Assembly: GCA_005884115.1 (NCBI GenBank)
Contig: VAXW01000004.1
Span: forward strand, 62,001-126,000
DNA length: 64,000 bases
Source of the DNA: Actinomycetota bacterium
GTDB taxonomy: Bacteria > Actinomycetota > Thermoleophilia > Solirubrobacterales > Solirubrobacteraceae
Direction of reading: 5' to 3'
In this document: in pieces, positions 1 to 64,000 of the stretch
How the letters are laid out: every line of letters begins with the position of its first letter
Position numbering within the stretch: the first letter of the stretch is position 1
Program-made: the position numbers and the translations under genes
Notes under the pieces: model-generated
Database searches by the model: none
What the model was told of the DNA's origin: nothing
The model's input: the letters and a program-made list of their open reading frames with translations, nothing else

Positions 1-385
1 CCGTGAAATCGATGCCGACTGCGCGCCCGGAATCACCGACCTGGACCGCGGCGATGAACACGTCCGTGCCGGACCCCGAGCCGAGATCCAAGACTTTCTC
101 GGCTGTCTCGAGCGCGGCGAGCTCGAAGTAGTAGCCAACGCCCGCGAACGAGGCGAGCGCTTCGGCTGGGACCGCCTCGAGGACGTTCTGCGGATAACCG
201 AGATGCAGCGCCAGATCGCGTCCCACTTCAAAATGAAGCTCCGCCTCCTCTTCGCGCGCCACGTGGCGGTACATCTCTTTGACCTCTGCCTCGAGCTGCT
301 CGGCGTCAACGAGCGAGCTGGCGTCAGCTTGCGGCAGTGTCTCCGCCCGTGCCATCTCATCGTCTAGCGGCGTGGCTGGATCCAT
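1..385 (-). CDS. SAM-dependent methyltransferase, ArsM-like (C-terminus outside window)
   Basis: The first 128 codons of a class I SAM methyltransferase run off the left edge. Residues about 75-128 contain an ASFAGVGYYFELA segment, then the SAM-binding motif VLDLGSGSGTDVFIAA and VGIDF. This resembles the arsenite methyltransferase (ArsM/UbiE-like) group, where the same FAGVG-to-LDLGSG spacing is seen. The catalytic cysteines that would prove arsenite methylation lie partly beyond the window, so the substrate is open. The ATG at 385 has a good ribosome site (AGGGGG about 7 nt upstream). It is divergent from the large cyclase gene that starts at 717. Confidence 0.75.
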   Translation of the reverse strand, partial: MDPATPLDDEMARAETLPQADASSLVDAEQLEAEVKEMYRHVAREEEAELHFEVGRDLALHLGYPQNVLEAVPAEALASFAGVGYYFELAALETAEKVLDLGSGSGTDVFIAAVQVGDSGRAVGIDFT

Positions 386-716
386 GTTGAACCCCCTTGT
401 TGATCGGCCCCTGTCTTCGCCCGGTGTTGCCTCACGACCATACCCGCGCCAGATGCCGCTGCTCGGGCGAAGACCTCGATCGACGACCCCACGTTCCTGG
501 TGCCCGCTAAGCGACACCTGATGAGACGCCTCGCGCGAGCCGAGGCACGTACGGTCAGCCCATCCGGGCTGCTATTTGCGGATGCATCGCCAAGCGGGGC
601 GCGGCAAGGCCGGAACTGACGCGGGACCCTCCGCAACGCCTCGTTCGGCGCGCCGCTCCAGCGACACCGACTCGTGTAAGCTCCGTTTTCCGTCGGCATT
701 CGCCCTGAGCGCGACA
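386..716. other. Divergent intergenic region with one hairpin
   Basis: These 331 bases separate the divergent methyltransferase and cyclase genes. The only clear structure is a 6-bp stem hairpin (CAGCCC-ATCC-GGGCTG, 556-571) followed by CTATTT, which could be a weak terminator or leader structure for rightward transcripts. No convincing promoter pair was recognised. An open frame from 576 extends the cyclase gene upstream, but its residues look non-coding. Confidence 0.4.
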
Positions 717-3700
717 ATGGACTGCCCATCCTGCGGCTACGTGAACCGTGAGAACGCGCGTTTTTGCGCGGAGTGCGCCACGCCACTTATCGAGACGGTC
801 ACGTGCCCGTCGTGCGGCACGGCCCATCCCTCAGCAGCGAGGCACTGCGACAGCTGTGGCCGGGCACTAGCCGACGCTGCCGCGCCGATCGCTGCGCCTG
901 ACTCGCGCTCGCACCCCCCGGAGCACCTCGCCGAGAAGATCCGAGCCGGTCGCTCCACCCTGGAGGGAGAGCGCAAGCAGGTGACTGTGCTCTTCGCCGA
1001 TGTGATGGGTTCGATGGAGCTCGCCGAGCAGAGCGACCCGGAGGAGTGGCGGCGGATCATGGAGCGTTTCTTCTCGATCCTGTGCGCGGGCGTGCACCGC
1101 TTCGAGGGCACCGTCGACAAGTTCACCGGCGACGGGATCATGGCCCTGTTCGGAGCACCGGTCGCGCACGAGGATCATGCCCGGCGCGCCTGCTACGCGG
1201 CGCTTCATCTCCAGCACGAGCTCGCCGCCTACGCGGCGGAGCTGCGCCGCGGGCTGGGGCTCAGCTTCTCCGTCCGCATGGGCCTGAACTCCGGCGAGGT
1301 GGTGGTCGGACAGATCGGCGAGGACCTCGCCATGGAGTACACCGCGGTCGGCCACACGGTCGGCCTCGCGCAGCGGATGGAGCAACTCGCCGAGCCGGGC
1401 AAGGCGTATCTCACCGAGCACACGGCGGCGCTCGCCGAGGGCCACCTCGCGCTCGAGGACCTGGGCGAGTTCCAGATCAAAGGCGTCACACGGCCACTGC
1501 GGGTGTCTGAGCTGAGCGGGATGGGTGCGGCCCGTGGGCGCCTTGATGTCTCACGTGCACGCGGCTTCTCCCGCTTCGTGGGACGCGCTGAGGAGCTCGC
1601 GATGCTGGAGAGCACCCTGGAGCACGCCTTCGCCGAGCAGGGGCAGGTGATCGGGATCGTGGGCGAGGCCGGCGTGGGCAAGAGCCGCCTCTGTCACGAG
1701 TTCGCAGAGCGCGCCCGGGCGCGGGGCACACGCGTGTATCAAGTCGCGGGCCAGGCGCACGCCAAGTCGGTGCCGCTGATGCCCGTGCTGCAGTTTCTGC
1801 GCGACTTCTTCGACATCTCAGAGCGCGACTCCGAGCGCAGCGCGCGCGAGCGGATCGCAGGCAAGCTCTTGCTGCTCGACAGATCCTTCGACGAGGACCT
1901 GCCCCTGCTCTTCGACTTCCTCGCGGTACCCGATCCCCTGCGCCCGGCGCCTCGCATGGACCCGGAGGCGCGCCAGCGCCAGCTGTTGGGCCTGATGAAG
2001 CGCCTGACCTACTTTGAGAACGCGCGTGAGCCGAGCATCCGCGTGTTTGAGGACCTGCACTGGCTCGACCCGGCGACCGAGGTCTTCCTCGCCAACCACG
2101 TCGAGGCGGTCCAGGCGACGCGGAGTTTGACGGTCGTCAACTTCCGGCCCGAGTACCACGCACCCTGGATGTCGAGGTCCTACTACCGCCAGATCGCGCT
2201 CGCCCCGCTGGGTCCCGAGGCGATCGAGGAGCTGCTCGACGACCTGCTGGGCTGCGATCCCTCGCTCGATGGGCTGTCGGAGGTCATTCGTGAGCGGACC
2301 GCCGGCAACCCGTTCTTCGTCGAGGAGCTCGTGCTGGGGCTGGCCGAGGCGGGCAGCCTGGAAGGCGAGCGTGGTGCCTACAGGCTCGTGAGGCCGGTCG
2401 AGGATGCGGCTGTGCCGGCCAGTGTCAAGGCCGTCCTCTCGGCGCGGATCGACCGGCTGTCGGCGCGCGAGAAGGCGGTGGTGCAGGCGGCGGCGGTGAT
2501 CGGCAAGGAGTTTCCCCAGCCCGTCCTGGAAGGCGTCGTCGACCTGGCGCCCGAGGAGCTCGAAGATGCGCTCCGAAGTCTCGTAGCGGGCGAGTTCGTC
2601 TACGAGCAGGAGCTCTATCCCGAGGCTCTGTACGCGTTCAAGCACCCGCTGACGCAGGAGGTCGCCTACGGCTCGCAGCTCGGCGAGCGTCGCGCCAAAG
2701 TCCACGCCGCGGTCGCCAGGGCGATCGCGGCGCACTACCCCGAGCACCTCGAGGAGCGCGCGGCTCTCCTGGCCCAGCATTGGGAGGCCGCCGGCGAGAC
2801 GCTTGAGGCGGCGCGCTGGCACGCGCGCGCCGCGGCCTGGTCGGGAAGCGGCGACCCGACCGAGGCGCTCGAGCACTGGCGCAAGGTGCGCGAGCTCGCC
2901 GATGTGCTGCCGCCGTCGCAGGAGACGACCGAGCTGGGCCTTCAAGCGAGGATCTCCTTGCTCAACTATGGCTGGCGCCTCGGCATCTCCCACGAGCAGG
3001 CGGAAGCACTGTTCACCGATGCCGAGCAGATCGCATCGCGGGCCGGGGACGTTCGCTCGCGGGCGCTCCTGCTCTTGAGCTACGGGATTCTCAGGGGCGT
3101 CAGCGACGGAGACGTGCGTGACTACGCCGGGCTCGCCCGCCAGGCGATCGCGTTGGCCGAGGAGTCGGGTGACCCGGAGCTCTACGTGGCCATCGCGACC
3201 GGCACGTACGCCCTCTTCTGCATCGGCGAGTACGACGAGGCCGTGGCGATCTGCGACCGTGCGATCGAGCTGGCGGACGGCAACCCCGCTGTCGGCGCCG
3301 GCTCCCTTGTCGCCTGCCCCTACGCCTGGTGCCACGGGATGAAGGGGTTCTTCCTCGTCGCGCTGGGCGAGCTCGATGAGGCACGGAAGCTGCTCGAGCA
3401 AGGGAGGAAGATCGCCCGCGAGCAGGGGGACATCGAGGTCGTCGGCTGGAGCCACATGTGGTCGAGCTGGCATGCGTACCTCCAGGGAGAGCCCGAGGCC
3501 GCGCTCGCGCATGCCCAACAGGCGCTCGAGATCGCCGAGCGTATCGGGGACTCGTTCTCCCGCGCTTGGGCGTGGTTCCAGCTCGGCTTGGCGGAGCGGA
3601 TGCAGGGCCAGTGGCAGCGCGCGATCGAGGCGCTCGAGCGCTCTGCCGCGATCGCCAGGGAAGGCCGCACGGCGCTCGAGGGGGAGGCTTGGCGCCTCGC

Positions 3701-4094
3701 GCTGCTCGGCGAGTCATACCTCGGCCTCGGGGACGCGGATCGGGCCCGCACCCTGGTCGCCGAGGCAATCGACGTTGCCGCGGCGCGCGGACACTCTGCC
3801 TATGAGGTCCTCGCGAACTTGGCGCTGGCACGGGTCCTGCTCGGCTCGGTCGGCGCCGCAGCGCGCGCGGAGATCGAGGCGGCGCTGGCGCGGGCCCTCG
3901 AAGTGGCGCGCGACACGGACGCGAAGTCCTTTGAACCGATGATTCACGTCGAGCTCGCCGAGCTGGCCCGCCACGGCGGCGAGGAGGAGGACTGCCAACG
4001 GGAGCTGCGCGGGGCGCACCGGTTGTTCACCGAGATCGGCGCGAGCGGCCACGCCGAGCGCTTGGCGGGCGAGCTGGCGCTGCTGGCGAGCTAG
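717..4094 (+). CDS. Zinc-ribbon / class III nucleotidyl cyclase / AAA ATPase / TPR protein
   Basis: A 1125-residue cytoplasmic signalling protein. Two zinc ribbons come first (Cys 3, 6, 17, 20 and Cys 30, 33, 44, 47). A class III cyclase domain follows at about 85-255 with metal aspartates D95 (LFADVMG) and D139 (FTGDGIM). Then comes an AAA/NB-ARC-like ATPase with P-loop GEAGVGKS (K322) and a Walker-B-like VFEDLHWLD. The C-terminal 450 residues are TPR-like helices. In the cyclase signature YTAVGHTVGLAQRM the usual asparagine is glycine (G216), while the arginine (R220) is kept, so cyclase activity may be weak or altered. The start is placed at ATG 717, where the zinc ribbon begins. The in-frame ATG at 576 adds 47 low-complexity residues. 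Partners are not apparent nearby. Confidence 0.9.
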   Translation: MDCPSCGYVNRENARFCAECATPLIETVTCPSCGTAHPSAARHCDSCGRALADAAAPIAAPDSRSHPPEHLAEKIRAGRSTLEGERKQVTVLFADVMGSMELAEQSDPEEWRRIMERFFSILCAGVHRFEGTVDKFTGDGIMALFGAPVAHEDHARRACYAALHLQHELAAYAAELRRGLGLSFSVRMGLNSGEVVVGQIGEDLAMEYTAVGHTVGLAQRMEQLAEPGKAYLTEHTAALAEGHLALEDLGEFQIKGVTRPLRVSELSGMGAARGRLDVSRARGFSRFVGRAEELAMLESTLEHAFAEQGQVIGIVGEAGVGKSRLCHEFAERARARGTRVYQVAGQAHAKSVPLMPVLQFLRDFFDISERDSERSARERIAGKLLLLDRSFDEDLPLLFDFLAVPDPLRPAPRMDPEARQRQLLGLMKRLTYFENAREPSIRVFEDLHWLDPATEVFLANHVEAVQATRSLTVVNFRPEYHAPWMSRSYYRQIALAPLGPEAIEELLDDLLGCDPSLDGLSEVIRERTAGNPFFVEELVLGLAEAGSLEGERGAYRLVRPVEDAAVPASVKAVLSARIDRLSAREKAVVQAAAVIGKEFPQPVLEGVVDLAPEELEDALRSLVAGEFVYEQELYPEALYAFKHPLTQEVAYGSQLGERRAKVHAAVARAIAAHYPEHLEERAALLAQHWEAAGETLEAARWHARAAAWSGSGDPTEALEHWRKVRELADVLPPSQETTELGLQARISLLNYGWRLGISHEQAEALFTDAEQIASRAGDVRSRALLLLSYGILRGVSDGDVRDYAGLARQAIALAEESGDPELYVAIATGTYALFCIGEYDEAVAICDRAIELADGNPAVGAGSLVACPYAWCHGMKGFFLVALGELDEARKLLEQGRKIAREQGDIEVVGWSHMWSSWHAYLQGEPEAALAHAQQALEIAERIGDSFSRAWAWFQLGLAERMQGQWQRAIEALERSAAIAREGRTALEGEAWRLALLGESYLGLGDADRARTLVAEAIDVAAARGHSAYEVLANLALARVLLGSVGAAARAEIEAALARALEVARDTDAKSFEPMIHVELAELARHGGEEEDCQRELRGAHRLFTEIGASGHAERLAGELALLAS

Positions 4095-4166
4095 GCGCCG
4101 TTCGCTTTTGCTTCGCCCCTGCGGCGTGCGCGGTTGCAACGGCGGGCCCCTCGTGCCCTTCAGAGA

Positions 4167-4194
4167 GGCAGCCAAAGACTCGAACCCCGCTGCC
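4167..4194. other. Hairpin containing a tRNA T-arm-like motif
   Basis: GGCAGC and GCTGCC (4167-4172, 4189-4194) form a 6-bp stem. Read on the minus strand, the loop holds GGGGTTCGAGTC, which looks like a tRNA T-arm. The rest of a tRNA cannot be folded around it. It lies between the cyclase stop and vapC. It may be a convergent terminator or a relic of an attachment site. Confidence 0.3.
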
Positions 4195-4240
4195 CGTGGG
4201 CGTCCATTGCGCGCATCTGTCGTGTAAAGGGCCTTGGTCC

Positions 4241-4633
4241 TCACGCGCGCGCGGTGACCGCGACGCGAGCCGCTCGGGCAAGCGAGGCCTGCCCATCATC
4301 GAGCGTGTGTAGCGCCCGTCCGGTCGCGGCGGCGGTGGCGACGATCAACAGGTCGGTCGCCTTGCTGGCGCGGCCCGTCGAACGGGCCAGCGCGAGGATG
4401 TCGCCGTAGTGCTCCGCCACGAGCTCGTCGACGGGAAGCGGCTCGAACGCCTGTCGAATCGCATTCAAGCGCCGCTGGCGAGCGGCCCGCACCGAGGGGT
4501 CTTCAGCCAGTCGCACGCCCGCTCGCAGCTCACCGACAGTGATGACCGAGATCGCTGCCGACTCCGGCAGGCCAGCCGCTGACGCCGAGACGCCTCCGAT
4601 CACGACGGAGGTATCCAGAAGCGCTCCCGTCAA
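4241..4633 (-). CDS. vapC: VapC-type PIN-domain ribonuclease toxin
   Basis: A 130-residue PIN domain, the usual VapC size. Its acidic pocket is visible as D7 (LLDTSVV), E35 (TVGELRAG), D94 (KATDLLIVATA) and D112/D113 near the C-terminus. VapC toxins are Mg-dependent endoribonucleases, often cutting tRNA or rRNA, held inactive by the cognate antitoxin. The start is a TTG at 4633 that overlaps the vapB stop as TTGA (4630-4633), so the two are translationally coupled. The RNA target cannot be read from sequence. Confidence 0.88.
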   Translation of the reverse strand: MTGALLDTSVVIGGVSASAAGLPESAAISVITVGELRAGVRLAEDPSVRAARQRRLNAIRQAFEPLPVDELVAEHYGDILALARSTGRASKATDLLIVATAAATGRALHTLDDGQASLARAARVAVTARA

Positions 4634-4908
4634 CGCCCGTCCCAGTCATGCTCGACGGATTCCTCCGCCGCCCGCAACCCGGCGACATCCTTCGCGAACG
4701 CCTTGTCGACAGGAGTCTCGGCGAGAAGCGCGCGGAGGCTCTCGCGATCGACCTCCACGCGGCGCTCTGGTTGCTCCCGCAGCGGGCCAAGTCTGGCCAC
4801 GGGGCGGCCGCGCACGGTGATCGTGAACTCATCGCCCGACTGCGCCCGTCTGAGGACCTCAGCGACGTTGTTGCGCAGCTCGCGCTGCGGTATGGACTGG
4901 TCAGACAC
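4630..4908 (-). CDS. vapB: VapB antitoxin, Phd/YefM-type
   Basis: A 92-residue antitoxin starting at GTG 4908. The N-terminal segment IPQRELRNNVAEVLRRA followed by FTITVRGRPVARLGPL is typical of the Phd/YefM DNA-binding fold. The acidic C-terminus (about 50-92) would thread into VapC. The longer frame starting at 4953 adds residues encoded by the operator and is unlikely. It is the first gene of a two-gene operon with vapC. A perfect inverted repeat directly upstream fits autoregulation. Confidence 0.85.
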   Translation of the reverse strand: MSDQSIPQRELRNNVAEVLRRAQSGDEFTITVRGRPVARLGPLREQPERRVEVDRESLRALLAETPVDKAFAKDVAGLRAAEESVEHDWDGR

Positions 4909-4911
4909 AGT

Positions 4912-4928
4912 TGCTACGCACTGTAGCA
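4912..4928 (-). promoter_or_regulatory. VapBC operator and -10 region
   Basis: A perfect inverted repeat TGCTAC-GCACT-GTAGCA lies 3 bp before the vapB start codon. On the minus strand it embeds a TACAGT hexamer (4920-4925) fitting an actinobacterial -10 box. Toxin-antitoxin operons are normally repressed by their own complex, so this is the natural binding site. Confidence 0.6.
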
Positions 4929-5004
4929 GTCGCCTTTGACACCGCGACGGCAACGCACGTGGCGAGCTGGGGCCGTTCTCAATCAGGCGGACCTCCCTCG
5001 CTGC

Positions 5005-5667
5005 TCAGGAGCCACATCGCCTCGGCCCTCGCCCTCCGGAACTGTATTCCCCCGCTGAACTTCTGCCCTCCACGTAGAGGCGTCCGGCGCGCGCGTCCCT
5101 GTGCCGCAGGCCGAGCGCCTCGGAGGGCAAGCGCAGGCCCGCCATGAAACCGAGCGCGACCATCAGCGCACCGCGCTCGCGCTCCAGCAAGCGAGCGGGG
5201 CGTCTCGACCGCGAGTCCTTCGCGCTGGCGCCGGCGCCCCGGCGCAACTGCTCCATGAGTAGAAACCACGCAGACGGGTCGATCGCCAGCGGATCGCGCG
5301 CGCGCCGTCCGCGGGTGAGCTTGTGCGAGGAGCTGCGGCGGCCGAAGCGGCCGGGCGACAGCAGCGGGTTGTGCGGGATCGCGCCCTCTTCGGCCGCCGA
5401 CAGCATCGAGGAGAGGACGCGCTGCGCCTGCACGACGACTGCATGCGACTTCCCCTCAGCGAGGCGCGAGCGCCAACGAACGAGCATCCGACGGTCCGAG
5501 ATGAGGTCGTGCAGCTGCTCATGCCCGAGCTCCTGTCGTATGTAGGAGTCGAAGATCGCGCGGTAGCCGTGCTGGGTAGCACGCGCCTTCGCGATCGCCA
5601 CCTCGTTGCTGAAGAAGCGCTCCCAATACTCGGCGACGGTTCCGAGGTCCGTGGGAGGCGACACCAC
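5005..5667 (-). pseudogene. Truncated tyrosine recombinase / phage-type integrase
   Basis: A 220-residue fragment of a site-specific tyrosine recombinase. Residues 5-110 match the SAM-like core-binding domain (AEYWERFFSNEVAIAKAR, then LSSMLSAAEEGAIPHNPLL). The catalytic domain begins with LMVALGFMAGLRLPSEALGL, which includes the first catalytic arginine. The reading then degenerates after about residue 195 (VEGRSSAGEYSSGG) and stops. The His-x-x-Arg and tyrosine parts of the active site are absent, and a full enzyme needs about 350-400 residues. The start is GTG 5667. It is probably a remnant of an integrated element next to vapBC. Confidence 0.75.
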
Positions 5668-5770
5668 ACCAAGCTAAGAACAGCTTGCGATGGATGTGTC
5701 GCTCGCCGACGCACCCGCGCCTGTTCTGCTTTGATTCGACCGCTCGAGCGCCGGGTAACGAGACCACGAC

Positions 5771-6238
5771 ATGGCACAGAAACTGAGCATCGCCGACCTG
5801 CGGATCTCCTCTGCTGCCTTCGAGGACCACGGGCGAATCCCCGCGCGCCACACGGTCGAGGGCGAGGACGTCTCTCCCCCGCTTCAGTGGTCGGGCGCGC
5901 CGGCTGGCACGAAGGCCTTCGTGATCGTCTGCCACGATCCCGACGCTCCGCTCGTCGACGGCTTCACCCACTGGCTCGCATACGGGATCTCGGCCGACAC
6001 CTCCGAGCTGCCCGAGGGCGCGGGCGGGCTCGTGGCGGGGACGAACTCGTATGGAAACGCGGGCTACGGAGGACCGGCCCCGCCACCCGGCCACGGCACC
6101 CATCACTACTACTTCTGGATCTACGCGCTCGACTCCGAGCTCGACCTGCAGCCCGGGCTCGAACGGCGCGCGCTGATCGACCAGATCGAGGACCACGTCC
6201 TCGAGCAAGCGCGGACAGTCGGTCTCTACGAACGCTAA
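5771..6238 (+). CDS. YbhB/YbcL family (PEBP) protein
   Basis: A 155-residue phosphatidylethanolamine-binding-protein family member, the normal bacterial length. Family motifs are visible: the CHDPDAP ligand-site motif near residue 55, HWLAYGI, and GTHHYYFWIYALD near 110-122. Bacterial members are small cytosolic or exported proteins called Raf-kinase-inhibitor-like, and their biological role is largely unknown. No signal peptide is seen. It is followed by a small hydrolase gene in the same direction and may be co-transcribed with it. Confidence 0.88.
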   Translation: MAQKLSIADLRISSAAFEDHGRIPARHTVEGEDVSPPLQWSGAPAGTKAFVIVCHDPDAPLVDGFTHWLAYGISADTSELPEGAGGLVAGTNSYGNAGYGGPAPPPGHGTHHYYFWIYALDSELDLQPGLERRALIDQIEDHVLEQARTVGLYER

Positions 6239-6311
6239 GACCCCACGCGGCCGACGATCAGCTTCGATCGAGGTCTGGCTCGCACACGGCGCATCGGGCG
6301 GGCCCGAGACG

Positions 6312-6767
6312 ATGCAGCCGTACATCGCGGGCCTGCGCGCGCTGGGAGTCGACGCGCGCGCGCTTCGCCTGCCCCGCGGAGCCGCCGAGCGAGCGATGGC
6401 TCCGCTTCGAGAGCAGGTCGGAGCAGGTCTGTCTGACGCTGTGATCGGCGGGCATTCCTACGGCGGCAGGGTCGCGAGCATGGTCGCGGCGCAGACCGCG
6501 CCGGCGGGCCTCGTGTTGCTCAGCTACCCGCTGCATCGCCCGGGACATCCTGAGGAGCCGAGAGCTTCGCACTGGAGTGAGATCGCGTGTCCGGTGCTCG
6601 TGCTCTCCGGCGATCGCGACCAGTTCGCGCGCGCGGATCTGTTGCGCGAAGCCGTGAAGCAGCTTCCGCGCGCGGAGCTGCACCTGTATCCGGGCATGCG
6701 CCACGGGCTTCAGCAAGTCGCCGACGACGTCGCCCGTCGCATCAGCGCCTTCGTGAGGGCCCCTTAG
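6312..6767 (+). CDS. Small alpha/beta hydrolase (KANL3/Tex30-like)
   Basis: A compact alpha/beta hydrolase of at least 151 residues. The nucleophile elbow GGHSYGGR (Ser about 48), the VLVLSGDRDQF strand carrying the acid, and YPGMRHGL carrying the histidine are all present. The first ATG is at 6312, but coding similarity continues upstream: codons from 6270 read EVWLAHGASGGPET, the expected first strand and oxyanion loop. No ATG, GTG or TTG is in frame there. The gene may start at ATC 6267 or the assembly may hold an error. The substrate is unknown. Confidence 0.78.
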   Translation: MQPYIAGLRALGVDARALRLPRGAAERAMAPLREQVGAGLSDAVIGGHSYGGRVASMVAAQTAPAGLVLLSYPLHRPGHPEEPRASHWSEIACPVLVLSGDRDQFARADLLREAVKQLPRAELHLYPGMRHGLQQVADDVARRISAFVRAP

Positions 6768-6777
6768 AGCGCGGCGC

Positions 6778-6853
6778 GGGGGCGCCCCGCCTAGGGTTCG
6801 GGGCGCCCCGTTGCCGTGCGCTGGGGTGCTCCGCCTAGGGTTCGGGGCACCCC
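6778..6853. terminator. Two tandem GC-rich hairpins, likely bidirectional terminator
   Basis: Two near-identical elements lie between convergent genes. The first pairs GGGGCGCCCC around GCCTAGGGTTC (6778-6809). The second pairs GGGGTGC with GCACCCC around the same loop (6823-6853). The shared CCGCCTAGGGTTCGGGGC core shows a tandem duplication with compensating changes in the stem. There is no T-run. Confidence 0.6.
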
Positions 6854-6946
6854 TTGCGCTGGTGCGTTGCTCTTTTGGGTGGTTTTGGGGTTGTTGTTGG
6901 TCTTGGGGTTGGTTGTTGGTCTGCCCAGGACTGGGACGGCCGGCGG

Positions 6947-8704
6947 CTAGCTAGTCCTTGCGGTCGCAGCGCCGCCCTGGTCCTGCCAGTTGTCCTGGTC
7001 TGTCTCGTTGTGGTTTGCCGAGTAAGCGTTGTTCTCGGCGTCGTTGGACTGATCGACGTCACCGTTGTTCGAGCACGGGCTGTTGACCGCGATCGGCACG
7101 TTGACGTTTTCCTGTTCGCTCTCGGCCTCGCTTTCGGCTGACTGCGAGGTCGAGTTGCTGTTTGAGGCCGACTGGCTCTGGTCGACCTGCTGGCCGCCGT
7201 TGCCGCCAGGGGGGTCATCGCCGCGGCTGACCGACACGCCGGTCGCGGCACCACCCTGGTTCTGCCCGTTGCTCTGGTCGGTGTGGTTGTGGTTGGCCGA
7301 GTACGCGTTGTTCTCGGCGTTGTTGGACTGGTTCACGTCGCCGTTGTTCGATCCCGGGCTGTTGACCGCGATCGGCACGTTGACGTTTGCCTGTTCGCTC
7401 TCGGCCTCGCTTTCGGCTGACTGCGAGGTCGAGTTGCTGTTCGAGGCGGACTGGCTCTGGTCGACCTGCTGGCCGCCGTTGCCCTTTCCGCTCTCGTAGC
7501 CACAGCACGAGCTGTCGCCACCGCCGCTGACCGACACGCCGGTGGCTGCAGCGCCCTGGTTCTGCCAGTTCTGCTGCTCGGTGCTGTTGTGGTTCGCCGA
7601 GTACGCGTTGTTCTCGGCGTTGTTGGACTGGCTCACGTCGCCGTTGTTCGAGTACGGGCTGTTGACCGCAATCGGGACGTTGACGTTGAGCTGTTCGCTC
7701 GAGGCCTCGCTTTCAGCCGACTGCGAGGTTTCGTTGCTGTTCGAGGCGGACTGGCTCTGGCTGACCTCCTGGCCGCCATTGCCCTTCCAGGAAGGATCGC
7801 TCCCGCCGCTGACCGACACGTCGGTGGCGGCACCACCCTGGTTCTGCCTGCTGCCCTGCTCGGTTTCGTTGTAGTTCGCCGAGCGCGCGTTGTTCTCCGC
7901 GCCGTTGGACTGATTCACGTCGCCGTTGTTCGAGTACGGGCTGTTGACCGCAATCGGGACGTTGACGTTGGCCTGTCGCGAGCTGGCTTCGCTCGAGGCC
8001 GACTGGTCGGTGCTGTTTTCGTTGTTCGCGGACTGGGTCTGCTCGACCTCCTGTCCGCCGTTGCCACCAGAGGGGTCCCCGCCGCGGCTGACCGACACGC
8101 CGGTCGCGGCTGCACCCTGGTTCTGCTGGTTTTCCTGCTCGGTGCTGTTGTGGTTGGCCGAGGACGCGTTGTTCTCGGCGTTGTTGGACTGGTTGACCTC
8201 GCCGTTGTTCGATCCCGGGCTGTTGACCGGGATCGGCACGTTGACGTTGGTCTGTTCGCTCTCAGCCTCGCTTTCGGCCGACTGCGAGGTCGAGTTGCTG
8301 TTCGAGGCGGACTGGCTCTGGTCGACCTGCTGACCGCCGTTGCCGCCGTCGGAGCTACCGCCGTCGTTGCTCGTGACGCCGGTGGCGGCTCCGCCCTGGT
8401 TTTGCTGGTTTTCCTGCTCTGTGCTGTTGTAGTTGGCCGACGACGCGTTGTTCTCCGCGCCGTTCGACTGATCCACGTCGCCGTTGTTCGAGTACGGGCT
8501 GTTGACCGCAATCGGCACGTTGACGTTTGCCTGCTGCGAGCTTGCCTCGCTCGAAGCCGACTGTTCTGTGCTGTTTTCATTGCCAGCGGTCTGGGCCTGC
8601 TGGACCTCCTGACCGCCGCCGCCACTTTCGCCCGCGAGCGCTGTGCCCGGGGCCAAGGCGAGCGCACAGATGCTCACCGCCATGGCTAACCAATGGCGTT
8701 TCAT
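6947..8704 (-). CDS. Exported protein with six 92-residue Asn/Gln/Ser-rich tandem repeats
   Basis: A 585-residue protein with a signal peptide (about 1-24, MKRHWLAMAVSICALALA..ALA) and then six tandem units of about 92 residues. Each unit has a QxxQSQSASNSNST stretch, an N-V-N-V-P-I-A-V-N-S-P core, NNGDVxQSNxAENN, and a Gly-rich linker. Units 1 and 3 share one subtype (NENST..SASSEASS), and units 2, 4, 5 and 6 share another. Regular alternation of Asn, Gln, Ser and Ala resembles curlin-like or beta-solenoid repeats, and the NVPIAVNSP core recalls chaplin-type surface proteins; both are comparisons by eye. Unit 4 ends with a unique Cys-Cys. ATG 8704 has AGGAG upstream. The likely role is a surface fibre or matrix component. 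Confidence 0.8.
   Translation of the reverse strand: MKRHWLAMAVSICALALAPGTALAGESGGGGQEVQQAQTAGNENSTEQSASSEASSQQANVNVPIAVNSPYSNNGDVDQSNGAENNASSANYNSTEQENQQNQGGAATGVTSNDGGSSDGGNGGQQVDQSQSASNSNSTSQSAESEAESEQTNVNVPIPVNSPGSNNGEVNQSNNAENNASSANHNSTEQENQQNQGAAATGVSVSRGGDPSGGNGGQEVEQTQSANNENSTDQSASSEASSRQANVNVPIAVNSPYSNNGDVNQSNGAENNARSANYNETEQGSRQNQGGAATDVSVSGGSDPSWKGNGGQEVSQSQSASNSNETSQSAESEASSEQLNVNVPIAVNSPYSNNGDVSQSNNAENNAYSANHNSTEQQNWQNQGAAATGVSVSGGGDSSCCGYESGKGNGGQQVDQSQSASNSNSTSQSAESEAESEQANVNVPIAVNSPGSNNGDVNQSNNAENNAYSANHNHTDQSNGQNQGGAATGVSVSRGDDPPGGNGGQQVDQSQSASNSNSTSQSAESEAESEQENVNVPIAVNSPCSNNGDVDQSNDAENNAYSANHNETDQDNWQDQGGAATARTS
6950..8623 (-). repeat. Six tandem coding repeats of about 276 bp
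   Basis: The DNA encoding the exported repeat protein is itself a tandem array of six copies of about 265-300 bp. Copies remain recognisable at nucleotide level, for example the NSP-SNNGDV segment recurs in each, so unequal crossing-over could change copy number. Confidence 0.8.
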
Positions 8705-8788
8705 CGGATTGCTCCTTTCGAGAGCTTCGAATTGATTACCGAGACCCGGCTCTCGAGAGGTCGAGCAACCCCTCGGAGTCGGACCACT

Positions 8789-8817
8789 CAGCGCCAGGAC
8801 CGGCCGATCCGGCGCTG
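8789..8817 (-). terminator. Hairpin downstream of the Ala/Pro/Thr-rich surface protein gene
   Basis: CAGCGCC (8789-8795) pairs perfectly with GGCGCTG (8811-8817), with an inner GGA/TCC extension. It lies 19 bp beyond the stop of the gene ending at 8836 and before the next minus-strand gene, which suits a terminator or processing stem without a U-tract. Confidence 0.5.
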
Positions 8818-8835
8818 CGAGTCACCCGGGAGGAG

Positions 8836-10272
8836 CTAGCCCGGGCGCTCAGGCATCAATACGAACGGCGCCGGCCAGCGCGACCTGTCGGCAAGTCGCA
8901 AACGGCGCCGTGTCCACGGAGCCCCCAGCACCAGGAGCCCCGCAAGAATGAGAAGCATCAAAGAGCCAAATCCCGACGATGAGCCGCCCGCTGACGAGAA
9001 GCCCGCGGCGGGCGGCGCAGTGTTGAGCAGCGCCGGCGTTCCCAGGCTCGCCGCCGTGGCCATGGCGACGCTGACCGCCGGCGTAAGCGATGAGGCGCCA
9101 CCCGCGCTGGCCAGAAACTGCCATGGGCTCGCGGGCCGCGGCAGCAAGGACGCCGGTGCACGCTGCAAGCCAGGTGTTCGAGACGACGGCGGCAGGCCCT
9201 CGCGCAGGGTCGCTCCTTCAGCGAGCGGCGGGCCGTTGGCGCCCGATAGCGGGCTTGGGGGTGCGGCTCGCGCCGCTGGGGGCGGGGCGCCAGCCGGGGT
9301 CGCGCGCGCGATCAGCGTGAAGAGCCCGCCTTGGCGACCTTCGGGCAAGAGCGTGTCGGCGGCCACGGGCGGCCCCAACGCCGGCGGGAGCGACCCTCCG
9401 GCAGCGCCGACTACGGAGCGCACCGTGCCAGTGAGCGAGCCGACCGTGTCGCTAACCAGGCCGAGCGTTTCCGTCGTGAGCGCGCTGAGCGTGCTCGTGA
9501 CCGGCGACAGCAGCCCGCCCCCGAGACCACTCCCTGGTCCGGCGAGCGAGCCGAGCGTCCCGGTTACCGCGTTGGTCAGCGGGGCCACGGCGTGCGTGAC
9601 CGGAGCGATCGCTTGGCTTGCTGTATTGGTCAGGAGCGACTGGGTTCCGCCCGCGGTTGTGCCGAGCGACCCCGTCGCCGACCCGAGTGTGCGTACGACC
9701 GTCGTCGTGATAGGAGCGGCCGCGCCGATGATGGGCGCGGCCGCGTGCGCGATCGATCGCGCCGCAGGGGTGACAGCCGGGGTCACGGGCGCTGGCGCCG
9801 CGGTCGCAGCCCGCGTGACCGGCACCGCCGCCTTGGTCTTCGTGTGCACCACCGGCGCTGCTGTGTGCGTCACAGGCGCCGCCGCTTCGGTGGCCGCCTG
9901 CTTCGCCGGCGCGGCCGCGTGCACGACAGGCGCGGCCGCGCGGGTTGCGCTGTCCGCGATAGGCGCAGCCGTTTTCGTGCTCGGCGCGGTGCTTTCGGCC
10001 GGCGGTGTGGACGCGCTCGGCGAGGAGGTGACCGCGTGAGTGGCCGGCGCCACCGTCTGCGTTACCGGCGCAGTCGCTTGCGTCACCGGTGCAGTCGCTT
10101 GCGTGACCGGCGCTGCCTTTTGCGTGACGCCTTCCAGGCCTGCGGCAGACGCCCGGTCAGCAAGGACGAGGGTGAGCGCAGTCAGGCATGCGAAAACGCA
10201 ACCAACTAACAGGCTGGCAATCCGTGCCGACACGCGCAGGCATGTCCAGGGATGCTGAGCTTCGCCGAGCAT
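8836..10272 (-). CDS. Exported Ala/Pro/Thr-rich membrane-anchored surface protein
   Basis: A 478-residue protein with an N-terminal export signal (hydrophobic about 17-38, then ADRASAAG as a probable cleavage site). The next 200 residues are low-complexity repeats built on APVTQAT, APVVHAA and APVTHTA. A Gly/Ser/Thr/Leu segment follows, then a Pro-rich stretch. The C-terminus has a single hydrophobic helix (SLMLLILAGLLVLGAPW) followed by RRRLR, which would anchor it in the membrane with its bulk outside. There is no LPxTG sortase motif. The helical A-P-V-T repeats suggest a stalk. It lies just upstream of the six-repeat exported protein in the same direction, so the two may build one surface layer. 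No family was recognised. Confidence 0.65.
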   Translation of the reverse strand: MLGEAQHPWTCLRVSARIASLLVGCVFACLTALTLVLADRASAAGLEGVTQKAAPVTQATAPVTQATAPVTQTVAPATHAVTSSPSASTPPAESTAPSTKTAAPIADSATRAAAPVVHAAAPAKQAATEAAAPVTHTAAPVVHTKTKAAVPVTRAATAAPAPVTPAVTPAARSIAHAAAPIIGAAAPITTTVVRTLGSATGSLGTTAGGTQSLLTNTASQAIAPVTHAVAPLTNAVTGTLGSLAGPGSGLGGGLLSPVTSTLSALTTETLGLVSDTVGSLTGTVRSVVGAAGGSLPPALGPPVAADTLLPEGRQGGLFTLIARATPAGAPPPAARAAPPSPLSGANGPPLAEGATLREGLPPSSRTPGLQRAPASLLPRPASPWQFLASAGGASSLTPAVSVAMATAASLGTPALLNTAPPAAGFSSAGGSSSGFGSLMLLILAGLLVLGAPWTRRRLRLADRSRWPAPFVLMPERPG

Positions 10273-10592
10273 AGCTTTTGGATCCCTAGGAATGCCCAGC
10301 CTTACAGATGAACAAGCAGCTCGTGGGCGTTATGACCACAAAACGCTCGCAAAATGCGAGCTTTTTTGGCTCGCTGTGTCGAGCTCAATCAGCGTTCGAG
10401 ACGACCGAGCGCACGACACCCTAGACCGCGGCTTGAGGCTTGGCGGCCGTCGGTCGGGCGTCGCCGTCGCCTCGCTGATACGCGCACACCCGCCGGCCGC
10501 CTCGCGGCGGCGAGGCGCTTGGGCGCTCATCCGGGAGGGTAGGTCAGTGTCTGAGGACACGTCTCGAGCACGCGGTCCACGAGCGCTTCAAA
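10273..10592. other. Divergent intergenic region with an AT-rich patch
   Basis: The 320 bases between the surface protein gene and a DUF6328 gene are unusually AT-rich from about 10270 to 10375. They include a textbook intrinsic terminator (10345-10367) that no rightward gene explains. A small GTGTC-TGAG-GACAC hairpin sits near 10547. No protein-coding frame here looks real. Confidence 0.45.
10345..10367 (+). terminator. Intrinsic terminator without an obvious upstream gene
   Basis: GCTCGCA (10345-10351), loop AAA, TGCGAGC (10355-10361), then six T residues. On the other strand the stem is followed by GTTTTG, so it could also act leftward, about 75 nt before the start of the surface-protein gene. 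Confidence 0.8.
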
Positions 10593-11234
10593 GTGGCAAT
10601 GCGAACCCACCGAACCGACCGGTCTCCCCCAGAGCTGGTCGCGATCAACGCGGACCGAGGGGGACGCGCGCAGCGCGCTGCTGCGCTCGCGGCCGAGCGC
10701 CACGAGACCGAGCTCGAGCGCTACGACCGCAACCTGAACGAGCTGCTCGGAGAGCTGCGCGTCGCGCTGCCCGGTGTTCAGGTGCTGTTCGCGTTCTTGC
10801 TCGTCGCGCCTTTCAACCAGCGCTTCGGCACCGTGAGCAGTTTCGAGCGAGCGCTGTATCTGTGCGCGCTCCTGCTCACGCTGCTCGCCTCGATCCTGCT
10901 GATCGCGCCGACGATCGTCCACCGTCTCCATTTCCAGCTGGGAGAGAAGGCATACATCGTGCATACCGCGAACCGGTTGATGATCGCCGGGCTGGCGGTC
11001 TTCGCGGCCGCCATGACCTGCGCCGTCCTGCTGGTCACGCACTACCTCTTCGGCCCGGCGCTCGCGATCGTCACGACGGCGTTCGTCGTCGGCGGCTTTG
11101 CGCTCACGTGGTTCGTGCTTCCGATGCACAGCCGGCACGCATGCCTGCGGCGGGATCCCGGGCCCGACCGATCCGCTCCGGCAGGAGATGAGCGAACGCA
11201 GCATCCTCGTCGACGTGGCGGGACTCCGCTGTGA
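10593..11234 (+). CDS. DUF6328 family membrane protein
   Basis: A 213-residue protein of the DUF6328 family. The family signature LNELLGELRVALPGVQVLFAFLL is at about 48-70, followed by PFNQRF. Four hydrophobic segments follow (about 61-75, 88-106, 128-147, 153-172), and the tail is hydrophilic and Arg/Pro-rich. Members are small polytopic membrane proteins of unknown function common in actinobacteria. The start is GTG 10593 or ATG 10599; neither has a strong ribosome site. Confidence 0.75.
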   Translation: MAMRTHRTDRSPPELVAINADRGGRAQRAAALAAERHETELERYDRNLNELLGELRVALPGVQVLFAFLLVAPFNQRFGTVSSFERALYLCALLLTLLASILLIAPTIVHRLHFQLGEKAYIVHTANRLMIAGLAVFAAAMTCAVLLVTHYLFGPALAIVTTAFVVGGFALTWFVLPMHSRHACLRRDPGPDRSAPAGDERTQHPRRRGGTPL

Positions 11235-11324
11235 CCGCCGGGGCCGAGTGAAGTCGGGCTCAATGCCGGGCTGACAACCCTGAAGCGGCGCCGGCTGCGT
11301 GGGCGCCTGTCAGGGTGACTGGCG

Positions 11325-12326
11325 ATGCGTGCGCTCGTAGATCGAGCACGGCTTCTGGCCGCGTGGGCCGAGCAGCGCCCGCTCACGCTGCCGGTGCTCG
11401 CGCTGCTGATCGCATTGCTCGCCTCTGTTGCGATGGCGGGCGTCGCCGGCTTCGGCGCCGTCGACTCCGCGCTGGGGCGCGCCGCGCCGGGCTGGCTCGG
11501 GCTGATCCTCGGCGCCCGGCTGGCGGCATATGCCGGCTATACACTCGCGCATCGCGCCACGCTCACGCCCGCGGGTCAGGCCTCGATCCCCGTCGACGCG
11601 CGCCTGAAGCTGGTCGCCTTCGGGGCTGCTGCAACATCGCTTGCAGGAGGTTTCGCCACCGACCACAGGGCTATGCGCGGCGCGGGCGCGAGCTCCAGGG
11701 AGGCGACGGTGCGCGTTCTCAGCCTCGGAGCGCTCGAGTGGGCGACGCTCGCACCGGTCGCGTGGATCAGCGCGCTCACGCTGCTCGGCTCCGCTCGCGT
11801 GCAAGACGCCGTGACGGTTCCGTGGTCCGTCGGCGTGCCGGTCGGCTGCGCGCTCGCGGGCGCCGCCGCATGGCGGCTGTCCGCCGGCGCGCTGGCGCAC
11901 AAGGGCCCGCTCGCGCGAGCGCTGGCCAGGGTGCTAGACGCGCTTTCGATGCTGCGAGAGCAGCTTCGGCACCCTCTTCTCGGCTGGGCCGGATGGCTCG
12001 GCATGAGCCTCTACTGGGCCGCCGAGATCGTCTCCCTGTGGGCCGCCCTGCGGCTCTTTGCCCTGCATCCCTCGGCGGCCGTCGTGATTCTCGGCTACGC
12101 GACCGGACACGTGCTGACACCGCGGAGCGTGCCGCTGTCCGGCGTCGGCATCACGGAGGTACTGCTGCCGCTGGCGCTCATGTGGGTGGGGCTGCCGCTC
12201 GCGGCCGCGGTGCCCGCCGTGTTCGTGTACCGGGGGGCGGTGCTCGCGCTGTCGATCCCGCCGGCGCTCCTCGCCCGCGGGCAGGTGCGGCAGCTTCTCG
12301 GCGCTCGCCGCGCGCCCGCGCGATGA
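11325..12326 (+). CDS. Polytopic membrane protein, LPG-synthase-TM (UPF0104)-like
   Basis: A 333-residue membrane protein with about eight hydrophobic helices. The layout (paired helices, a loop with GGFATDHRAMR near residue 108-118, and a conserved-looking PLSGVGITEVLLPLAL motif near 268-285) resembles the lysylphosphatidylglycerol-synthase transmembrane family, where P-G-G-x-G-x-x-E motifs occur late in the chain. Such proteins flip or modify lipids, or accompany polysaccharide synthesis. Family assignment is tentative because overall similarity was judged by eye. It is convergent with the GH76 gene. Confidence 0.6.
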   Translation: MRALVDRARLLAAWAEQRPLTLPVLALLIALLASVAMAGVAGFGAVDSALGRAAPGWLGLILGARLAAYAGYTLAHRATLTPAGQASIPVDARLKLVAFGAAATSLAGGFATDHRAMRGAGASSREATVRVLSLGALEWATLAPVAWISALTLLGSARVQDAVTVPWSVGVPVGCALAGAAAWRLSAGALAHKGPLARALARVLDALSMLREQLRHPLLGWAGWLGMSLYWAAEIVSLWAALRLFALHPSAAVVILGYATGHVLTPRSVPLSGVGITEVLLPLALMWVGLPLAAAVPAVFVYRGAVLALSIPPALLARGQVRQLLGARRAPAR

Positions 12327-12357
12327 CCGCTCACGAGAGCCCCCAGGGGAGCTCCAT

Positions 12358-13698
12358 CTACGGCCCGTAGGCGGCAAGCCAGCCGAACAGCTCGACGCTC
12401 GCAGCATCCGTGCGCAGCATGTTCGGTTCCGCCTGGTGTTCTGACATGTCGCTGCCGTCCCACGCCTTCAAATAGAGGCCGCTACCCACACGCGCGTTGG
12501 CGTGGGCGTCGTTTGCGAACGCCAGCGCCATCGGCGCCCAGCGCGCGTCGCCCGTCTGCTGGGCATAGACGAGCATCCAGTGCAGGTAGATCGCGTCGAA
12601 CTGCGGGCCCATGTTGAGGCGATACGCAAAGCGCTGGTACGCAGCGCTCGCGAGCCTGCTCGCCTGCGCGCAGTACTGGTTCGGGCTGGGCGCGCGCAGG
12701 CACAAGAGCTCCTTGGCCTCGATCTCCGGGCCCGCCACGTAGGGCATCGGCGTCGCGTCGCTCTGGGTGCGGGCGTATAGGCCGCCGAGGTCCGCGAAGT
12801 GCGCATCTCCCCAACTCATGAACTTTTCGACCGTCTGCGCGTCGCGCGTGGAGGTCGCTTCCTCCGCGCCCCGCGCGCCTGCGCTCGCGGAGGCGGCGGC
12901 CTGCTCCCAGGCCTGCGCGAGCAGCGCCCCGAGCAGCGACCCGGCCGCCAGGGCCTCGCCCGACTTCTGGCCGTCGGGGGAGTGGTCGGTGTTCCACCAC
13001 AGCCCACCGCCAGCGGCGTCCCAGCCGCGGCGAGCTACGAAGTCGAAGGCGCTCTGCGCGTCGCGCAGCAGGCGCGGCTTGTGCAGCACCCGGTAGGCGT
13101 CGAGGAACGCGATCCCCCACCAGGAGTTGTCGTCGAACCAGGTGTTGGCGCGGCCGCGGTCACCTGGGTAGGGCGCGAACGCGTGCATCGCCGGGTCCCA
13201 GTAGGACTCCGCGCCGTAGTAAACGGCGCTCGCTGCGCGGGCCCGCACGCGTCGGACCAGCTGACGTCGCGCACGCCTGGCCGCGCGCGCCCGGTGGGCC
13301 GCGGCTCGCGCGCCTGGAGGCTTGCCCGGAGGATGCGATCCCTCGGCAAAGGCGTCCAGCGTCCTGCGGTTGGCAGCGCTCGGGTTGGCGGTCGCGATCG
13401 CCGCCAGCGCTTCGAACAGCGGCACCGCTCCCCAGATCGTGGCGAGCGGGTACTTGATGTGCGAGCGCAAGCGCTCGTCGTACCAGCTCAGCGGCACGTT
13501 GCGGTGGCCGTTCCAGATCCCGTGCCTGGTGTCCTTGAACGCGCTTCGCGCTTGTGCGGCGCCCTGTTCTGCCAGCGCCAAAGCGCTCGTCTGCTGTGCC
13601 GAGCGCGCCCCCGCCGCATCTGCGTGCGCGAGCGCCGCCATGAGCACGCACAGCGCGGCCGTGGCGAAGCGAAGCAACCTGTACGGGGTTACGGTCAC
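12358..13698 (-). CDS. Secreted glycoside hydrolase, GH76-like
   Basis: A 446-residue exported protein. The signal peptide (about 1-30) is RLLRFATAALCVLMAALAHADAAGA. The (alpha/alpha)6-barrel features of GH76 are visible: WYDERLRSH, then TWFDDNSWWGIAFLDAY, whose adjacent aspartates fit the catalytic pair, and GGLWWNTDH. GH76 enzymes are endo-alpha-1,6-mannanases, or mannan-modifying enzymes at bacterial and fungal surfaces. An odd Arg/Ala-rich insert (about residues 125-155) precedes AVYYGAESYWD and may reflect sequence or frame problems there. The start chosen is GTG 13698, where the signal peptide begins. It lies 20 bp after the stop of the upstream gene, so co-transcription is likely. Confidence 0.8.
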   Translation of the reverse strand: MTVTPYRLLRFATAALCVLMAALAHADAAGARSAQQTSALALAEQGAAQARSAFKDTRHGIWNGHRNVPLSWYDERLRSHIKYPLATIWGAVPLFEALAAIATANPSAANRRTLDAFAEGSHPPGKPPGARAAAHRARAARRARRQLVRRVRARAASAVYYGAESYWDPAMHAFAPYPGDRGRANTWFDDNSWWGIAFLDAYRVLHKPRLLRDAQSAFDFVARRGWDAAGGGLWWNTDHSPDGQKSGEALAAGSLLGALLAQAWEQAAASASAGARGAEEATSTRDAQTVEKFMSWGDAHFADLGGLYARTQSDATPMPYVAGPEIEAKELLCLRAPSPNQYCAQASRLASAAYQRFAYRLNMGPQFDAIYLHWMLVYAQQTGDARWAPMALAFANDAHANARVGSGLYLKAWDGSDMSEHQAEPNMLRTDAASVELFGWLAAYGP

Positions 13699-13718
13699 GC
13701 GCGCCGCCAGCTTGCCGC

Positions 13719-14369
13719 TCAGCCGATCAGTTCGGTGAGCGCCAACGCGACGATCACCAGACCGAACAGGAACTGGACCGCGTACAGGCCCGCCCGCTCC
13801 GAGTCGAGCGCGTCCTGCAGGTTCTCGGCACCCCGTCGCGGCCGCACGAACAGGGGGCTGCGCTCGCGCGCCCGCCGTCCGTAGATTTCTCGCTCGAGCT
13901 CGATCATCGCCCGGTACCAGTCCGCAGGCGCAAGCAGGTCCTCGATCTGGAGGCCGCGCTCGGCAGCCTCTGCCGCGAGGCACGCTCCATGGCGGCTCAC
14001 CAGTCGCTCCCGCCACCCCGTCTCCTTACGGGCGCGGATCTGGCGATAGGCAGGAACGCTGCTGTAGAGGATGCTCACGACCACGAGCACCGCGAGCAGG
14101 CCCAGGGCCACCCACAGCAGCCAAGAAGTGTGAACGTGGCGAGCGAACACCGCAATCGTGCCCGTCGAGATTCCGGCCACAACCGGGAGCGGCCCCAGCT
14201 GGCGCGAGAACGAGCTGCGCGCGTCGCGCAAGCGGTTGCGCTCGGAGCAGAGACCCTCATACACGAGCCGCAGCGTCGCGCATTCGTCCTCGCCTGCCCG
14301 AGCTGCTCGCCGCCGGCCGGTCACGCCCACCCGCGTATCTATAGACGCTCTAGGTGACGAGCGCCGCAT
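13719..14369 (-). CDS. Hypothetical membrane protein
   Basis: Up to 216 residues, not recognised. A soluble N-terminal part with a likely short coiled coil (about 38-55, GLCSERNRLRDARSSFSRQL) leads into two hydrophobic helices (about 60-76 and 82-104). A cytoplasmic region with EDLLAPADWYRAMIELEREI follows, and a last helix near the C-terminus (LYAVQFLFGLVIVALALTEL). The first start overlaps the cyclase gene by 20 bp. A GTG around residue 14 would remove the overlap. It sits between a cyclase and GH76 in one minus-strand group and could be a membrane partner of that cyclase. Confidence 0.6.
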   Translation of the reverse strand: MRRSSPRASIDTRVGVTGRRRAARAGEDECATLRLVYEGLCSERNRLRDARSSFSRQLGPLPVVAGISTGTIAVFARHVHTSWLLWVALGLLAVLVVVSILYSSVPAYRQIRARKETGWRERLVSRHGACLAAEAAERGLQIEDLLAPADWYRAMIELEREIYGRRARERSPLFVRPRRGAENLQDALDSERAGLYAVQFLFGLVIVALALTELIG

Positions 14370-14874
14370 GCACAGGGGAGGCGGGAAGACCCTTCAGCTG
14401 TCGGATTCCCCGCGTGATCAGCTCGATGCTCGCCGTGTCCGAGATCGCGTCCCTGGCCCGGTCTGTCAGCAGCAGCTCGCCCGGCGCGGCGGCGTCGGCG
14501 ACGCGCGCGGCCGCGTTGACGGTCGTGCCGTACCAGTCGCCGTCGCGCTCGACCGCGGGTCCGGTGTCCAGGCCGATGCGCACGGGCGGGTACCCGTCGC
14601 GGACGCTGAGCGCGAGGATGCGATGCGCGAGCCGCACGGCCACGCGGCAGTTGTTCGCTCGCACCATCACCGCGTCCCCGATCGACTTGACCATCTCGCA
14701 GCCCGCCTCGGCCGCCAGCTCGCGTACCAGGCGATGGAACGCGGTCGCGAGCTCGGTCGCGCACTCATCCCCGTATAGGCACGTGTATTCGGTGAAACCA
14801 CAAAGGTCTGCAAACAGGAATGTCGCCCGCGGGGCGAGATCGTCCGACTGGTCTACTTGAAGTTGAAGTTGCAT
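14350..14874 (-). CDS. Stand-alone class III adenylate/guanylate cyclase
   Basis: A 174-residue protein that is almost only a cyclase catalytic domain. Metal aspartates are D23 (FLFADLCGFTEY) and D67 (KSIGDAVM). The transition-state pair N120 and R124 sits in YGTTVNAAARV, so the enzyme looks intact. The usual Lys/Asp substrate-specifying residues could not be placed, so ATP versus GTP use is open. There is no membrane or sensor domain. ATG 14874 has GGAG upstream. The next gene encodes a membrane protein and overlaps its 3' end. Confidence 0.85.
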   Translation of the reverse strand: MQLQLQVDQSDDLAPRATFLFADLCGFTEYTCLYGDECATELATAFHRLVRELAAEAGCEMVKSIGDAVMVRANNCRVAVRLAHRILALSVRDGYPPVRIGLDTGPAVERDGDWYGTTVNAAARVADAAAPGELLLTDRARDAISDTASIELITRGIRQLKGLPASPVHAALVT

Positions 14875-14924
14875 TGCTGGCTCCGAGATCGAGGTTCTCC
14901 AGCCTCAGCGCCACTGACGGGTCG

Positions 14925-15302
14925 CTAGGTTGGATCCAAGCTGCTCCCTTGGTGCAGCGAGCCCCATCCCGGATAAAGTCGAATCAGAGTGCGCACGCGA
15001 CGCGCGTCCTCGACCAGGATCGCCGTCAGCTCGTCGGCCTCCAGCACCCTGATCGCGCGCGGGTCGCAGATGAAGTAGCGCACCGGAAGCTCGCCCGCGA
15101 CTGCCGCGCCGACCGCCAGCTCGAGCAGTCGTAGGCGCGTGTCGTAGCGGATCTCCCGCAGCGGCCTGTGCGCTCCGTTACCGTCGAGCGCTGCTTCGCG
15201 CACGACCTCGACCACCGCGCTCAGATCGTCGCTCTGCTGCTCGATCGAGCGAAAGTACTCACGCCAGGCCCCAGCCCGCAGCTCCCGTGGTGTGGGCGTC
15301 AT
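14925..15302 (-). CDS. Small protein, possibly DUF5335 family
   Basis: A 125-residue cytosolic protein from ATG 15302. The order of features (an AWREYFRSI start, then REIRYDTRLRLLELAVG, VRYFICDPRAIRV, and a strand-rich end) matches the DUF5335 plan of a predicted YD-repeat-like beta fold. The match is loose. It precedes the stand-alone cyclase on the same strand with a 50-bp gap. The function is unknown. Confidence 0.6.
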   Translation of the reverse strand: MTPTPRELRAGAWREYFRSIEQQSDDLSAVVEVVREAALDGNGAHRPLREIRYDTRLRLLELAVGAAVAGELPVRYFICDPRAIRVLEADELTAILVEDARRVRTLIRLYPGWGSLHQGSSLDPT

Positions 15303-15437
15303 GGAAAGCGCTCTGTCGCGTGGAACCGGCGTTCCTATCGGTGGGTGTGGCGAGGTCACTACCCGGTACCGTAGGCTGCACGGGGCGGCGCGAATACCAC
15401 CCCTAGGGTGCGCCTTTCACACCTCGTGGCGCTGCGT

Positions 15438-17435
15438 CTACTGGTCGCGCCGAGGCGCTTTTGCCAGGCCCGCGCCGATGACCGGGAACACATCCCGCCA
15501 CGCGGCGTTGCCCCAGAAGACGTCCATGTGCCCGTATCCGTCGAGGTGCACGTAGTCGGCGTCGAGCCCGAAGCGTTTGAAGAATTCCGCCGTGCGCCTC
15601 TGCCCCGAGGGCAGGAACATGCGGTCGCGGCCGCCGCCGAGAAAAGTGAAGTGCGCCCCGCCGATTCGCGGCTCGCGCGCGACGTAGCTCGGTCGTGCGA
15701 CGGCGCGGTCGGACTCGCCGGGCACCACGTGCCCGTACCGGCAGCTTTCCGCGACCTGAGCGATGAGGCTGAACGGCGTGTAGCCGAGCTCGCGCGAGGT
15801 CCACTCGTGGACCGAGTCCGCCACGTTCTCGTGCCGGAGCAGGACATCCGGTCCCGAGCCGTAGATGTAGTTGGCGATCTGACAAGCCGCGTTGCCGCAT
15901 TCGGGCTCGGCGAAGCGCGAGATGCGCGCCAGCAGCCCGCCGGAGGGAGTGGGCGCGCGGATCCCCCACTGGGGGTCGGCGCCCGTCCCGAAGACCGCGG
16001 CCGCGGGCAGCATCGCGCGCTGCTTCAGCAACGTTTTGAACGGCACCTCGAAGAACAGCGAGATCGTGCTCGAGACGACGTTGGAGATCGGCCACTTGCG
16101 CAGGTAGCCGGCGGCCGCCGCCATCACGAAGCTCACCGAGCCCTGGCAGTGGACCAGCGCTCGCAGGGGCTTGCCCTCACTGCTCTCCGCCGTCAGCTCC
16201 ATGACCTTCTCCACCGCGGCTGGATGGTCGAACTTCGCCGCGCGGTCCAGCGTGTAGGAGTTGTTGGGGACATCGATCGACGCGCGCCAGTTCTCGATCC
16301 ACACGTCGTAACCCTCGTGCAGCAGGTAGTCGACCATCGTCTGCCCCAGGGGCTGCCCGTAAAACATCTCCGCGCGCACGCCCGCGCCGTGAACGAGCAG
16401 CACGGGCCCGCGACTGCCGGGCGAGTCCGGGTAGGGGTCCTCGTCGGCGCGCTGGAGCGCTTTGACGTGGTGCAGGTTCAGCGGGAAGGCCAAGTCCTTG
16501 ACCTCGAACGGAACGACGTCGCACTCGAGTGCGTAGCGGGCGCGTTGAGGTTCACCTTGCTCGACGGCAGGCAGCCATTCGGCTTGCTCGCGCCCCGGGA
16601 CAACCGACGTGCCGGTGGGAGCGCCCGCGCTCCACGGCGCGCGCTGATAGTCCCGCGGGAAGCTCGCGCATCCGTCGGCGATCGCAGGGCCGCCGTAGGC
16701 CTTGATCAGGCCTTCGCCGAAGCAGCGGCCGTAGCGCATGATGTTCGTGAGCCGCGCGCGACGCGATTCGCCCGTTCCCCTGAACGTGAGCAGCTCGCAA
16801 AGGAATCCGCCCGGGCTGATCTCCATCACCGCGGTGAGCACCAGGATGTCGCGGTCGAGCAGCGCGTCGTCGTCCTCGAGCGCCGTCTCGCCGAGGAAGC
16901 GCTCGGCGGCCGCCAGCCCGGCGGGAGCCTCGTCGAGCTCGGACACCCGCTCGGCCTCGTCTTCGCCTGGTCGCGCCTGGCCTGCTCCCGGCCCGGCGTA
17001 CTGATCCCACGGCCGCTTGTAAATGCGGACGAAGAGCGTCGAGGTGTCCGACCAGGAGTCATACCCCGGGTCGTTCTCGACCACCTTGAAACCGCGCAAG
17101 CCGAGCAGATGGTCCGCCGAGTGGCGCAGGTTCAACCTGTAGCGCATGCGCAGGTGCAGGTGATCAGGCGGCTGTGAGCCCGGCACGAGCAGCTCGAACA
17201 CTCCCCACTCGACCGCCAGATCCCCGCCCAGTTCCGGGCAGCTGACGACACCGTCGCTCACCCGCGCTTGCTTTCGCTCGCTGCTAATGAACCGATCGAC
17301 GTCGTCTATCTCGATCGACAGCTGAGCGTCGATGCAGCGGCCCGCGCCCTTGCCCTCGCGCAGCGCCTGGTTGAAGTCGGCCTGCGTCTCCGAGAACCAA
17401 CCTTTGAGCTGCTCGCTCCACGACACCGCTCCCAC
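15438..17435 (-). CDS. Two-domain protein: cholesterol-oxidase-associated domain plus alpha/beta hydrolase
   Basis: A 665-residue protein. The N-terminal half (about 30-330) matches the middle segment seen in long GMC oxidoreductases of mycobacteria and pseudomonads (IEIDDVDRFIS, VSCPELGG, GFKVVENDPGYDSWSDTSTL). The C-terminal half is an alpha/beta hydrolase with VLLVHGAG, the nucleophile elbow LVHCQGS (C430), an acid at D604 and H636 in GYGHMDVFWG. The nucleophile is thus cysteine rather than serine. In other species these parts are fused to the oxidase; here the oxidase is the preceding gene, one base away, so the pair is a split version of that fusion. The start is GTG 17435. Confidence 0.82.
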   Translation of the reverse strand: MGAVSWSEQLKGWFSETQADFNQALREGKGAGRCIDAQLSIEIDDVDRFISSERKQARVSDGVVSCPELGGDLAVEWGVFELLVPGSQPPDHLHLRMRYRLNLRHSADHLLGLRGFKVVENDPGYDSWSDTSTLFVRIYKRPWDQYAGPGAGQARPGEDEAERVSELDEAPAGLAAAERFLGETALEDDDALLDRDILVLTAVMEISPGGFLCELLTFRGTGESRRARLTNIMRYGRCFGEGLIKAYGGPAIADGCASFPRDYQRAPWSAGAPTGTSVVPGREQAEWLPAVEQGEPQRARYALECDVVPFEVKDLAFPLNLHHVKALQRADEDPYPDSPGSRGPVLLVHGAGVRAEMFYGQPLGQTMVDYLLHEGYDVWIENWRASIDVPNNSYTLDRAAKFDHPAAVEKVMELTAESSEGKPLRALVHCQGSVSFVMAAAAGYLRKWPISNVVSSTISLFFEVPFKTLLKQRAMLPAAAVFGTGADPQWGIRAPTPSGGLLARISRFAEPECGNAACQIANYIYGSGPDVLLRHENVADSVHEWTSRELGYTPFSLIAQVAESCRYGHVVPGESDRAVARPSYVAREPRIGGAHFTFLGGGRDRMFLPSGQRRTAEFFKRFGLDADYVHLDGYGHMDVFWGNAAWRDVFPVIGAGLAKAPRRDQ

Positions 17436-17436
17436 G

Positions 17437-19218
17437 TCAGTCCGCTCCCGCGTTGACGGCGGCCTGTGCGTTGAGCCTGCGCGCTGCTGCCGCTCCGATC
17501 AGGTGCGCGACCGCCGCGATCGTGAAGCTCGGGTTGGGTCCGACCGGCCCGGGCATCACGGAGCCGTCGGCGACGAACAGGCCCGGGCAGCCGAACACCT
17601 CGCCCTCGTCGTCGACGACCCCCTCCTCCGCGCTCGCTCCCATCGCGCAGCCGCCCAACGGGTGCGCAGTCGTCCCGCGCGTGCGCTTGCGCAGCAGCCA
17701 AGGCCCGAGCTTGCCTCCGAGCTCCTCTGCCACCATCGCAGCCGTCTCTTCGGCAGCGTCGAAGTACTCCGCGGATCCGGCAGGGTCCCAGTCGAGCGCG
17801 AGCGAGTCGCCGTCGAGCCGCAGAGAGCCTCCCGGCACGTCGCGGCCCATCGTGAGCATCGGCAACATCGCCGAGGAGGAGCTCGTGCTGCCAAAGAGCT
17901 CTGCCAGGAGCCTGCTCGCCCGCCCTTTGGGCCTGCGCGAGGGCAACAGCATGCCCCGCATCGCCCACAGGTCGCGTCCCGCCTCGGCCAGCTGCCAGCC
18001 CCACTCCGACCCCGGCGGGCCGCCTGCGTCCTCCATCCACAGTTCCTGGCCCTCCGTCGTGCGGCGCGCGTATGCGGTTATCACCGGCCCGCGGCTCGGA
18101 GCGAGGTCGCGGATCCTTCCCGTCCTGGCATCCGTGCATCCGCGCGCGAAAGTCAAGAGATCGCCGTTGCTCGAGAACCCGTGACCCAGCCTCTGGCTCA
18201 GCCGTGGCAGCCCGAAGCGGCTTCGCAGCAGCAGGCGCGTCGATCCGAACGTGCCCGCCGAGAGCACCACCACCCTCGCGGTGAGGCTGCGCAGCGAGCC
18301 AGGCGAGGGGTCGAGCAGGCGTCCGTCCTCGGCCCGCTTGTCGTCCGCGGCAGCACGGTCTTCGACGCGCTCGCGCGCCGGCAGGTGCTGGCAGTAGCGG
18401 ATCCGGAAGGCGCCGTCACGCAAGGCGAGGTCAAGAACCTCGCAGCACGTCCGGATCTCTCCTCCCGCGTCCTGGAACTCGCTCAGGAACGTGTAGTCGA
18501 GCGTGTTCTTCGCGCCCTCGTTGCAGCCGAGGTCGCACTCGCCGGCGAGCGTGCAGGTGTGGCGCTCGCGACCGTGAAGGTTGTCGCTCCCAAGCGGCGC
18601 GCCGAGCTCGTTGCCTCGCGCGCCGGCGAAGGTGATCGCCAGCTTGGCGCGCTTGGGCTTCTCGAGCGCAGCTCCGTGCGCGGCCTCGAGGAACTGCTGC
18701 GTCTTCGGGACCGCGGCGCTGCTTGCCCGGCTCGGCTTGAGGTACTCCTCGGGCAGCCGCGCCGGTTTCAGCAGCGCCTTCACCGCCTTGTAGTGGTCGT
18801 CGAGCTGCGCACGGTCGATCGGCCAGTCCTTCACCCCGCCGCTGCCGTCAGGGACCGTGAAAGTGCCCGGCGGCTTCTTCAGCATCACGTTCGCGTAGAT
18901 CAGCGATCCCCCGCCGAGCCCGCTCGCGACGATCGCCTTCGCGCGCTCGAAGGACCACACCTCGAACAGGCCGTAGAGCCAGGCGTCCGGGTCCCAGAAG
19001 TTCGTGCGCATCTCCCGCGGCGTGCGCGCGAAGGAGCCAGGCGGATAGGGCATGCCGCGCTCGAGCACGAGAACGCGCTTGCCGGGGCACTCCTGCATCA
19101 GCCGCCACGCCGCCACCGAGCCCCCAAACCCCGAGCCGATCACGACCGCGTCGAAGGGCTCCTGCTCCGCTTCGAAGGCGCCTCCGTCGGGGGCGTGGTT
19201 GAGCGATTGCGAGTTCAC
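17437..19218 (-). CDS. GMC-family FAD oxidoreductase, cholesterol-oxidase-like
   Basis: A 593-residue flavoprotein. The ADP-binding motif VVIGSGFGGSVAAW (Gly 28, 30, 33) begins the chain, followed by VLERGMPYPPG. GLGGGSLIYANV lies in the FAD-covering region, and HPLGGCAMG with FVADGSVMPGPVGPNPSFT ends it, as in cholesterol oxidases and related GMC enzymes. No signal peptide is seen, so it is probably cytosolic. Such enzymes oxidise a sterol or other hydrophobic alcohol with O2 and release H2O2. The gene starts with GTG 19218 and is followed after 1 bp by the hydrolase gene. It is divergent from an operon ending in a DyP-type peroxidase. Confidence 0.87.
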   Translation of the reverse strand: MNSQSLNHAPDGGAFEAEQEPFDAVVIGSGFGGSVAAWRLMQECPGKRVLVLERGMPYPPGSFARTPREMRTNFWDPDAWLYGLFEVWSFERAKAIVASGLGGGSLIYANVMLKKPPGTFTVPDGSGGVKDWPIDRAQLDDHYKAVKALLKPARLPEEYLKPSRASSAAVPKTQQFLEAAHGAALEKPKRAKLAITFAGARGNELGAPLGSDNLHGRERHTCTLAGECDLGCNEGAKNTLDYTFLSEFQDAGGEIRTCCEVLDLALRDGAFRIRYCQHLPARERVEDRAAADDKRAEDGRLLDPSPGSLRSLTARVVVLSAGTFGSTRLLLRSRFGLPRLSQRLGHGFSSNGDLLTFARGCTDARTGRIRDLAPSRGPVITAYARRTTEGQELWMEDAGGPPGSEWGWQLAEAGRDLWAMRGMLLPSRRPKGRASRLLAELFGSTSSSSAMLPMLTMGRDVPGGSLRLDGDSLALDWDPAGSAEYFDAAEETAAMVAEELGGKLGPWLLRKRTRGTTAHPLGGCAMGASAEEGVVDDEGEVFGCPGLFVADGSVMPGPVGPNPSFTIAAVAHLIGAAAARRLNAQAAVNAGAD

Positions 19219-19292
19219 CCTTGACCAGCCGCGACTGTACCGGACGGCCGCGGCAGGCAGTGCCCGGCGCGCCGGCCGCCGCCGAGGACATC

Positions 19293-19298
19293 TACGAT
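19293..19298 (+). promoter_or_regulatory. Probable -10 box of a leaderless transcript
   Basis: TACGAT lies exactly 6 nt before ATG 19305, and no ribosome site is present. The same arrangement recurs at 32652, 39766 and 56883. Confidence 0.5.
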
Positions 19299-19304
19299 CT
19301 CCCC

Positions 19305-19871
19305 ATGGGGCCGGATCGTTCCCCGCAGAGCTCCCGAATCCACCGCTGGGGCGCGATCAACACCCTCTCCCCGGTGAAGGGCGGGCACCTGCTGAGACTC
19401 AGGCTGGTGCTGTGGTTCGGCGAGCGCGTCGGCGGCTACTCCTCTGCACTCGGCCACCGCCGCCTCGTCAAGATGCGCGTGATCGCGCTCGCACGTTGGA
19501 GCGTCCTGGCGGGGAGCGGATGGCCCCGTTACCTGCTCTTCGAGACCAACTGGAGCGGCGCCGACGCGAGCTACATCCCCGATTTCGCGATGGTGATGCC
19601 GAACCAGTGGAACGCGATCTGGGGCAACACGAAGAACTTCCCGGGCCCGCTCCCGGCCACGAAGCTGCTCGAGCACGTCCAGGACATCGACTGGGGAACC
19701 GACCACTTCTGGAGCGACTACCGCAGCGACGCCTCCACGCAGGACGTGGTCAGAGCGCTCGAGCTGCGCGGCAAGCTTGAACACTTCATCGAGCAGACGC
19801 GCGGCGTCTCGCCCGACCGCTTTACCACATGCTGGCGGAGGTTCGTCACGGACGTGCAGGGGCTGCTGTAG
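19305..19871 (+). CDS. Hypothetical alpha+beta protein, first of a DyP peroxidase operon
   Basis: A 188-residue soluble protein without a recognised family name. Its centre reads RYLLFETNWSGADASYIPDF, which aligns by eye with LLFTTRFDGDERRYLADF in the next gene. This pattern is typical of ferredoxin-like dimeric alpha+beta barrels, the fold also used by DyP peroxidases. ATG 19305 is preferred: it sits 6 nt after a TACGAT -10 box. A longer frame from 19221 runs through promoter sequence. It is separated by 2 bp from the next gene and is likely co-transcribed with the peroxidase. Confidence 0.68.
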   Translation: MGPDRSPQSSRIHRWGAINTLSPVKGGHLLRLRLVLWFGERVGGYSSALGHRRLVKMRVIALARWSVLAGSGWPRYLLFETNWSGADASYIPDFAMVMPNQWNAIWGNTKNFPGPLPATKLLEHVQDIDWGTDHFWSDYRSDASTQDVVRALELRGKLEHFIEQTRGVSPDRFTTCWRRFVTDVQGLL

Positions 19872-19873
19872 AG

Positions 19874-20419
19874 ATGCCGGAACTCGGGCTCCTCACGCCG
19901 ATACGGGACGGTCAGGCCGAGGGCCTGCGCGAGCTCCTGCGCGGCCTGACCGGCCAGGGCGATGGCAAGGACCGTTCGCCGGAGGCACTCGAGAGCCCGT
20001 TCGCCGAGCTGTCCGTCACGCACTTCGCCCGCCTGGTCGTGATCGACATCGGCTCGCCCCACCTGCTGTTCACCACTCGCTTCGACGGCGACGAGCGCCG
20101 TTATCTGGCGGATTTCGCGAAGAGCGCCTCGGCGTGCGAGATCTACAAACGCTGTAAGCGACCGAAGCGCGCGAGGCTCGACCAGCTCGATGAGCAGACG
20201 CTGCGCGCGTACCTCTTGCACTACCACGCCGACCGCGTGCCCGCGAGCTACGTGGTCAGCGCCTTCCCCGCCGATGCCACCGTGGCCCAGATCAACGCGG
20301 CGCTCGAGCTGCGCGCGATGCTCTCGCGCTTTGCCGTGCACGAGCAGGGGGCCCCTGCGGTCGCGCTCGCGCACCGCTTCAGGCAGGAGAGGCTGATTCG
20401 CGAACAGGCGGAAGCATGA
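19874..20419 (+). CDS. Hypothetical alpha+beta-barrel protein, second of the DyP operon
   Basis: A 181-residue soluble protein that begins MPELGLLTPIRDGQ and holds THFARLVVIDIGSPHLLFTT and DGDERRYLADF. These resemble the domain seen in DyP-associated proteins (a HFARxVVID strand followed by a LLFxxxxDG strand). It is a distant relative of the preceding gene. ATG 19874 follows the previous stop by 2 bp, and its own stop overlaps the peroxidase ATG as ATGA, indicating translational coupling across all three genes. A role as a partner or chaperone of the peroxidase is a guess. Confidence 0.68.
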   Translation: MPELGLLTPIRDGQAEGLRELLRGLTGQGDGKDRSPEALESPFAELSVTHFARLVVIDIGSPHLLFTTRFDGDERRYLADFAKSASACEIYKRCKRPKRARLDQLDEQTLRAYLLHYHADRVPASYVVSAFPADATVAQINAALELRAMLSRFAVHEQGAPAVALAHRFRQERLIREQAEA

Positions 20420-21837
20420 GCCACGAGCCGGGCGACACGCAGGGCAACATCGTGCGCGGCTACCGGCACATGCACAACGTCCATTACCTCTTCTGCGAGA
20501 TCCGCCAGGTCAATCGCGTGCGTGCGCTGTTGCGCAAGCTGTCGGCGGCGCGCGGCGATGGCTCCGACGAATGGCACGTGCGCAGCGACGAGCACTGGAA
20601 GCACAAGCAGGCCGTTCATACCGCGCTGAACCTCGCCCTCACCTATCCGGGGCTCGAGAGGCTCGGATGGGGCGACGAGCTCGAGCGGTTCGAGGACTTC
20701 AAGCAGGGCATGTACGGGCGGGCGGCGCAGCTCGGCGACAGCGACGCCGATCGGTGGCCGCCGGATCTGCGCGATGGGGCGCACCTGCTGTTCACGATCT
20801 ACTTCGACGAGCACCCCGACAATCCGCGCAGGGTCGACGACCTGCGCGCGGAGCTCGCGAGCAGCGGCCTGCGCGAGGTCAGCTGCCAGACGGCGCGGGC
20901 GATCCCGAGGAAGGCCGGGGAGTCTGGCATGCGCGAGCACTTCGGCTTCCGCGACGGCTTCTCCCAACCCGTGCTCGAAACCGGCCACCGGCGGGCGCAT
21001 CCGGACCGTGTGAAGGGCGAGGGGGTGCTCGAGCCGCCGTCCTCGCCGCTCGGGCGCGCGAGCTGGCGTGCGCTGCGCCTCGGGGAGGTGCTGCTCGGGC
21101 ACCTCGACGAGGACGGCGTGATCGCGGGCGGCCAGAACCCTGTGCTCAAGAACGGGACCTTCATGGTGTGGCGAAAGCTCGAACAGCACGTCAAGCGCTT
21201 TGAGGAGTTCTTCGAGCGAGCGGCGTCCAGCAAGGAGGAGCAGGAGTGGCTGAAGGCAAAGGTGATCGGCCGCTGGCCCGACGGAACCTCGCTCGTCGAA
21301 TCGCCCTACGAGCGCCCAGGAAGGGCGAGCAAGCGACCGCGCAACGACTTCGACTATGGCGGCGACCCCGACGGCGCCGGCTGCCCGCTCGGCGCGCACG
21401 TGCGCCGTGCCAATCCGCGCACGAGCCTCGGATGGTGGACTGTACGCAGCCGCCGCCACCGGATCATCCGGCGCGGAATGCCCTACCAGGAAGACGTGGA
21501 GGGCGAGCCGGAGCCGCGCCGCGGCCTGATCTTCGTGTGCTTCAACGCCAGCATCTCGCGACAGTTCGAGCTGATCCAGCGACACTGGCTGATGGACGGC
21601 GACGCGTTCGGGCTGGGTGGCGAGCAGGACCTCATGCTCGGCTCCCACGGCGATCCGGCCAAGATGACGATCCAGGGCGACCGCCGCCGCCCGGCGATGC
21701 TGCTGAACCCAGCCGGCGAGCGGTTCGTGACGGTGCTCGGGGGCTACTACCTGTTCGTGCCCGGAATCGCCGCGCTCGGCCTGATCGCGCGCGGCCCCTC
21801 CAGCCGCAGGCGTCGGCTGCTTGCAGGCACGCGCTAG
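20416..21837 (+). CDS. DyP-type haem peroxidase family protein
   Basis: A 473-residue protein of the dye-decolourising peroxidase superfamily. The distal GxxDG motif is GFRDG with catalytic D180 (HFGFRDGFSQP), and the proximal haem histidine is H328 in LGAHVRRANPR. The ISRQFELIQRHW and FVTVLGGYYLFVPG segments fit the C-terminal half. It has no Tat signal, so it is probably cytosolic or encapsulated. DyP enzymes use H2O2 to oxidise bulky substrates. The neighbouring divergent GMC oxidase would be a local H2O2 source. It overlaps the preceding gene by 4 bp. Confidence 0.85.
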   Translation: MSHEPGDTQGNIVRGYRHMHNVHYLFCEIRQVNRVRALLRKLSAARGDGSDEWHVRSDEHWKHKQAVHTALNLALTYPGLERLGWGDELERFEDFKQGMYGRAAQLGDSDADRWPPDLRDGAHLLFTIYFDEHPDNPRRVDDLRAELASSGLREVSCQTARAIPRKAGESGMREHFGFRDGFSQPVLETGHRRAHPDRVKGEGVLEPPSSPLGRASWRALRLGEVLLGHLDEDGVIAGGQNPVLKNGTFMVWRKLEQHVKRFEEFFERAASSKEEQEWLKAKVIGRWPDGTSLVESPYERPGRASKRPRNDFDYGGDPDGAGCPLGAHVRRANPRTSLGWWTVRSRRHRIIRRGMPYQEDVEGEPEPRRGLIFVCFNASISRQFELIQRHWLMDGDAFGLGGEQDLMLGSHGDPAKMTIQGDRRRPAMLLNPAGERFVTVLGGYYLFVPGIAALGLIARGPSSRRRRLLAGTR

Positions 21838-21845
21838 GCATACCT

Positions 21846-22106
21846 GCATCCCTGCAGGCATGGCACCGTCAGGCGCCCTCGCCGGGCCTCCGTCCCTTCA
21901 GGCACGGCCGCGTCAGGCGCCCTCGCCGGCCTCCGTCTCTGCGGGCACAGCGGCGTCAGGCGCCCTCGCCGGCCTCCGTCTCTGCGGGCACAGCGGCGTC
22001 AGGCGCCCTCGCCGGCCTCCGTCTCTGCAGGCACGGCGGCGTCAGGCGCCCTCGCCCGGCCTCCATCCCCTCAGGCATGGCAGCGTCAGGCGCCCTCGCC
22101 GGCCTC
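21846..22106. repeat. 43-bp minisatellite between convergent genes
   Basis: Five complete units begin at 21868, 21912, 21955, 21998 and 22041 (44, 43, 43, 43, 44 bp). There is a partial unit before them, and a sixth start at 22085 that merges into the 3' end of the kinase gene. Each unit opens with GTCAGGCGCCCTCGCCGGCC. On the minus strand this spells the last codons of the kinase gene (E-A-G-E-G-A-stop), so the array is a serial duplication of that gene's end. No CRISPR-like unique spacers are present. Confidence 0.85.
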
Positions 22107-25100
22107 GAGCAGCGTGGCCGCATCCACGACCAGGCCCATGTCGAGCTTCTGCCCCAGCTCGCGCGCCTCGCCGGCCAGGGCGCGCACGCGGTCGCGATCC
22201 TCTGGCCGGCGGCCCTCGGCAGCCAACAGCCGCGCCTCATCGAGGGCCAGCAGCGCCGTGCTGGGGAGCGCTCCAGCCGAAGCCGCCTGCTCGCGCGCCG
22301 CGCCGATGTGCGCGCGAGCCTCATCGTGCATGCCGGCGACCGTCGCGAGGCTGGCGAGCGATCGGTCGACCGGCCACAGCGCGGCGGCGTTCGGCGAGAC
22401 GACCCATCTGCCCGCGAACGGCAACATCCAGGCGCGGATCTCGCGCGCCGTGTCGCGATCCCTCAGCTCGGCGGCGGCCTCTCCGAGCAGCGCCATGGTC
22501 ACGACGTGCAGGTTGTCCCGCGGCACGCCTGCGATCCCCCGGCTCATCAGGCGCTCGAGCTCGGAGCGGGCCTCGGAGGTGCGCCCGCTCTGGGCAAGGG
22601 TGAGGGCGAGCACGCACTGGAAGGCCACCATCCCCTGGTGCGCGGTGGCGAGCATCCTCACCGGCTGCTCGAGCTCCGCCAGACGCCCCTGCTGCAGTCG
22701 GATCGAGAGAAGCTGGGCCATGCTCGCCACCTCGCCTGTCGTTCCGCGAACGCGGCGCCCGAGCTCGACCGTTTCCGCGTTCAGGCGCTCGGCCTCGGCG
22801 AAGCGCCCGACGGTTCCCGCGCGGGTGGCCTGATGCAGCGGCAAGAAGAGCATCGCGCGCGGCTGGCGCAGCTCTCGCGCCATCTGCTCGATGCGCGCGA
22901 TCTCGAGGTCGACCACCGCGAAGCTTCCCAGTTCGGACATCACGCACACGCGCCAGTTGCGGACGAGCAGCTCAAGCTCGGCATCGTGCGCCAGGCGGCT
23001 GAGCTCGATCATCTCATCCGAGAGCGCGTAGTCGCGCGCGCCCGAGTCCGGACCCCAGCGGGTCAGCAGATAGCGCCCGATCACGTAGGCGAGCATCCGC
23101 GTGGACTGGGGCGTCCGTGTCTCCTCGTGCTCGGCGCGCGCCAACGACAGCGCCTCCGCAGCAAGGCGCTCGCGCCGCTCGACCTGGTCAGACCAGTACA
23201 GCGCCGCGGCGAGCTGACCCTTCACGGACGCCAGCAGCCCGCGAGCGGGACTCTCGGCAAGGCGCTCGACCGCCTCTTCGGCGAGGCGCACGAGCGGCTC
23301 GTCGATGCCCAGCGAGAGTCCCCAGATGCCGGATGCGAGCGCGGCGCGGGCGAGCGCCTGCGCGTCGCCGCGGGCGCGTGCGGCATCGGCGGCGCGCTGC
23401 AGGGTCTGGCGCGCGGCGTCGGTGTCGCCCGTGCGCATCTGCGCCTCGCCGAGCGCCTGCAGCATGGACAGCCGCTCGCCGCCGCGCTTGGGGTCCACGA
23501 TCTCGAGCGCCCGCGCATACAGCGCGACGGCCTCGTCGTAGGCGAACGTCTGCAGCGCGCGCTCGGCGGCACGGCGCGCGTACTCCACCGCGCGCTCGCC
23601 GCTGCCCGTCGGCGTCGCCTCCAGATAGTGGAAGGCGACGCTCGCGAGTCCCTCGCCGGCCGCGACGTCGTAGCTCTGCTCCAGCGCTTCGCCCACGGCG
23701 GCGTGAAGCGCACAGCGCCGTCCGCGCGGAAGCGCCTCGTATAAGGTCGCCTGCACGAGCCCGTGGCTGAAGCCGTATGCGTCGCCGAACTCGCCCACGG
23801 GACGCACGAGGCGTAGCTGCCCCGCCTGATCGAGCAGTTCGAGCACCTTGCTCGGGGGCATGCGCGAAGCGCTCGCCACCGTGCCGGCCCGGAAGCTCGT
23901 GCCGATCACAGCGGCGACCTCGAGCGCCTCGCGTCCAGCGGGCGGCAGTGGCGAGACGCGACGCGAGATCGCCTCCTTGATGCCATTCGGCAGGGGCAGC
24001 GTGCCCGAGCCGCTCCACGGATCGCTGAGCCTGTCTTCGCTCTCGAGCAGTCTGAGCAGTTCCGATACGAACAGCGGGTTGCCGCCCGTCACCTCGTACA
24101 GGTGCTTTGCGAGCTCGGGGGCCGGCTCGGCGTGGGTGCGATGCGCGATCAGGTCGCGCACGTCCTTCTCCTGCAGGCCCGTGAGGGGGATGCTCTGCCC
24201 CAGTCGGGTGAGCTCTCCAAGCGCGGTGGCGCTCGCTGGAGCACCGTCGCCGCCCGCCTGCGCGAGCTCGCCCTCGCGGTAGGTCCCGACGACGAGCACG
24301 CCGCTTGCGCGGATCAGCTCCGCGACGAAGCCCAGCGCGAGCCGCGAGGCCTCATCGGCGAGGTGCAGGTCGTCGAGCACGACCACGAGGCCCGTGCCCT
24401 CGGCGGCGCGCTCCATCAGGCGCGCGAGCGCGTCGTACACGTGGAAGCGGCCCTCCGTGCCCGCGTGCGGCGCCGCTGCCGGCTCGCCCGTCAGCTGCGG
24501 GAGCTCGGGCGTGATCAGGGCCAGCCAGCGCGCCGTCGCGCCGAGGCGCGCGAACAGCTCCGCCGCGTCCTGGCGCCTCGCGAGCGTCTGCACGACCTGG
24601 GCCCAGTGCCAGTACGGCGGCGGCACCTCCCCGAACGCTCCGCCTGCGCTCCAAACCGTCGGCACTCCCCGGCGGGCCGCCTCGCCCGCGAGCGCTCGCG
24701 CGAGCTCGGTCTTTCCGATGCCCGCTTCCCCCACCAGCAGGACGAGGCCTCCGTGCCCCAAGAGCGCGTCCTCGAGCGCGCCGACCAGCGCCGCCTCCTG
24801 CTCGAACCGTCCCACGAGCTCGCGCTCTCGTCTCGCGCTGGGGCGCGGGGAAGCGAGCTCTGCCTGGGTTGCGCCGGCCGGGGCTGAGGGCGCCGTGAAG
24901 GAGCCCTCCAGCGCCTGTGCCAGCGCGTCGGCGAGCTCCCCCGCGCTCGCCGGACGCTCGGCCGGCTCCTTCGCGAGCGCCCACGCGATCACAGCGTCCA
25001 CCGCGGCCGGCACCTCGCGGCGACGGGCGCTAACGCGCGGGCACTGCGCCTCAAGATGCGCGTACAGGACGGCGACCTCCGAGTCGCGCGCGTAGGGCGC

Positions 25101-25754
25101 CTCACCGGTGAGGCACTCATACAGCAGGCACCCGAGCGAGTACACATCTGAGCGCGCGTCGACCCGCTCGCCGCGGATGTGCTCAGGGGACATGTAGTGG
25201 ACCGAGCCCAGCGGGCGACCCATCGTGCCTCCGGTCGTCTCGACGACGCGCTTTGAGAGGCCGAAGTCCGTCAGGTAGGACTGCAGAGCTGCCCCCGAGC
25301 CTCCGGGCTCGTCGATCAGGACGTTGCTCGGCTTCACATCCCGGTGCACGAGCCCGAGCCCGTGCGCGGCATCGAGCCCACTCGCCAGCTGTCGCGTAAC
25401 CTCCAGGGCCTGCTCGAGCCCCAGCCGCCGCTCGCGGCGGATGAGCGCGCGCAGGTCGATCCCCGGTATGAAGCGCATCGCCAGATACAGGATCCGCTCG
25501 ACCTCGCCGGCGTCGAAGATCGGCACAACGTTGGGGTGCTCGAGACTCGCCGCCAGGTGCGACTCACGCAGGAAGCGGTGCCGGAAGGAGGGGTCGTTGG
25601 CCAGGTCGGGCGCCATGATCTTCAGCGCGACCCTGCGCCCCAGCCGCAGCTGCTCGGCGCGGTACACCGTCCCCATGCCCCCCTGCCCGATCACCGCGTC
25701 GATGCGGTAGCCCGCGAGCTCCAGCCCAGCACGGATGCTCGGACCCCCCTTCAC
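22086..25754 (-). CDS. Ser/Thr protein kinase with C-terminal ATPase and TPR regions
   Basis: A 1222-residue signalling protein. The kinase domain (about 16-285) has the Gly-rich loop GQGGMGTVY, lysine K45, HRDVKPSN (D139), DFG (D163) and SPEH, all intact. An AAA/NB-ARC-like ATPase follows with P-loop GEAGIGKT (K348) and Walker-B LVVVLDDLHLAD. The remaining 550 residues are TPR-like helices. No transmembrane helix is seen, unlike PknB. The layout mirrors LuxR-type MalT/LAL regulators, with the kinase in place of the cyclase of the 717-4094 protein. The start is GTG 25754. A divergent FHA-domain gene begins 41 bp away, a likely phospho-partner. The 3' end is copied in the adjoining minisatellite. 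Confidence 0.9.
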   Translation of the reverse strand: MKGGPSIRAGLELAGYRIDAVIGQGGMGTVYRAEQLRLGRRVALKIMAPDLANDPSFRHRFLRESHLAASLEHPNVVPIFDAGEVERILYLAMRFIPGIDLRALIRRERRLGLEQALEVTRQLASGLDAAHGLGLVHRDVKPSNVLIDEPGGSGAALQSYLTDFGLSKRVVETTGGTMGRPLGSVHYMSPEHIRGERVDARSDVYSLGCLLYECLTGEAPYARDSEVAVLYAHLEAQCPRVSARRREVPAAVDAVIAWALAKEPAERPASAGELADALAQALEGSFTAPSAPAGATQAELASPRPSARRERELVGRFEQEAALVGALEDALLGHGGLVLLVGEAGIGKTELARALAGEAARRGVPTVWSAGGAFGEVPPPYWHWAQVVQTLARRQDAAELFARLGATARWLALITPELPQLTGEPAAAPHAGTEGRFHVYDALARLMERAAEGTGLVVVLDDLHLADEASRLALGFVAELIRASGVLVVGTYREGELAQAGGDGAPASATALGELTRLGQSIPLTGLQEKDVRDLIAHRTHAEPAPELAKHLYEVTGGNPLFVSELLRLLESEDRLSDPWSGSGTLPLPNGIKEAISRRVSPLPPAGREALEVAAVIGTSFRAGTVASASRMPPSKVLELLDQAGQLRLVRPVGEFGDAYGFSHGLVQATLYEALPRGRRCALHAAVGEALEQSYDVAAGEGLASVAFHYLEATPTGSGERAVEYARRAAERALQTFAYDEAVALYARALEIVDPKRGGERLSMLQALGEAQMRTGDTDAARQTLQRAADAARARGDAQALARAALASGIWGLSLGIDEPLVRLAEEAVERLAESPARGLLASVKGQLAAALYWSDQVERRERLAAEALSLARAEHEETRTPQSTRMLAYVIGRYLLTRWGPDSGARDYALSDEMIELSRLAHDAELELLVRNWRVCVMSELGSFAVVDLEIARIEQMARELRQPRAMLFLPLHQATRAGTVGRFAEAERLNAETVELGRRVRGTTGEVASMAQLLSIRLQQGRLAELEQPVRMLATAHQGMVAFQCVLALTLAQSGRTSEARSELERLMSRGIAGVPRDNLHVVTMALLGEAAAELRDRDTAREIRAWMLPFAGRWVVSPNAAALWPVDRSLASLATVAGMHDEARAHIGAAREQAASAGALPSTALLALDEARLLAAEGRRPEDRDRVRALAGEARELGQKLDMGLVVDAATLLEAGEGA

Positions 25755-25794
25755 GTTTCAATGTTCGCATGCATTTGCTAGATCCATCTGAGCC

Positions 25795-26475
25795 ATGACC
25801 GGCAAGCCGAGCGGGCTCGCCTCACACACCGCGCAGGAGCTCAAGCAGATCATCGCCGCCGAGCGAACCGGCATGCCGTTCCTGATCTGGCGGCGAGCCG
25901 ACGGCAGCCTGCAGATCACCTACCTGGAGAAGGATCACTGGCGGCTGACCATCGGGCGCGCCGAGGACGCCGACATCGCGCTCACCGACGACTCGCAGGT
26001 GTCGAGAACCCACGCGCTGATCGAGCGCGTGGGCGGGGAGTGGACGCTGCTCGACGACGGCCTGTCGCGCAACGGATCGTTCGCCAACGCAACTCGCGTG
26101 CTCGGGCGCCACCGCCTGGCAGATCGCGATCGGTTGTGCTTCGGCTCCAGCGAGCTGATCTACCGCTCCGGCGCCGCCGCCGAGGCTGTCCCGACGGCAT
26201 CCGTCATGGACAACCCGGCGGCCCTGTCGCTGTCGCCCATGCAGCGGCGCGTGCTCGTCGCGCTCTGCCGGCCCGTGCACGACTCCGAGTCGGCGACGCC
26301 CGCGACCAACCGCCAGATCGCAGGCGAGGTGCACCTGAGCGTGGACGCCGTGAAGGCGCACCTGCGCGTGCTCTTCGACCGCTTCGGCCTCGCCGAGCTG
26401 CCCCAGAACGAGAAGCGCGCACGCCTGGTCGCGACGGCGCTCGTCTCGGGCCTGCTCTCCGCGCGCGAGTTCTGA
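25795..26475 (+). CDS. FHA-domain protein with C-terminal helix-turn-helix
   Basis: A 226-residue protein. The FHA domain spans about 45-125 with IGRAEDADIAL, SRTHALIERVGG and LDDGLSRNGSFANA, covering the Gly-Arg, Ser-x-x-His and Asn-Gly phosphothreonine-binding residues. The C-terminal part (about 140-215) has LSPMQRRVLVALCRP and TNRQIAGEVHLSVDAVKAHL, a LuxR-like or winged helix-turn-helix. It probably binds a phosphothreonine and then DNA. Together with the divergent kinase it forms a compact phospho-signalling unit. A small N-terminal segment (about 1-30) is of unknown role. Confidence 0.87.
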   Translation: MTGKPSGLASHTAQELKQIIAAERTGMPFLIWRRADGSLQITYLEKDHWRLTIGRAEDADIALTDDSQVSRTHALIERVGGEWTLLDDGLSRNGSFANATRVLGRHRLADRDRLCFGSSELIYRSGAAAEAVPTASVMDNPAALSLSPMQRRVLVALCRPVHDSESATPATNRQIAGEVHLSVDAVKAHLRVLFDRFGLAELPQNEKRARLVATALVSGLLSAREF

Positions 26476-26960
26476 GCGCAACCCGGGCAGGGGCCGGCCC
26501 CAGAGGCCGCTCCGGGGAAGTGCGACCCCTGGGACCGGGGGATCGGGGACTAGAAACCCGCTTCTAGGACCACGCAGCAGCTCGCCTCGTGGCGTGGCCG
26601 CGTCAAAGCCGCCGAGCGGCGCTGTGTCGCCGAGGTCATGAAGGTCGTGCTCCACGTCGCCGAGGAGCCCGAGGCCTGCCTCTATCCACTCTCATCTGCC
26701 TCTCGTTGTCTCGAGCGGCTTCCCTGCCGCGCGGCAGGATAGTTCCCCCGCCAGGGCCCTGTCAAAGAATCGGGCCTTACGCACAGTCCGTTGCAACGCC
26801 GGCTCGAGCCCGAAGGAGCCGGCGCGGGCTGGCGTTTGGCGCCGCGAGCAGCCCAGGCGGAGCGGCGCCCGACAACCGGCCGCGGCGTCGCGTTTGGCGC
26901 TGCGAGCAGCGCAGGCGAAGCGGCGCCCGCCGGCCGCCCTGCGGATAGGCTTGACTCAGC
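26476..26960. other. Intergenic region with duplicated hairpin element
   Basis: This 485-bp stretch between the FHA gene and a secreted-protein gene has no convincing coding frame. Its right half holds two copies of a 40-bp element that folds into a hairpin. A short open frame at 26638 begins plausibly (MKVVLHVAEEPEAC) but ends after about 34 codons. Confidence 0.5.
26832..26929. repeat. Two direct copies of a 40-bp hairpin element
   Basis: Copies at about 26832-26871 and 26890-26929 share GCGTTTGGCGC-GCGAGCAGC-CAGGCG-AGCGGCGCC. Each folds with GGCGCCGC (or GGCGCTGC) pairing to GCGGCGCC, and the differing base keeps a G-U pair. Conservation of the stem suggests selected RNA or a REP-like element. 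Confidence 0.6.
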
Positions 26961-27653
26961 GTGGAAGCCTCGAGGAGGAGACTACGGACGCTGTTGACGG
27001 CGGCGGCGCTGGCTGTGCCCGCGCTCACCCCGGCGCTCGCGGAAGCATCGGACGCGAGTGCGACGCACGCCTACATCCAGGCCGACTTCGCGCTCGCGCG
27101 CGCCGGCGTCGCGGGCATCGGCCGCGCGCAGGCCAGGATCCACGCGTACAACAAAGAACTCGCAGCGCAGTGCCCCGGCATCGGCCGCGGCGCGCCGCAG
27201 ACCGAAGCGGGACAGACGATGAGCGCCGAGGTCGTCGCCGCGCTGTGGTCGCTCGCCTACGGCGCAAACGCCGGCCCCATCAACACGTTTCTCGCCAAGG
27301 TATCTCGGCTGCACTGGAGCAACCACGCCATAACCCGCGCCGCCGCGCGCTTCGCCAGGAGCTGGCACGAACTGGCGACCCTGCCGCTGCCGCCGCTATG
27401 CGCTGACGTCGCCGCGTGGAAGGCAAACGGGTTCCAGACGATCCCGCCATCGGCGCTGCGGGCCGTCGAACACGCCGAATCGATCCATCCGAAACCCGTC
27501 TCCGCGCGGCTGCTCGCGCCCTTCATGCGCGGCGCCGACAAGAGCACGCTCGCCCGCGCCGCACGCCTCGAACGCAAGGTCGGCGAAAGCGAATTCGAAC
27601 TCGGGCAGGACGACTGGTTCGAAGTGCTCGACACGCTCGCGCTGCCGCAGTAG
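26961..27653 (+). CDS. Exported hypothetical protein
   Basis: A 230-residue protein, not recognised. The first 30 residues are a signal peptide (RRRLRTLLTAAALAVPALTPALAEA). The mature part is predicted helical, with two cysteines (in AAQCPGIG and LPPLCADV) that could form a disulphide, and the short motif GQDDWFEVLDTLALP at its end. The start is GTG 26961. A TAGGCT hexamer 9 nt upstream may be a -10 box of a leaderless message. It is convergent with recQ. Confidence 0.68.
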   Translation: MEASRRRLRTLLTAAALAVPALTPALAEASDASATHAYIQADFALARAGVAGIGRAQARIHAYNKELAAQCPGIGRGAPQTEAGQTMSAEVVAALWSLAYGANAGPINTFLAKVSRLHWSNHAITRAAARFARSWHELATLPLPPLCADVAAWKANGFQTIPPSALRAVEHAESIHPKPVSARLLAPFMRGADKSTLARAARLERKVGESEFELGQDDWFEVLDTLALPQ

Positions 27654-27737
27654 CAGCGGGCGGTGCGCGGCGGTCCGCCGGGCCGTGAGCGCGGCTGCGG
27701 GGCTCGGCGCCAGTGCAGGGCAACGGGTGGGGCGCGC

Positions 27738-29501
27738 TCAGAGCGCCGCCGCTTCGAGCGCGCCGAGCTCGGCCAGCAGCGACTCGCCGTGCTTGGCGCA
27801 GAACGCCGGGCCGATCCCGCGGATCTCCGCCAGCGCGCGCAGCGAGGCCGGTCGCCTGCGCAGCACCTCTTCGAGCACCGCGTTGGCCGCCACCGTGTAC
27901 GCCGGCTTGCCCGCTGCGCGCTGCTGGCGCCACGCTCGCAGGCGCTCGAAGTGCTGCTCCCCGACCGGGCTCCTCGGCGCCCGGTGCGCCGGGGGACCGG
28001 CGCCGGATGGACCTGCCGCGCCGCCGGCCCCGCCACGGGCGCCCCGGGCCGGGGCGCCGCGGCGTGGGCGTGCGCGTGAAGGCCCTGAAGGCCGGCCGGC
28101 GGAGGCGGCGCCGGCCGTCGCAAGCGCCCGCGCGAGCGCGGGATCGGGGTCGCACACGTCGCAGCAGCGCCCCACCGGCGCGCCCGGCGAGGGCTCGCCG
28201 AAGTGCTCCAGTATCTGGCGGCGCCTGCAGCGGCCGTCGCTCCACGCGAAGCGCTCGATCACACGGTAGGCCTGCCACGCGCGGTCTTTCGCCGTGCGCA
28301 GCGCCACCGCGTCGCCGGCGTGCGCGTGGCCTCGCTGGTGCTCGGTGATGAAGCGGATAAGGCGGCCGAGGTCCATGCGCGAGGCCAGCAGCAGCGCCCT
28401 CGCTTGGAGGCCGTCGCGCCCGCCGCGGCCAGCCTCCTGGTAGTAGGCCTCGAGGCTCGTCGGCAGCGCCCAGTGCGCGACCGTCCTCACGTCCGCCTTG
28501 TCGACCCCCATTCCGAATGCGTTCGTCGCCACCACCACCTCCGCGCGCCCCTGCATGAACGCCTCCTGGCTTTTGCGGCGGGCATCTGCGTCCATGCCCG
28601 CGTGGTAGGCCACCGTCGCGATCTGAGCCGACGCGATCACCTCGGCGAGCGCATCGGTGTCCCTGCGCGTGCCGCAGTACACGATCGCCGGGCGCGCGCC
28701 AGGCTCGCCCAGGACGTGCAGCAGTGCCGCCCGCTTGCGCGCCATCGCGCCCTTGCCCTCCACGCTGACCACGTCGAAGACGAGGTTCGGCCTGTCGAAG
28801 CCCGAGCTCACCGACACCCAGTCGCGCAGCCCGAGCCGCGCCGCGATCTCCCGCGCGACCCTGGGCGTGGCCGTCGCCGTGACCGCCATCACCGCCGGCC
28901 TCGAGCGCGGCTCGCCCGAAGCGCCGGCGCCCGAAGCGTGCTGGGCGCCGCACGAGGGTACGCCCTCCACCCCGTGCAGCGAGGCGATCGCCTCTCCGAG
29001 GCGCAGGTAGTCGGGCCTGAAGTCGTGGCCCCACTCGCTCACGCAGTGCGCCTCGTCGACCACGAACAGCGACACCGCGCGCCTCGCCAAGGCCGCGCGG
29101 AATGCGCCCGAGGCGAAGCGCTCGGGGGCGGCGAGCACGAGCTGCGCCTCCCCCGCTGCGATCTCTCCAAGCGCGCGCGCGTTGTGCCCGTCGGCCATCC
29201 CCGACGCCAGCATCGCCGCCTTCACGCCCGCGCCTTGAAGCCGCTGAAGCTGGTCTGCCATGAGCGCGATCAGCGGGCTCACGACCACCACCAGGCCGCG
29301 GCCCGCGAGCGCGGGCAGCTGGTAGCACAGCGACTTGCCCGCGCCCGTCGGCATCACCACGAGCGCGTCCCTGCCCTCGAGCGCTGCCGACACCGCCTCG
29401 CGCTGGCCCGGGCGGAAGGCCTCCAGCCCGACGCGTCGCAAAAGCTCCTCAGGCGTAGGTCCGGCGGCGGGCAGGCGGGAGTCGGGCGCGCTCGTTGGCA
29501 C
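27738..29501 (-). CDS. recQ: ATP-dependent DNA helicase RecQ
   Basis: A 587-residue 3'-5' helicase. Motif 0 (FRPGQREAV), Walker A PTGAGKS (K56), motif II DEAH in [19 protein letters not shown] and motif [12 protein letters not shown] are present. A zinc-binding segment ends with [12 protein letters not shown] shortened winged-helix/linker rich in Ala, Gly and Pro (about 465-505) leads to an HRDC domain ([20 protein letters not shown] to the end). RecQ acts in recombination and replication-fork repair. The start is GTG 29501, with a TAGCGT hexamer 8 nt upstream and no ribosome site. Confidence 0.92.
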
Positions 29502-29611
29502 GCCAGGGCACGCTACCCCTCGGCTCGGCGTCCCCTAGGCGGCCGCCGCGCCGCCGCGCGCAGGACGTCATGGCGCGACCACTCGAGGCCGCCCTCGGGG
29601 CGGCCCCATCA

Positions 29612-31084
29612 TCAGGCGGTCGCGCGCCTTCGCTTCCACACCACGCGCGCGCCGTCAGCGGGCACGAGCGTGATCGCGCGCCTGCGGATCCACTCGCCGC
29701 GCCTGAAGCGCACGCTGCGCGGCGGCACGCTCGGCTCGAGCTCTGAGAGCATCGTGCGCAGCATCAGCCTCATCTCCAGCTGCGCGAAGGCTGCGCCAAT
29801 GCAGCGGCGGATGCCGCCGCCGAACGGGATCCACGAGAACGTCTCCGGTGCTCCCTCGAGGTAGCGCTCGGGACGGAACGCCTTCGCGTCCTCGTAGACG
29901 CGCTCGTTGCGGTTGACGAGGAATATCGACGGCGTCACGCGCGTGCCAGCCGGCAGCACGCGCGCGCCGATCTCGAAGTCCTCTTGGAGCACCCTGACGA
30001 CGATCGGTACGACCGGCCGCACGCGCAGGGTCTCCTGCACGACCGCCGTCAGGTACTCCTCACCCGTGCCCTGTCCCAGTCCGTTGGCCTCGGCGCTCGA
30101 GAGCGCGTCGATCTCGGCCTGCAGGCGCCTGAGCTTGTCGGGGTGGCGCACGAGGCGCTCGATCGCCCACGCCACCGACGTCGCAGTCGTCTCGTGCCCG
30201 GCCAGCAACAGGCTCACGAGCTCGTCGCGAAGCTCCTCATCGGTCATCTCCTCGCCGTCCTCGTCGCGCGCCTGCAAGAGCAGCGAGAGGATGTCCTTGC
30301 GCTCGGCGAGGTCCGCCTGCGCGCGCCTGCGCTCAAGCTCCGCGTAGATCACCGCGTCGAGGTGGTCCAGCGCGCGCCCGAACTTGCCGCCCGGACGCTC
30401 GAGGCTCGGCGGCCCGAGCGCGGCGCGCAACATCGTCACCACGTTCGCCGGCTCCAGCAGCTTCCAGATCGCCGCGCGCAGGTCCTCCATGCGCCCCGCC
30501 TCCACGCCGAAGATCGCGCGCAGGATCACCTCGAGCGTGATCTTGCGCGTGCGCTCGTGCAGGCGCATCGGCGTGCCGATCGGCCAGCTCGCCATGTCGC
30601 GCCTCGTCTCCTGCACGATCACGTCTTCGTAGTCGCGCATGCGCTCGCCGTGGAACGGCGGCAGCAGCAGCTTGCGCTGGCGCATGTGCTCGGGGCCCGT
30701 CAGCGTGATCACCGAGTGCGGGCCCATGACCGATGCGATCGGCGAGTTGCCCGCGCCCGAAGGTGCGATCTCGGGCGGCGCCGTGAACGTCGCCTTGACC
30801 GCGTCCGGGTCGCTCAGGAGCGCGAGCTGAAAGCGACTCGGCCAAAACGTGATCGTGAACGAGTCGCCCACGCGCCTCGCGCAGGCGTCCATCAGCCACG
30901 TCGGCGCAAACGCCCACGCGAGCGTCTGCACGATCGGGTGCGCGCGCGGGCCCGGTGGCAGCGACGGGGTGCGCGAGCTCTCGGCGGACGGCCGCCTTGG
31001 CGGACGCGGTTGCTCCGCGAGCGCCGCCCCCGGCGCTGCGCCCTCGCCGGCCGCAGTCGCGGCTGTGGCCGAGGCCGTAGCCAT
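29612..31084 (-). CDS. Cytochrome P450
   Basis: A 490-residue P450. The I-helix motif AGHETTATS, the K-helix ETLR (ExxR), and the haem-binding loop FGGGIRRCIGAAFAQLE with cysteine ligand C428 are intact. The N-terminal 40 residues are Ala/Pro-rich without a clear membrane anchor, so it is probably soluble and needs a ferredoxin and reductase not encoded here. The sequence style (FSWIPFGGGIRRCIGAAFA) resembles bacterial CYP families that act on fatty acids or terpenoids; the substrate is unknown. A TAGCGT hexamer lies 9 nt before ATG 31084. Confidence 0.92.
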   Translation of the reverse strand: MATASATAATAAGEGAAPGAALAEQPRPPRRPSAESSRTPSLPPGPRAHPIVQTLAWAFAPTWLMDACARRVGDSFTITFWPSRFQLALLSDPDAVKATFTAPPEIAPSGAGNSPIASVMGPHSVITLTGPEHMRQRKLLLPPFHGERMRDYEDVIVQETRRDMASWPIGTPMRLHERTRKITLEVILRAIFGVEAGRMEDLRAAIWKLLEPANVVTMLRAALGPPSLERPGGKFGRALDHLDAVIYAELERRRAQADLAERKDILSLLLQARDEDGEEMTDEELRDELVSLLLAGHETTATSVAWAIERLVRHPDKLRRLQAEIDALSSAEANGLGQGTGEEYLTAVVQETLRVRPVVPIVVRVLQEDFEIGARVLPAGTRVTPSIFLVNRNERVYEDAKAFRPERYLEGAPETFSWIPFGGGIRRCIGAAFAQLEMRLMLRTMLSELEPSVPPRSVRFRRGEWIRRRAITLVPADGARVVWKRRRATA

Positions 31085-31135
31085 TACCCCTCGACGCTAC
31101 TGCGCGCGCGTGCGCGCGTGTGTGTCAATGCGCAC

Positions 31136-31945
31136 TCAACGCGCGATGCGGGCGTCGCCGCGATCCCCACCGTCGCGATCACCGGCGCCAGATCTGTCCG
31201 CCATGATCCGCCCGGTGAGGCGGCGCGTGGCGGCTTGAAGGGAGCGATCGAGATGACCCGCCGACTCCCAACCCAGCGCCGATCGCAGTCGCCTGTACGC
31301 CTGCTCGGCCTCCGAGGCCGGCAGCACGGCGGACTGCTCGAGCAGGTGCTTGAGCAGCAGCCGTGCCGGCACCACACGCACGCCCTTGCGCTTGGCAAGC
31401 GGGCGGTCGACCCATGCGCGGCTGAAGACCAGAAGACCCTCCACGCTGCGTCCGGTCGCCTCTTCGATCAGCTTGCGCTCCGCATGCACCTGGCGCAGCG
31501 TCGCCGGATGAACGCGGCGCACGTGCACCGGGCCGGGGTGACTCTTGGTCTCGATCATGAACACGCCCGCCCGCCCGATCACGACGTGGTCGATGTTGCC
31601 GTGCCCGGTGGGCGCGTCGTGGATCACGCGCCACTCCGGCGCAGGCAGCCCGTCGAGCAGTTGGCCGACGTGCTCCTCGGCGCTCGCCCCGCGGTCGCGC
31701 CGGTCGACGAGCGGGAGCACGACGCGCGAGATCGCAAACATGCACACGAGCAGCGCCTCCGTGGCCGCGAGGAAGCGGTCATCGTGCAGGCCCAGCCCGC
31801 GACCCACCAGCGCCGTTGCGACCGCCAGCGCGCCGAGCACGAGCAGCGTGCGCATACGAAGACGGCGCACCGACGCGCGTGCGTACTGCCCCGGGGCGTG
31901 GTGCCCCACCGCGTGATCTCTGTGCTCGTCGGCCATTTCGCGCAT
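31136..31945 (-). CDS. NERD-domain membrane protein
   Basis: About 269 residues from ATG 31945 (ATG 31936 is also possible). Two hydrophobic segments lie near residues 31-43 and 52-66. The NERD (nuclease-related) domain follows: GASAEEHVGQLLDGL, WRVIHDAPTGHGNIDHVVIG and VFMIETKSHPGPV. The D, E-x-K pattern of the restriction-endonuclease-like fold is kept (IDHVV and IETKS). NERD proteins are thought to process DNA or RNA, but no substrate is known. The frame from 32146 adds 67 residues of unlikely sequence. Confidence 0.8.
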   Translation of the reverse strand: MREMADEHRDHAVGHHAPGQYARASVRRLRMRTLLVLGALAVATALVGRGLGLHDDRFLAATEALLVCMFAISRVVLPLVDRRDRGASAEEHVGQLLDGLPAPEWRVIHDAPTGHGNIDHVVIGRAGVFMIETKSHPGPVHVRRVHPATLRQVHAERKLIEEATGRSVEGLLVFSRAWVDRPLAKRKGVRVVPARLLLKHLLEQSAVLPASEAEQAYRRLRSALGWESAGHLDRSLQAATRRLTGRIMADRSGAGDRDGGDRGDARIAR

Positions 31946-32223
31946 ACCTACGCTTTCATCGGCGTTGTCGCCCGCGTGCTTAATCAACGCGCAGGCGTTC
32001 CCGCGCTGACGCGGACGCTCCGCGCGATGACGGGCGGATGCGCGCGTGGTTGCGGGTTGCATTTGCGTGCTCACGGGCGCGGTTTCGCCCGTGACGGACC
32101 GCAAGGTATGGCCCGCTGCTGCCGAAGAGGCGTGGAGAGCGCGCATTGCGCCTAAAGCCGGTCACGCGTGGCGCCGACTCTTGTAGTGAAATCACACCGC
32201 CCTCTCACGAGCACGGATGCTCA

Positions 32224-32628
32224 ATGGCCGAAGAGTTCACACCACCTCCCCGCCGCCGCCTCTCGCCTCCTGCCGAGGTCTGCCTGCTGCTGCGCTCGCA
32301 CGCCGAGGCCCACTGGCTGACGACGAAGGTGGTCCCGCTCGTGCGCGAGCTCGAGGCACCAGTCGGCCATCCGCGCAACCACATGGGCGACCCCTACGCC
32401 TACCTCGAGGCGCTCTGGATCGAGGCCTGCGGCCGCGCCGCGGAGACCGATGGCGCGCGCGTAGAGCTCGAGATGCCAGGCCATGTGCGCGACGTGGCCG
32501 TGCAGGAGCGCGCCCTCCGCTACCACACGGCCGTGCGGCGACTGCGCGATGCCATCACGCGGCGCGTGAACCTGCTGATGGCGACCAGGCCGGCGCGCAT
32601 CTCGGCCACCGAGCGCACTAGTTCGTAA
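32224..32628 (+). CDS. Hypothetical helical protein
   Basis: A 134-residue soluble protein, not recognised. Predicted helices carry charged residues (LLLRSHAEAHWLTTKVVPLV, YLEALWIEACGRAA, ERALRYHTAVRRLRDAITRR). There are no cysteine clusters or known motifs. ATG 32224 (MAEEFTPPPRRR) is preferred over an upstream in-frame start at 32146. It precedes the PHP gene by about 35 bp, but that gene appears to have its own leaderless start. Confidence 0.55.
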   Translation: MAEEFTPPPRRRLSPPAEVCLLLRSHAEAHWLTTKVVPLVRELEAPVGHPRNHMGDPYAYLEALWIEACGRAAETDGARVELEMPGHVRDVAVQERALRYHTAVRRLRDAITRRVNLLMATRPARISATERTSS

Positions 32629-32651
32629 CGCGAGCGCCGCGGCGGATCGCA

Positions 32652-32657
32652 TACCCT
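32652..32657 (+). promoter_or_regulatory. Probable -10 box of a leaderless transcript
   Basis: TACCCT ends 6 nt before ATG 32664 of the PHP gene, and there is no Shine-Dalgarno sequence between. This is the same spacing as at 19293, 39766 and 56883. Confidence 0.5.
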
Positions 32658-32663
32658 GCGCGG

Positions 32664-33551
32664 ATGCCGCCGCGCTTTGACCTGCAATCGCACTCGACGC
32701 ACTCCGACGGTCAGCTGAGCGCCGCGGAGGTCGTCGAGCGGGCGGCCGAGGCGGGGGTGGAGCTGCTCGCGCTGACCGACCACGACACCGTCACCGGCGT
32801 GTCGGAGGCGCTCCAGGCGGGCGACCGCTTCGGCGTGCGCGTGGTGCCGGCGGTCGAGATCTCATCGATCGACGACGAGGCTCAGGGGCCGCGCGAACTG
32901 CACATCCTCGGCTATGCCATCGACCACGCGGCACCCGCGCTGGGCAAGCACCTGGCGGAGTTTCTCGCGGACCGCGAGCAGCGCACGCTGCGGATGGCGG
33001 CGGCCCTGCGCGAGCTGGGGTGGCGGCTGGATGAAAGCGAGATCAGAGAACGCCTCGAGGCGGGCAAGCCGATCGGGCGCCCGCACGTCGCGGGCGCGGT
33101 GCTGAGCTCGCCGGACAATGCTTCACGCCTGAAGGCCGAGCAGATCGACGACATCGGCTCGCTGATACGCGCCTACCTGATCGAGGGCCGGCCGGCGTTT
33201 CGGCTGCGCGAGACACCGACGGTCGCGGAGGCGATCGACGCGATCCACGACGCCGGCGGCGTGGCCGTGTGGGCGCATCCTTTCTGGGATGTCGACGACC
33301 CCGACGAGGTGCTCGCGAGCATCGACCGCTTCCGCGCTCACGGCATCGATGGCGTGGAGGCCTTCTATGTCACACACACGCCCGAGGAGACCACGCTGCT
33401 GGCCGAGCGCTGCGCCGAGCTCGGTCTGCTGAGCACCGGTTCGGCGGACTTTCACGGACCCGACAACCGCATCTTCTCGAGCTTCCTCGCCTTCGACACG
33501 TACGGCCACGAGCCGAACCTGGGGCGGATCGCCGAGCGCGACGGCGCCTAG
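32664..33551 (+). CDS. PHP-domain phosphoesterase
   Basis: A 295-residue metal-dependent phosphoesterase. PHP motifs are visible: FDLQSHSTHSDG (metal His 10, 13 and Asp 15), LALTDHDT, VPAVEIS, VAVWAHPFW and GSADFHGPDN. Size and motif order fit the family that includes nucleoside 3',5'-bisphosphate phosphatase/5'-3' exonuclease (RNase AM, YciV), which degrades pAp and short RNA. This role is by family. It is convergent with the BNR-repeat gene, with a strong hairpin between. Confidence 0.87.
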   Translation: MPPRFDLQSHSTHSDGQLSAAEVVERAAEAGVELLALTDHDTVTGVSEALQAGDRFGVRVVPAVEISSIDDEAQGPRELHILGYAIDHAAPALGKHLAEFLADREQRTLRMAAALRELGWRLDESEIRERLEAGKPIGRPHVAGAVLSSPDNASRLKAEQIDDIGSLIRAYLIEGRPAFRLRETPTVAEAIDAIHDAGGVAVWAHPFWDVDDPDEVLASIDRFRAHGIDGVEAFYVTHTPEETTLLAERCAELGLLSTGSADFHGPDNRIFSSFLAFDTYGHEPNLGRIAERDGA

Positions 33552-33576
33552 CAAAGCGGACTTAGACAAGCGCGAA

Positions 33577-33618
33577 GTTTGTGCGCCGGCGCGTGGAGCG
33601 CCGCGCCGGCGCACAAAC
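33577..33618. terminator. Perfect 17-bp inverted repeat, bidirectional terminator
   Basis: GTTTGTGCGCCGGCGCG (33577-33593) and its exact complement (33602-33618) flank an 8-nt loop, midway between convergent genes. The ends of the stem carry AAAC/GTTT, giving a short A-stem/U-stem on either strand. Confidence 0.8.
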
Positions 33619-33638
33619 GTCGGCGGGTAAATCTCGAG

Positions 33639-35132
33639 TCAGCCAGCCAGCCTCACTTTGGCGAGGTGCGCTGCGATCCCCGTCCGCGCCTCGGGGCAGA
33701 GAACCGTGAACGCACAGTGGAACGCCGCCCAGGGCGTGCCGTGCGCATCGATCGTGCCGTTGAGGAACTGGATGCGGTCGCCGAAGGTTTCGCTCGTGCC
33801 GGAGACTGCGACGGGCGTCGCCGGGTCGTTGACGGAAGCGCTCCAGAACAGGGGCTGCGCCGCGAGCGCGTTGCTCGTCTCGGTGATGTAGGCGTTGAAC
33901 GTCTGGCCCCCGTCGGTGCTGCCCAGGTAGGAGAGCGAGATGTGGCGAGCCCTGCGCGCGGTCACCGCGAGCTGGCGGATCTGGGTCACGCCCGGCGCCG
34001 CGATCTCGAGCGGGGCGCTCCACGAGCGCCCTTGATTGCGCGAGATCGTGAGGTACGGCAGGCCGCCGGCCCCCTTCCACGCGAGGTAGAGATTGTTCTT
34101 GGCGTCGACGGCGAGCGCCGGGGGATAGAGGTTTTCGACCCGCGTCTGCATGATCGGCTCATAGCGCCAGCTGGCTCCCTCATCGCCGCTGACCGCCAGC
34201 CGCAGAGCGGCGCCCTGCCCGCAGACGTTCTGCGGGAAGTAGAGGTTGCCGTCGCGGCCGACGGCGCCCACGCGCGTCTGGCGGATCGTGGTGCCGCAGT
34301 CTTCAGGGGGCGGCACTTCGTCAGGAGAGCTGCCCACGTAGGCGAACGTCTGGCCACCGTCGAGCGACTTCTGGCATACGAGGAAGCTGTCGTTGCCGAG
34401 CGGCACCTCGCCGGCGTTGGCGCAGTAGTAGACGACGTGCCGGTAGCCGGCGGGCTGTTCTCCGCCGAGGGGAGCAGGACCCTCGATGAGGGCGTTGGCG
34501 CCCTGATCAGGGCAGCCAGAGTTCAGGTTGTGCGACCACGTCTGCCCTTCGTCGTCGCTCCAGGACACCGTGGCCCCGCATGGAAGCGTGGGCGAGGCGT
34601 ACCACACGCGCGAGGTTTCAGGATCGACCGACAGCCAGTCGGTCAGCCCGCCGTGGATCGGCAGGGGCAGCCCAGCCGTGCCCGGCACGTCGCGTTCCCA
34701 GCTCGCCCCGCGGTCGCGCGAGCGCACGACGATCGTCGGCAGCGCGATCTTCTCGGGCGCCGGCAGCACCCCTTCTTCGAATTCGATCGGCCCGTAGAAC
34801 ACCGTGCCGGCGCCCGTGACACCGAGCGCCGCCGAGTCGGTGGTCGGCCCGGTGAACACCATGCACGGAATCGGCGCGCCCAGCGGCTGGGGGTCGAGCG
34901 TCACGCCGCCCGCGTAGTGGGCGATCGCTGGACGCGCGCGGTCGCAGCCGGGGTCGAGCGCAGCCGAGCTGGGCGGCGCCAGGGCGAGCGCTGACACGAG
35001 CGTCAGCGCGACGCTCAGCGAAGCGAGCAGCGCCGGCCTGGAGGTGGCGCCTTTGGTGCGGCTCGCAAGCTCATCAGCCGCTCGGCAGCGCCAGCGCCGC
35101 GCGACGTCGGAGTAGCCGAACAACCTCCTCAT
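33639..35132 (-). CDS. Exported BNR/Asp-box repeat protein, sialidase-like fold
   Basis: A 497-residue exported protein. ATG 35132 has GGAGGG about 8 nt upstream. The signal region (about 29-55, LLASLSVALTLVSALALAPPSSA) follows a longer basic leader. At least six Asp-boxes occur: SRDRGASW, SDDEGQTW, SLDGGQTF, SGDEGASW, SRNQGRSW and STDGGQTF, spaced as in a six-bladed beta-propeller. The catalytic arginine triad and tyrosine of true sialidases could not be identified, so an enzymatic role is not supported. It is probably a binding or structural propeller at the cell surface. The upstream region (35133-35270) is AT-rich. Confidence 0.8.
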   Translation of the reverse strand: MRRLFGYSDVARRWRCRAADELASRTKGATSRPALLASLSVALTLVSALALAPPSSAALDPGCDRARPAIAHYAGGVTLDPQPLGAPIPCMVFTGPTTDSAALGVTGAGTVFYGPIEFEEGVLPAPEKIALPTIVVRSRDRGASWERDVPGTAGLPLPIHGGLTDWLSVDPETSRVWYASPTLPCGATVSWSDDEGQTWSHNLNSGCPDQGANALIEGPAPLGGEQPAGYRHVVYYCANAGEVPLGNDSFLVCQKSLDGGQTFAYVGSSPDEVPPPEDCGTTIRQTRVGAVGRDGNLYFPQNVCGQGAALRLAVSGDEGASWRYEPIMQTRVENLYPPALAVDAKNNLYLAWKGAGGLPYLTISRNQGRSWSAPLEIAAPGVTQIRQLAVTARRARHISLSYLGSTDGGQTFNAYITETSNALAAQPLFWSASVNDPATPVAVSGTSETFGDRIQFLNGTIDAHGTPWAAFHCAFTVLCPEARTGIAAHLAKVRLAG

Positions 35133-35326
35133 CTCCTCGTACCCTCCGGGCGCCCGACCGTCGGCGCATAAGAACACAGAATGCCACTAACGTATCAATA
35201 CAAAGCAGGAGACATGTGCCATAAACCCGCAATTTCCTGCCGGCACGACCTTCCGGCGCGGCGAATGCGGCGGTTCGGTGCTTGATTCCACCACTCGCGT
35301 GCACTGGCCGCGCGATCGTGAGTCAA

Positions 35327-36445
35327 TCAGGCGCGAGGCGCGAGCAGGTCCTCGAGCCGGTACGCGAGCGCCTCCAGCGCGAGCTCCTCGGAGACGTTCA
35401 GCGCGAGGTGAAGGCGAGTGTCCGCGACGAGCTCCATCCCGCGGCGCAGCGGCGCGGAGGCGCAGGCGTGCGCGTCCTGCTCGAGCTGCGCGCTGCGGTC
35501 GAGCGCGTGCACGAGCTCGGGCGCGCCTTCGCGAACGCAGAGCACGTCGCGCAGCCACAGCTCGCACAGGCGCAGCAGCTCGTCGAGCGCGTCGGTGCGC
35601 GCGCGCCGCTCGGCGCGGCGGCGGGCGTCGGCTCCCTCGCGTTCGTGGCGGCGACGCTCCTTGGCCGGCAGCAGCTCGAGCTCGCTGGCGATGCGCTCCT
35701 GCAGGTGCTCGCCGACGCTCGCAGCGGCGGCCTTGGCGAGGTCGAGCATGGCGATCCACGGGCGCTCGGCTGTGGCGCCGGCGAGCGCGGCGCGCACGAA
35801 CGCCTCTGCGCGGGCGCGCAGCGCCTCGCCCTCGTCGCTGGCGAGCATGGCGGCGCGGCGCGCGTCGCCCAGCGACAGCCGCGCGCATGCCTGAGCGCGC
35901 TGCGGCTCGACGCCTGCGAGCGACTCTGCGATGCGCTCGGAGGCCAGCGGGTCGAAGCGCACGGGCTGGCAGCGCGAGGCGATCGTCGGCAGCACCTTCT
36001 CGCGGCGGTCGGTGAGCAGCAGCAGGTGCACGAACGGGGGCGGTTCCTCGAGCGTCTTGAGCATGCGGTTGGCAGCCTGGTCGTTCATGGCGTCTGCGTG
36101 CTCGATCACGAACACTCGCCGCGCGGACTCGAACGGCGTGCGCGCGGCGGCCGCGACGACGGCCTCCTCGATGTCGGACACGAGCATTTCGTTTGCGCCG
36201 GAGGGCGAGACCCACGTGAAGTCTGGATGGGAGGAGCGCGCGATCCGCTCCGCGATCGCGCTGGATGGTCGCGTCTCGTCTGCCAGCAGCGCGGCCGCGA
36301 AGGCCCGCGCCACATCCGCCTTGCCGCTGCCAGGTGGTCCGTGCAGGAGGTAGGCATGAGCGGGGCGCCCGCCCGGTCGCAGCGCCGGTTCGAGCACCGC
36401 CCGCGCGTGCGGATGAGCGTCGATTCCGGGCAGCATCGATTCCAT
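35327..36445 (-). CDS. holB: DNA polymerase III subunit delta' (HolB)
   Basis: A 372-residue clamp-loader subunit. HAYLLHGPPGSGKADVARAFA gives a P-loop. VFVIEHADAMNDQAANRMLKTLEEPPP is the typical delta' Walker B and sensor stretch. The four-cysteine zinc module of DnaX is missing, as expected for delta'. C-terminal residues 230-372 are helical and Ala/Glu/Arg-rich. The start chosen is ATG 36445 (MESMLPGID); the frame upstream to 36922 is not coding. holB often neighbours tmk; here tmk lies 3.3 kb away on the other strand. Confidence 0.88.
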   Translation of the reverse strand: MESMLPGIDAHPHARAVLEPALRPGGRPAHAYLLHGPPGSGKADVARAFAAALLADETRPSSAIAERIARSSHPDFTWVSPSGANEMLVSDIEEAVVAAAARTPFESARRVFVIEHADAMNDQAANRMLKTLEEPPPFVHLLLLTDRREKVLPTIASRCQPVRFDPLASERIAESLAGVEPQRAQACARLSLGDARRAAMLASDEGEALRARAEAFVRAALAGATAERPWIAMLDLAKAAAASVGEHLQERIASELELLPAKERRRHEREGADARRRAERRARTDALDELLRLCELWLRDVLCVREGAPELVHALDRSAQLEQDAHACASAPLRRGMELVADTRLHLALNVSEELALEALAYRLEDLLAPRA

Positions 36446-36605
36446 CGTATTTGACGCTTCTTGGACCCCCGTGATGCCCTGTGTTGGGCGTCGCGGGGTG
36501 TCCGGCATTTGCGGGGATTTTCGGTCATCGGTCGAGCCGCTCCGCCCAAGCGATGCTCCGCACACCGGGCAGCGCCTCACGCGTGCGCCCTGACAAGATC
36601 GGCCG

Positions 36606-37313
36606 GTGAGGATGGTCATCTCGACGGGACGTGTCCTCGCTGCGACGAGTGTGCTCGTCGCGGGATGCGGGAGCACGTCGCATCGCCCACGCGCCAGCGC
36701 TCGGGCTATCGCGTCGGCGAGCGCGATCAATCTGCGCGCCGCCGATGTGCCCGGCACGGTAGGCCAGGGGCCGAGGCCGGGGTACCGCGAAGTTCGGTTC
36801 GGGCCCTTTGGCGAATGGAGCTGCGCAGGGTCCATCCAGGGGATCATCACCTTCGCCTCGCCGAGATTCGGTCGCGGGGGCACGACCCTTCTCCAGACTG
36901 AAAGCGTGGCGTCCCACGTCACCTTGATGGCGAGTGAAGCGCAGGCAGCGCAGGATTACGCGGCGCTCGGTAGCGCACGGGCGCGCGCTTGCGTCAAGCG
37001 AAAACTCGCGGGCGTGGCCATCAGGCAGGAGCGAGAAGGGAGGGAACCATTTGCGATCCATGTCGCGGTCGTCTCGCTTGCACCGCTGCTGCGACCCCTG
37101 CCGGTGCACGGAATCAGGCAGGTGAAGGACGTCGCAATCGCTCCGCTCGGCGGTCGTGGCAGATCCAGGGTCTACCTCGATGAGTGTGGTTTTGTGGTCG
37201 GGCGTTTGCTGGTCGACATCCTCGCCGAGGGCTCTCCCCACCCCTTTCCTGCGGCAACCGAGCGCCGCCTGCTCTCGCTGCTCTACAGCCGCGCCAAGGC
37301 GCACAAGCTCTAG
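36606..37313 (+). CDS. Lipoprotein, first of two related copies
   Basis: A 235-residue lipoprotein with lipobox LVAGC near residue 21. The mature part shares with the next gene INLRAADVPGTVG after the lipobox, and at the end FVVGRLLVDILAEGSPHPFPAATERRLLSLLYSRA. Two further cysteines (in EWSCAG and ARACVKR) recur at similar places in the partner. No family was recognised. Starts are GTG 36606 or ATG 36612. A CAAGAT hexamer 6 nt before the GTG may be a -10 box. Confidence 0.72.
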   Translation: MRMVISTGRVLAATSVLVAGCGSTSHRPRASARAIASASAINLRAADVPGTVGQGPRPGYREVRFGPFGEWSCAGSIQGIITFASPRFGRGGTTLLQTESVASHVTLMASEAQAAQDYAALGSARARACVKRKLAGVAIRQEREGREPFAIHVAVVSLAPLLRPLPVHGIRQVKDVAIAPLGGRGRSRVYLDECGFVVGRLLVDILAEGSPHPFPAATERRLLSLLYSRAKAHKL

Positions 37314-37411
37314 GCGGCGTCGCGAGCGCAGTCCGTGAAGCGAGGCACCGCACACCGCGCAGCGCCTCATCGCACACCTGAGCCTGTTGCCGCCTTGACA
37401 TGATCGAGCGC

Positions 37412-38191
37412 ATGGTCCGTGTCGCGGCAACGTGCTTCGTGCTCGGCCTCGTCGCCGCCGCGTTCTCCGGTTGCGGGAACACATCTCCTGAGACGCGGGG
37501 GCAGACGATCAATCTCCGCCCCGGTGACGTGCCCGGCGGCTCCGCTGGCGTGGTGCTTCGACCAACCCCGGTCACTTCGGGTCCTCTCTCGGCGTCGATA
37601 GAACGCTGCGACGGCGGCATCCCAGGCCCGCGCGGAGTCGTCGGCTACTCGTCGCGACGGCTCTACGTGCCTCCGAGCAAAGCGCGACCGTCGGGCACCA
37701 CTTTCGTCGGGCCGCTTCACCTTCGTCCGCTGATCACCGCGCGCTCCGTCGTCTACTTCTTCGGGAGTGAAGCAGCCGCCACCCGAGAGCTTGCGGTGGT
37801 CGCGAGCACACGAGCGCAGACCTGCATCCGTAATCAAGAACTGCGACAGCGCGTCATAGGCGAATCGAGCGGCAGGGCGGGTACGACCGAACACAAGTCG
37901 CTGAACGGACCGCTTCACACGCACGTCCAGGTCCGGGCGCTTCCCGCTCCGCTCCCGCACTCCTACGGACTGCGCATCACGGGCGACGATAAGTTCTTTC
38001 CCGGTCCCGCAAGGCCGGTGTACCGCGATTCATTCGGCTTCGTCGCTGGCAGAGCATTTGTTGTCCTCTACACGTTGAGCGAACCGCGCCCGTTCCCGGC
38101 CCTGTTGCAGCTTCGCCTGCTCGCGCTGCTCTATAGCCGCGCCACAGGCAAGACAGGCAAGACAGGCAAGAGGGTGCTCATCATCAAGTGA
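37412..38191 (+). CDS. Lipoprotein, second of two related copies
   Basis: A 259-residue lipoprotein with lipobox AFSGC. It aligns with its neighbour at INLRPGDVPGG, at the central ARSVVYFFGSEAAATRELA, and at the end FVAGRAFVVLYTLSEPRPFP...RLLALLYSRA, so the two arose by duplication and have diverged widely. The C-terminus carries three copies of the 9-bp unit ACAGGCAAG (TGKTGKTGK), a small slippage-prone repeat. ATG 37412 is preferred (CATGAT 7 nt upstream); ATG 37400 is also in frame. The function is unknown. Confidence 0.72.
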   Translation: MVRVAATCFVLGLVAAAFSGCGNTSPETRGQTINLRPGDVPGGSAGVVLRPTPVTSGPLSASIERCDGGIPGPRGVVGYSSRRLYVPPSKARPSGTTFVGPLHLRPLITARSVVYFFGSEAAATRELAVVASTRAQTCIRNQELRQRVIGESSGRAGTTEHKSLNGPLHTHVQVRALPAPLPHSYGLRITGDDKFFPGPARPVYRDSFGFVAGRAFVVLYTLSEPRPFPALLQLRLLALLYSRATGKTGKTGKRVLIIK

Positions 38192-38386
38192 AAGAGCGAC
38201 CACCGCGCGGCGCCTCATGGCTCGCCCTGTTTCGGCATGCGGTTCGGGGGTATCGGGAGGGGTTCAACCTCCTACGGCACGAACGCTTGGAGGTGTAGGT
38301 CGGGTGGGCGGCTCGTCGACTCCCCGTCCCGGGCCGTCCGCCTGGCCGTCCCTCGCGCCTAAGCCCACAGGGCCGCAGGCTCTCAG

Positions 38387-38653
38387 TTGCATATACGCTC
38401 CTTCTGGGAAGAGTGGACACGCACCTACGAAGACTGGGAGGCGCACCCCGAGGAGATGGTCGATCTGGGCGGCGGAGTGACTCTCGCCGTGGTCACCCAG
38501 AAAGGCCGCATTCCCGGAAGTAGCGGTGACGTCCGGCTGCGCTACGCGTCCGTGGCCGTGTGGGCAGGAGGACTGATCTCGCGCATCACGAGTTATCGCG
38601 ACGCCGCGGAGGCGCGCGCTGCCGCCGAACGCCTGGCTGAGGAACGGGGGTAG
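38387..38653 (+). pseudogene. 5'-truncated SnoaL-like gene
   Basis: An 88-codon frame encodes only the last two thirds of a SnoaL/NTF2-like protein: IRSFWEEWTRTYEDWEAHPEEMVDLGGGV through ITSYRDAAEARAAAERL. The N-terminal helix and the first conserved region (about 45 residues, as in the next gene) are missing, and no start other than TTG 38387 exists. It lies 3 bp before an intact relative, so it is a decayed copy in a tandem array. Confidence 0.65.
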
Positions 38654-38656
38654 GCG

Positions 38657-39061
38657 ATGTCGCAGGAGAACGTAGAGATCGTGCGCAGAGTGGCGGAGGC
38701 GTGGCAGAGGGACGACTTTGAGGGGTTCCTCTGCCTGCTGGACTCGGAGATAGAGTGGCTCACAGGCACAGAGAGGGGAATGGGGAGCACCGCATACCAC
38801 GGCCATGAGGGCGTGCGGGAGTTGTGGAATCACTGGCGTACCGAGTTTGAAGACATCTGGGTCGAAACCGGCGAGGTTCGCGATCTTGGAGGTGAGCAGG
38901 TTCTCCGCCTTGCCCACATCAGGTTTCGCGGGCCAGCCTCCGGCATCGTCGTCGAATCGCAACTGGCGCTGGTGCAAACGCTTCGCGACGGGAAGATCGT
39001 CCGCTCGATGGACTACCTGAGCCACCAAGAGGCCCTCAAAGCTGTGGGGCTTGAGGAGTAG
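38657..39061 (+). CDS. SnoaL-like (NTF2-fold) protein
   Basis: A 134-residue cone-fold protein. The start MSQENVEIVRRVAEAWQRDD and the end GKIVRSMDYLSHQEALKAVGL are typical of the large actinobacterial SnoaL-like group. HGHEGVRELWNHWRTEF lies at the expected helix. These proteins are small ligand-binding or isomerase-like domains, usually of unknown substrate. ATG 38657 is clear. Relatives lie on both sides. Confidence 0.82.
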   Translation: MSQENVEIVRRVAEAWQRDDFEGFLCLLDSEIEWLTGTERGMGSTAYHGHEGVRELWNHWRTEFEDIWVETGEVRDLGGEQVLRLAHIRFRGPASGIVVESQLALVQTLRDGKIVRSMDYLSHQEALKAVGLEE

Positions 39062-39063
39062 CG

Positions 39064-39084
39064 GTGTCGCAGGAGAGCTCATGA
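39064..39084 (+). pseudogene. Vestigial 5' end of another SnoaL-like gene
   Basis: GTGTCGCAGGAGA matches the opening of the gene at 38657 (ATGTCGCAGGAGA), then reads two serines and a stop (M-S-Q-E-S-S). It is a leftover start of a deleted array member. Confidence 0.5.
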
Positions 39085-39133
39085 CGACCTGCCGCTCGTC
39101 ACCTGCGACGAATGAAATCGCGAGGTGAAGCGT

Positions 39134-39529
39134 ATGTCTGAGCAGAACGTGCAGCTGTTTCAGAAGGCGTATGACGCCTTCAACCGGCGCGATGTCGAAG
39201 CCAACCTGGCACTGATGGACGACGACGTTGAAGGCGTTCCGCGCGTCGCCGCAATCGAGAGCAGCTATCACGGTCACGAAGGAACTCGCCGCTGGTGGAA
39301 AGACTTGCTTGACGCTTTCCCCGACATGACGGCCGAGGTTGGGGAAGTGCGCGAACTTGGAGACGTGACTGTCGGCGCCGTGCACCTTCGTGGCCGAGGC
39401 GCGGGTAGCGACATTCCCTCGGATCAGAGGGTCTGGCAAGTTTGCCGCTGGAGGCACGGGAAGTGCATCTGGTGGGGAATCTTCGACGCGCAGGACGAAG
39501 CCCTCAAAGCCGTGGGGCTGGGGGAGTAG
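39134..39529 (+). CDS. SnoaL-like (NTF2-fold) protein
   Basis: A 131-residue relative of the gene at 38657, with MSEQNVQLFQKAYDAFNRRD, YHGHEGTRRWWKDLLDAFPD and the shared ending DEALKAVGL. ATG 39134 has GAGGTG upstream; GTG 39125 would add three residues. The ligand pocket residues differ from the neighbour (GVPRV, WQVCRWRHGKCIWW), so the ligands may differ. Confidence 0.8.
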   Translation: MSEQNVQLFQKAYDAFNRRDVEANLALMDDDVEGVPRVAAIESSYHGHEGTRRWWKDLLDAFPDMTAEVGEVRELGDVTVGAVHLRGRGAGSDIPSDQRVWQVCRWRHGKCIWWGIFDAQDEALKAVGLGE

Positions 39530-39615
39530 GGCCACCTCGAAATCAGAGCCTCAAGGTTCATCGCCCCTTGGCGCACGCCGCCGGCCCGCCGGCAGGCCAG
39601 ACACCTACCGACCGA

Positions 39616-39632
39616 CCGGGGCTTAGCCCCGG
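39616..39632 (+). terminator. Short perfect hairpin after the SnoaL array
   Basis: CCGGGGC-TTA-GCCCCGG forms a 7-bp stem with a 3-nt loop, 87 bp beyond the last SnoaL stop. There is no T-run. Confidence 0.45.
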
Positions 39633-39765
39633 CTGGCCGTTGCCGCCGCGCTGATCGGCAGCTCCCCGACGGAATCCGTTGACGAGCCGATGACAAACGC
39701 TGAGGCTGGGAGCTGCAACCTGCGCTGTAGCAGCCGTTTCTCGCCGCCGGGCACAGTATCGACGC

Positions 39766-39771
39766 TACGGT
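39766..39771 (+). promoter_or_regulatory. Probable -10 box of leaderless tmk transcript
   Basis: TACGGT ends exactly 6 nt before GTG 39778 of tmk, and no Shine-Dalgarno sequence is present. Confidence 0.5.
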
Positions 39772-39777
39772 GCCAGG

Positions 39778-40422
39778 GTGGCGCGCGGCAGCTTGATCAC
39801 GATCGAGGGCGTCGACGGCGCAGGCAAGTCGACGCTGGCGGAGGCGCTGAAGGAGGCGCTCGCGGCGCGGGGGCTGTCGGTCGAGCTGTTGCGCGAGCCC
39901 GGTGGAGTGGAGGTCTCGGAGCGGATCCGCGCTGTGTTGAAAGACCCTTCGCTGGCGGTGACGCCGCGCGCTGAGGCGCTCCTGTACGCGGCTGCGCGCG
40001 CGCAACTCGTGGTCGAGATCGTGACGCCGCTGCTCTTGAGCGGCGCGGTCGTCGTCCTGGACCGCTTCGTGGACTCTTCGCTTGCCTACCAAGCAGGGGG
40101 CAGGGGTCTCGAGATCGTGGACGTGCGCGAGATCAACCGCTTCGCCACCGGCGGGCTCGAGCCGGACCTGACGCTGCTGTTGCGCATACACCCTGCAGAA
40201 GGGCGGGCGCGCCAGGCGCAGCGCTCGCTGGAGCCCGACCGGCTGGAGCGCGAGGCCGAGGAGTTCTTCCTCAAGATCGCGGCCGCATACGAGGAACTCG
40301 CGCACGCAGAGCCGCAGCGCATCGTGGTCATTGACGCTGCCCAGCAGCCTGAGCGCGTGCTCGCCGAGGCGCTTGCCGCAGTCGAGAAGCTGCCGGCGCT
40401 CGCGTCGCTGGCGGCCGATTAG
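39778..40422 (+). CDS. tmk: Thymidylate kinase (dTMP kinase)
   Basis: A 214-residue enzyme that phosphorylates dTMP to dTDP. The P-loop EGVDGAGKST, the dTMP-binding LLREPGG and the DRFVDSSLAYQ motif are complete. The lid region (QAQRSLEPDRLEREAEEFF) has the usual DRxE pattern. It starts with GTG 39778. Its stop codon is shared with a TAGCAT hexamer that may be the -10 box of the next gene. Confidence 0.95.
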   Translation: MARGSLITIEGVDGAGKSTLAEALKEALAARGLSVELLREPGGVEVSERIRAVLKDPSLAVTPRAEALLYAAARAQLVVEIVTPLLLSGAVVVLDRFVDSSLAYQAGGRGLEIVDVREINRFATGGLEPDLTLLLRIHPAEGRARQAQRSLEPDRLEREAEEFFLKIAAAYEELAHAEPQRIVVIDAAQQPERVLAEALAAVEKLPALASLAAD

Positions 40423-40425
40423 CAT
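40420..40425 (+). promoter_or_regulatory. Possible -10 box overlapping the tmk stop
   Basis: TAGCAT lies 8 nt before ATG 40434 and contains the tmk stop codon. It suits a leaderless start for the following membrane protein gene. Confidence 0.35.
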
Positions 40426-40433
40426 CAGCGGGG

Positions 40434-41207
40434 ATGCGTGGGGATGGACATACGAACGGCCGAGCCGGCGGGCCGGTGCGCGCTTCGGGCGGGACACGGC
40501 TTTGTGGCCCCACGCGGCTGCCGTCGAGCCGTGCGCGCGCGGGATGCGGAGCGCTTTCGCTCGTCGCCGCCGCCCTGGTAATGCTGTTGGTGGCCTCTGC
40601 CGCGTGGGGGCTTGGCGGGAACACAAAAACTACCCGGACCACGGGTGCTGGCGGCGCGAGCGCACTGCGCGGCGACGCCTCTAAGACTTCGGCTCCGGCG
40701 GGGAGCGCAACACAGGCGGCTCCCGCGACTTCTGCCCCCGCGACCGGCGCCGCCCCCTCGACGGGTGCGGCGACGCCGACGACGCCGACGACGACGTACG
40801 TTCCATCGGAAGGCACGCGCGCGCCCAACAGCGCTCCGGGCGCCGTAGGCGGTGCCGCCGCGCCGCCCGTCGGTAGCACGGGCTCGACGGGTGCCCTAGG
40901 AGCGACGGGCGGCCAGGGGACGACGGCTCCAGGCGGGCAAAGCGCGCCGGGTGCGACGAGCACGTTGCCGGGCACGCGCGCGGCGGCAGCGCGCGGCGCT
41001 CACAAGCGCAAGCTTTCGACGGGTTGGATCGTCGTGGCGGCGCTGGGCGGCCTGCTCGTGCTGGGCTGCGCGGCCTGGGGGCTTGCGCGGCGGCGCGCGT
41101 ATGAGCCGCACTGGACGCTCGCGTTCGGCCACGCGATGGCGGAGGCCGGCTACCGGGCATCGGCGACGTGGGCCGAATTCAGGGACTGGGCGCGGCTCGG
41201 GCACTGA
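40434..41207 (+). CDS. Membrane protein with an Ala/Thr/Pro/Gly-rich extracellular linker
   Basis: A 257-residue protein, not recognised. One hydrophobic helix (about 42-60, SLVAAALVMLLVASAAWGL) and a second (about 198-216, GWIVVAALGGLLVLGCAAWGL) flank about 130 residues made mostly of A, T, G, S and P (for example ATSAPATGAAPSTGAAT). The last 40 residues are cytoplasmic and include several Trp and Ala (HWTLAFGHAMAEAGYRASAT). The second helix is followed by RRR. The linker would lie outside the cell. Confidence 0.65.
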   Translation: MRGDGHTNGRAGGPVRASGGTRLCGPTRLPSSRARAGCGALSLVAAALVMLLVASAAWGLGGNTKTTRTTGAGGASALRGDASKTSAPAGSATQAAPATSAPATGAAPSTGAATPTTPTTTYVPSEGTRAPNSAPGAVGGAAAPPVGSTGSTGALGATGGQGTTAPGGQSAPGATSTLPGTRAAAARGAHKRKLSTGWIVVAALGGLLVLGCAAWGLARRRAYEPHWTLAFGHAMAEAGYRASATWAEFRDWARLGH

Positions 41208-41225
41208 GGTCGGGCTCAACGCCGC

Positions 41226-41265
41226 CCGGGGTGTGGGGTTCTCAAGACCGCATTGAGCACCCCGG
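41226..41265 (+). terminator. Long imperfect hairpin after the membrane protein gene
   Basis: CCGGGGTG (41226-41233) pairs with CACCCCGG (41258-41265), and an inner CTCAA pairs with TTGAG, leaving a bulge on the 5' side. It is followed by AATTT. It lies about 20 bp past the stop at 41207. Confidence 0.6.
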
Positions 41266-41442
41266 AATTTGGGCTTCGTGGGGCCTCGGGAGGGCCGGGC
41301 TCGGGTTGGCCCAGCCTTCTAAAATTGAAGACGTCCTCGCCCGTTTTTCTCGGGTTTTCTGTCCGGTCGAAGAGGGACGATTTGCGGTCCTACAGACAGC
41401 TTCGATGGCCGCCGCAAGCCCGGCGCAGAGAGAGGAAATCCG

Positions 41443-44331
41443 ATGAACCCAACTCCCACTCCACCCATCTCCGAGGACACCGCGAAGGGCGTAGCGCTAG
41501 AGATCAAGCGGCGCTTCACGACGCCCGGCGTCCATCCGTTTGAGACGGTCGAGTGGGAGCTGCGCGACGCACACATCGGGCACGGCGACCGCGTCGCGTT
41601 CGAGCAGCGGGAAGTCGAGTTCCCGCAGAGTTGGTCGCAGAACGCGACCAACATCGTCGCCCAGAAGTACTTCCGCGGCCAGCTCGGCGACGCTGCACGC
41701 GAGCGCTCGGTCAAGCAGATGATCGGGCGCGTCGCCGGCACCATCGCCGCGTGGGGCACTGAGCGCGGCTACTTCGCGCAGGCGCAGGACGCCGAGACGT
41801 TCGAGCACGAGCTCACCTACATCCTGCTGCACCAGATGGCGGCGTTCAACTCGCCGGTGTGGTTCAACGTCGGCTTCGAGGAGAGCCCGCAATGCTCGGC
41901 CTGCTTCATCCTCAGCGTGAAGGACACGATGGAGTCGATCCTCGACTGGAACACCAAGGAGGGGATGATCTTCCGCGGCGGATCGGGCTCGGGCATCAAC
42001 CTCTCGAACATCCGCGCCTCGATCGAGCCGCTGGCGAAGGGCGGTACGGCATCGGGACCGGTGTCGTTCATGCGCGGCGCCGACTCGTGGGCAGGCACGA
42101 TCAAGTCGGGCGGCAAGACGCGCCGCGCGGCGAAGATGGTCGTGCTGGACGCCGACCACCCCGACATCCGCGAGTTCATCTGGTGCAAGGCCAAGGAGGA
42201 GGAGAAGGCCGGAGCGCTGCGCGACGCGGGCTTTGACATGTCGATCGACGGCGAGGGCTTCTTCTCGATCCAGTATCAGAACGCCAACAACTCGGTGCGC
42301 TTGACGGACGAGTTCATGCGCGCGGTCGAGGAGGACGGCGATTGGCGCCTGCTCGCGCGCACGACCGGCGAACCGGTGGGCGAGCCGGTGAGGGCACGCG
42401 AGCTGATGGCCGAAATCGCCGAGGCGGCTTGGCGCTGCGCGGATCCTGGCGTTCAGTACGACACGACGATCAACCGCTGGCACACGTGCCCGAACAGCGG
42501 ACGGATCAACGCGTCGAACCCGTGCAGTGAGTACATGCACGTCGACGACTCGGCCTGCAACCTGGCATCGCTGAACCTCATGAAGTTCCGCCGCGAGGCC
42601 GCGACGTTCGACGTGGAATCCTTCGAGCACACAGTGGACATCGTGCTGCTGGCGCAGGAGATCGTGGTCGGCCCGGCGAGTTATCCGACAGAGGAGATCG
42701 CCAAGAACGCACGCGCCTTCCGCCAGCTGGGCCTCGGCTACGCGAACCTCGGTGCGTACCTGATGGCCGACGGCGTGCCCTACGACTCCGACGCTGGCCG
42801 CGGCACAGCGGCGGCGATTACCGCGTTGATGACCGGTCGCGCGTATCGATGCTCGGCAGCGATGGCCGCGGCCATCGGACCGTATGAGCGCTATGGAGAG
42901 AACCGCGAAGCGCACAACAACGTCATGCGCATGCACCGCGACGCGGCATACGCGATTCCCGATGCCGACTGCACCGATGAGACGCTACTCGCAGCAGCTC
43001 GGCGTTCGTGGGACGAGGCTGTCGACGGTGGCGACAAGCACGGTTACCGCAATGCGCAGGCCACGGTTCTCGCTCCCACCGGCACGATCTCGTTCCTCAT
43101 GGACTGCGACACGACTGGAGTCGAGCCGGACTTCTCGCTGGTCAAGTTCAAGGAGCTCGTCGGCGGTGGGCAGATGACGATCGTCAACCGCACGGTGCCG
43201 CTCGCGCTGCAGACGCTCGGCTACTCCGAGCACCAGATCGAGCAGATCGAGGCGCACCTCGCCGAGCACGGAACGATCATCGGCGCGCCGGGCCTGGCCG
43301 AGGAGCACCTGCCCGTGTTCGACGTCGCGGTGGGCGAGCGCGCGATCTCGCACGTCGGCCACCTGAAGATGATGGGAGCCGTACAGCCCTTCATTAGCGG
43401 AGCGATCTCCAAGACCGTGAACCTCCCGCAGGACGCCACGGTCGACGACATTGCCGACGCATACACGCAGGCCTGGCACCTCGGGATCAAGGCCCTTGCG
43501 ATCTACCGCGACGGGTCGAAGACAGCGCAAGCGCTACGCACCGAGGCCCAGAAGGGTGCTCCGCTCTCAGGCCAGGTGCAGGAGATCGTCGATCAGGCGG
43601 TCAGCAAGGCACTCGAGGAGGCCGGTCCGCGTCGCAAGCGGATGCCGCGCGAGCGCCAGTCGATCACGCACAAGTTCTCGATCGCCGGCCACGAGGGCTA
43701 CATCACGGCCGGCATGTACGAGGACGGATCGGTTGGCGAGATCTTCCTCACCGACATCGGCAAGGAGGGCTCGACGCTGCGCGGGATGATGAACTCGTTC
43801 GCGACCGCGATCTCGATCGCGCTGCAGTACGGCGTCCCGCTCGAGACTCTGGTGCGGAAGTTCAGCTACATGCGCTTCGAGCCCGAGGGGATCACGCAGA
43901 ACCCCGAGATCCCGTTCGCGAAGTCGATGCCCGACTACATCATGCGCTGGCTGGCCTCGCGCTTCCTGGACGCCGAGGCGCAGGAGGAGCTCGGAATCCT
44001 GACCCCAGCGGTGCGCTCCCGCCAGGCTGCGCAGGCGGCGGCGCAGTCGGTCGTCTCGTCCGATACCTCCGGGCCTAGCTCGGCAGAGAGCGCGGCGGTC
44101 GAGGACGAAAAAGACTCGTCGCCGCACACGTCTGCTGGGCCGCAGGGGTCCGCGAGCAAAAGCGGCGGAAGTCCCGCGGCAGCCTCGTTCACCGACTCTC
44201 CTCCGGTCGTGCCGGCGCGCCTGCAAGGGCTCGACCTTGGCCCCGCATGCGAGCAGTGCGGCGGGATGATGCAGCGGACGGGCTCGTGCTACACGTGCTC
44301 GAGCTGCGGCAACAACACGGGCTGCGGTTGA
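41443..44331 (+). CDS. nrdJ: Adenosylcobalamin-dependent (class II) ribonucleoside-diphosphate reductase
   Basis: A 962-residue NrdJ. Active-site residues match the Thermotoga class II enzyme in spacing: disulphide cysteine C151 (ESPQCSACF), N359, thiyl-radical C361 and E363 in NPCSEYM, and second disulphide cysteine C372. The C-terminus has the redox/zinc tail CEQCGGMMQRTGSCYTCSSC. The region about 875-935 is a Ser/Ala/Pro-rich linker. It makes dNTP precursors using B12 and no oxygen. The start ATG 41443 has GAGAGG upstream. No cobalamin riboswitch was recognised in the 236-bp leader. It is convergent with a membrane protein gene 13 bp away. Confidence 0.95.
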   Translation: MNPTPTPPISEDTAKGVALEIKRRFTTPGVHPFETVEWELRDAHIGHGDRVAFEQREVEFPQSWSQNATNIVAQKYFRGQLGDAARERSVKQMIGRVAGTIAAWGTERGYFAQAQDAETFEHELTYILLHQMAAFNSPVWFNVGFEESPQCSACFILSVKDTMESILDWNTKEGMIFRGGSGSGINLSNIRASIEPLAKGGTASGPVSFMRGADSWAGTIKSGGKTRRAAKMVVLDADHPDIREFIWCKAKEEEKAGALRDAGFDMSIDGEGFFSIQYQNANNSVRLTDEFMRAVEEDGDWRLLARTTGEPVGEPVRARELMAEIAEAAWRCADPGVQYDTTINRWHTCPNSGRINASNPCSEYMHVDDSACNLASLNLMKFRREAATFDVESFEHTVDIVLLAQEIVVGPASYPTEEIAKNARAFRQLGLGYANLGAYLMADGVPYDSDAGRGTAAAITALMTGRAYRCSAAMAAAIGPYERYGENREAHNNVMRMHRDAAYAIPDADCTDETLLAAARRSWDEAVDGGDKHGYRNAQATVLAPTGTISFLMDCDTTGVEPDFSLVKFKELVGGGQMTIVNRTVPLALQTLGYSEHQIEQIEAHLAEHGTIIGAPGLAEEHLPVFDVAVGERAISHVGHLKMMGAVQPFISGAISKTVNLPQDATVDDIADAYTQAWHLGIKALAIYRDGSKTAQALRTEAQKGAPLSGQVQEIVDQAVSKALEEAGPRRKRMPRERQSITHKFSIAGHEGYITAGMYEDGSVGEIFLTDIGKEGSTLRGMMNSFATAISIALQYGVPLETLVRKFSYMRFEPEGITQNPEIPFAKSMPDYIMRWLASRFLDAEAQEELGILTPAVRSRQAAQAAAQSVVSSDTSGPSSAESAAVEDEKDSSPHTSAGPQGSASKSGGSPAAASFTDSPPVVPARLQGLDLGPACEQCGGMMQRTGSCYTCSSCGNNTGCG

Positions 44332-44344
44332 CATCGCCGAGCAG

Positions 44345-44794
44345 TCACTCGAACCCAAGCTGAACCGCGAGCAGCGCAGCGATGGCGCCGGCGCAGAGCA
44401 GGTGGTCGCTGAGAATCGACCTGGCCAGCCTGCTCTGACGCGCCGGCGGATCGCTACGCGTCCCCAGTCGTACCGCGTTGGGCACCGTGCGTGCCGCCGC
44501 CAGCAGGATCGGCGGAAGGGCCAGCCCTAGCGAGAGCCACCCGGCCCACGGCTGACGCCCTCCCCGCGCGATCTCGGCGACGATCACACCCAGCGTCACG
44601 AGCATCACGGCTGCGATCAGCCGGTTCATCGGTCTTGCGGCCGTCGTGACGCGCGCGTAGTAGCCCGCGATCGAGGTGAGAACCGGCTCCGGCAGGTCGC
44701 CTTCTCGGCGGCCAATGGCCTGCACGTCGAACATCAGATCGAACCACAGCACCGCGAGCAGGAATCCGGCGCCGGCGGTCACGAAAGCGTTCAC
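44345..44794 (-). CDS. Hypothetical four-helix membrane protein
   Basis: A 149-residue protein, not recognised. Four hydrophobic helices are seen (about 5-22, 58-75, 84-101, 131-146). The first helix ends with LWFDLMFDVQAIGRREGDLP, and the loop ITSIAGYYARVTTAARPMNRL is polar. The start is GTG 44794. Confidence 0.65.
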   Translation of the reverse strand: MNAFVTAGAGFLLAVLWFDLMFDVQAIGRREGDLPEPVLTSIAGYYARVTTAARPMNRLIAAVMLVTLGVIVAEIARGGRQPWAGWLSLGLALPPILLAAARTVPNAVRLGTRSDPPARQSRLARSILSDHLLCAGAIAALLAVQLGFE

Positions 44795-44891
44795 GGGCTC
44801 TTAGACCCGGTGCTCACCTCTCGGCTTGGCGCGAGGGAAGGCGGGCGATTCGTACTCGGGCCATTAGCGACGGCCGATCGTATCGCCCGCG

Positions 44892-45476
44892 CTATTTGAC
44901 GAGCTCGACCTCCTCCCACACGGCACCGGCTGAGCTCACGCTCAGCTCTGCCTCGCGAACGACGGCGCCAGGGACGAGCGCTTCCGTGGTGCAGGCTTCG
45001 CCGCCCTGCTCGTCATCGTCGCCGGAGTCGTTGCTCGCCAGCCTCGCGGTGGCGCTGTCCTGCTCGTCGCCCTGGTTGTCGTCGTCGCCCTCGTTGTCAT
45101 CGCCCTGTTCGTCGTCGTCCTGGCCACCTTGTGGCGCAGTCGCGCTCTCGCACTCGAGCCGCGTGGCTGGGGTGACTTTCCCGCTCACGACGGTTTCATC
45201 CGTGAGGGTGATAGTGAGGACACCACCCGTGAAGGACTTGACCGTGCCCGCGTTTTCACCGCTCGGCGCGCCCGGGGATTTGATCGGCGCGCCGCTCGTC
45301 GTGAACGCCGCGACGCCGAAGCGAAGCAGGCGCGCACCCCTCGCGTGGTGGTGCCGGTGCCTGGCGGCGTGGTGAGCGCGGTGGTGGCGCTTGCCGTGGT
45401 GGGCGGCCAGCGCTGTGGCCGAGCCGGTGAGCGTGAGCAGCGATGTAGCGACCGCGCTGACAAGAAAACGTCGCAT
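44892..45476 (-). CDS. Exported protein with His-rich and acidic segments, DUF5666-like
   Basis: A 194-residue exported protein. ATG 45476 has AAAGGAG upstream; the frame to 45611 is extra. The signal peptide (about 1-24) is followed by a His/Arg-rich stretch (about 25-48, including HHGKRHHRAHHAARHRHHH). A strand-rich part, GTVKSFTGGVLTITLTDET, resembles DUF5666. It is split by an Asp/Glu/Gln/Asn-rich run of about 30 residues (DDDEQGDDNEGDDDNQGDEQ) between two cysteines. The histidines and acids could bind metal ions; this is inference. Confidence 0.7.
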   Translation of the reverse strand: MRRFLVSAVATSLLTLTGSATALAAHHGKRHHRAHHAARHRHHHARGARLLRFGVAAFTTSGAPIKSPGAPSGENAGTVKSFTGGVLTITLTDETVVSGKVTPATRLECESATAPQGGQDDDEQGDDNEGDDDNQGDEQDSATARLASNDSGDDDEQGGEACTTEALVPGAVVREAELSVSSAGAVWEEVELVK

Positions 45477-45637
45477 CGTCTTTGGGCTCCTTTGCGTGGG
45501 TGGAAGTCGTCCGTCGTTCTCGACGCTCATGAAGACGCCTCCACGACCCTTTCGATCAGCACCTGGACGGATGTCCGGGGCGGGAGTCCGTCTCGAGCGG
45601 CTCTCGCCCATGGCCCGCGCCAGGCATGATTGTGCGG

Positions 45638-46741
45638 ATGTCCGAGCTGAGCGCAGAGGACTTTCAGGCCCTGGGGGTGTACGACCCCGACGCGCCGCAC
45701 GCCGCCGAGAAGCTCGAGCTGCTCGAATACCTCGTCAGCCTCGGCGCCTCGGCGGAAGACCTGGTAGCCAACCGCGACGAGCTTCCGGGGCTCGGCACCG
45801 TGGTCGCGATCCGTGGTGGGACGCCGATGACGCTGTCGGAGGCCGCCCGCGCGGCGGGCGTATCCGAGGAGACGCTACTGCGCATCAATCGGGCGGCCGG
45901 CTTGCCGTCGCCTGATCCCGAGGCACGCGTGTTCGGACCTCAGATCGCGGGGCTTGCCGGGCGCATGGCGGCCGCCGAGGCGGTCTTCGGCCAAGACGTC
46001 GTGCTGCAACTCGTCCGCGTCATGGGCTCGGCCATGGCGCGACTCGCCGATGCCGCCGTCTCCGCCTTCCTAGCCAATGTCGAGCCATCGGTGCCCGAGG
46101 ATCCGGTGGGAATGGGGGTTGCCCGCGCCAACGCCTCGGCCTCGGCGCTGCTCCCGGTGCTCGAGGAGGCGCTGGACGGGCTGCTACGGCAGCACATCCT
46201 GGCGGCGCGGCGCCCAATCACGGGCGAGACGGCAGAGGCCGGCTACGAGTCGCGCGCGATGTGCGTTGGCTTCGTCGACCTCGTGGGATCCACCGCGCTC
46301 GCGCAGCGGCTCTCGACCGGCGAGCTCGGCTCGGTGCTAAGCGAGTTCGAGCGCCTTGCGGCGGACGGCGTCAGGGACGCGGGCGGCCGCGTGGTGAAGC
46401 TGATCGGAGACGAGATCCTGTACACCGCCGGCGATGAGGCCACTGCGTGCGGGATCGCGCTGGGCCTGGCCGCAAGCTTCGACGCGCATCCCGTGATCCC
46501 GACCGTGCGCGCCGGCGTCGCGGGCGGCTCGGTGCTGATGCGCGATGGCGACGTCTTCGGCCCGGTGGTCAACCTCGCCGCGCGCGTGGTGAAGGTCGCG
46601 GCCCCAGGCGAGGTAGTCGCGCCGGCATCGCTCGCCGAGGCCGCCGGAGTGGAGTCGCAGCCGCTCGGTCCCTGGGCCTTGAAGGGCTTCGACGGCGAGG
46701 TCGAGCTGTGCCGCCTGGCGCCGCTCGGCGCAGCCGGCTAG
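45638..46741 (+). CDS. Class III adenylate cyclase with autoinhibitory N-terminal domain (Rv1264-like)
   Basis: About 367 residues (ATG 45638; ATG 45626 also in frame). The N-terminal 190 residues (KLELLEYLVSLGASAEDLVA, TLSEAARAAGVSEETLLRINRAAGL, DPEARVFGPQIAG) follow the helical regulatory domain of Mycobacterium tuberculosis Rv1264, a pH-sensing adenylate cyclase. The catalytic domain has D214 (FVDLVGSTAL), D258 (LIGDEILY), N312 and R316 (VVNLAARVV), all intact. It is soluble. A CATGAT hexamer ends 7 nt before ATG 45638. Its stop codon overlaps the stop of the convergent tetR gene within CTAG. Confidence 0.88.
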   Translation: MSELSAEDFQALGVYDPDAPHAAEKLELLEYLVSLGASAEDLVANRDELPGLGTVVAIRGGTPMTLSEAARAAGVSEETLLRINRAAGLPSPDPEARVFGPQIAGLAGRMAAAEAVFGQDVVLQLVRVMGSAMARLADAAVSAFLANVEPSVPEDPVGMGVARANASASALLPVLEEALDGLLRQHILAARRPITGETAEAGYESRAMCVGFVDLVGSTALAQRLSTGELGSVLSEFERLAADGVRDAGGRVVKLIGDEILYTAGDEATACGIALGLAASFDAHPVIPTVRAGVAGGSVLMRDGDVFGPVVNLAARVVKVAAPGEVVAPASLAEAAGVESQPLGPWALKGFDGEVELCRLAPLGAAG

Positions 46742-47400
46742 CGTCCGGCGAGCGCCCGCGCGCTGCTCAGCACCCCGTCGACGAGCGAGATCCACCCTCC
46801 CTTGAGACGCTCGGCGGTCATCTCGAGGCTCCGGCGCTGGTGGAGCACGAGCTCGGCCGTGAGCGCGCCGAGAAGCACGTCGGCCAGATAGTCGGCGTCA
46901 CAGCCCGGCGCAGCCTCCAGCAGCAGCGCACGGATGTGCGCGCGATGCGCGCCGTAGACGCGGTGGGCTAGACGGTCGCCTGGCGCACCCGCCTCGGCGG
47001 CGGCGAGGAGCTCGCCCTGGATCTCGACCTCCTCGAGCCGGCGCTCGCCGTAGGCGACGAGGCGCTCACATGGCCCAGCGCCCGGTCCCAGCGGCGCCGG
47101 CCCGCGAATGAAGCTTTCCTGGAACGCCCGCTCGCGCTCATCGAGCAATGCCCGCAGCAGCCCGTTGCGATCTCCAAAGCGGCGAAACAGCGTGCCCTTG
47201 CCGACGCCGGCGGCGCACGCGACCTCATCCATCGTCACGCCGTCCACGCCCCGCTCCGAGACGAGTCGCTGGGCGGCGCAAAGGATCGCCTCGCGGTTGC
47301 GCGCCGCGTCGGCGCGCTCGCGGCGGTCGAGCTCGAGCTGCGGAAGCGCCAGCGCGCCATTGGCGCGCTCGGAGCGGTCGTTACCAGGCATTTCGATCAT
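46738..47400 (-). CDS. TetR-family transcriptional regulator
   Basis: A 220-residue regulator (ATG 47400). The helix-turn-helix is REAILCAAQRLVSERGVDGVTMDEVACAAGVGKGTLFRRFGDRNGLLRALLDE in order, typical of TetR. The ligand domain has no recognisable pocket motif. It is divergent from yceI and the FMN reductase gene, with two palindromes between, so it probably represses them and itself. A redox or lipophilic inducer is plausible but unproven. Confidence 0.87.
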   Translation of the reverse strand: MIEMPGNDRSERANGALALPQLELDRRERADAARNREAILCAAQRLVSERGVDGVTMDEVACAAGVGKGTLFRRFGDRNGLLRALLDERERAFQESFIRGPAPLGPGAGPCERLVAYGERRLEEVEIQGELLAAAEAGAPGDRLAHRVYGAHRAHIRALLLEAAPGCDADYLADVLLGALTAELVLHQRRSLEMTAERLKGGWISLVDGVLSSARALAGR

Positions 47401-47404
47401 TTTC

Positions 47405-47455
47405 GGACTGTGGTCCACTTATGCTATATTCTAGTCCATAGACGGACCATGGTCC
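47405..47455. promoter_or_regulatory. Divergent tetR/yceI control region with two palindromes
   Basis: GGACTGTGGTCC (47405-47416) and the perfect palindrome GGACCATGGTCC (47444-47455) are centred 39 bp apart, close to four helical turns. Between them sits an AT-rich block with TATATT (47425-47430). This suits TetR operators covering promoters in both directions. Confidence 0.65.
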
Positions 47456-47509
47456 GGTACCCGCAAAGAATCGGCACCAGCCGCCAACAGACATCAAAAG
47501 GAGCATCTC

Positions 47510-48067
47510 ATGTCAGCAACAGCCACAGTCGCCACACGCCTACCCGCCGGCACCTGGAAGGCGGACCCCACCCACTCCTCGGCGACGTTCGCCGTCAAGC
47601 ACATGGCCGTCGGCACCTTCCGCGGCGGGTTCGCGAACCTCGACGCGTCGCTGATCGTCTCCGAGGAGGGAGCCGCAACGCTGCAGGGGACGGTGCACGC
47701 CGACTCGATCGACGTCAAGGACGAGAACCTCCTCACCCACCTCGGCTCGCCCGACTTCTTCGACACCGAGCGCCACCCCGAGCTCAGCTTCCGCTCCGAC
47801 TCGCTGCAGGCGACGGACGACAGCCTGCTGGTGGACGGCGAGCTAACGATCAAGGGCAACACGCAACCCGTGCAGGCCCGCGGCAGCATCAGCGGCCCGA
47901 GCGTCGGGCTCGACGGCTCGCAGAGGCTGGGACTCACGCTCGAGACGACGGTCGATCGCACGCTCTACGGCCTGAACTGGAACGCGCCGCTGCCGAAGGG
48001 CGGGTTTGCGCTGGCCAATGACGTCAAGTTGATCGTTGAGCTCGAGCTCGCGCTCGAGGAGGGGTAG
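47510..48067 (+). CDS. YceI family protein
   Basis: A 185-residue lipocalin-like protein. WKADPTHSSATFAVKHMAVGTFRGGF is the family opening, followed by DVKDENLLTHLGSPDFFDTERHPELSF and LTIKGNTQPV. YceI proteins bind polyisoprenoids, such as quinone tails. There is no signal peptide, so it is probably cytosolic. AAAAGGAG precedes ATG 47510. It lies 2 bp ahead of an FMN reductase gene, so the two form an operon under the divergent TetR. Confidence 0.92.
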   Translation: MSATATVATRLPAGTWKADPTHSSATFAVKHMAVGTFRGGFANLDASLIVSEEGAATLQGTVHADSIDVKDENLLTHLGSPDFFDTERHPELSFRSDSLQATDDSLLVDGELTIKGNTQPVQARGSISGPSVGLDGSQRLGLTLETTVDRTLYGLNWNAPLPKGGFALANDVKLIVELELALEEG

Positions 48068-48069
48068 CG

Positions 48070-48639
48070 ATGCGCGTTCTCGGCGTGCCCGGCTCGCTGC
48101 GGCGGGACTCGCACAACCGGCGCCTGCTCCAGGCGGCAGCGGCGACGCTGCCGCCTGAGGCAAAGCTGGTCATCTACGACGGGCTGAAGGCGATTCCGCC
48201 CTTCGACGAGGACGACGAGCACTCGCCTTCGCGCGCCGTGCGCGACTGGCGCGAGGCAATCGGCGACGCCGGCGCGCTTCTGTTCGCGACCCCTGAGTAC
48301 AACTCCTCGATCCCGGGCCAGCTCAAGAACGCGATCGACTGGGCCTCGCGGCCGATCGCAGACGCGGCGCTTCGCAACAAGCCGGCCGCCGTGATCGGGG
48401 CAAGCACCGGCTCCTTCGGGGCCGTATGGGCTCAAGCCGAGCTGCGCAAAGCGCTGGCAGCGGCCGGAGCACGCGTGATCGACCGCGAGCTACCCGTGGC
48501 GCTCGCGCACGAAGCGTTCGACAGCGACGGCGCGCTGCTCGATCAGGAGCGCATAATCGAGCTCGACGAGATCGTCGCTGAGCTGCTCCGCGAGGCCGCG
48601 CTCAGCGGAGCGGGGTCACCGGTCCTGGTGAACCGGTGA
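48070..48639 (+). CDS. NAD(P)H-dependent FMN reductase
   Basis: A 189-residue flavodoxin-like reductase. The FMN-phosphate loop GSLRRDSHNRRLL is near the start, and the flavin-contact motif ATPEYNSSIPGQLKNAIDWASRP is complete, as in chromate and azo reductases. It probably reduces quinones or flavins with NADPH. It is translated right after yceI (TAG, two bases, ATG), with GAGGAGGGG acting as its ribosome site. Confidence 0.9.
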   Translation: MRVLGVPGSLRRDSHNRRLLQAAAATLPPEAKLVIYDGLKAIPPFDEDDEHSPSRAVRDWREAIGDAGALLFATPEYNSSIPGQLKNAIDWASRPIADAALRNKPAAVIGASTGSFGAVWAQAELRKALAAAGARVIDRELPVALAHEAFDSDGALLDQERIIELDEIVAELLREAALSGAGSPVLVNR

Positions 48640-48662
48640 CCTCCGAGACCGCTCGGTTGGTG

Positions 48663-48938
48663 TCAGGGGTTCAGACGCTTCTTGAGCGCGCTCGCGGCAG
48701 AGAATTTCGCCGCCTTGCTGGCCGCGATGTGAATGGTCTGGCCCGTGGAGGGATTGCGTCCCATGCGGGCAGCCCGATGGCTGACGCTGAACTTGCCGAA
48801 GCCGGCAAGCGAGACCTCACCCCCGGCGGCGAGCTCATCGGAGATCGAGTCGATCGTCGTCTCAACTAGCTGCCGTGCCTGGCTGGCCGGCAGCCCATTG
48901 CGCCTCGCGATCTGCTCAGCTAGCTCGTTCTTGGTCAT
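48663..48938 (-). CDS. hup: HU-family DNA-binding protein
   Basis: A 91-residue histone-like protein. MTKNELAEQIARRNGL opens the helical dimer part, followed by GGEVSLAGFGKFSVSHRAAR and the arm motif GRNPSTGQTIHI. The tail ASALKKRLNP is short, without the Lys-rich extension of mycobacterial HupB. AGGGAG precedes the ATG. It compacts and bends DNA as a dimer. Confidence 0.93.
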   Translation of the reverse strand: MTKNELAEQIARRNGLPASQARQLVETTIDSISDELAAGGEVSLAGFGKFSVSHRAARMGRNPSTGQTIHIAASKAAKFSAASALKKRLNP

Positions 48939-48996
48939 AGCACTCCCTTCTCGGGTCTAGTTGCTTCCCGGAGGCTAACCGCTTACAAGGACGGCG

Positions 48997-49016
48997 AACC
49001 CCCAAAAGACGGGGTT
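48997..49016 (-). terminator. Hairpin downstream of ctaA
   Basis: AACCCC (48997-49002) pairs with GGGGTT (49011-49016) with a CAAAAGAC loop. It lies just past the ctaA stop in the leftward direction and before the hup promoter. On the minus strand the loop holds TTTTG. Confidence 0.5.
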
Positions 49017-49032
49017 TGGCCCTCAAAAATGC

Positions 49033-50103
49033 CTAATTTCCGGGGTTCTTGAGCAGCCCGGGCGCACGTACCGGCCGTTTTGAGCGTCTGTCGGCGATGA
49101 ATCGGGCCCGTGCCGGCTCAAACGCCCCGGCCGCGCAAGCCGCCCACAGGGCCGCGAGCCAGGCCCCGCAGGCGAGTCCCACGTGCACCCACACGAGCTC
49201 GGTCGGCAGGTGCGTCTTGTACTGATCGAGCCCCACGAGACCCTGTAGCGCGAGCAGCACGCACAGGAACGTCAGCGGGCGCAGCACCGAGGACGGGGCG
49301 CGCCGGCGGCGGGCCAGCCACCACACGCCGAGTGCCGCGAGGCCAAACGCGAGCGCGATCTCACCGTGGCGGTGGATGACGAAGTCCATCGTCGAGCGCC
49401 CGTCGAAGTTGAGGCGGTTGATGCGCTGGCCCGGCGAGCCGCCCGCGTGCGGGCCCGCGGCCGTCGCTGCCGTGCCGGCGAAGATCGTCAGCGCTCCCAG
49501 CGCCACCAACGCGCGCAGCGAGGTCACGAGCCTTCGGTCGTGCGCGCGATCGCGCGCGCCGGGTGCCGGCTCAAGTCCGCCGATCCGTGCCGTCGCGCCG
49601 GTCTCAGTCGCGCGGGCCTCGCCCGGCTGCGGACGGGCGCGCCACACGAGCAGTACCGCGGCGAGCAGGATCAGCATCGAGAGCGCGAAGTGCCCCATCA
49701 CCCAGCCGTAGTCGAGCGCGCCGCGCACGGTGAAGCCGCCGAGCACCGCCTGGCCGATGACTCCGAGCGGCAGCAGCAGGCCGAGCCTCGCCAGGTCGCG
49801 GCGGTAGGGGCGCCGGCGGAGCGCCAGAAGCCACGCGGCGCCCGCCGCGAGCGACACCGGGACGGTGATCACGCGGTTTGAGAACTCGATCAGGGCGTGC
49901 GCGTTCAGCGGCGGGTATGCATGCCCGTAGCAGCGCGGCCAGTCCGGGCAGCCGAGCCCCGAGCCGGTGAGGCGGACCGCCGCGCCGCTGAGCACGATCA
50001 GCGTCAGCGCGCCCAGGGCGAGCTGCGCGACCCGCTCGTACTGGCGCGGCGTGACGGTGAAGCCGTTGGTGCGCGCGCTGAGGCGCTGCAGACGCTCCCG
50101 CAT
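49033..50103 (-). CDS. ctaA: Haem A synthase, CtaA/COX15 family
   Basis: About 356 residues with eight hydrophobic helices. The motif GAAVRLTGSGLGCPDWPRC near residue 30 is diagnostic. Other conserved parts are the EFSNRV glutamate, GHF and HRHGE histidines that bind haem, in VIHRHGEIALAFG. It converts haem O to haem A for cytochrome aa3 oxidase. The start is ATG 50103. A loop (about 170-195) is rich in charged residues. Confidence 0.92.
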   Translation of the reverse strand: MRERLQRLSARTNGFTVTPRQYERVAQLALGALTLIVLSGAAVRLTGSGLGCPDWPRCYGHAYPPLNAHALIEFSNRVITVPVSLAAGAAWLLALRRRPYRRDLARLGLLLPLGVIGQAVLGGFTVRGALDYGWVMGHFALSMLILLAAVLLVWRARPQPGEARATETGATARIGGLEPAPGARDRAHDRRLVTSLRALVALGALTIFAGTAATAAGPHAGGSPGQRINRLNFDGRSTMDFVIHRHGEIALAFGLAALGVWWLARRRRAPSSVLRPLTFLCVLLALQGLVGLDQYKTHLPTELVWVHVGLACGAWLAALWAACAAGAFEPARARFIADRRSKRPVRAPGLLKNPGN

Positions 50104-50161
50104 CGCCTGAAGTCTGCCAGCCGGCAGTTCGTGGAGCCGCACGCGACCCCTCCCGGCCGGC

Positions 50162-50743
50162 CTATGAGCCGGCCGCCTCAACAAACTCGAACGGCAGCTC
50201 CTCGGCCACCTCGCGCAGCCTCGGCGCTGCCGCGTCGCGCGCGGAGACGATCAGCTCAGCCGCCGGCAAGGGCCACTCGATGCCGATGTCGGGGTCATCC
50301 CAAGCGATGCCGCGCTCGACGTCCGGGTCGTAGTAGGCGGTCTGCTTGTAGAGGACGTCCGCGACCTCGCTGAGCACGCAGAAGCCGTGCGCGAAGCCGA
50401 CCGGCAGATACAGCTCGCGCATGGTCTCATCGTCGAGCTCGACCGCCTCCCACTCGGCGTACGTGGGCGAGCCGCGGCGCAGGTCGACGGCGACATCGAG
50501 GATGCGCCCGCGCCCGCAGCGCACGAGCTTCGCCACGCCCTCGCCGATGTGGAAGTGCATACCGCGCACCACGCCGCGCACGGAGCGAGAGTGGTTGTCC
50601 TGCACGAACTGCCGCTCCGTCGGCAAGCCGAGCTGCGCGTGCCACTGGCCGCGGTAGGTTTCGCTGAAGAAGCCGCGCTCGTCCGCGTGCACCGCGGGCT
50701 CGACGGCCACGAGGCCGGAGAGGCGAGTGGGCAGGACGCGCAT
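50162..50743 (-). CDS. rfbC: dTDP-4-dehydrorhamnose 3,5-epimerase
   Basis: A 193-residue cupin enzyme of dTDP-rhamnose synthesis. GFFSETYR, QDNHSRSVRGVVRGMHFH with catalytic H63, the DVAVDLRRGSPTY strand and the YKQTAYYDP tyrosine segment (about 132-140) are all present. It acts as a dimer on dTDP-4-keto-6-deoxyglucose. rfbA, rfbB and rfbD are not in the window. It lies 12 bp after a glycosyltransferase gene and begins the surface-polysaccharide region. Confidence 0.92.
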   Translation of the reverse strand: MRVLPTRLSGLVAVEPAVHADERGFFSETYRGQWHAQLGLPTERQFVQDNHSRSVRGVVRGMHFHIGEGVAKLVRCGRGRILDVAVDLRRGSPTYAEWEAVELDDETMRELYLPVGFAHGFCVLSEVADVLYKQTAYYDPDVERGIAWDDPDIGIEWPLPAAELIVSARDAAAPRLREVAEELPFEFVEAAGS

Positions 50744-50755
50744 GGGTGCGAGAGA

Positions 50756-51733
50756 CTAGCTCTCGACCGATTCCCACAGGCGCGAGGGAAAGTAGTCGAG
50801 CACGACATCGTCGAGCATCCCGAAGCGCACCCCCACCCGCAGCATGCGGTCCAGCACGTACATGTCACCGGGCCGCCCGAGCTCCGCGGCCACGAGCTCG
50901 CGTTCGAAGAAGCGCAGGCCCCCGTGGACGAGCGCTCCCGCCCAGCTGAAGGACCCGTGGCGCGGCGGGAAATGGATGGCTCGCGTGACGCCGCCGTCGG
51001 GCTCGTGCTGCTCAAATCCCCCATAGGCGACCTCCGCCCGGCGTTCGCGTGCGAGTGCGAGCAGCCAGGCAACCGCATCTGGTCGCAGGTGATCGTCGTC
51101 GTCGAAGTGGATCAGCCAGCTCCCGCGCGCCTGCCGCGCGGCCTCGTTGCGCGCCATCGTGGCACCCACCAGGCCTTGCACTAGCGGGTCGGGGTGCACG
51201 AACCGCTGGCTCAGGTTCGCGAAGCGGACACGCGGGTCACCCAGCGCCACAACAGACTCGCCGACACCCGCATCGACCGCGTCGCCGATGATCCGCACCT
51301 CGAGGTTGGGGTAGGTCTGGGCCAGCAGCGACGGCAGCGCACGCTCGAGGAGCAACTCCTTGCGCCCAGCGGTCGGAAGCGCCACGGTTATCAGCGGTTC
51401 GGGGTCGCTGTAGGCGGCCTCGTAGGCGTCGCTTGATCGCAGGGCGAACAGGCGGCGGCGATTCTCAGACTCCTCCTCTGCGATTGCGCGCAGCATGGGT
51501 TGCACGCGATCATCGATCGCCGCGCGGGCGGCCTCCGCATGATCCGCTACCTGCGTGATGCCCGCCTCCAGCACGCGCAGCTCATCGAAGGCGCCCGCCA
51601 TCGCAGCTGTCCGCTCCTCGATCGCATGCAGGCGCTGATCGAGCCGCGCGATGCGGTCGCCGAGCGCGTCGAGGCGGCCGACGACCGCGCCAAATCGCCA
51701 CGCAAGTGCCCTTCGAAGCCGCGCGCGGATCAA
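50756..51733 (-). CDS. Family 2 glycosyltransferase with N-terminal coiled coil
   Basis: A 325-residue GT2 enzyme. The first 100 residues are a likely coiled coil (RLDALGDRIARLDQRLHAIE, then ITQVADHAEAARAAID). The GT-A domain starts at ITVALPTAGRKELLLERAL, with IIGDAVD, the metal motif HFDDDDHLRPDA and a C-terminal WAGALVHGG. The start is TTG 51733, which overlaps the acyltransferase stop as TTGA and has GGAG 8 nt upstream. The upstream frame to 52288 is not coding. The sugar is unknown. Confidence 0.82.
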   Translation of the reverse strand: MIRARLRRALAWRFGAVVGRLDALGDRIARLDQRLHAIEERTAAMAGAFDELRVLEAGITQVADHAEAARAAIDDRVQPMLRAIAEEESENRRRLFALRSSDAYEAAYSDPEPLITVALPTAGRKELLLERALPSLLAQTYPNLEVRIIGDAVDAGVGESVVALGDPRVRFANLSQRFVHPDPLVQGLVGATMARNEAARQARGSWLIHFDDDDHLRPDAVAWLLALARERRAEVAYGGFEQHEPDGGVTRAIHFPPRHGSFSWAGALVHGGLRFFERELVAAELGRPGDMYVLDRMLRVGVRFGMLDDVVLDYFPSRLWESVES

Positions 51734-52425
51734 CCCGGATACTCCCGCGCGGGGAGACCCTGGACTCGAGACCCTTCGCGCACATCCGAGAGCACGAGCG
51801 CTCCCGCCGCCACCGTCGCGCGCGCATCGACCCGCACCCCGTTGAGGATGACAGCGCCCATGCCCACGATCACATCGTCGCCCAGCACCGCGCCTCCGCC
51901 CACGTTGACGCCGGGCAGCAACGAGGCGAAGCTGCCGACCTCCACGTGATGCCCAATGAGGGTTCCGCGCGAGATGAGAGTGTGCTCGCCGACGGTCGTC
52001 TGCGCGCCGATCGTCGCACCCGGACCGATGATGCACCCCTCGGCCAGCTGGGCAGAGCGCGACACATGGGCCGCGGGATGCACAATCGTCGCTCCGCGCC
52101 ATCCGAGGGGCTCGAGGCGCGACCAGTGCGCCCGTCGAGCGCCGCCCAACGCGATCGCTGCGCGCACCGAGGCGGAGCGAGGGGACTCGGGCGCGGCCAC
52201 CTCGCACTCGCCGGCCACCAGCCCGACGCGCGAGGCATCGAGCAGCTCGATCAGGCGCGTCACGTTCCAGCCGGCATCCTGCGCCCACTCAGCAACCTCG
52301 GCGGCAAAGGAACCAGTGCCCGCGAGGTGAAGCTCGGCCTCCGCGGCGCGAGCCCTCGTACGTCGACCCGCCCCAACCCTGACCGACGCAGCCACCCGAG
52401 TGGTCGAGCTGTCGGCGCGAGGCAT
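51730..52425 (-). CDS. NeuD-like sugar O-acyltransferase with hexapeptide repeats
   Basis: A 231-residue left-handed beta-helix enzyme. The N-terminal part (LHLAGTGSFAAEVAEWAQDAGWNVT) matches the PglD/NeuD nucleotide-like domain. From about 115 onward hexapeptide repeats appear (STVHPAAHVSRSAQL-type, LAEGCIIGPGATIGAQTTVG, TLIGHHVEVGSFASLLPGV, VIVGMGAVILNGV). These enzymes acetylate sugars. ATG 52425 follows a TAACCT box by 8 nt. Its stop overlaps the GT2 start. Confidence 0.82.
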   Translation of the reverse strand: MPRADSSTTRVAASVRVGAGRRTRARAAEAELHLAGTGSFAAEVAEWAQDAGWNVTRLIELLDASRVGLVAGECEVAAPESPRSASVRAAIALGGARRAHWSRLEPLGWRGATIVHPAAHVSRSAQLAEGCIIGPGATIGAQTTVGEHTLISRGTLIGHHVEVGSFASLLPGVNVGGGAVLGDDVIVGMGAVILNGVRVDARATVAAGALVLSDVREGSRVQGLPAREYPG

Positions 52426-52433
52426 CGCGCCAG

Positions 52434-52467
52434 AGGTTAGCGAGGCCGCGTCGCGCTTACCTATAGT
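52434..52467. promoter_or_regulatory. Divergent promoter region of two glycan operons
   Basis: A leftward TAACCT box (complement of 52434-52439) lies 8 nt before the acyltransferase ATG. A rightward TATAGT (52462-52467) lies 8 nt before the CTG start proposed for the large glycosyltransferase. Both suggest leaderless messages. Confidence 0.4.
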
Positions 52468-52475
52468 CAGCGACC

Positions 52476-55256
52476 CTGAGAACCAGCGTCGTAATTCCCA
52501 CTGTTCGCCCGCGCGCGCTGACCCAGGTGCTTCACGGGCTGCGCCAGCAGACCCACCGTGACTTCGAGGTGGTCGTGGTCGAAGGCCCGCCCGTGGAACG
52601 CGGCGGCGCGCCGATCGACTCCGGGTGGGGGGTGCGCGTCGTGCGCTGCGCCGAGGCCAACGTGTCGCGCGCCCGCAACATCGGGCTGCACGCGGCCGCT
52701 GGCGAGGTGGTCGCGTTCCTCGACGACGATGCCGTCCCACAGCCGACGTGGCTCGCCGAGCTGCTCGCGCCGTATCAGGACCAGCGCGTCGCCGGCAGCG
52801 GAGGAATCGTGCTCGACGGGAATGGATTCTGGCCCTGGTGGGGCTACGCGATGTGTGACCGGCTCGGTCGCGTCAGCTTCACGAGCGACGCGCCGGATGA
52901 GGCATGCCTGAGGCCTGGAGCGGATCCGTTCGCCTATCTCGCCGGCGGCAATATGAGCTTCCGGCGCGAGCACCTGCTGGAAGTGGACGGCTTCGATGAA
53001 GAGCTCGCCTACCTCTACGAAGACCCCGACGTCTGCATGCGCCTGATCGACGCCGGCGCGGTGCTGCGCCCGCTGCAGTCCGCCCCCGTTTACCACCGCA
53101 GCCTCCCAAGCGCCGTCCGAGGGACAAGCCGGGTTCCATCCGATCCTTTGCTGCCGATGCGCAGTCTCACCTACTTCGCCTTGCGCCATGGGCGCCGATA
53201 CCCGCCCGGGCAGGTCGACGCCGCCATCGAGGAGCGCGCACGAGCACTGCGCTCCGCCGCGGATGGGGCGCGGCGCATCGGTGAGCTCGACGCGCGCGCG
53301 CACGCCCGCTTCCTGGCGCGCCTGTCCGAGGGCGAAGCCGCCGGACGCCAGGGCGCGACTAAGGACGGCGGCCAGCGCGCCCGTCCCCCGGATCGGGAAT
53401 CGCCGTCGTTCGGGCCGTTTCGGCTCACGCGCAAGCCGCGGGGCGCGCTGCGAATCTGCGTGCTCGCGCCCCTGAGCTCCGACGGCGGCGGCGGGGGCAT
53501 TGGGCGCGTCGCCGATGAGACCACACGCGCCCTGGCCGCGCGCGGACATGAGCCACACGTGATCTCGCTCAGCGAGCGCGAGGCCGGGGTCGAGCTGATG
53601 GCCGGCGTCTGGCACCACAAGCTGCGTTCAGTCGATCTCCGGCACCCCTCCCTTCGCACGAGCCCGATCGCCGCGGAGCTGTACGCCGCTGCGACCAAGT
53701 ACCACGCCGTGCGGAAGCTGCACGAGCGCGCGACGGTGGACCTCGTGGTCGCCACCACCTGGCTGGGCGAGGGGCTGCTGTGCGTGCTCGATCCCCGCTT
53801 GACGACCGCGACGCGGCTCGTAACGCCGGTCGGGCGGATCGCTGAAATGCACGCCGCGGACGGCGCCCAGGATCGCCCGACCTCGCTCGGGCGACTGGAA
53901 CGCGCCGTGCTCGAGCGCTCCCGGCACATCCAGTCCGCCAGCGAGGCCATCTTCCTCGAGATTGAGTCCGCCCTCGGCCTCACCCTGCCACCCGCCCACA
54001 TCACCCCTCTCGGGACGGGCGACCGCGCTGGCGTCTCTCCGGAACGCTTCGCAGCAGCCGGCGAGGTCGAGGTCCTGTTCGTAGGTCGTCTCGAGCCGCG
54101 TAAGGGCACAGATGTGCTGCTCGCCGCAGCACGCGACCTCGTCCGTGAGCACCCCGACACCGTGTTCGCCATTGTGGGCGCCGACAACCCGCACGCCGCG
54201 GGGTTCGGCGAGCGGATGCGCGCGTATGTAAGCGAGGACGCAGCGCTGTCCCAGCGCGTACGGTTCCTGGGAGCGGTCCCCGACGAGCGGCTGTGGCGGA
54301 TCTACGCGGGCGCCGACATCGTGTGCGCTCCCTCGCGCTACGAGTCCTACTGCAACGTGCTCGTCGAGGCCTTGATGTCCGGCAAGCCTGCCGTCGCCTG
54401 CCTGGCCGGCGGAATGCCCGAGGTCGTCGAGCACGATCGCAACGGCCTGCTCGCGGCGCCAGGCGACGTCGAGTCGCTGCGCACATGCCTCAGCCGCCTG
54501 ATCGCCGATCGCGCGCTGCGCGACCGCTTCGGCCGCCGCTCGCGCGAGCTGTACGAGCTCAAGCACAGCCCCGCACGCATCGCCGAGCGCACCGGGCGCG
54601 CCTTCCGCGAGATGGCGGACGCCGGCGTGCGGCGTCGGGCGGCGGAAGCGCGTGACGGCGAGGGGAGGAGCGACACGGACGCCGACGCCATGCTCGAATT
54701 TGATCTCGCGCGCGCGATCGCCCAGATCTGCGAGCTCGACGCGCATGGCGCCAATGAGGTGGCGCACGCTCTGTGCGAGGAGCGCCTACAGCCCGTCGCC
54801 TACATCTCCGAGGCGGTCGCCGACTGGCGCAAATCCGACCTCGAGTTCCTGCAGACGATCTATCGCGCGGTGCTCTCGCGCGAGCTCGACGCCGACGGCC
54901 GGGGGCGCTGGGCCGAGCACCTGCAGGCCGGCGGCTCGCGCTTCGACGTGCTCAACGAGGTTGCGGCATCGGCGGAGGCTCGGGCGCACAGCGTTCCCGA
55001 GCACCTCGGCGCCGAAGTGCTCGAATGCCACCGCCGCGCGATCTACAAGCGCGCGATGGAGGCGTGGACGCTCGCCGACGACGGCTTTCTCGCGTGCCTT
55101 CACCTCGCGGTTCTGGGACGCGCCGCCGCCAAGGAGTGGATAACCGCAAACCTAGGCAGCCTGGAGGCCGGGCACTCGCGGAGCAGCGTCGCGCAGCAGC
55201 TCGCCGAATCGCCGGAGGCGCGGTCCTACGCGATGCCGACCGACTGGGTGCCCTGA
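52476..55256 (+). CDS. Fused GT2-GT4 glycosyltransferase with C-terminal DUF4214
   Basis: A three-part protein of about 926 residues. The N-terminal GT2 domain needs the strand SVVIPTVRPRALTQVL, encoded from 52485, so the start must lie upstream of the first GTG (52527). The only near-cognate codon after the in-frame stop at 52464 is CTG 52476. The GT2 part has VAFLDDDAVPQP and ends near residue 290. A GT4/GT-B domain follows, with APLSSDGGGGGIGRV, VLFVGRLEPRKGTDVLLAA and APSRYESYCNVLVEALMSGKP. The last 200 residues match DUF4214 (FLQTIYRAVLSRELDADGRGRW). The protein may add two sugars in sequence. Confidence 0.82.
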   Translation: MRTSVVIPTVRPRALTQVLHGLRQQTHRDFEVVVVEGPPVERGGAPIDSGWGVRVVRCAEANVSRARNIGLHAAAGEVVAFLDDDAVPQPTWLAELLAPYQDQRVAGSGGIVLDGNGFWPWWGYAMCDRLGRVSFTSDAPDEACLRPGADPFAYLAGGNMSFRREHLLEVDGFDEELAYLYEDPDVCMRLIDAGAVLRPLQSAPVYHRSLPSAVRGTSRVPSDPLLPMRSLTYFALRHGRRYPPGQVDAAIEERARALRSAADGARRIGELDARAHARFLARLSEGEAAGRQGATKDGGQRARPPDRESPSFGPFRLTRKPRGALRICVLAPLSSDGGGGGIGRVADETTRALAARGHEPHVISLSEREAGVELMAGVWHHKLRSVDLRHPSLRTSPIAAELYAAATKYHAVRKLHERATVDLVVATTWLGEGLLCVLDPRLTTATRLVTPVGRIAEMHAADGAQDRPTSLGRLERAVLERSRHIQSASEAIFLEIESALGLTLPPAHITPLGTGDRAGVSPERFAAAGEVEVLFVGRLEPRKGTDVLLAAARDLVREHPDTVFAIVGADNPHAAGFGERMRAYVSEDAALSQRVRFLGAVPDERLWRIYAGADIVCAPSRYESYCNVLVEALMSGKPAVACLAGGMPEVVEHDRNGLLAAPGDVESLRTCLSRLIADRALRDRFGRRSRELYELKHSPARIAERTGRAFREMADAGVRRRAAEARDGEGRSDTDADAMLEFDLARAIAQICELDAHGANEVAHALCEERLQPVAYISEAVADWRKSDLEFLQTIYRAVLSRELDADGRGRWAEHLQAGGSRFDVLNEVAASAEARAHSVPEHLGAEVLECHRRAIYKRAMEAWTLADDGFLACLHLAVLGRAAAKEWITANLGSLEAGHSRSSVAQQLAESPEARSYAMPTDWVP

Positions 55257-55262
55257 GGCCGC

Positions 55263-56759
55263 TCAGTGACGGCGGTGGCGACGCTTGTGCTTGCGCGCCC
55301 GGTGCCGCTTCGAGGCATGGTGGCGATGACTGCCACTGGCCGTACGAGACCCACCGTGCGCTTTCGAGTGCGACGACCCCGAGCGCGACGCCGCCACGTG
55401 GTTGATCGTGATGCTCGTTTCCGAGACGTTCCGCTGTTTGTCGTAGGCAAGGAACGCAAGCGTGTGACGGCCGAGAGCGATGTGCTTCGCGCCCTGCCAG
55501 GTGAGCACCCCGGAGAGCGTCGTGGGGTAGGTGTGTTCGCCAAAGTTGCGTATCAGCTTGCCGTCGACCCGCAGTGTTATGCGGAACACGCCGACCGAGC
55601 TTGTGGCAGTGACGTGAATCGGCAGCGGGCCCGAATAGGTGATTTTGTTGGCAGGTGAGAGCACATTGATGCGTGGTCCCGTGAACACACCGCACGATTC
55701 GTGCAGCTGGTCGCCGTTCTGCACGTACGAGCGCATCGAGGCGAACGCCGGCTTGCGCGACCCGTTGGTGCGGACCAGTCCCGAGACGATCCCGCGTTCG
55801 TCCAGCAGCGGGAACCACAGCGCCACCTGCACGTACGGGTCCTGAGCGAGGCAGTGGTAGGCCTGGCTGAGGTAGGTGGCCTGCTGTTCGGGCGTCACGC
55901 CTTCGGGCTTCTGGCCGGCCCAGGCACCTTCCGAGCAGACCGCAGAGGTCGTGCGCCAGCTCGCCTCCGTCATCCAGACCGGCTTGTCGTCCCCGTTGGC
56001 GAGCATCACCGCGCGCACCTCGCGGTAGGCAAGGAAGGAGTCGGGGATCATGCGGTTGTCGGGCCCGCGCAGAAAGTCGTACGGGGAGAGGATGTCGCAC
56101 GCCGTGTCCGTGTGCACCCCGACCGCGTCGAAGAATCCCTTGCCGCCCGCCGCGTATACGCCTTCGACGAACGCGTAGTCGTTCCCCGTGAGACCGCCAA
56201 GGATCACCTGGGCATTCGGATCGGCGGCCTTGATAGCCGGGTATGAAGCCCGCAGCAGCTGCGCGTAGCTGCCGGGGTCGGGCGCTCCCGTCCACCAGCG
56301 CGGTTCGTCCTCCTCATTCCAGATCTCATACGCCGTCACCCTGCCGCTCAGCCGCTGCGCGAGCCCGGCGACGAAGGCCGCGTAGTCCTGCGCGCTGGCC
56401 GGGGGAGCGTGCCGGTCGCTCGAGCCGGTCTCCCAGCTGGGCGTGTCGACGACGTCGAGGATGACTTTCGTCCCAGCCGGCAGTTCCCGGTGCAGCCGTT
56501 CGTACGCGGCGAACCAGAGCGCGTTGTAGTTACCTCGAGACGGCTCCAGTTCGGGCCATGCCACGAACATGCGCACCCAGTGCGTGGCGAGCGTGCGGAT
56601 GTCGGAGACCTCGGCCGCGGTCCCGCCGCCCACGTTTACGCCTGCTTCGGCGCCGAGGGCTCCAGGCGTGGTCACAGCGCCGCCGGCCGTCGCGATCGCT
56701 GACGTCGCGAGAGCGCTCCAGCACAGCCGCCGGGCGACCGCGCGCAGGCTCGGCTTCAC
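55263..56759 (-). CDS. Exported clan GH-A glycoside hydrolase (GH39-like) with basic tail
   Basis: A 498-residue exported protein. The signal region covers about 1-37. The TIM-barrel shows VRMFVAWPELEPSRGNYN, acid/base glutamate in YEIWNEEDEPRWW, and nucleophile in VWMTEASW. Residues 345-455 form an Ig-like or carbohydrate-binding beta domain (INVLSPANKITYSGPLPIHV). The end is a low-complexity tail rich in Ser, His, Arg and Lys (HRHHASKRHRARKHKRRHRRH). The start is GTG 56759, with AAGGAAGG upstream. It may trim the exported glycan or tether it. Confidence 0.8.
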   Translation of the reverse strand: MKPSLRAVARRLCWSALATSAIATAGGAVTTPGALGAEAGVNVGGGTAAEVSDIRTLATHWVRMFVAWPELEPSRGNYNALWFAAYERLHRELPAGTKVILDVVDTPSWETGSSDRHAPPASAQDYAAFVAGLAQRLSGRVTAYEIWNEEDEPRWWTGAPDPGSYAQLLRASYPAIKAADPNAQVILGGLTGNDYAFVEGVYAAGGKGFFDAVGVHTDTACDILSPYDFLRGPDNRMIPDSFLAYREVRAVMLANGDDKPVWMTEASWRTTSAVCSEGAWAGQKPEGVTPEQQATYLSQAYHCLAQDPYVQVALWFPLLDERGIVSGLVRTNGSRKPAFASMRSYVQNGDQLHESCGVFTGPRINVLSPANKITYSGPLPIHVTATSSVGVFRITLRVDGKLIRNFGEHTYPTTLSGVLTWQGAKHIALGRHTLAFLAYDKQRNVSETSITINHVAASRSGSSHSKAHGGSRTASGSHRHHASKRHRARKHKRRHRRH

Positions 56760-56882
56760 TGTCCTCGTGCCTTCCTTCGCGGTCCTCGCCTTCACACTCG
56801 CACAGTCGACGCAGCGGCTGCCGTGCTTGACCGAGAGCCCGCCATGATCGACACACGGTCCGGCCGCCTGTGGCGCCGGGCC

Positions 56883-56888
56883 TATAGT
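56883..56888 (+). promoter_or_regulatory. Probable -10 box of a leaderless transcript
   Basis: TATAGT ends exactly 6 nt before ATG 56895 of the phosphopantetheinyl transferase gene, with no ribosome site between. It is the clearest of the recurrent cases in this window. Confidence 0.6.
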
Positions 56889-56894
56889 GCGGCG

Positions 56895-57680
56895 ATGGCC
56901 AGCCGCACTCGCCCGCTTGACCCAGGCTCCACGGCGTGCGTTGGCAGCTGGCCGGCGCGGCCGCGGCTCCCGGAGCTGAGCGCCGGCCAGGTCCACGTGT
57001 GGCTGGCGCAGCTCGACGACGAGAACGTCGCGCAGCTCGTCGCCGCGCTCTCGCCGGATGAGCACAAACGCGCTGCCCGGGTCCTCGACCAGCGCAAGCG
57101 AACGCGGTGGATGCGCGCTCACGGCGTGCTGCGCGCGCTGCTGGGCCTCTACACCGGCCTCGATGCAAGCGTGCTGCGCTTCGGTGAGGAGGCAAACGGC
57201 AAGCCCAGGCTGCTGCCGGGTGATGGCGGCTTGACGGCCGCATACGAGGGCACACAAACGCTCCCGTCGTTCAACATCTCACACTCCGGGTCGCTAGCTC
57301 TGCTCGCATTCACGGCGGACGGCGAGGTCGGCGTCGACATCGAGCTCTCAGCTCATCGAGCGATCGACGAGGCGGCCGTGGCCGGGCGTGTGCTCGGGGA
57401 GCGCGAGACCGAGCGCTTGCGCGCGCTCGAGCCCGCGAGGCGACGGCAGGAGTTCCTGCGCGCGTGGACCCGCCAGGAGGCGCGGGCGAAGTGCACTGGC
57501 GCTGGGCTGGCCCTCGCGCGGGCCGGTCAAGAGCGCGGCGCCGGGCGCTGGGAGCCGTGGAGCGCCAGCCTGGACATGGGCCCCGGCTGCGCCGCTTCGC
57601 TGGCGCTCGAGCACGAGCCCGGCCGGCTGCACTGCTGGAATTGGAACCCAGCGCGGTTGCTACCGTTCTGTGGCCTTTGA
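56895..57680 (+). CDS. 4'-phosphopantetheinyl transferase, Sfp type
   Basis: A 261-residue enzyme that moves phosphopantetheine from CoA to carrier proteins. Motifs in order: FNISHSGSLALLA, GVDIE with metal Asp and Glu, and WTRQEARAKCTGAG (usual WxxKEAxxK, with Gln for the first Lys). The C-terminal part (VASLDMGPGCAASLALEHE-like) closes the second half. The start is ATG 56895, placed by the TATAGT box; a longer frame from 56823 crosses that promoter. Its stop overlaps a TTG start of the ABC gene (TTGA). No carrier protein or synthase is encoded nearby. Confidence 0.87.
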   Translation: MASRTRPLDPGSTACVGSWPARPRLPELSAGQVHVWLAQLDDENVAQLVAALSPDEHKRAARVLDQRKRTRWMRAHGVLRALLGLYTGLDASVLRFGEEANGKPRLLPGDGGLTAAYEGTQTLPSFNISHSGSLALLAFTADGEVGVDIELSAHRAIDEAAVAGRVLGERETERLRALEPARRRQEFLRAWTRQEARAKCTGAGLALARAGQERGAGRWEPWSASLDMGPGCAASLALEHEPGRLHCWNWNPARLLPFCGL

Positions 57681-58930
57681 CCTCGACCGCCCCACGAGTT
57701 GCAGTCGTGCCGACGGCTGCCGAGCCCCGGGCTCCCGCCGTCTCGGTGCAGGGCGTCAGCAAGGCCTTCAAGCTGCCCCACCGGCAGTACCACACGCTCA
57801 AGGAGCGTGCGCTGCACCCCTTTCATTCGCGCACGTTCGATGTCCTGCAGGCGGTCGACAACGTCAGCTTCCATGTCGCTCCGGGTGAGTTCTTCGGCAT
57901 CGTCGGTCGCAACGGCAGCGGCAAGAGCACGCTCTTGAAGTGCGTCGCGGGGATCTACGGAATCGATCACGGCGAGCTGTACGTGCGCGGCCGGCTGTCG
58001 CCGTTCATCGAGTTGGGCGTCGGCTTCAACCCCGACCTCACCGCGCGCGACAACGTCGCCATCAACGCGATCATGCTCGGCCTCACGCGCCAGCAGGCAC
58101 GCGAGCGCTTCGACGAGATCATCGCGTTCGCAGAACTGGAGGAGTTCCTCGACCTGCGCCTGAAGAACTACTCCTCGGGCATGATCGTGCGGCTCGCGTT
58201 CTCGATCGCGATCCAGGTCGATGCCGAGATCCTGCTCATAGACGAGGTGCTCGCCGTCGGCGACGCCACCTTTCAACAGAAGTGCTTCGACGAGTTCCAC
58301 CGGCTCAAGGCCGAGGGCCGCACGATCCTGTTCGTCACCCACAGCATGGGCGACGTGCAGCGCTTCTGCGACCGCGCGATGCTGCTCGAGCGCGGGCACG
58401 TCGTGGACATCGGCGACCCGGCTACGGTCGCGCGCCGCTACAACGAGATCAACTTCGGCCAGGTTCTCCCAGGCTCCGAAGGGGCGCGCTCCACGCGCGC
58501 TGTGGAGAAGCCGGCCGAGATCCTTGACGCCTGGTTCGAGGACCCTGCGGGGCTCAGGATCGCGGCGGTCGCGCAGGACCAGCCTTGCTGCGCTTGCATC
58601 CGCGTCCATTTCAGCCAAGCGCAGGACGATCCGATCTTCGGCGTGGCCCTGCGCAACGAGACCGGACACACCGTCTTCGCCACCACGACCGCACTTGAGT
58701 ACGGCCCGACCGGCAAGTTCACCGCCGGCCAAACGACCACCGTCCGCCTGCGCTTCGAGAACTGGCTCACGGCGGGGCGCTACAACCTCACCCCCTCCGT
58801 CGCTCGTAACGGGCGCGGAGACGACGTCTTCGACCTGCGCGAGGACGCGGTGTCGCTGGTCGTACACGGCGACATGTCGGCGGTCGGCATCGCGCGACTG
58901 CCCCACGGCTTCGAGTTGGAGCGAACGTGA
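57677..58930 (+). CDS. ABC exporter ATPase, Wzt/TagH-like with C-terminal glycan-binding domain
   Basis: About 417 residues from TTG 57677 (overlapping the previous stop as TTGA), or 407 from GTG 57707. Walker A GRNGSGKST, the signature YSSGMIVRLAFS and Walker B ILLIDEVLAVGD are complete. Residues after about 285 form a beta-rich Wzt-type domain (DDPIFGVALRNETGHTVF, LRFENWLTAGRYNLTPSV), which in O-antigen systems recognises the capped glycan. It pairs with the permease that follows, with overlapping GTGA. Confidence 0.9.
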   Translation: MTSTAPRVAVVPTAAEPRAPAVSVQGVSKAFKLPHRQYHTLKERALHPFHSRTFDVLQAVDNVSFHVAPGEFFGIVGRNGSGKSTLLKCVAGIYGIDHGELYVRGRLSPFIELGVGFNPDLTARDNVAINAIMLGLTRQQARERFDEIIAFAELEEFLDLRLKNYSSGMIVRLAFSIAIQVDAEILLIDEVLAVGDATFQQKCFDEFHRLKAEGRTILFVTHSMGDVQRFCDRAMLLERGHVVDIGDPATVARRYNEINFGQVLPGSEGARSTRAVEKPAEILDAWFEDPAGLRIAAVAQDQPCCACIRVHFSQAQDDPIFGVALRNETGHTVFATTTALEYGPTGKFTAGQTTTVRLRFENWLTAGRYNLTPSVARNGRGDDVFDLREDAVSLVVHGDMSAVGIARLPHGFELERT

Positions 58931-59790
58931 GCGTCGCCGAGCCGGGCGTGCTGGGACTGCCCGGTGGCGAGCGTCCCCGCTACCACGGGCCTTCCGCCTT
59001 CGGCGATGACTTGCGCCGCTTCGCCAGCTTGACGCTGACGCTCGCGACCACCGACTTCAAGCTGCGCTACTTCGGCTCGGCGCTCGGCTATCTGTGGTCG
59101 CTGGTGCGCCCGCTGCTGTTCTTCGGCGTGCTGTACGTGATGTTCACGCAGATCCTCCACGCCGGCGCCGGCGTTCCGCACTACGCCGTGTACCTGCTGA
59201 GCTCGATCATGCTGTGGACGTTCTTCGCCGAAACAACGAGCAACTCGGTGCAGTGCCTCGTCGCACGCGAGGGGCTGCTGCGCAAGATCCGCTTCCCGCG
59301 CCTGGCCATTCCCCTCGCCGTGGGCCTCACGGCGCTGTTCAACCTCGTCACCAACTTCGGCGCCGTGTTGATCTTCGCGATCGCCTCGGGCCTCACCCCG
59401 CGGCCGGGGTGGCTGCAGCTGCTGCCGCTCGTGCTCTTGCTGACGATCCTGGCGGTGGGGACGGGGATGCTGCTCTCTGCGCTGTACGTTCGCTTTCGCG
59501 ACATCCAGCCGATCTGGGAAGTGGTCGCGCAGGTGCTGTTCTACGGCTCGCCGATCATCTACGTGGCCGCTCAGTACAAGCAGGTCGTGCGCATCGCGAT
59601 GTGCAATCCCATCGCCACGATCCTCACCCAGATGCGCCGGGCCTTCGTCGACCCCTCGGCGCACACCGCCGCGACCTATATCGGCGGAGGGGTGCGCCTG
59701 CTGATCCCGCTCGGCATCATCGCGGTCGTGTTCGCGGTCGGGTTGTGGTTCTTCAACCGCGAGGCACCGCGCATCGCCGAGCGCCTGTAA
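58927..59790 (+). CDS. ABC-2 type permease, Wzm/TagG-like
   Basis: A 287-residue permease with six hydrophobic helices. The N-terminal amphipathic segment LTLATTDFKLRYFGSALGYLWSLVRPLL and LVAREGLLRKIRFPRLAIPLA are typical of polysaccharide and teichoic-acid exporters. The loop YVRFRDIQPIWEVVAQVLFYGSPIIY is also conserved. It starts with GTG 58927, overlapping the ATPase stop. Together they move an undecaprenyl-linked glycan across the membrane. Confidence 0.9.
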   Translation: MSVAEPGVLGLPGGERPRYHGPSAFGDDLRRFASLTLTLATTDFKLRYFGSALGYLWSLVRPLLFFGVLYVMFTQILHAGAGVPHYAVYLLSSIMLWTFFAETTSNSVQCLVAREGLLRKIRFPRLAIPLAVGLTALFNLVTNFGAVLIFAIASGLTPRPGWLQLLPLVLLLTILAVGTGMLLSALYVRFRDIQPIWEVVAQVLFYGSPIIYVAAQYKQVVRIAMCNPIATILTQMRRAFVDPSAHTAATYIGGGVRLLIPLGIIAVVFAVGLWFFNREAPRIAERL

Positions 59791-59793
59791 GCC

Positions 59794-62106
59794 TTGGTCG
59801 ACACGCTCCTAACGGCCGCGCTGATCTGCGCGGGATCGCTGCTCGTCGGTCAGGGCGCGTGTCGCCTCGCGGGATACGAGCGCTTCACGTGGGTCTCGCC
59901 GGCCGTCGGCTTCAGCGTGCTGATGCTGGTCGCGACCGCGGCGCTCCGCGTGCCCGGGAGAGCGACGACGACCGCCGCGATCTGCTTCGTGCTCGCGCTC
60001 GCCGGCGCGACGCTGCTCATCCGCGCCCCGAGCTTGCGGCCGCGCCTGAGCGGGGTCCTGATGGGGGTCCCTGCGTTCGTGGCATCGCTGCTCCCGTTTG
60101 CCGCCAACGGCCGCAGCGGCGTCTTCGGCTGGAGCTTCTACAACGACATGTCCATCCACCTGCTGTGGGCGGATGCGTACCGCTCGAAGGCGATCGCCGC
60201 GATCAACGCGCTGCCCTCCTCCTATCCGCTGGGGCCACATGCGCTCGCCGGAACCGTCGCCCAGGGGCTGGGCATCGGCGTCGACAAGGGATTCACCGCC
60301 ATGCAGATCGCGGTCGTAGTGATCACCGCGTGGACGGCGCTCGGTGCGCTTGGCCGCGTCACGTGGTGGGGACGGGTCGCCGTGGTCACGGTCGCGGCGA
60401 ACGTCTACCTGCTCGCCTCCTACTACGGCGAGGGCGCGTTCAAGGAGACGATCGAGGCGATGCTCGTGCTCGCCTTCGCGCTCGGCCTGCGGGAGCTCGT
60501 CATCGCGCGGCGCTGGGCGCCGCTGTCGCTGCTGCCGCTGGCGCTGATCCTCGCGGCGTCGCTCGCGACCTACTCGTACACGGGCTTGATCTGGCCGGGC
60601 GCGACGCTCGCCGTGCTGGGCGCGGGGCTGGCCGCGATCGCCATCGTTCGCTTGCCTACAACCCGCAGCCTCGCCAGCGCGCACGTCGCCGACGCGGGTC
60701 GACTTCTGGTGCCGCTCGCCGTCGGCGCGCTCGTGCTGGTCGTTGTGCTGATCCCAGAGATCCCGCGACTTGCGCATTTCTTTGAAGAAACGACCTCCAA
60801 TGGCACCATCAATGCGATCGGTCAGAACAACCTCGGACCCCTTCCCAAAAAGCTCTCCGGCTGGGAGGTGTTCGGCATCTGGACGAACCCAGACTTCCGT
60901 TTCCTGCCCGCCAACCAGCTGCGCCAGGGGCTGTGGACCGCGGTGAGTGCCGTCGCGGTCGCCTATGGGCTCGTCTGGTGGATCCGGCGCCGCGACTTCG
61001 TCCTGCCGGCCGCGGTGATCGCCTCGTTCGCCGTCTACGCCCTGGCGGCACGCAACCAGTCGCCATACGTGCTCGCCAAGGCGCTCGTGATCCTCTCGCC
61101 GATGCTGATCGTGCTGGCAGGACGCGGTCTGCTGGACGGGGAGACCCCTCCGCGCCCCAGCCGAGACGTGCGCCTGCTGGGCGTGGGCTTGGCCGCGCTG
61201 CTGCTCTTCGGGGCCGCCCGCTCCAGCTACCAGGCGATGCGCTTTTCGCTCGTCGGCTCAGACGCGCACGCCCGGGAGCTCGCGAGCTTCAGGCCCCTGC
61301 TGGCCGGCAAGCGCGTCCTGTACCTCGGCGCCGATGACTTCATCTACTGGGAGCTGCCCGACGTCCGCGTCAGCTCGCCGTGGGCGGGCACGGGACCCGC
61401 GCATTCACCCTCCTCGAGGGCCGTAGTGACTCTGCGCCCGAACAAGCCTTGGCAGTACGGGCAGGGCTATGACTTCGACTCGATCGAACCCCCCTCCTAT
61501 GACCAGTTCGCATACGTCATCGCGCCTCGCGACGGTCGCCTCAGCAGCCCGCCAACCAACCTGATGCTTGTTCGTCACACCCGCGACTTCAACCTGTTCC
61601 GCCGCGTCGCTCGGACGCCCGATCGCCGCATTCTCAACGAGGGCGAAGGTCCCGGTGCCGTCCTCAATTGCAATTCGCGAGACGGCCGTCGTATCTCGGA
61701 GCTCCCGGGCGTGGCGGCGATCCGCGAAGCGCCCATCGCCCTCGCGCTGCCGGTACTCGCGCCCGGAGGCGAATACTCATCCGCCATCCACCTTCCGACG
61801 GGTCGCTGGGTGCTCACGATGCCATATATGAGCGCGCAGCCGATGACCCTCAGCCTTCCGGAACTCCGGGTCCGACTGCCCGCCAACCTCGACAGGCCCG
61901 GGGCGGGCTGGCCAGCCGGCGAAGCCCTCGTGCGCAAGCCCGGCGCCGTGCCCTTCAGACTCACGGTGGACAGCACCTTTATCCACGGTTTCAACCAGCC
62001 TGTGTACGCCAACGCGCTCGTGGCCACGCGCGCGCGGCCGGACACGTTTATCCCCCTGAGACGCGCCTGCGGAAAGTACGTGGATTGGTACCTGCCGGCG
62101 CGCTGA
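59794..62106 (+). CDS. Large polytopic membrane protein, GT-C-like
   Basis: A 770-residue membrane protein with about 12 helices in the first 470 residues and a soluble C-terminal domain outside the cell. The first extracellular loop holds SFYNDMSIHLLWADAYR, an acid-bearing site expected in GT-C glycosyltransferases, and LPSSYPLGPHALAG. It may be a sugar transferase or polymerase using polyprenyl-phosphate sugars. The family was not firmly recognised. The start is TTG 59794, 3 bp after the permease stop. Confidence 0.68.
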   Translation: MVDTLLTAALICAGSLLVGQGACRLAGYERFTWVSPAVGFSVLMLVATAALRVPGRATTTAAICFVLALAGATLLIRAPSLRPRLSGVLMGVPAFVASLLPFAANGRSGVFGWSFYNDMSIHLLWADAYRSKAIAAINALPSSYPLGPHALAGTVAQGLGIGVDKGFTAMQIAVVVITAWTALGALGRVTWWGRVAVVTVAANVYLLASYYGEGAFKETIEAMLVLAFALGLRELVIARRWAPLSLLPLALILAASLATYSYTGLIWPGATLAVLGAGLAAIAIVRLPTTRSLASAHVADAGRLLVPLAVGALVLVVVLIPEIPRLAHFFEETTSNGTINAIGQNNLGPLPKKLSGWEVFGIWTNPDFRFLPANQLRQGLWTAVSAVAVAYGLVWWIRRRDFVLPAAVIASFAVYALAARNQSPYVLAKALVILSPMLIVLAGRGLLDGETPPRPSRDVRLLGVGLAALLLFGAARSSYQAMRFSLVGSDAHARELASFRPLLAGKRVLYLGADDFIYWELPDVRVSSPWAGTGPAHSPSSRAVVTLRPNKPWQYGQGYDFDSIEPPSYDQFAYVIAPRDGRLSSPPTNLMLVRHTRDFNLFRRVARTPDRRILNEGEGPGAVLNCNSRDGRRISELPGVAAIREAPIALALPVLAPGGEYSSAIHLPTGRWVLTMPYMSAQPMTLSLPELRVRLPANLDRPGAGWPAGEALVRKPGAVPFRLTVDSTFIHGFNQPVYANALVATRARPDTFIPLRRACGKYVDWYLPAR

Positions 62107-62116
62107 GCACGCCGCA

Positions 62117-62875
62117 CTAGCTCGCCGCGGAATTGGCCGCGACGTTGCAGCGGAGCGGCCGCTCATATGAGACGCGCGAGTACTCGGGCTCGCCTTCTAC
62201 GGGCGTGGCCGACACCATGCACCGTTCCGGTGCGGAGGGCGGCCAGGTCGCGACCAGCTCGGCGGCGAACCCTGAAGAAGAGCACCAGTCGAGAACCGCG
62301 GCGACCGTGGGTGCGAACCAGTTGCTCGGATCCTGGGCGAGCTCGTCCTGCCGGTAGAAGCGCGCGAGCGGCAGGGCGCGGGAATCATCGGGCAGCTCCG
62401 CATCGGCCACCGCCGTCTCCAGCAGCAGCAGCTCGCGCGTGAGCTCGCGGACGTTGTCGATCGCGAGCAGCGGGTGGCGCAGGTGGTAGAGAACCCCCCA
62501 GAAGATCACGACGTCGAACTGCTCCTCGAGCACCGAGCTCAGCTCATACACGCTGACCTGCCTGAACTCGACGTGCGAACGGAGGAAGTCGCGAAGCTGG
62601 TCGAAGCCGAACCAGGACGCCGGCACGATGTCGGTCGCGAGCACCGCCCGTGCTCCGCGCCTCTCGGCCTCGAAGGCGCCTCCCCCGTTGGTCGTCCCGA
62701 CGTCGAGAACGCTCTTGCCCGTCAAGTCCTCGGGCAGGCGCGCGGTCCGGGCGAGCCACTCGATGTCGTTTGCGCCAGGCGTGTAGACGTCGCCGGCCAG
62801 GCGGAAGCGCTGGTGCCAGACGAAGCTCGCACTGCCCAGGAAGTCGCTCGCCTGCCGCGTGCTGCGCTCAGGCAT
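62117..62875 (-). CDS. SAM-dependent methyltransferase, DUF1698/CmoB-like
   Basis: A 252-residue class I methyltransferase (ATG 62875). The SAM motif LTGKSVLDVGTTNGGGAFEAERRGA is followed by DIVPASWFGF and the post-I segment FDVVIFWGVLYHLRHPLLAIDNV, typical of DUF1698 proteins related to tRNA cmo5U methyltransferases but frequent in glycan clusters. Here a sugar or lipid-linked substrate is plausible. It lies on the strand opposite its neighbours. Confidence 0.8.
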   Translation of the reverse strand: MPERSTRQASDFLGSASFVWHQRFRLAGDVYTPGANDIEWLARTARLPEDLTGKSVLDVGTTNGGGAFEAERRGARAVLATDIVPASWFGFDQLRDFLRSHVEFRQVSVYELSSVLEEQFDVVIFWGVLYHLRHPLLAIDNVRELTRELLLLETAVADAELPDDSRALPLARFYRQDELAQDPSNWFAPTVAAVLDWCSSSGFAAELVATWPPSAPERCMVSATPVEGEPEYSRVSYERPLRCNVAANSAAS

Positions 62876-63023
62876 GAACGCAGCTCGCCGGAGCACCGAT
62901 CAGTGTGGCACGCGGTCGCACGGCCATAACGTAACCGCCCTGCGCAGCGGGCGGTGCACCGGCGGCGCGGCCGCGCCGGCTGCGAGGGGTGCCGCGAGGC
63001 CGCCGTTAAGCTCTGGCCGCGAG

Positions 63024-64000
63024 ATGCACGTCTGCACGATCATCGCCAAGAACTACGTGGCCGCGGCACGCGTGCTCGCGGAGTCGTTTCACGCCCACAA
63101 TCCCGGCGGCACGTGCTCGGTGCTCGTGATAGACGGCCACGTCGACGCGGCGGCCGAGCCGTTCGAGGTGGTCACGATCCCGCAGCTGGGCATCGAGCGC
63201 TTCGAGCGCATGGCCGCCCTCTACACGGTGCTCGAGCTGGCGACAGCTGTGAAGCCTTGGCTGCTGCGCCACCTGCTCGCGCAGAACGGCACCGAGCGCG
63301 TGGTCTACCTGGACCCGGACATCCAGGTGTTCGACTCGCTGCAGGAGGTCGACGAGCTGCTGCGCGAGCACCACCTCGTGATCAACCCCCACCTGACCGA
63401 GCCGATGCCGCGCGATTCACTGCGCCCGAGCGAGACCGACATCCTGATCGCCGGCGCATACAACCTCGGCTTCGTGGGCCTCGCCGCCGGGCGCGAGACC
63501 GACGAGATGCTCGACTGGTGGTCGGAGCGGCTGGAGAGCGACTGCGTCGTGGCGCCGGAGCGCGGGCTGTTCGTCGACCAGCGCTGGATGGACTTTGCGC
63601 CGGGGCTGGTGCCGGACCTGTTCGTCCTTCGCGACCCGGGCTACAACGTCGCCTACTGGAACCTGCCGACACGCCGCGTGCGGCGCGAGGGCGAGCGCTA
63701 CACCGCCAACGGCAGCCCGCTGCGCTTCTTTCACTTCAGCGGCTACGACCCCGAGCGCCCGGAGGAGCTCTCGCGACATCAGAACCGCGTCCGGCTCTCG
63801 CAGGAGCCGGCGCTGCGCGAGATCTGCGACGCATACCGCGATGCGCTGTTCGCGCACGGACACGCGGAGGCGAGCCAATGGCCGTATGCATACGACCGCC
63901 TGGCGAACGACTTTCCGATGGACAAGATCGCGCGCGGCGTCTACCGGCGCGCGCTCTCGGCCGGCCAGCTGCGGCGGGGTCTTTTCGACGCCAGGGGCTC
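63024..64000 (+). CDS. Glycosyltransferase, GT8-like (C-terminus outside window)
   Basis: The first 325 codons run off the right edge. The start MHVCTIIAKNYVAAARVLAESFHAHNP, the metal motif VVYLDPDIQVFD and GAYNLGFVGLAAG fit a GT-A enzyme of the GT8 or related family. FVDQRWMDFAPGLVPDL and FHFSGYDPERPEEL follow. It has no membrane segment in the visible part. It continues the polysaccharide region. Confidence 0.82.
   Translation, partial: MHVCTIIAKNYVAAARVLAESFHAHNPGGTCSVLVIDGHVDAAAEPFEVVTIPQLGIERFERMAALYTVLELATAVKPWLLRHLLAQNGTERVVYLDPDIQVFDSLQEVDELLREHHLVINPHLTEPMPRDSLRPSETDILIAGAYNLGFVGLAAGRETDEMLDWWSERLESDCVVAPERGLFVDQRWMDFAPGLVPDLFVLRDPGYNVAYWNLPTRRVRREGERYTANGSPLRFFHFSGYDPERPEELSRHQNRVRLSQEPALREICDAYRDALFAHGHAEASQWPYAYDRLANDFPMDKIARGVYRRALSAGQLRRGLFDARG

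Follow-up and report, generated by a model that had tools for sequence, protein, structure and literature searches.

A two-gene cassette for an exported tandem-repeat protein and a predicted membrane-anchored partner: a candidate surface fibre system in Thermoleophilia

What kind of protein is encoded by a reading frame that consists of a leader and six tandem units, and could it form a fibre on the cell surface? In the window, by which we mean the whole stretch of 64,000 nucleotides analysed here, such a gene is located on the minus strand at positions 6947-8704, exactly where an initial annotation had placed it. The gene starts with ATG, codes for 585 amino acids and is preceded by the Shine-Dalgarno sequence AAAGGAG (8712-8718, minus strand). 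The protein had been described as exported, which is borne out by its N-terminal sequence MKRHWLAMAVSICALALAPGTALA (8633-8704, minus strand), judged by eye to be a Sec-type signal peptide. The six tandem units that had been reported were also recovered, but not with the uniform length of 92 residues given for them: units 1 (8339-8617), 2 (8060-8338) and 5 (7199-7477) are 93 residues long, unit 3 (7778-8059) has 94 residues, unit 4 (7478-7777) has 100 and contains CC in its linker, and unit 6 (6950-7198), which is without the linker and has one Cys, has 83, all on the minus strand. Tandem Repeats Finder reports the array at 6961-8533 with a period of 279, 5.6 copies and a score of 1800. One copy of the repeat gene was seen in the window genome.

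Pairwise identity among the six units is 71-88% at the protein and 72-92% at the DNA level, with a pooled pS of 0.34 and pN of 0.17. Since dN/dS ranges from 0.27 to 0.66 across the 15 pairs, the repeat frame is selected as a protein. Two unit subtypes had been distinguished previously. One of them is clear, as units 2, 4, 5 and 6 form a group with 80-88% protein identity, but the pairing of units 1 and 3 is weak: they are 76% identical to each other, unit 1 is 71-74% and unit 3 71-77% identical to the rest, and unit 3 is equally close to units 4 and 1. The duplication of a two-unit block, which had also been proposed, is not established, because the closest pair is formed by units 2 and 5 (88% protein, 92% DNA) and not by units 2 and 4 (84%).

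Directly upstream and on the same strand lies a second gene (8836-10272, minus strand), which codes for a protein of 478 amino acids; this predicted membrane-anchored partner and the conservation of the unit among relatives had both been overlooked in the initial annotation. The partner has a leader, Pro/Ala/Thr repeats of the APVTQ type, a C-terminal membrane-type segment (GFGSLMLLILAGLLVLGAPW, 8914-8973, minus strand, hydropathy 2.45) and the C-terminal end ERPG (8839-8850, minus strand), and no match to the unit was found in it at the thresholds used. The partner stop and the start of the repeat gene are separated by a gap of 131 nt (8705-8835, minus strand), in which no terminator-like site was called on the minus strand and whose RNA is more stably folded than its shuffled versions (z -2.8). 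For the window and 24 related loci, the mean fold z of the gaps against shuffles was -2.5, with 13 of 25 below -2. When the gap was folded alone, the Shine-Dalgarno sequence paired with the 22 nt that follow the partner stop, with a mean of 0.42 as compared to 0.18 for shuffles (largest of 200 shuffles, 0.31), values above 0.5 in 12 of 25 loci and a value of 0.81 in the window. With the coding flanks included in the folding, the pairing exceeded 0.5 in 9 of 25 loci, in which it would couple translation, and dropped to 0.00 in the window; translational coupling of the cassette is therefore not claimed. For locus G065, the start taken in the gap-folding analyses lies 39 nt downstream of the one behind the count of gap lengths given below.

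The distribution of the repeat gene is patchy. With the window protein as query, matches were obtained in 6 of 146 genomes of the same family (own genome included). A profile of 18 units (A1) matched 9 of 232 genomes of the order, again including the own genome, and a broader profile of 16 units (A3) matched 24 of 399 genomes of the class Thermoleophilia, own genome included, which had been sampled evenly from a larger group, as well as 3 of 396 genomes in a sample of the phylum (the own genome again counted), one of which, G630, is outside the class. Within the genus (24 genomes), the family and order searches gave matches in the own genome and in G102 alone, the latter being a Solirubrobacteraceae metagenome-assembled genome (JAICYC010000078.1, identical over 4000 bases), and the genes flanking the window cassette are present in 3 and 7 of the 24 genus genomes. 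No relatives were confirmed in viral contigs. As to the surroundings in the window, two G+C-rich palindrome-like repeats (6774-6857), perhaps a shared terminator, are located between a hydrolase-like gene (6312-6767, plus strand) and the convergent repeat gene. A PIN-domain toxin and Phd/YefM antitoxin pair is encoded at 4241-4953 (minus strand; PF01850, E 3.7e-10, and PF02604, E 5.3e-9), and a tandem array with a 43-bp period, 5.9 copies and 90% matches is found at 21852-22106.

The initial annotation had staked its proposal in part on the existence of relatives with a conserved unit, and these were found. We chose 30 loci from 27 genomes (own genome included) among the matches listed, so that the loci number at least 30; their repeat proteins have 2-13 units, and the protein of G630, outside the class, has a single one. 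As a partner we counted any PG-ending reading frame of at least 150 amino acids with a C-terminal hydrophobic stretch (cut 1.5) and a stop no more than 900 nt upstream of the first unit. Such a frame is present in 25 of the 30 loci, where it ends 150-266 nt ahead of the first unit. With G630, which also has one, a partner gene immediately precedes the repeat gene in the same orientation in 26 of the 30 loci for which upstream sequence is available. If G274 is counted as well, where an LERPG end is in the expected place and the hydrophobic stretch is weak (1.28 for a cut of 1.5), this becomes 27 of 30. G102 was left out of the partner count, as its locus starts at a contig edge. No adjacent partner was found in the remaining three loci, namely the second one in each of G011 and G005 and that of G400, where a membrane-type protein farther upstream contains RRPG followed by more residues. 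Among 1016 reading frames of at least 150 amino acids in the fetched loci, only 26 end in PG and have a hydrophobic segment, and 25 of these are the partners. The commonest C-terminal end is ERPG, with DRPG, DKPG, WRPG, QRPG, HPG, DPG, PPG and EPG also being found. In 25 loci, 60-131 nt separate the partner stop from the start of the repeat gene, and every one of these repeat genes has a leader, judged by eye, and a Shine-Dalgarno-like motif, which the script favoured in its choice of starts.

Twelve partners bear 1-7 units themselves, whereas no unit was found at the thresholds used in 14 of 26 partners (25 judged by script and that of G630 by eye). The partners of the window and of G630 have APVT-type repeats in place of units, and G630 encodes the membrane end in a different frame from the leader and these repeats; in the partners of G011 and G005, a short NSPG remnant is seen by eye. 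Taken together, the constant gene order, the short gap and the common unit suggest that the same module is co-produced in a membrane-held and a free form. In G011 and G005, the second loci (L047, 5006-8182, minus strand, and L049, 5927-9083, plus strand) contain some units shortened to ~70 residues as well as CxxxC linkers, and in the second locus of G005 the repeat is split over two overlapping frames. G274 and G302 have a further reading frame 3' of the repeat gene (L096, 6939-8954, and L100, 7399-9624, numbered along the repeat-gene strand); the two products have similar C-termini (..YVWP.FG......YGKLL) and are possibly a third component.

The ERPG end is also found outside of the cassette. 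A DNA pattern for this end has 8 matches in the own genome, as compared to 3 for the reversed pattern, and 3 of the 8 are exported-type proteins with an ERPG end, of which two lack an accompanying repeat gene. The latter two are encoded by reading frames ending at position 1512 of loci L058 and L061 (own genome, C2:448 kb and C5:324 kb); they possess a hydrophobic C-terminal stretch and terminate in ..FVLIPERPG, and one such lone protein shares 57% with the window partner over the last 88 residues. ERPG may serve this group as a tail for sorting or retention. A different tail is present in the repeat protein of G307 (L109, 4113-6620, minus strand), which ends in LPFTG and a hydrophobic stretch, presumably a sortase-type wall anchor, and which would again place the module at the surface. 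It is the only one of 46 unit-bearing reading frames to resemble LPXTG-ended tandem-repeat surface proteins in this way, and LPxTG is absent from the window repeat protein and the window partner. Two sortase-family matches above the cut-off were found in the own genome.

Which fold does the unit point to? An alignment of 247 units (domain E up to 1e-4, from the unit-bearing reading frames of the 30 loci, with loci weighted equally) yields a consensus with a first arm, Q...Q.A.T.Q.A.S.A.A.Q...N.N.PV.V, a turn of the SPG or GG type, and a second arm, V.Q.N...A.A.A.N.N.T.Q...Q.Q. Across the 247 units, residues Q4, Q14, Q47 and Q65 (model numbering) are conserved at ~100% and N28 and N59 at ~99%, and conservation in the two arms of ~28 residues alternates strictly (i, i+2), with a difference of ~2.1 bits and a p value of 5e-5, the floor of 20,000 permutations, in columns 3-31 and 45-71 each. 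In chosen columns, the conserved, inward face is 96% Q, A, N, S or T and 0.3% charged, as opposed to 24% charged residues on the outward face. The six window units follow the same pattern: when parity was the sole criterion for sorting the columns, variation was seen in 1 of 27 on the inward side and in 18 of 26 on the outward side (Fisher p 4e-7; two columns that were not filled in all six units were dropped), and with chosen columns in 0 of 24 and 17 of 24. Alternating conservation is a mark of extended beta-strands with one face buried. The regular pattern described earlier is thus a conserved one, and its strict i, i+2 alternation supports, by residue pattern and not by structure, that both arms are extended beta-strands. 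The buried face would be polar and small, similar to that of amide-ladder solenoids and amyloids.

We propose, with a probability of about 50%, that the gene pair is a single cassette encoding a Sec-exported surface fibre on a membrane-anchored base, in which beta units with a polar core are stacked. The partner (8836-10272) would be exported and held in the membrane through its C-terminal segment, with the Pro/Ala/Thr-rich stalk pointing outward, and the repeat protein (6947-8704) would also be exported but have no anchor itself. Within each 93-residue unit, two long beta arms would meet at the NVNVPIAVNSP..NNGDV turn, so that alternate residues (Q, N, A, S and T) face a tightly packed polar core, which is repeated from unit to unit, and acidic and serine residues are turned outward. 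Stacking between repeat-protein molecules could then lead to a fibre, which might be amyloid in nature, and the anchored partner would be the base where this fibre starts or is held. As the window partner is without a recognisable unit, the contact there would be of another kind. More tentatively, and with odds that we put well short of even, one might speculate that Thermoleophilia possess a two-component fibre independent of curli, in which an ERPG-ended anchor with at least one 93-residue beta unit, its core made up wholly of polar Q/N/A/S/T residues, templates the polymer of the free downstream protein and export occurs via the general Sec route with no dedicated pore. For the window genome this templating idea is weaker, because its partner has no unit.

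Among the alternatives, the one that fares best, and which we nevertheless regard as somewhat unlikely, is a disordered hydrophilic surface coat or stalk, in which extended hydrated repeats held near the membrane by the partner would provide protection from desiccation or serve as a spacer. It would agree with the make-up of the mature protein, in which S accounts for 18%, N for 17% and G, Q and A for 11% each, the net charge of -57 of the whole protein and the variable length of the linkers. Structure prediction, which the initial annotation had suggested for one and three units, yielded no confident AlphaFold2 fold: three units gave a pLDDT of 34.2 with scattered strands, and one unit a pLDDT of 48.3 with no secondary structure reported. 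These low values lean weakly towards disorder, as the shallow alignments of 6 and 8 rows, respectively, drawn from the window and one related locus, make their weight small; for CsgA models, a mean pLDDT of 83 is given by Sleutel and co-workers (PMC10192328). Disorder leaves unexplained why conservation follows a strict i, i+2 rhythm, why Gln and Asn are near-invariant at fixed spacing across genera and why the turn is conserved.

A folded surface protein that does not polymerise seems less probable still. Here, units in the form of beta-hairpins or short solenoids would bind a glycan, a surface, a metal or ice, and the array would provide avidity. Binding solenoids also show regular alternating N/T/Q faces, and the anchored partner as well as the LPFTG end in one relative would fit a role in display. 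However, the unit is common to anchored and free proteins in 12 loci, for which co-assembly is the better fit, and the conserved residues sit on a nearly uncharged face.

That the window protein is a divergent curli protein is very improbable. Each window unit has two N-x-N-x-T-x-Q motifs, which resemble the curlin kernel N-x-Psi-x-Psi-x-Q described for the ~23-residue repeats of curli, in which CsgB is the nucleator (Sleutel et al., PMC10192328), and a relaxed kernel pattern occurs 12 times in the window protein, as compared to a mean of 3.9 in shuffled sequences, with none of 500 shuffles reaching as many. On the other hand, the look-alike motif carries Asn at a position that is hydrophobic, Ser or Thr in curlin, and the strict kernel does not occur in the window protein (in 8 relatives, it is above chance in 5 and absent in 3). 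Curlin (PF07012) gave no Pfam match at E up to 10 in the window protein or in nine relatives and partners, and no curlin was found in the own genome at E up to 1, with a positive control search in E. coli. The commonest Gln spacing in the window protein is 22, followed by 4, 6, 2 and 10, whereas it is 11 in CsgA/CsgB of K-12, and an hhalign comparison of profile A3 with the nine K-12 CsgA/CsgB repeats gave a probability of 0.6% with one column aligned. We conclude from these comparisons that the repeat protein is not homologous to curlin. That the reading frame is a by-product of the DNA tandem repeat and no real gene can be dismissed, for although other frames are also open at length (for instance 7589-8689, plus strand, 366 amino acids), dN/dS is below 1 in all 15 unit pairs, and a leader, a Shine-Dalgarno sequence and a conserved two-gene cassette are present.

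By analogy, the fibre cassette that we propose may still work like curli. As for CsgA and CsgB, an exported repeat protein has alternating inward Gln, Asn and small residues, and a repeat is common to two gene products, of which CsgB is the surface nucleator in curli (PMC10192328). The systems differ in the length of the unit (~93 versus ~23 residues), in the Gln spacing (10 versus 11, QX10Q) and in the partner: the one described here possesses its own membrane-type segment, while CsgB attaches to the CsgG-CsgF pore (PMC10192328). No Pfam or PDB-sequence match to TasA or TapA was obtained. To our knowledge, TasA and TapA have no common tandem unit of the kind found in the cassette, and chaplins and rodlins are not 93-residue tandem arrays. 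The likeness to TasA/TapA of Bacillus subtilis is that of a Gram-positive fibre subunit with a dedicated anchoring or assembly protein, and the chaplins and rodlins of Streptomyces are likewise actinobacterial, being secreted surface amyloids (PMC7766987).

Searches of known families gave little for the window protein: DUF6093 alone in Pfam (E up to 10), at an E value of 0.04 that we take as chance-level, one chance match in NCBIfam (E 0.12) and no match among PDB sequences for the protein (E up to 1) or the unit profile (E up to 10). Chaplin, rodlin and TasA, for each of which a model is assumed to be in the libraries, gave no Pfam or NCBIfam match for the window protein, and no adhesin domain was found with Pfam or NCBIfam in the window protein, the relatives and partners. 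A Pfam scan of nine relatives and partners and an NCBIfam scan of nine returned scattered matches that mostly differ per relative, such as EB1_binding (6e-6, just above the cut-off, L104), RAP80_UIM (1e-7, above the cut-off, L109), DUF4479 (8e-5) and Uxx_star (2e-6, far below its cut-off), with EB1_binding and Agd3_C recurring in two and three relatives, respectively. As they have no common thread, we regard these matches as repeat noise. Judged by these searches, the repeat protein is a new, unnamed family. In the open-licence literature, we found nothing on this repeat family or on ERPG as a sorting signal and no surface fibre described for Thermoleophilia; the main text of one review does not contain the terms Thermoleophil and Solirubrobacter (PMC7766987), and that of a further article does not contain Actinobacter and Actinomycet (PMC12520557).

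The cassette thus represents a repeat family without a name as yet, in which unit, partner and C-terminal tail are all defined and from which a new family model can be made. Thermoleophilia are abundant in soil. If the core is indeed all polar and the anchor does template it, the task accomplished by CsgB and CsgA would have been solved a second time by unrelated means.
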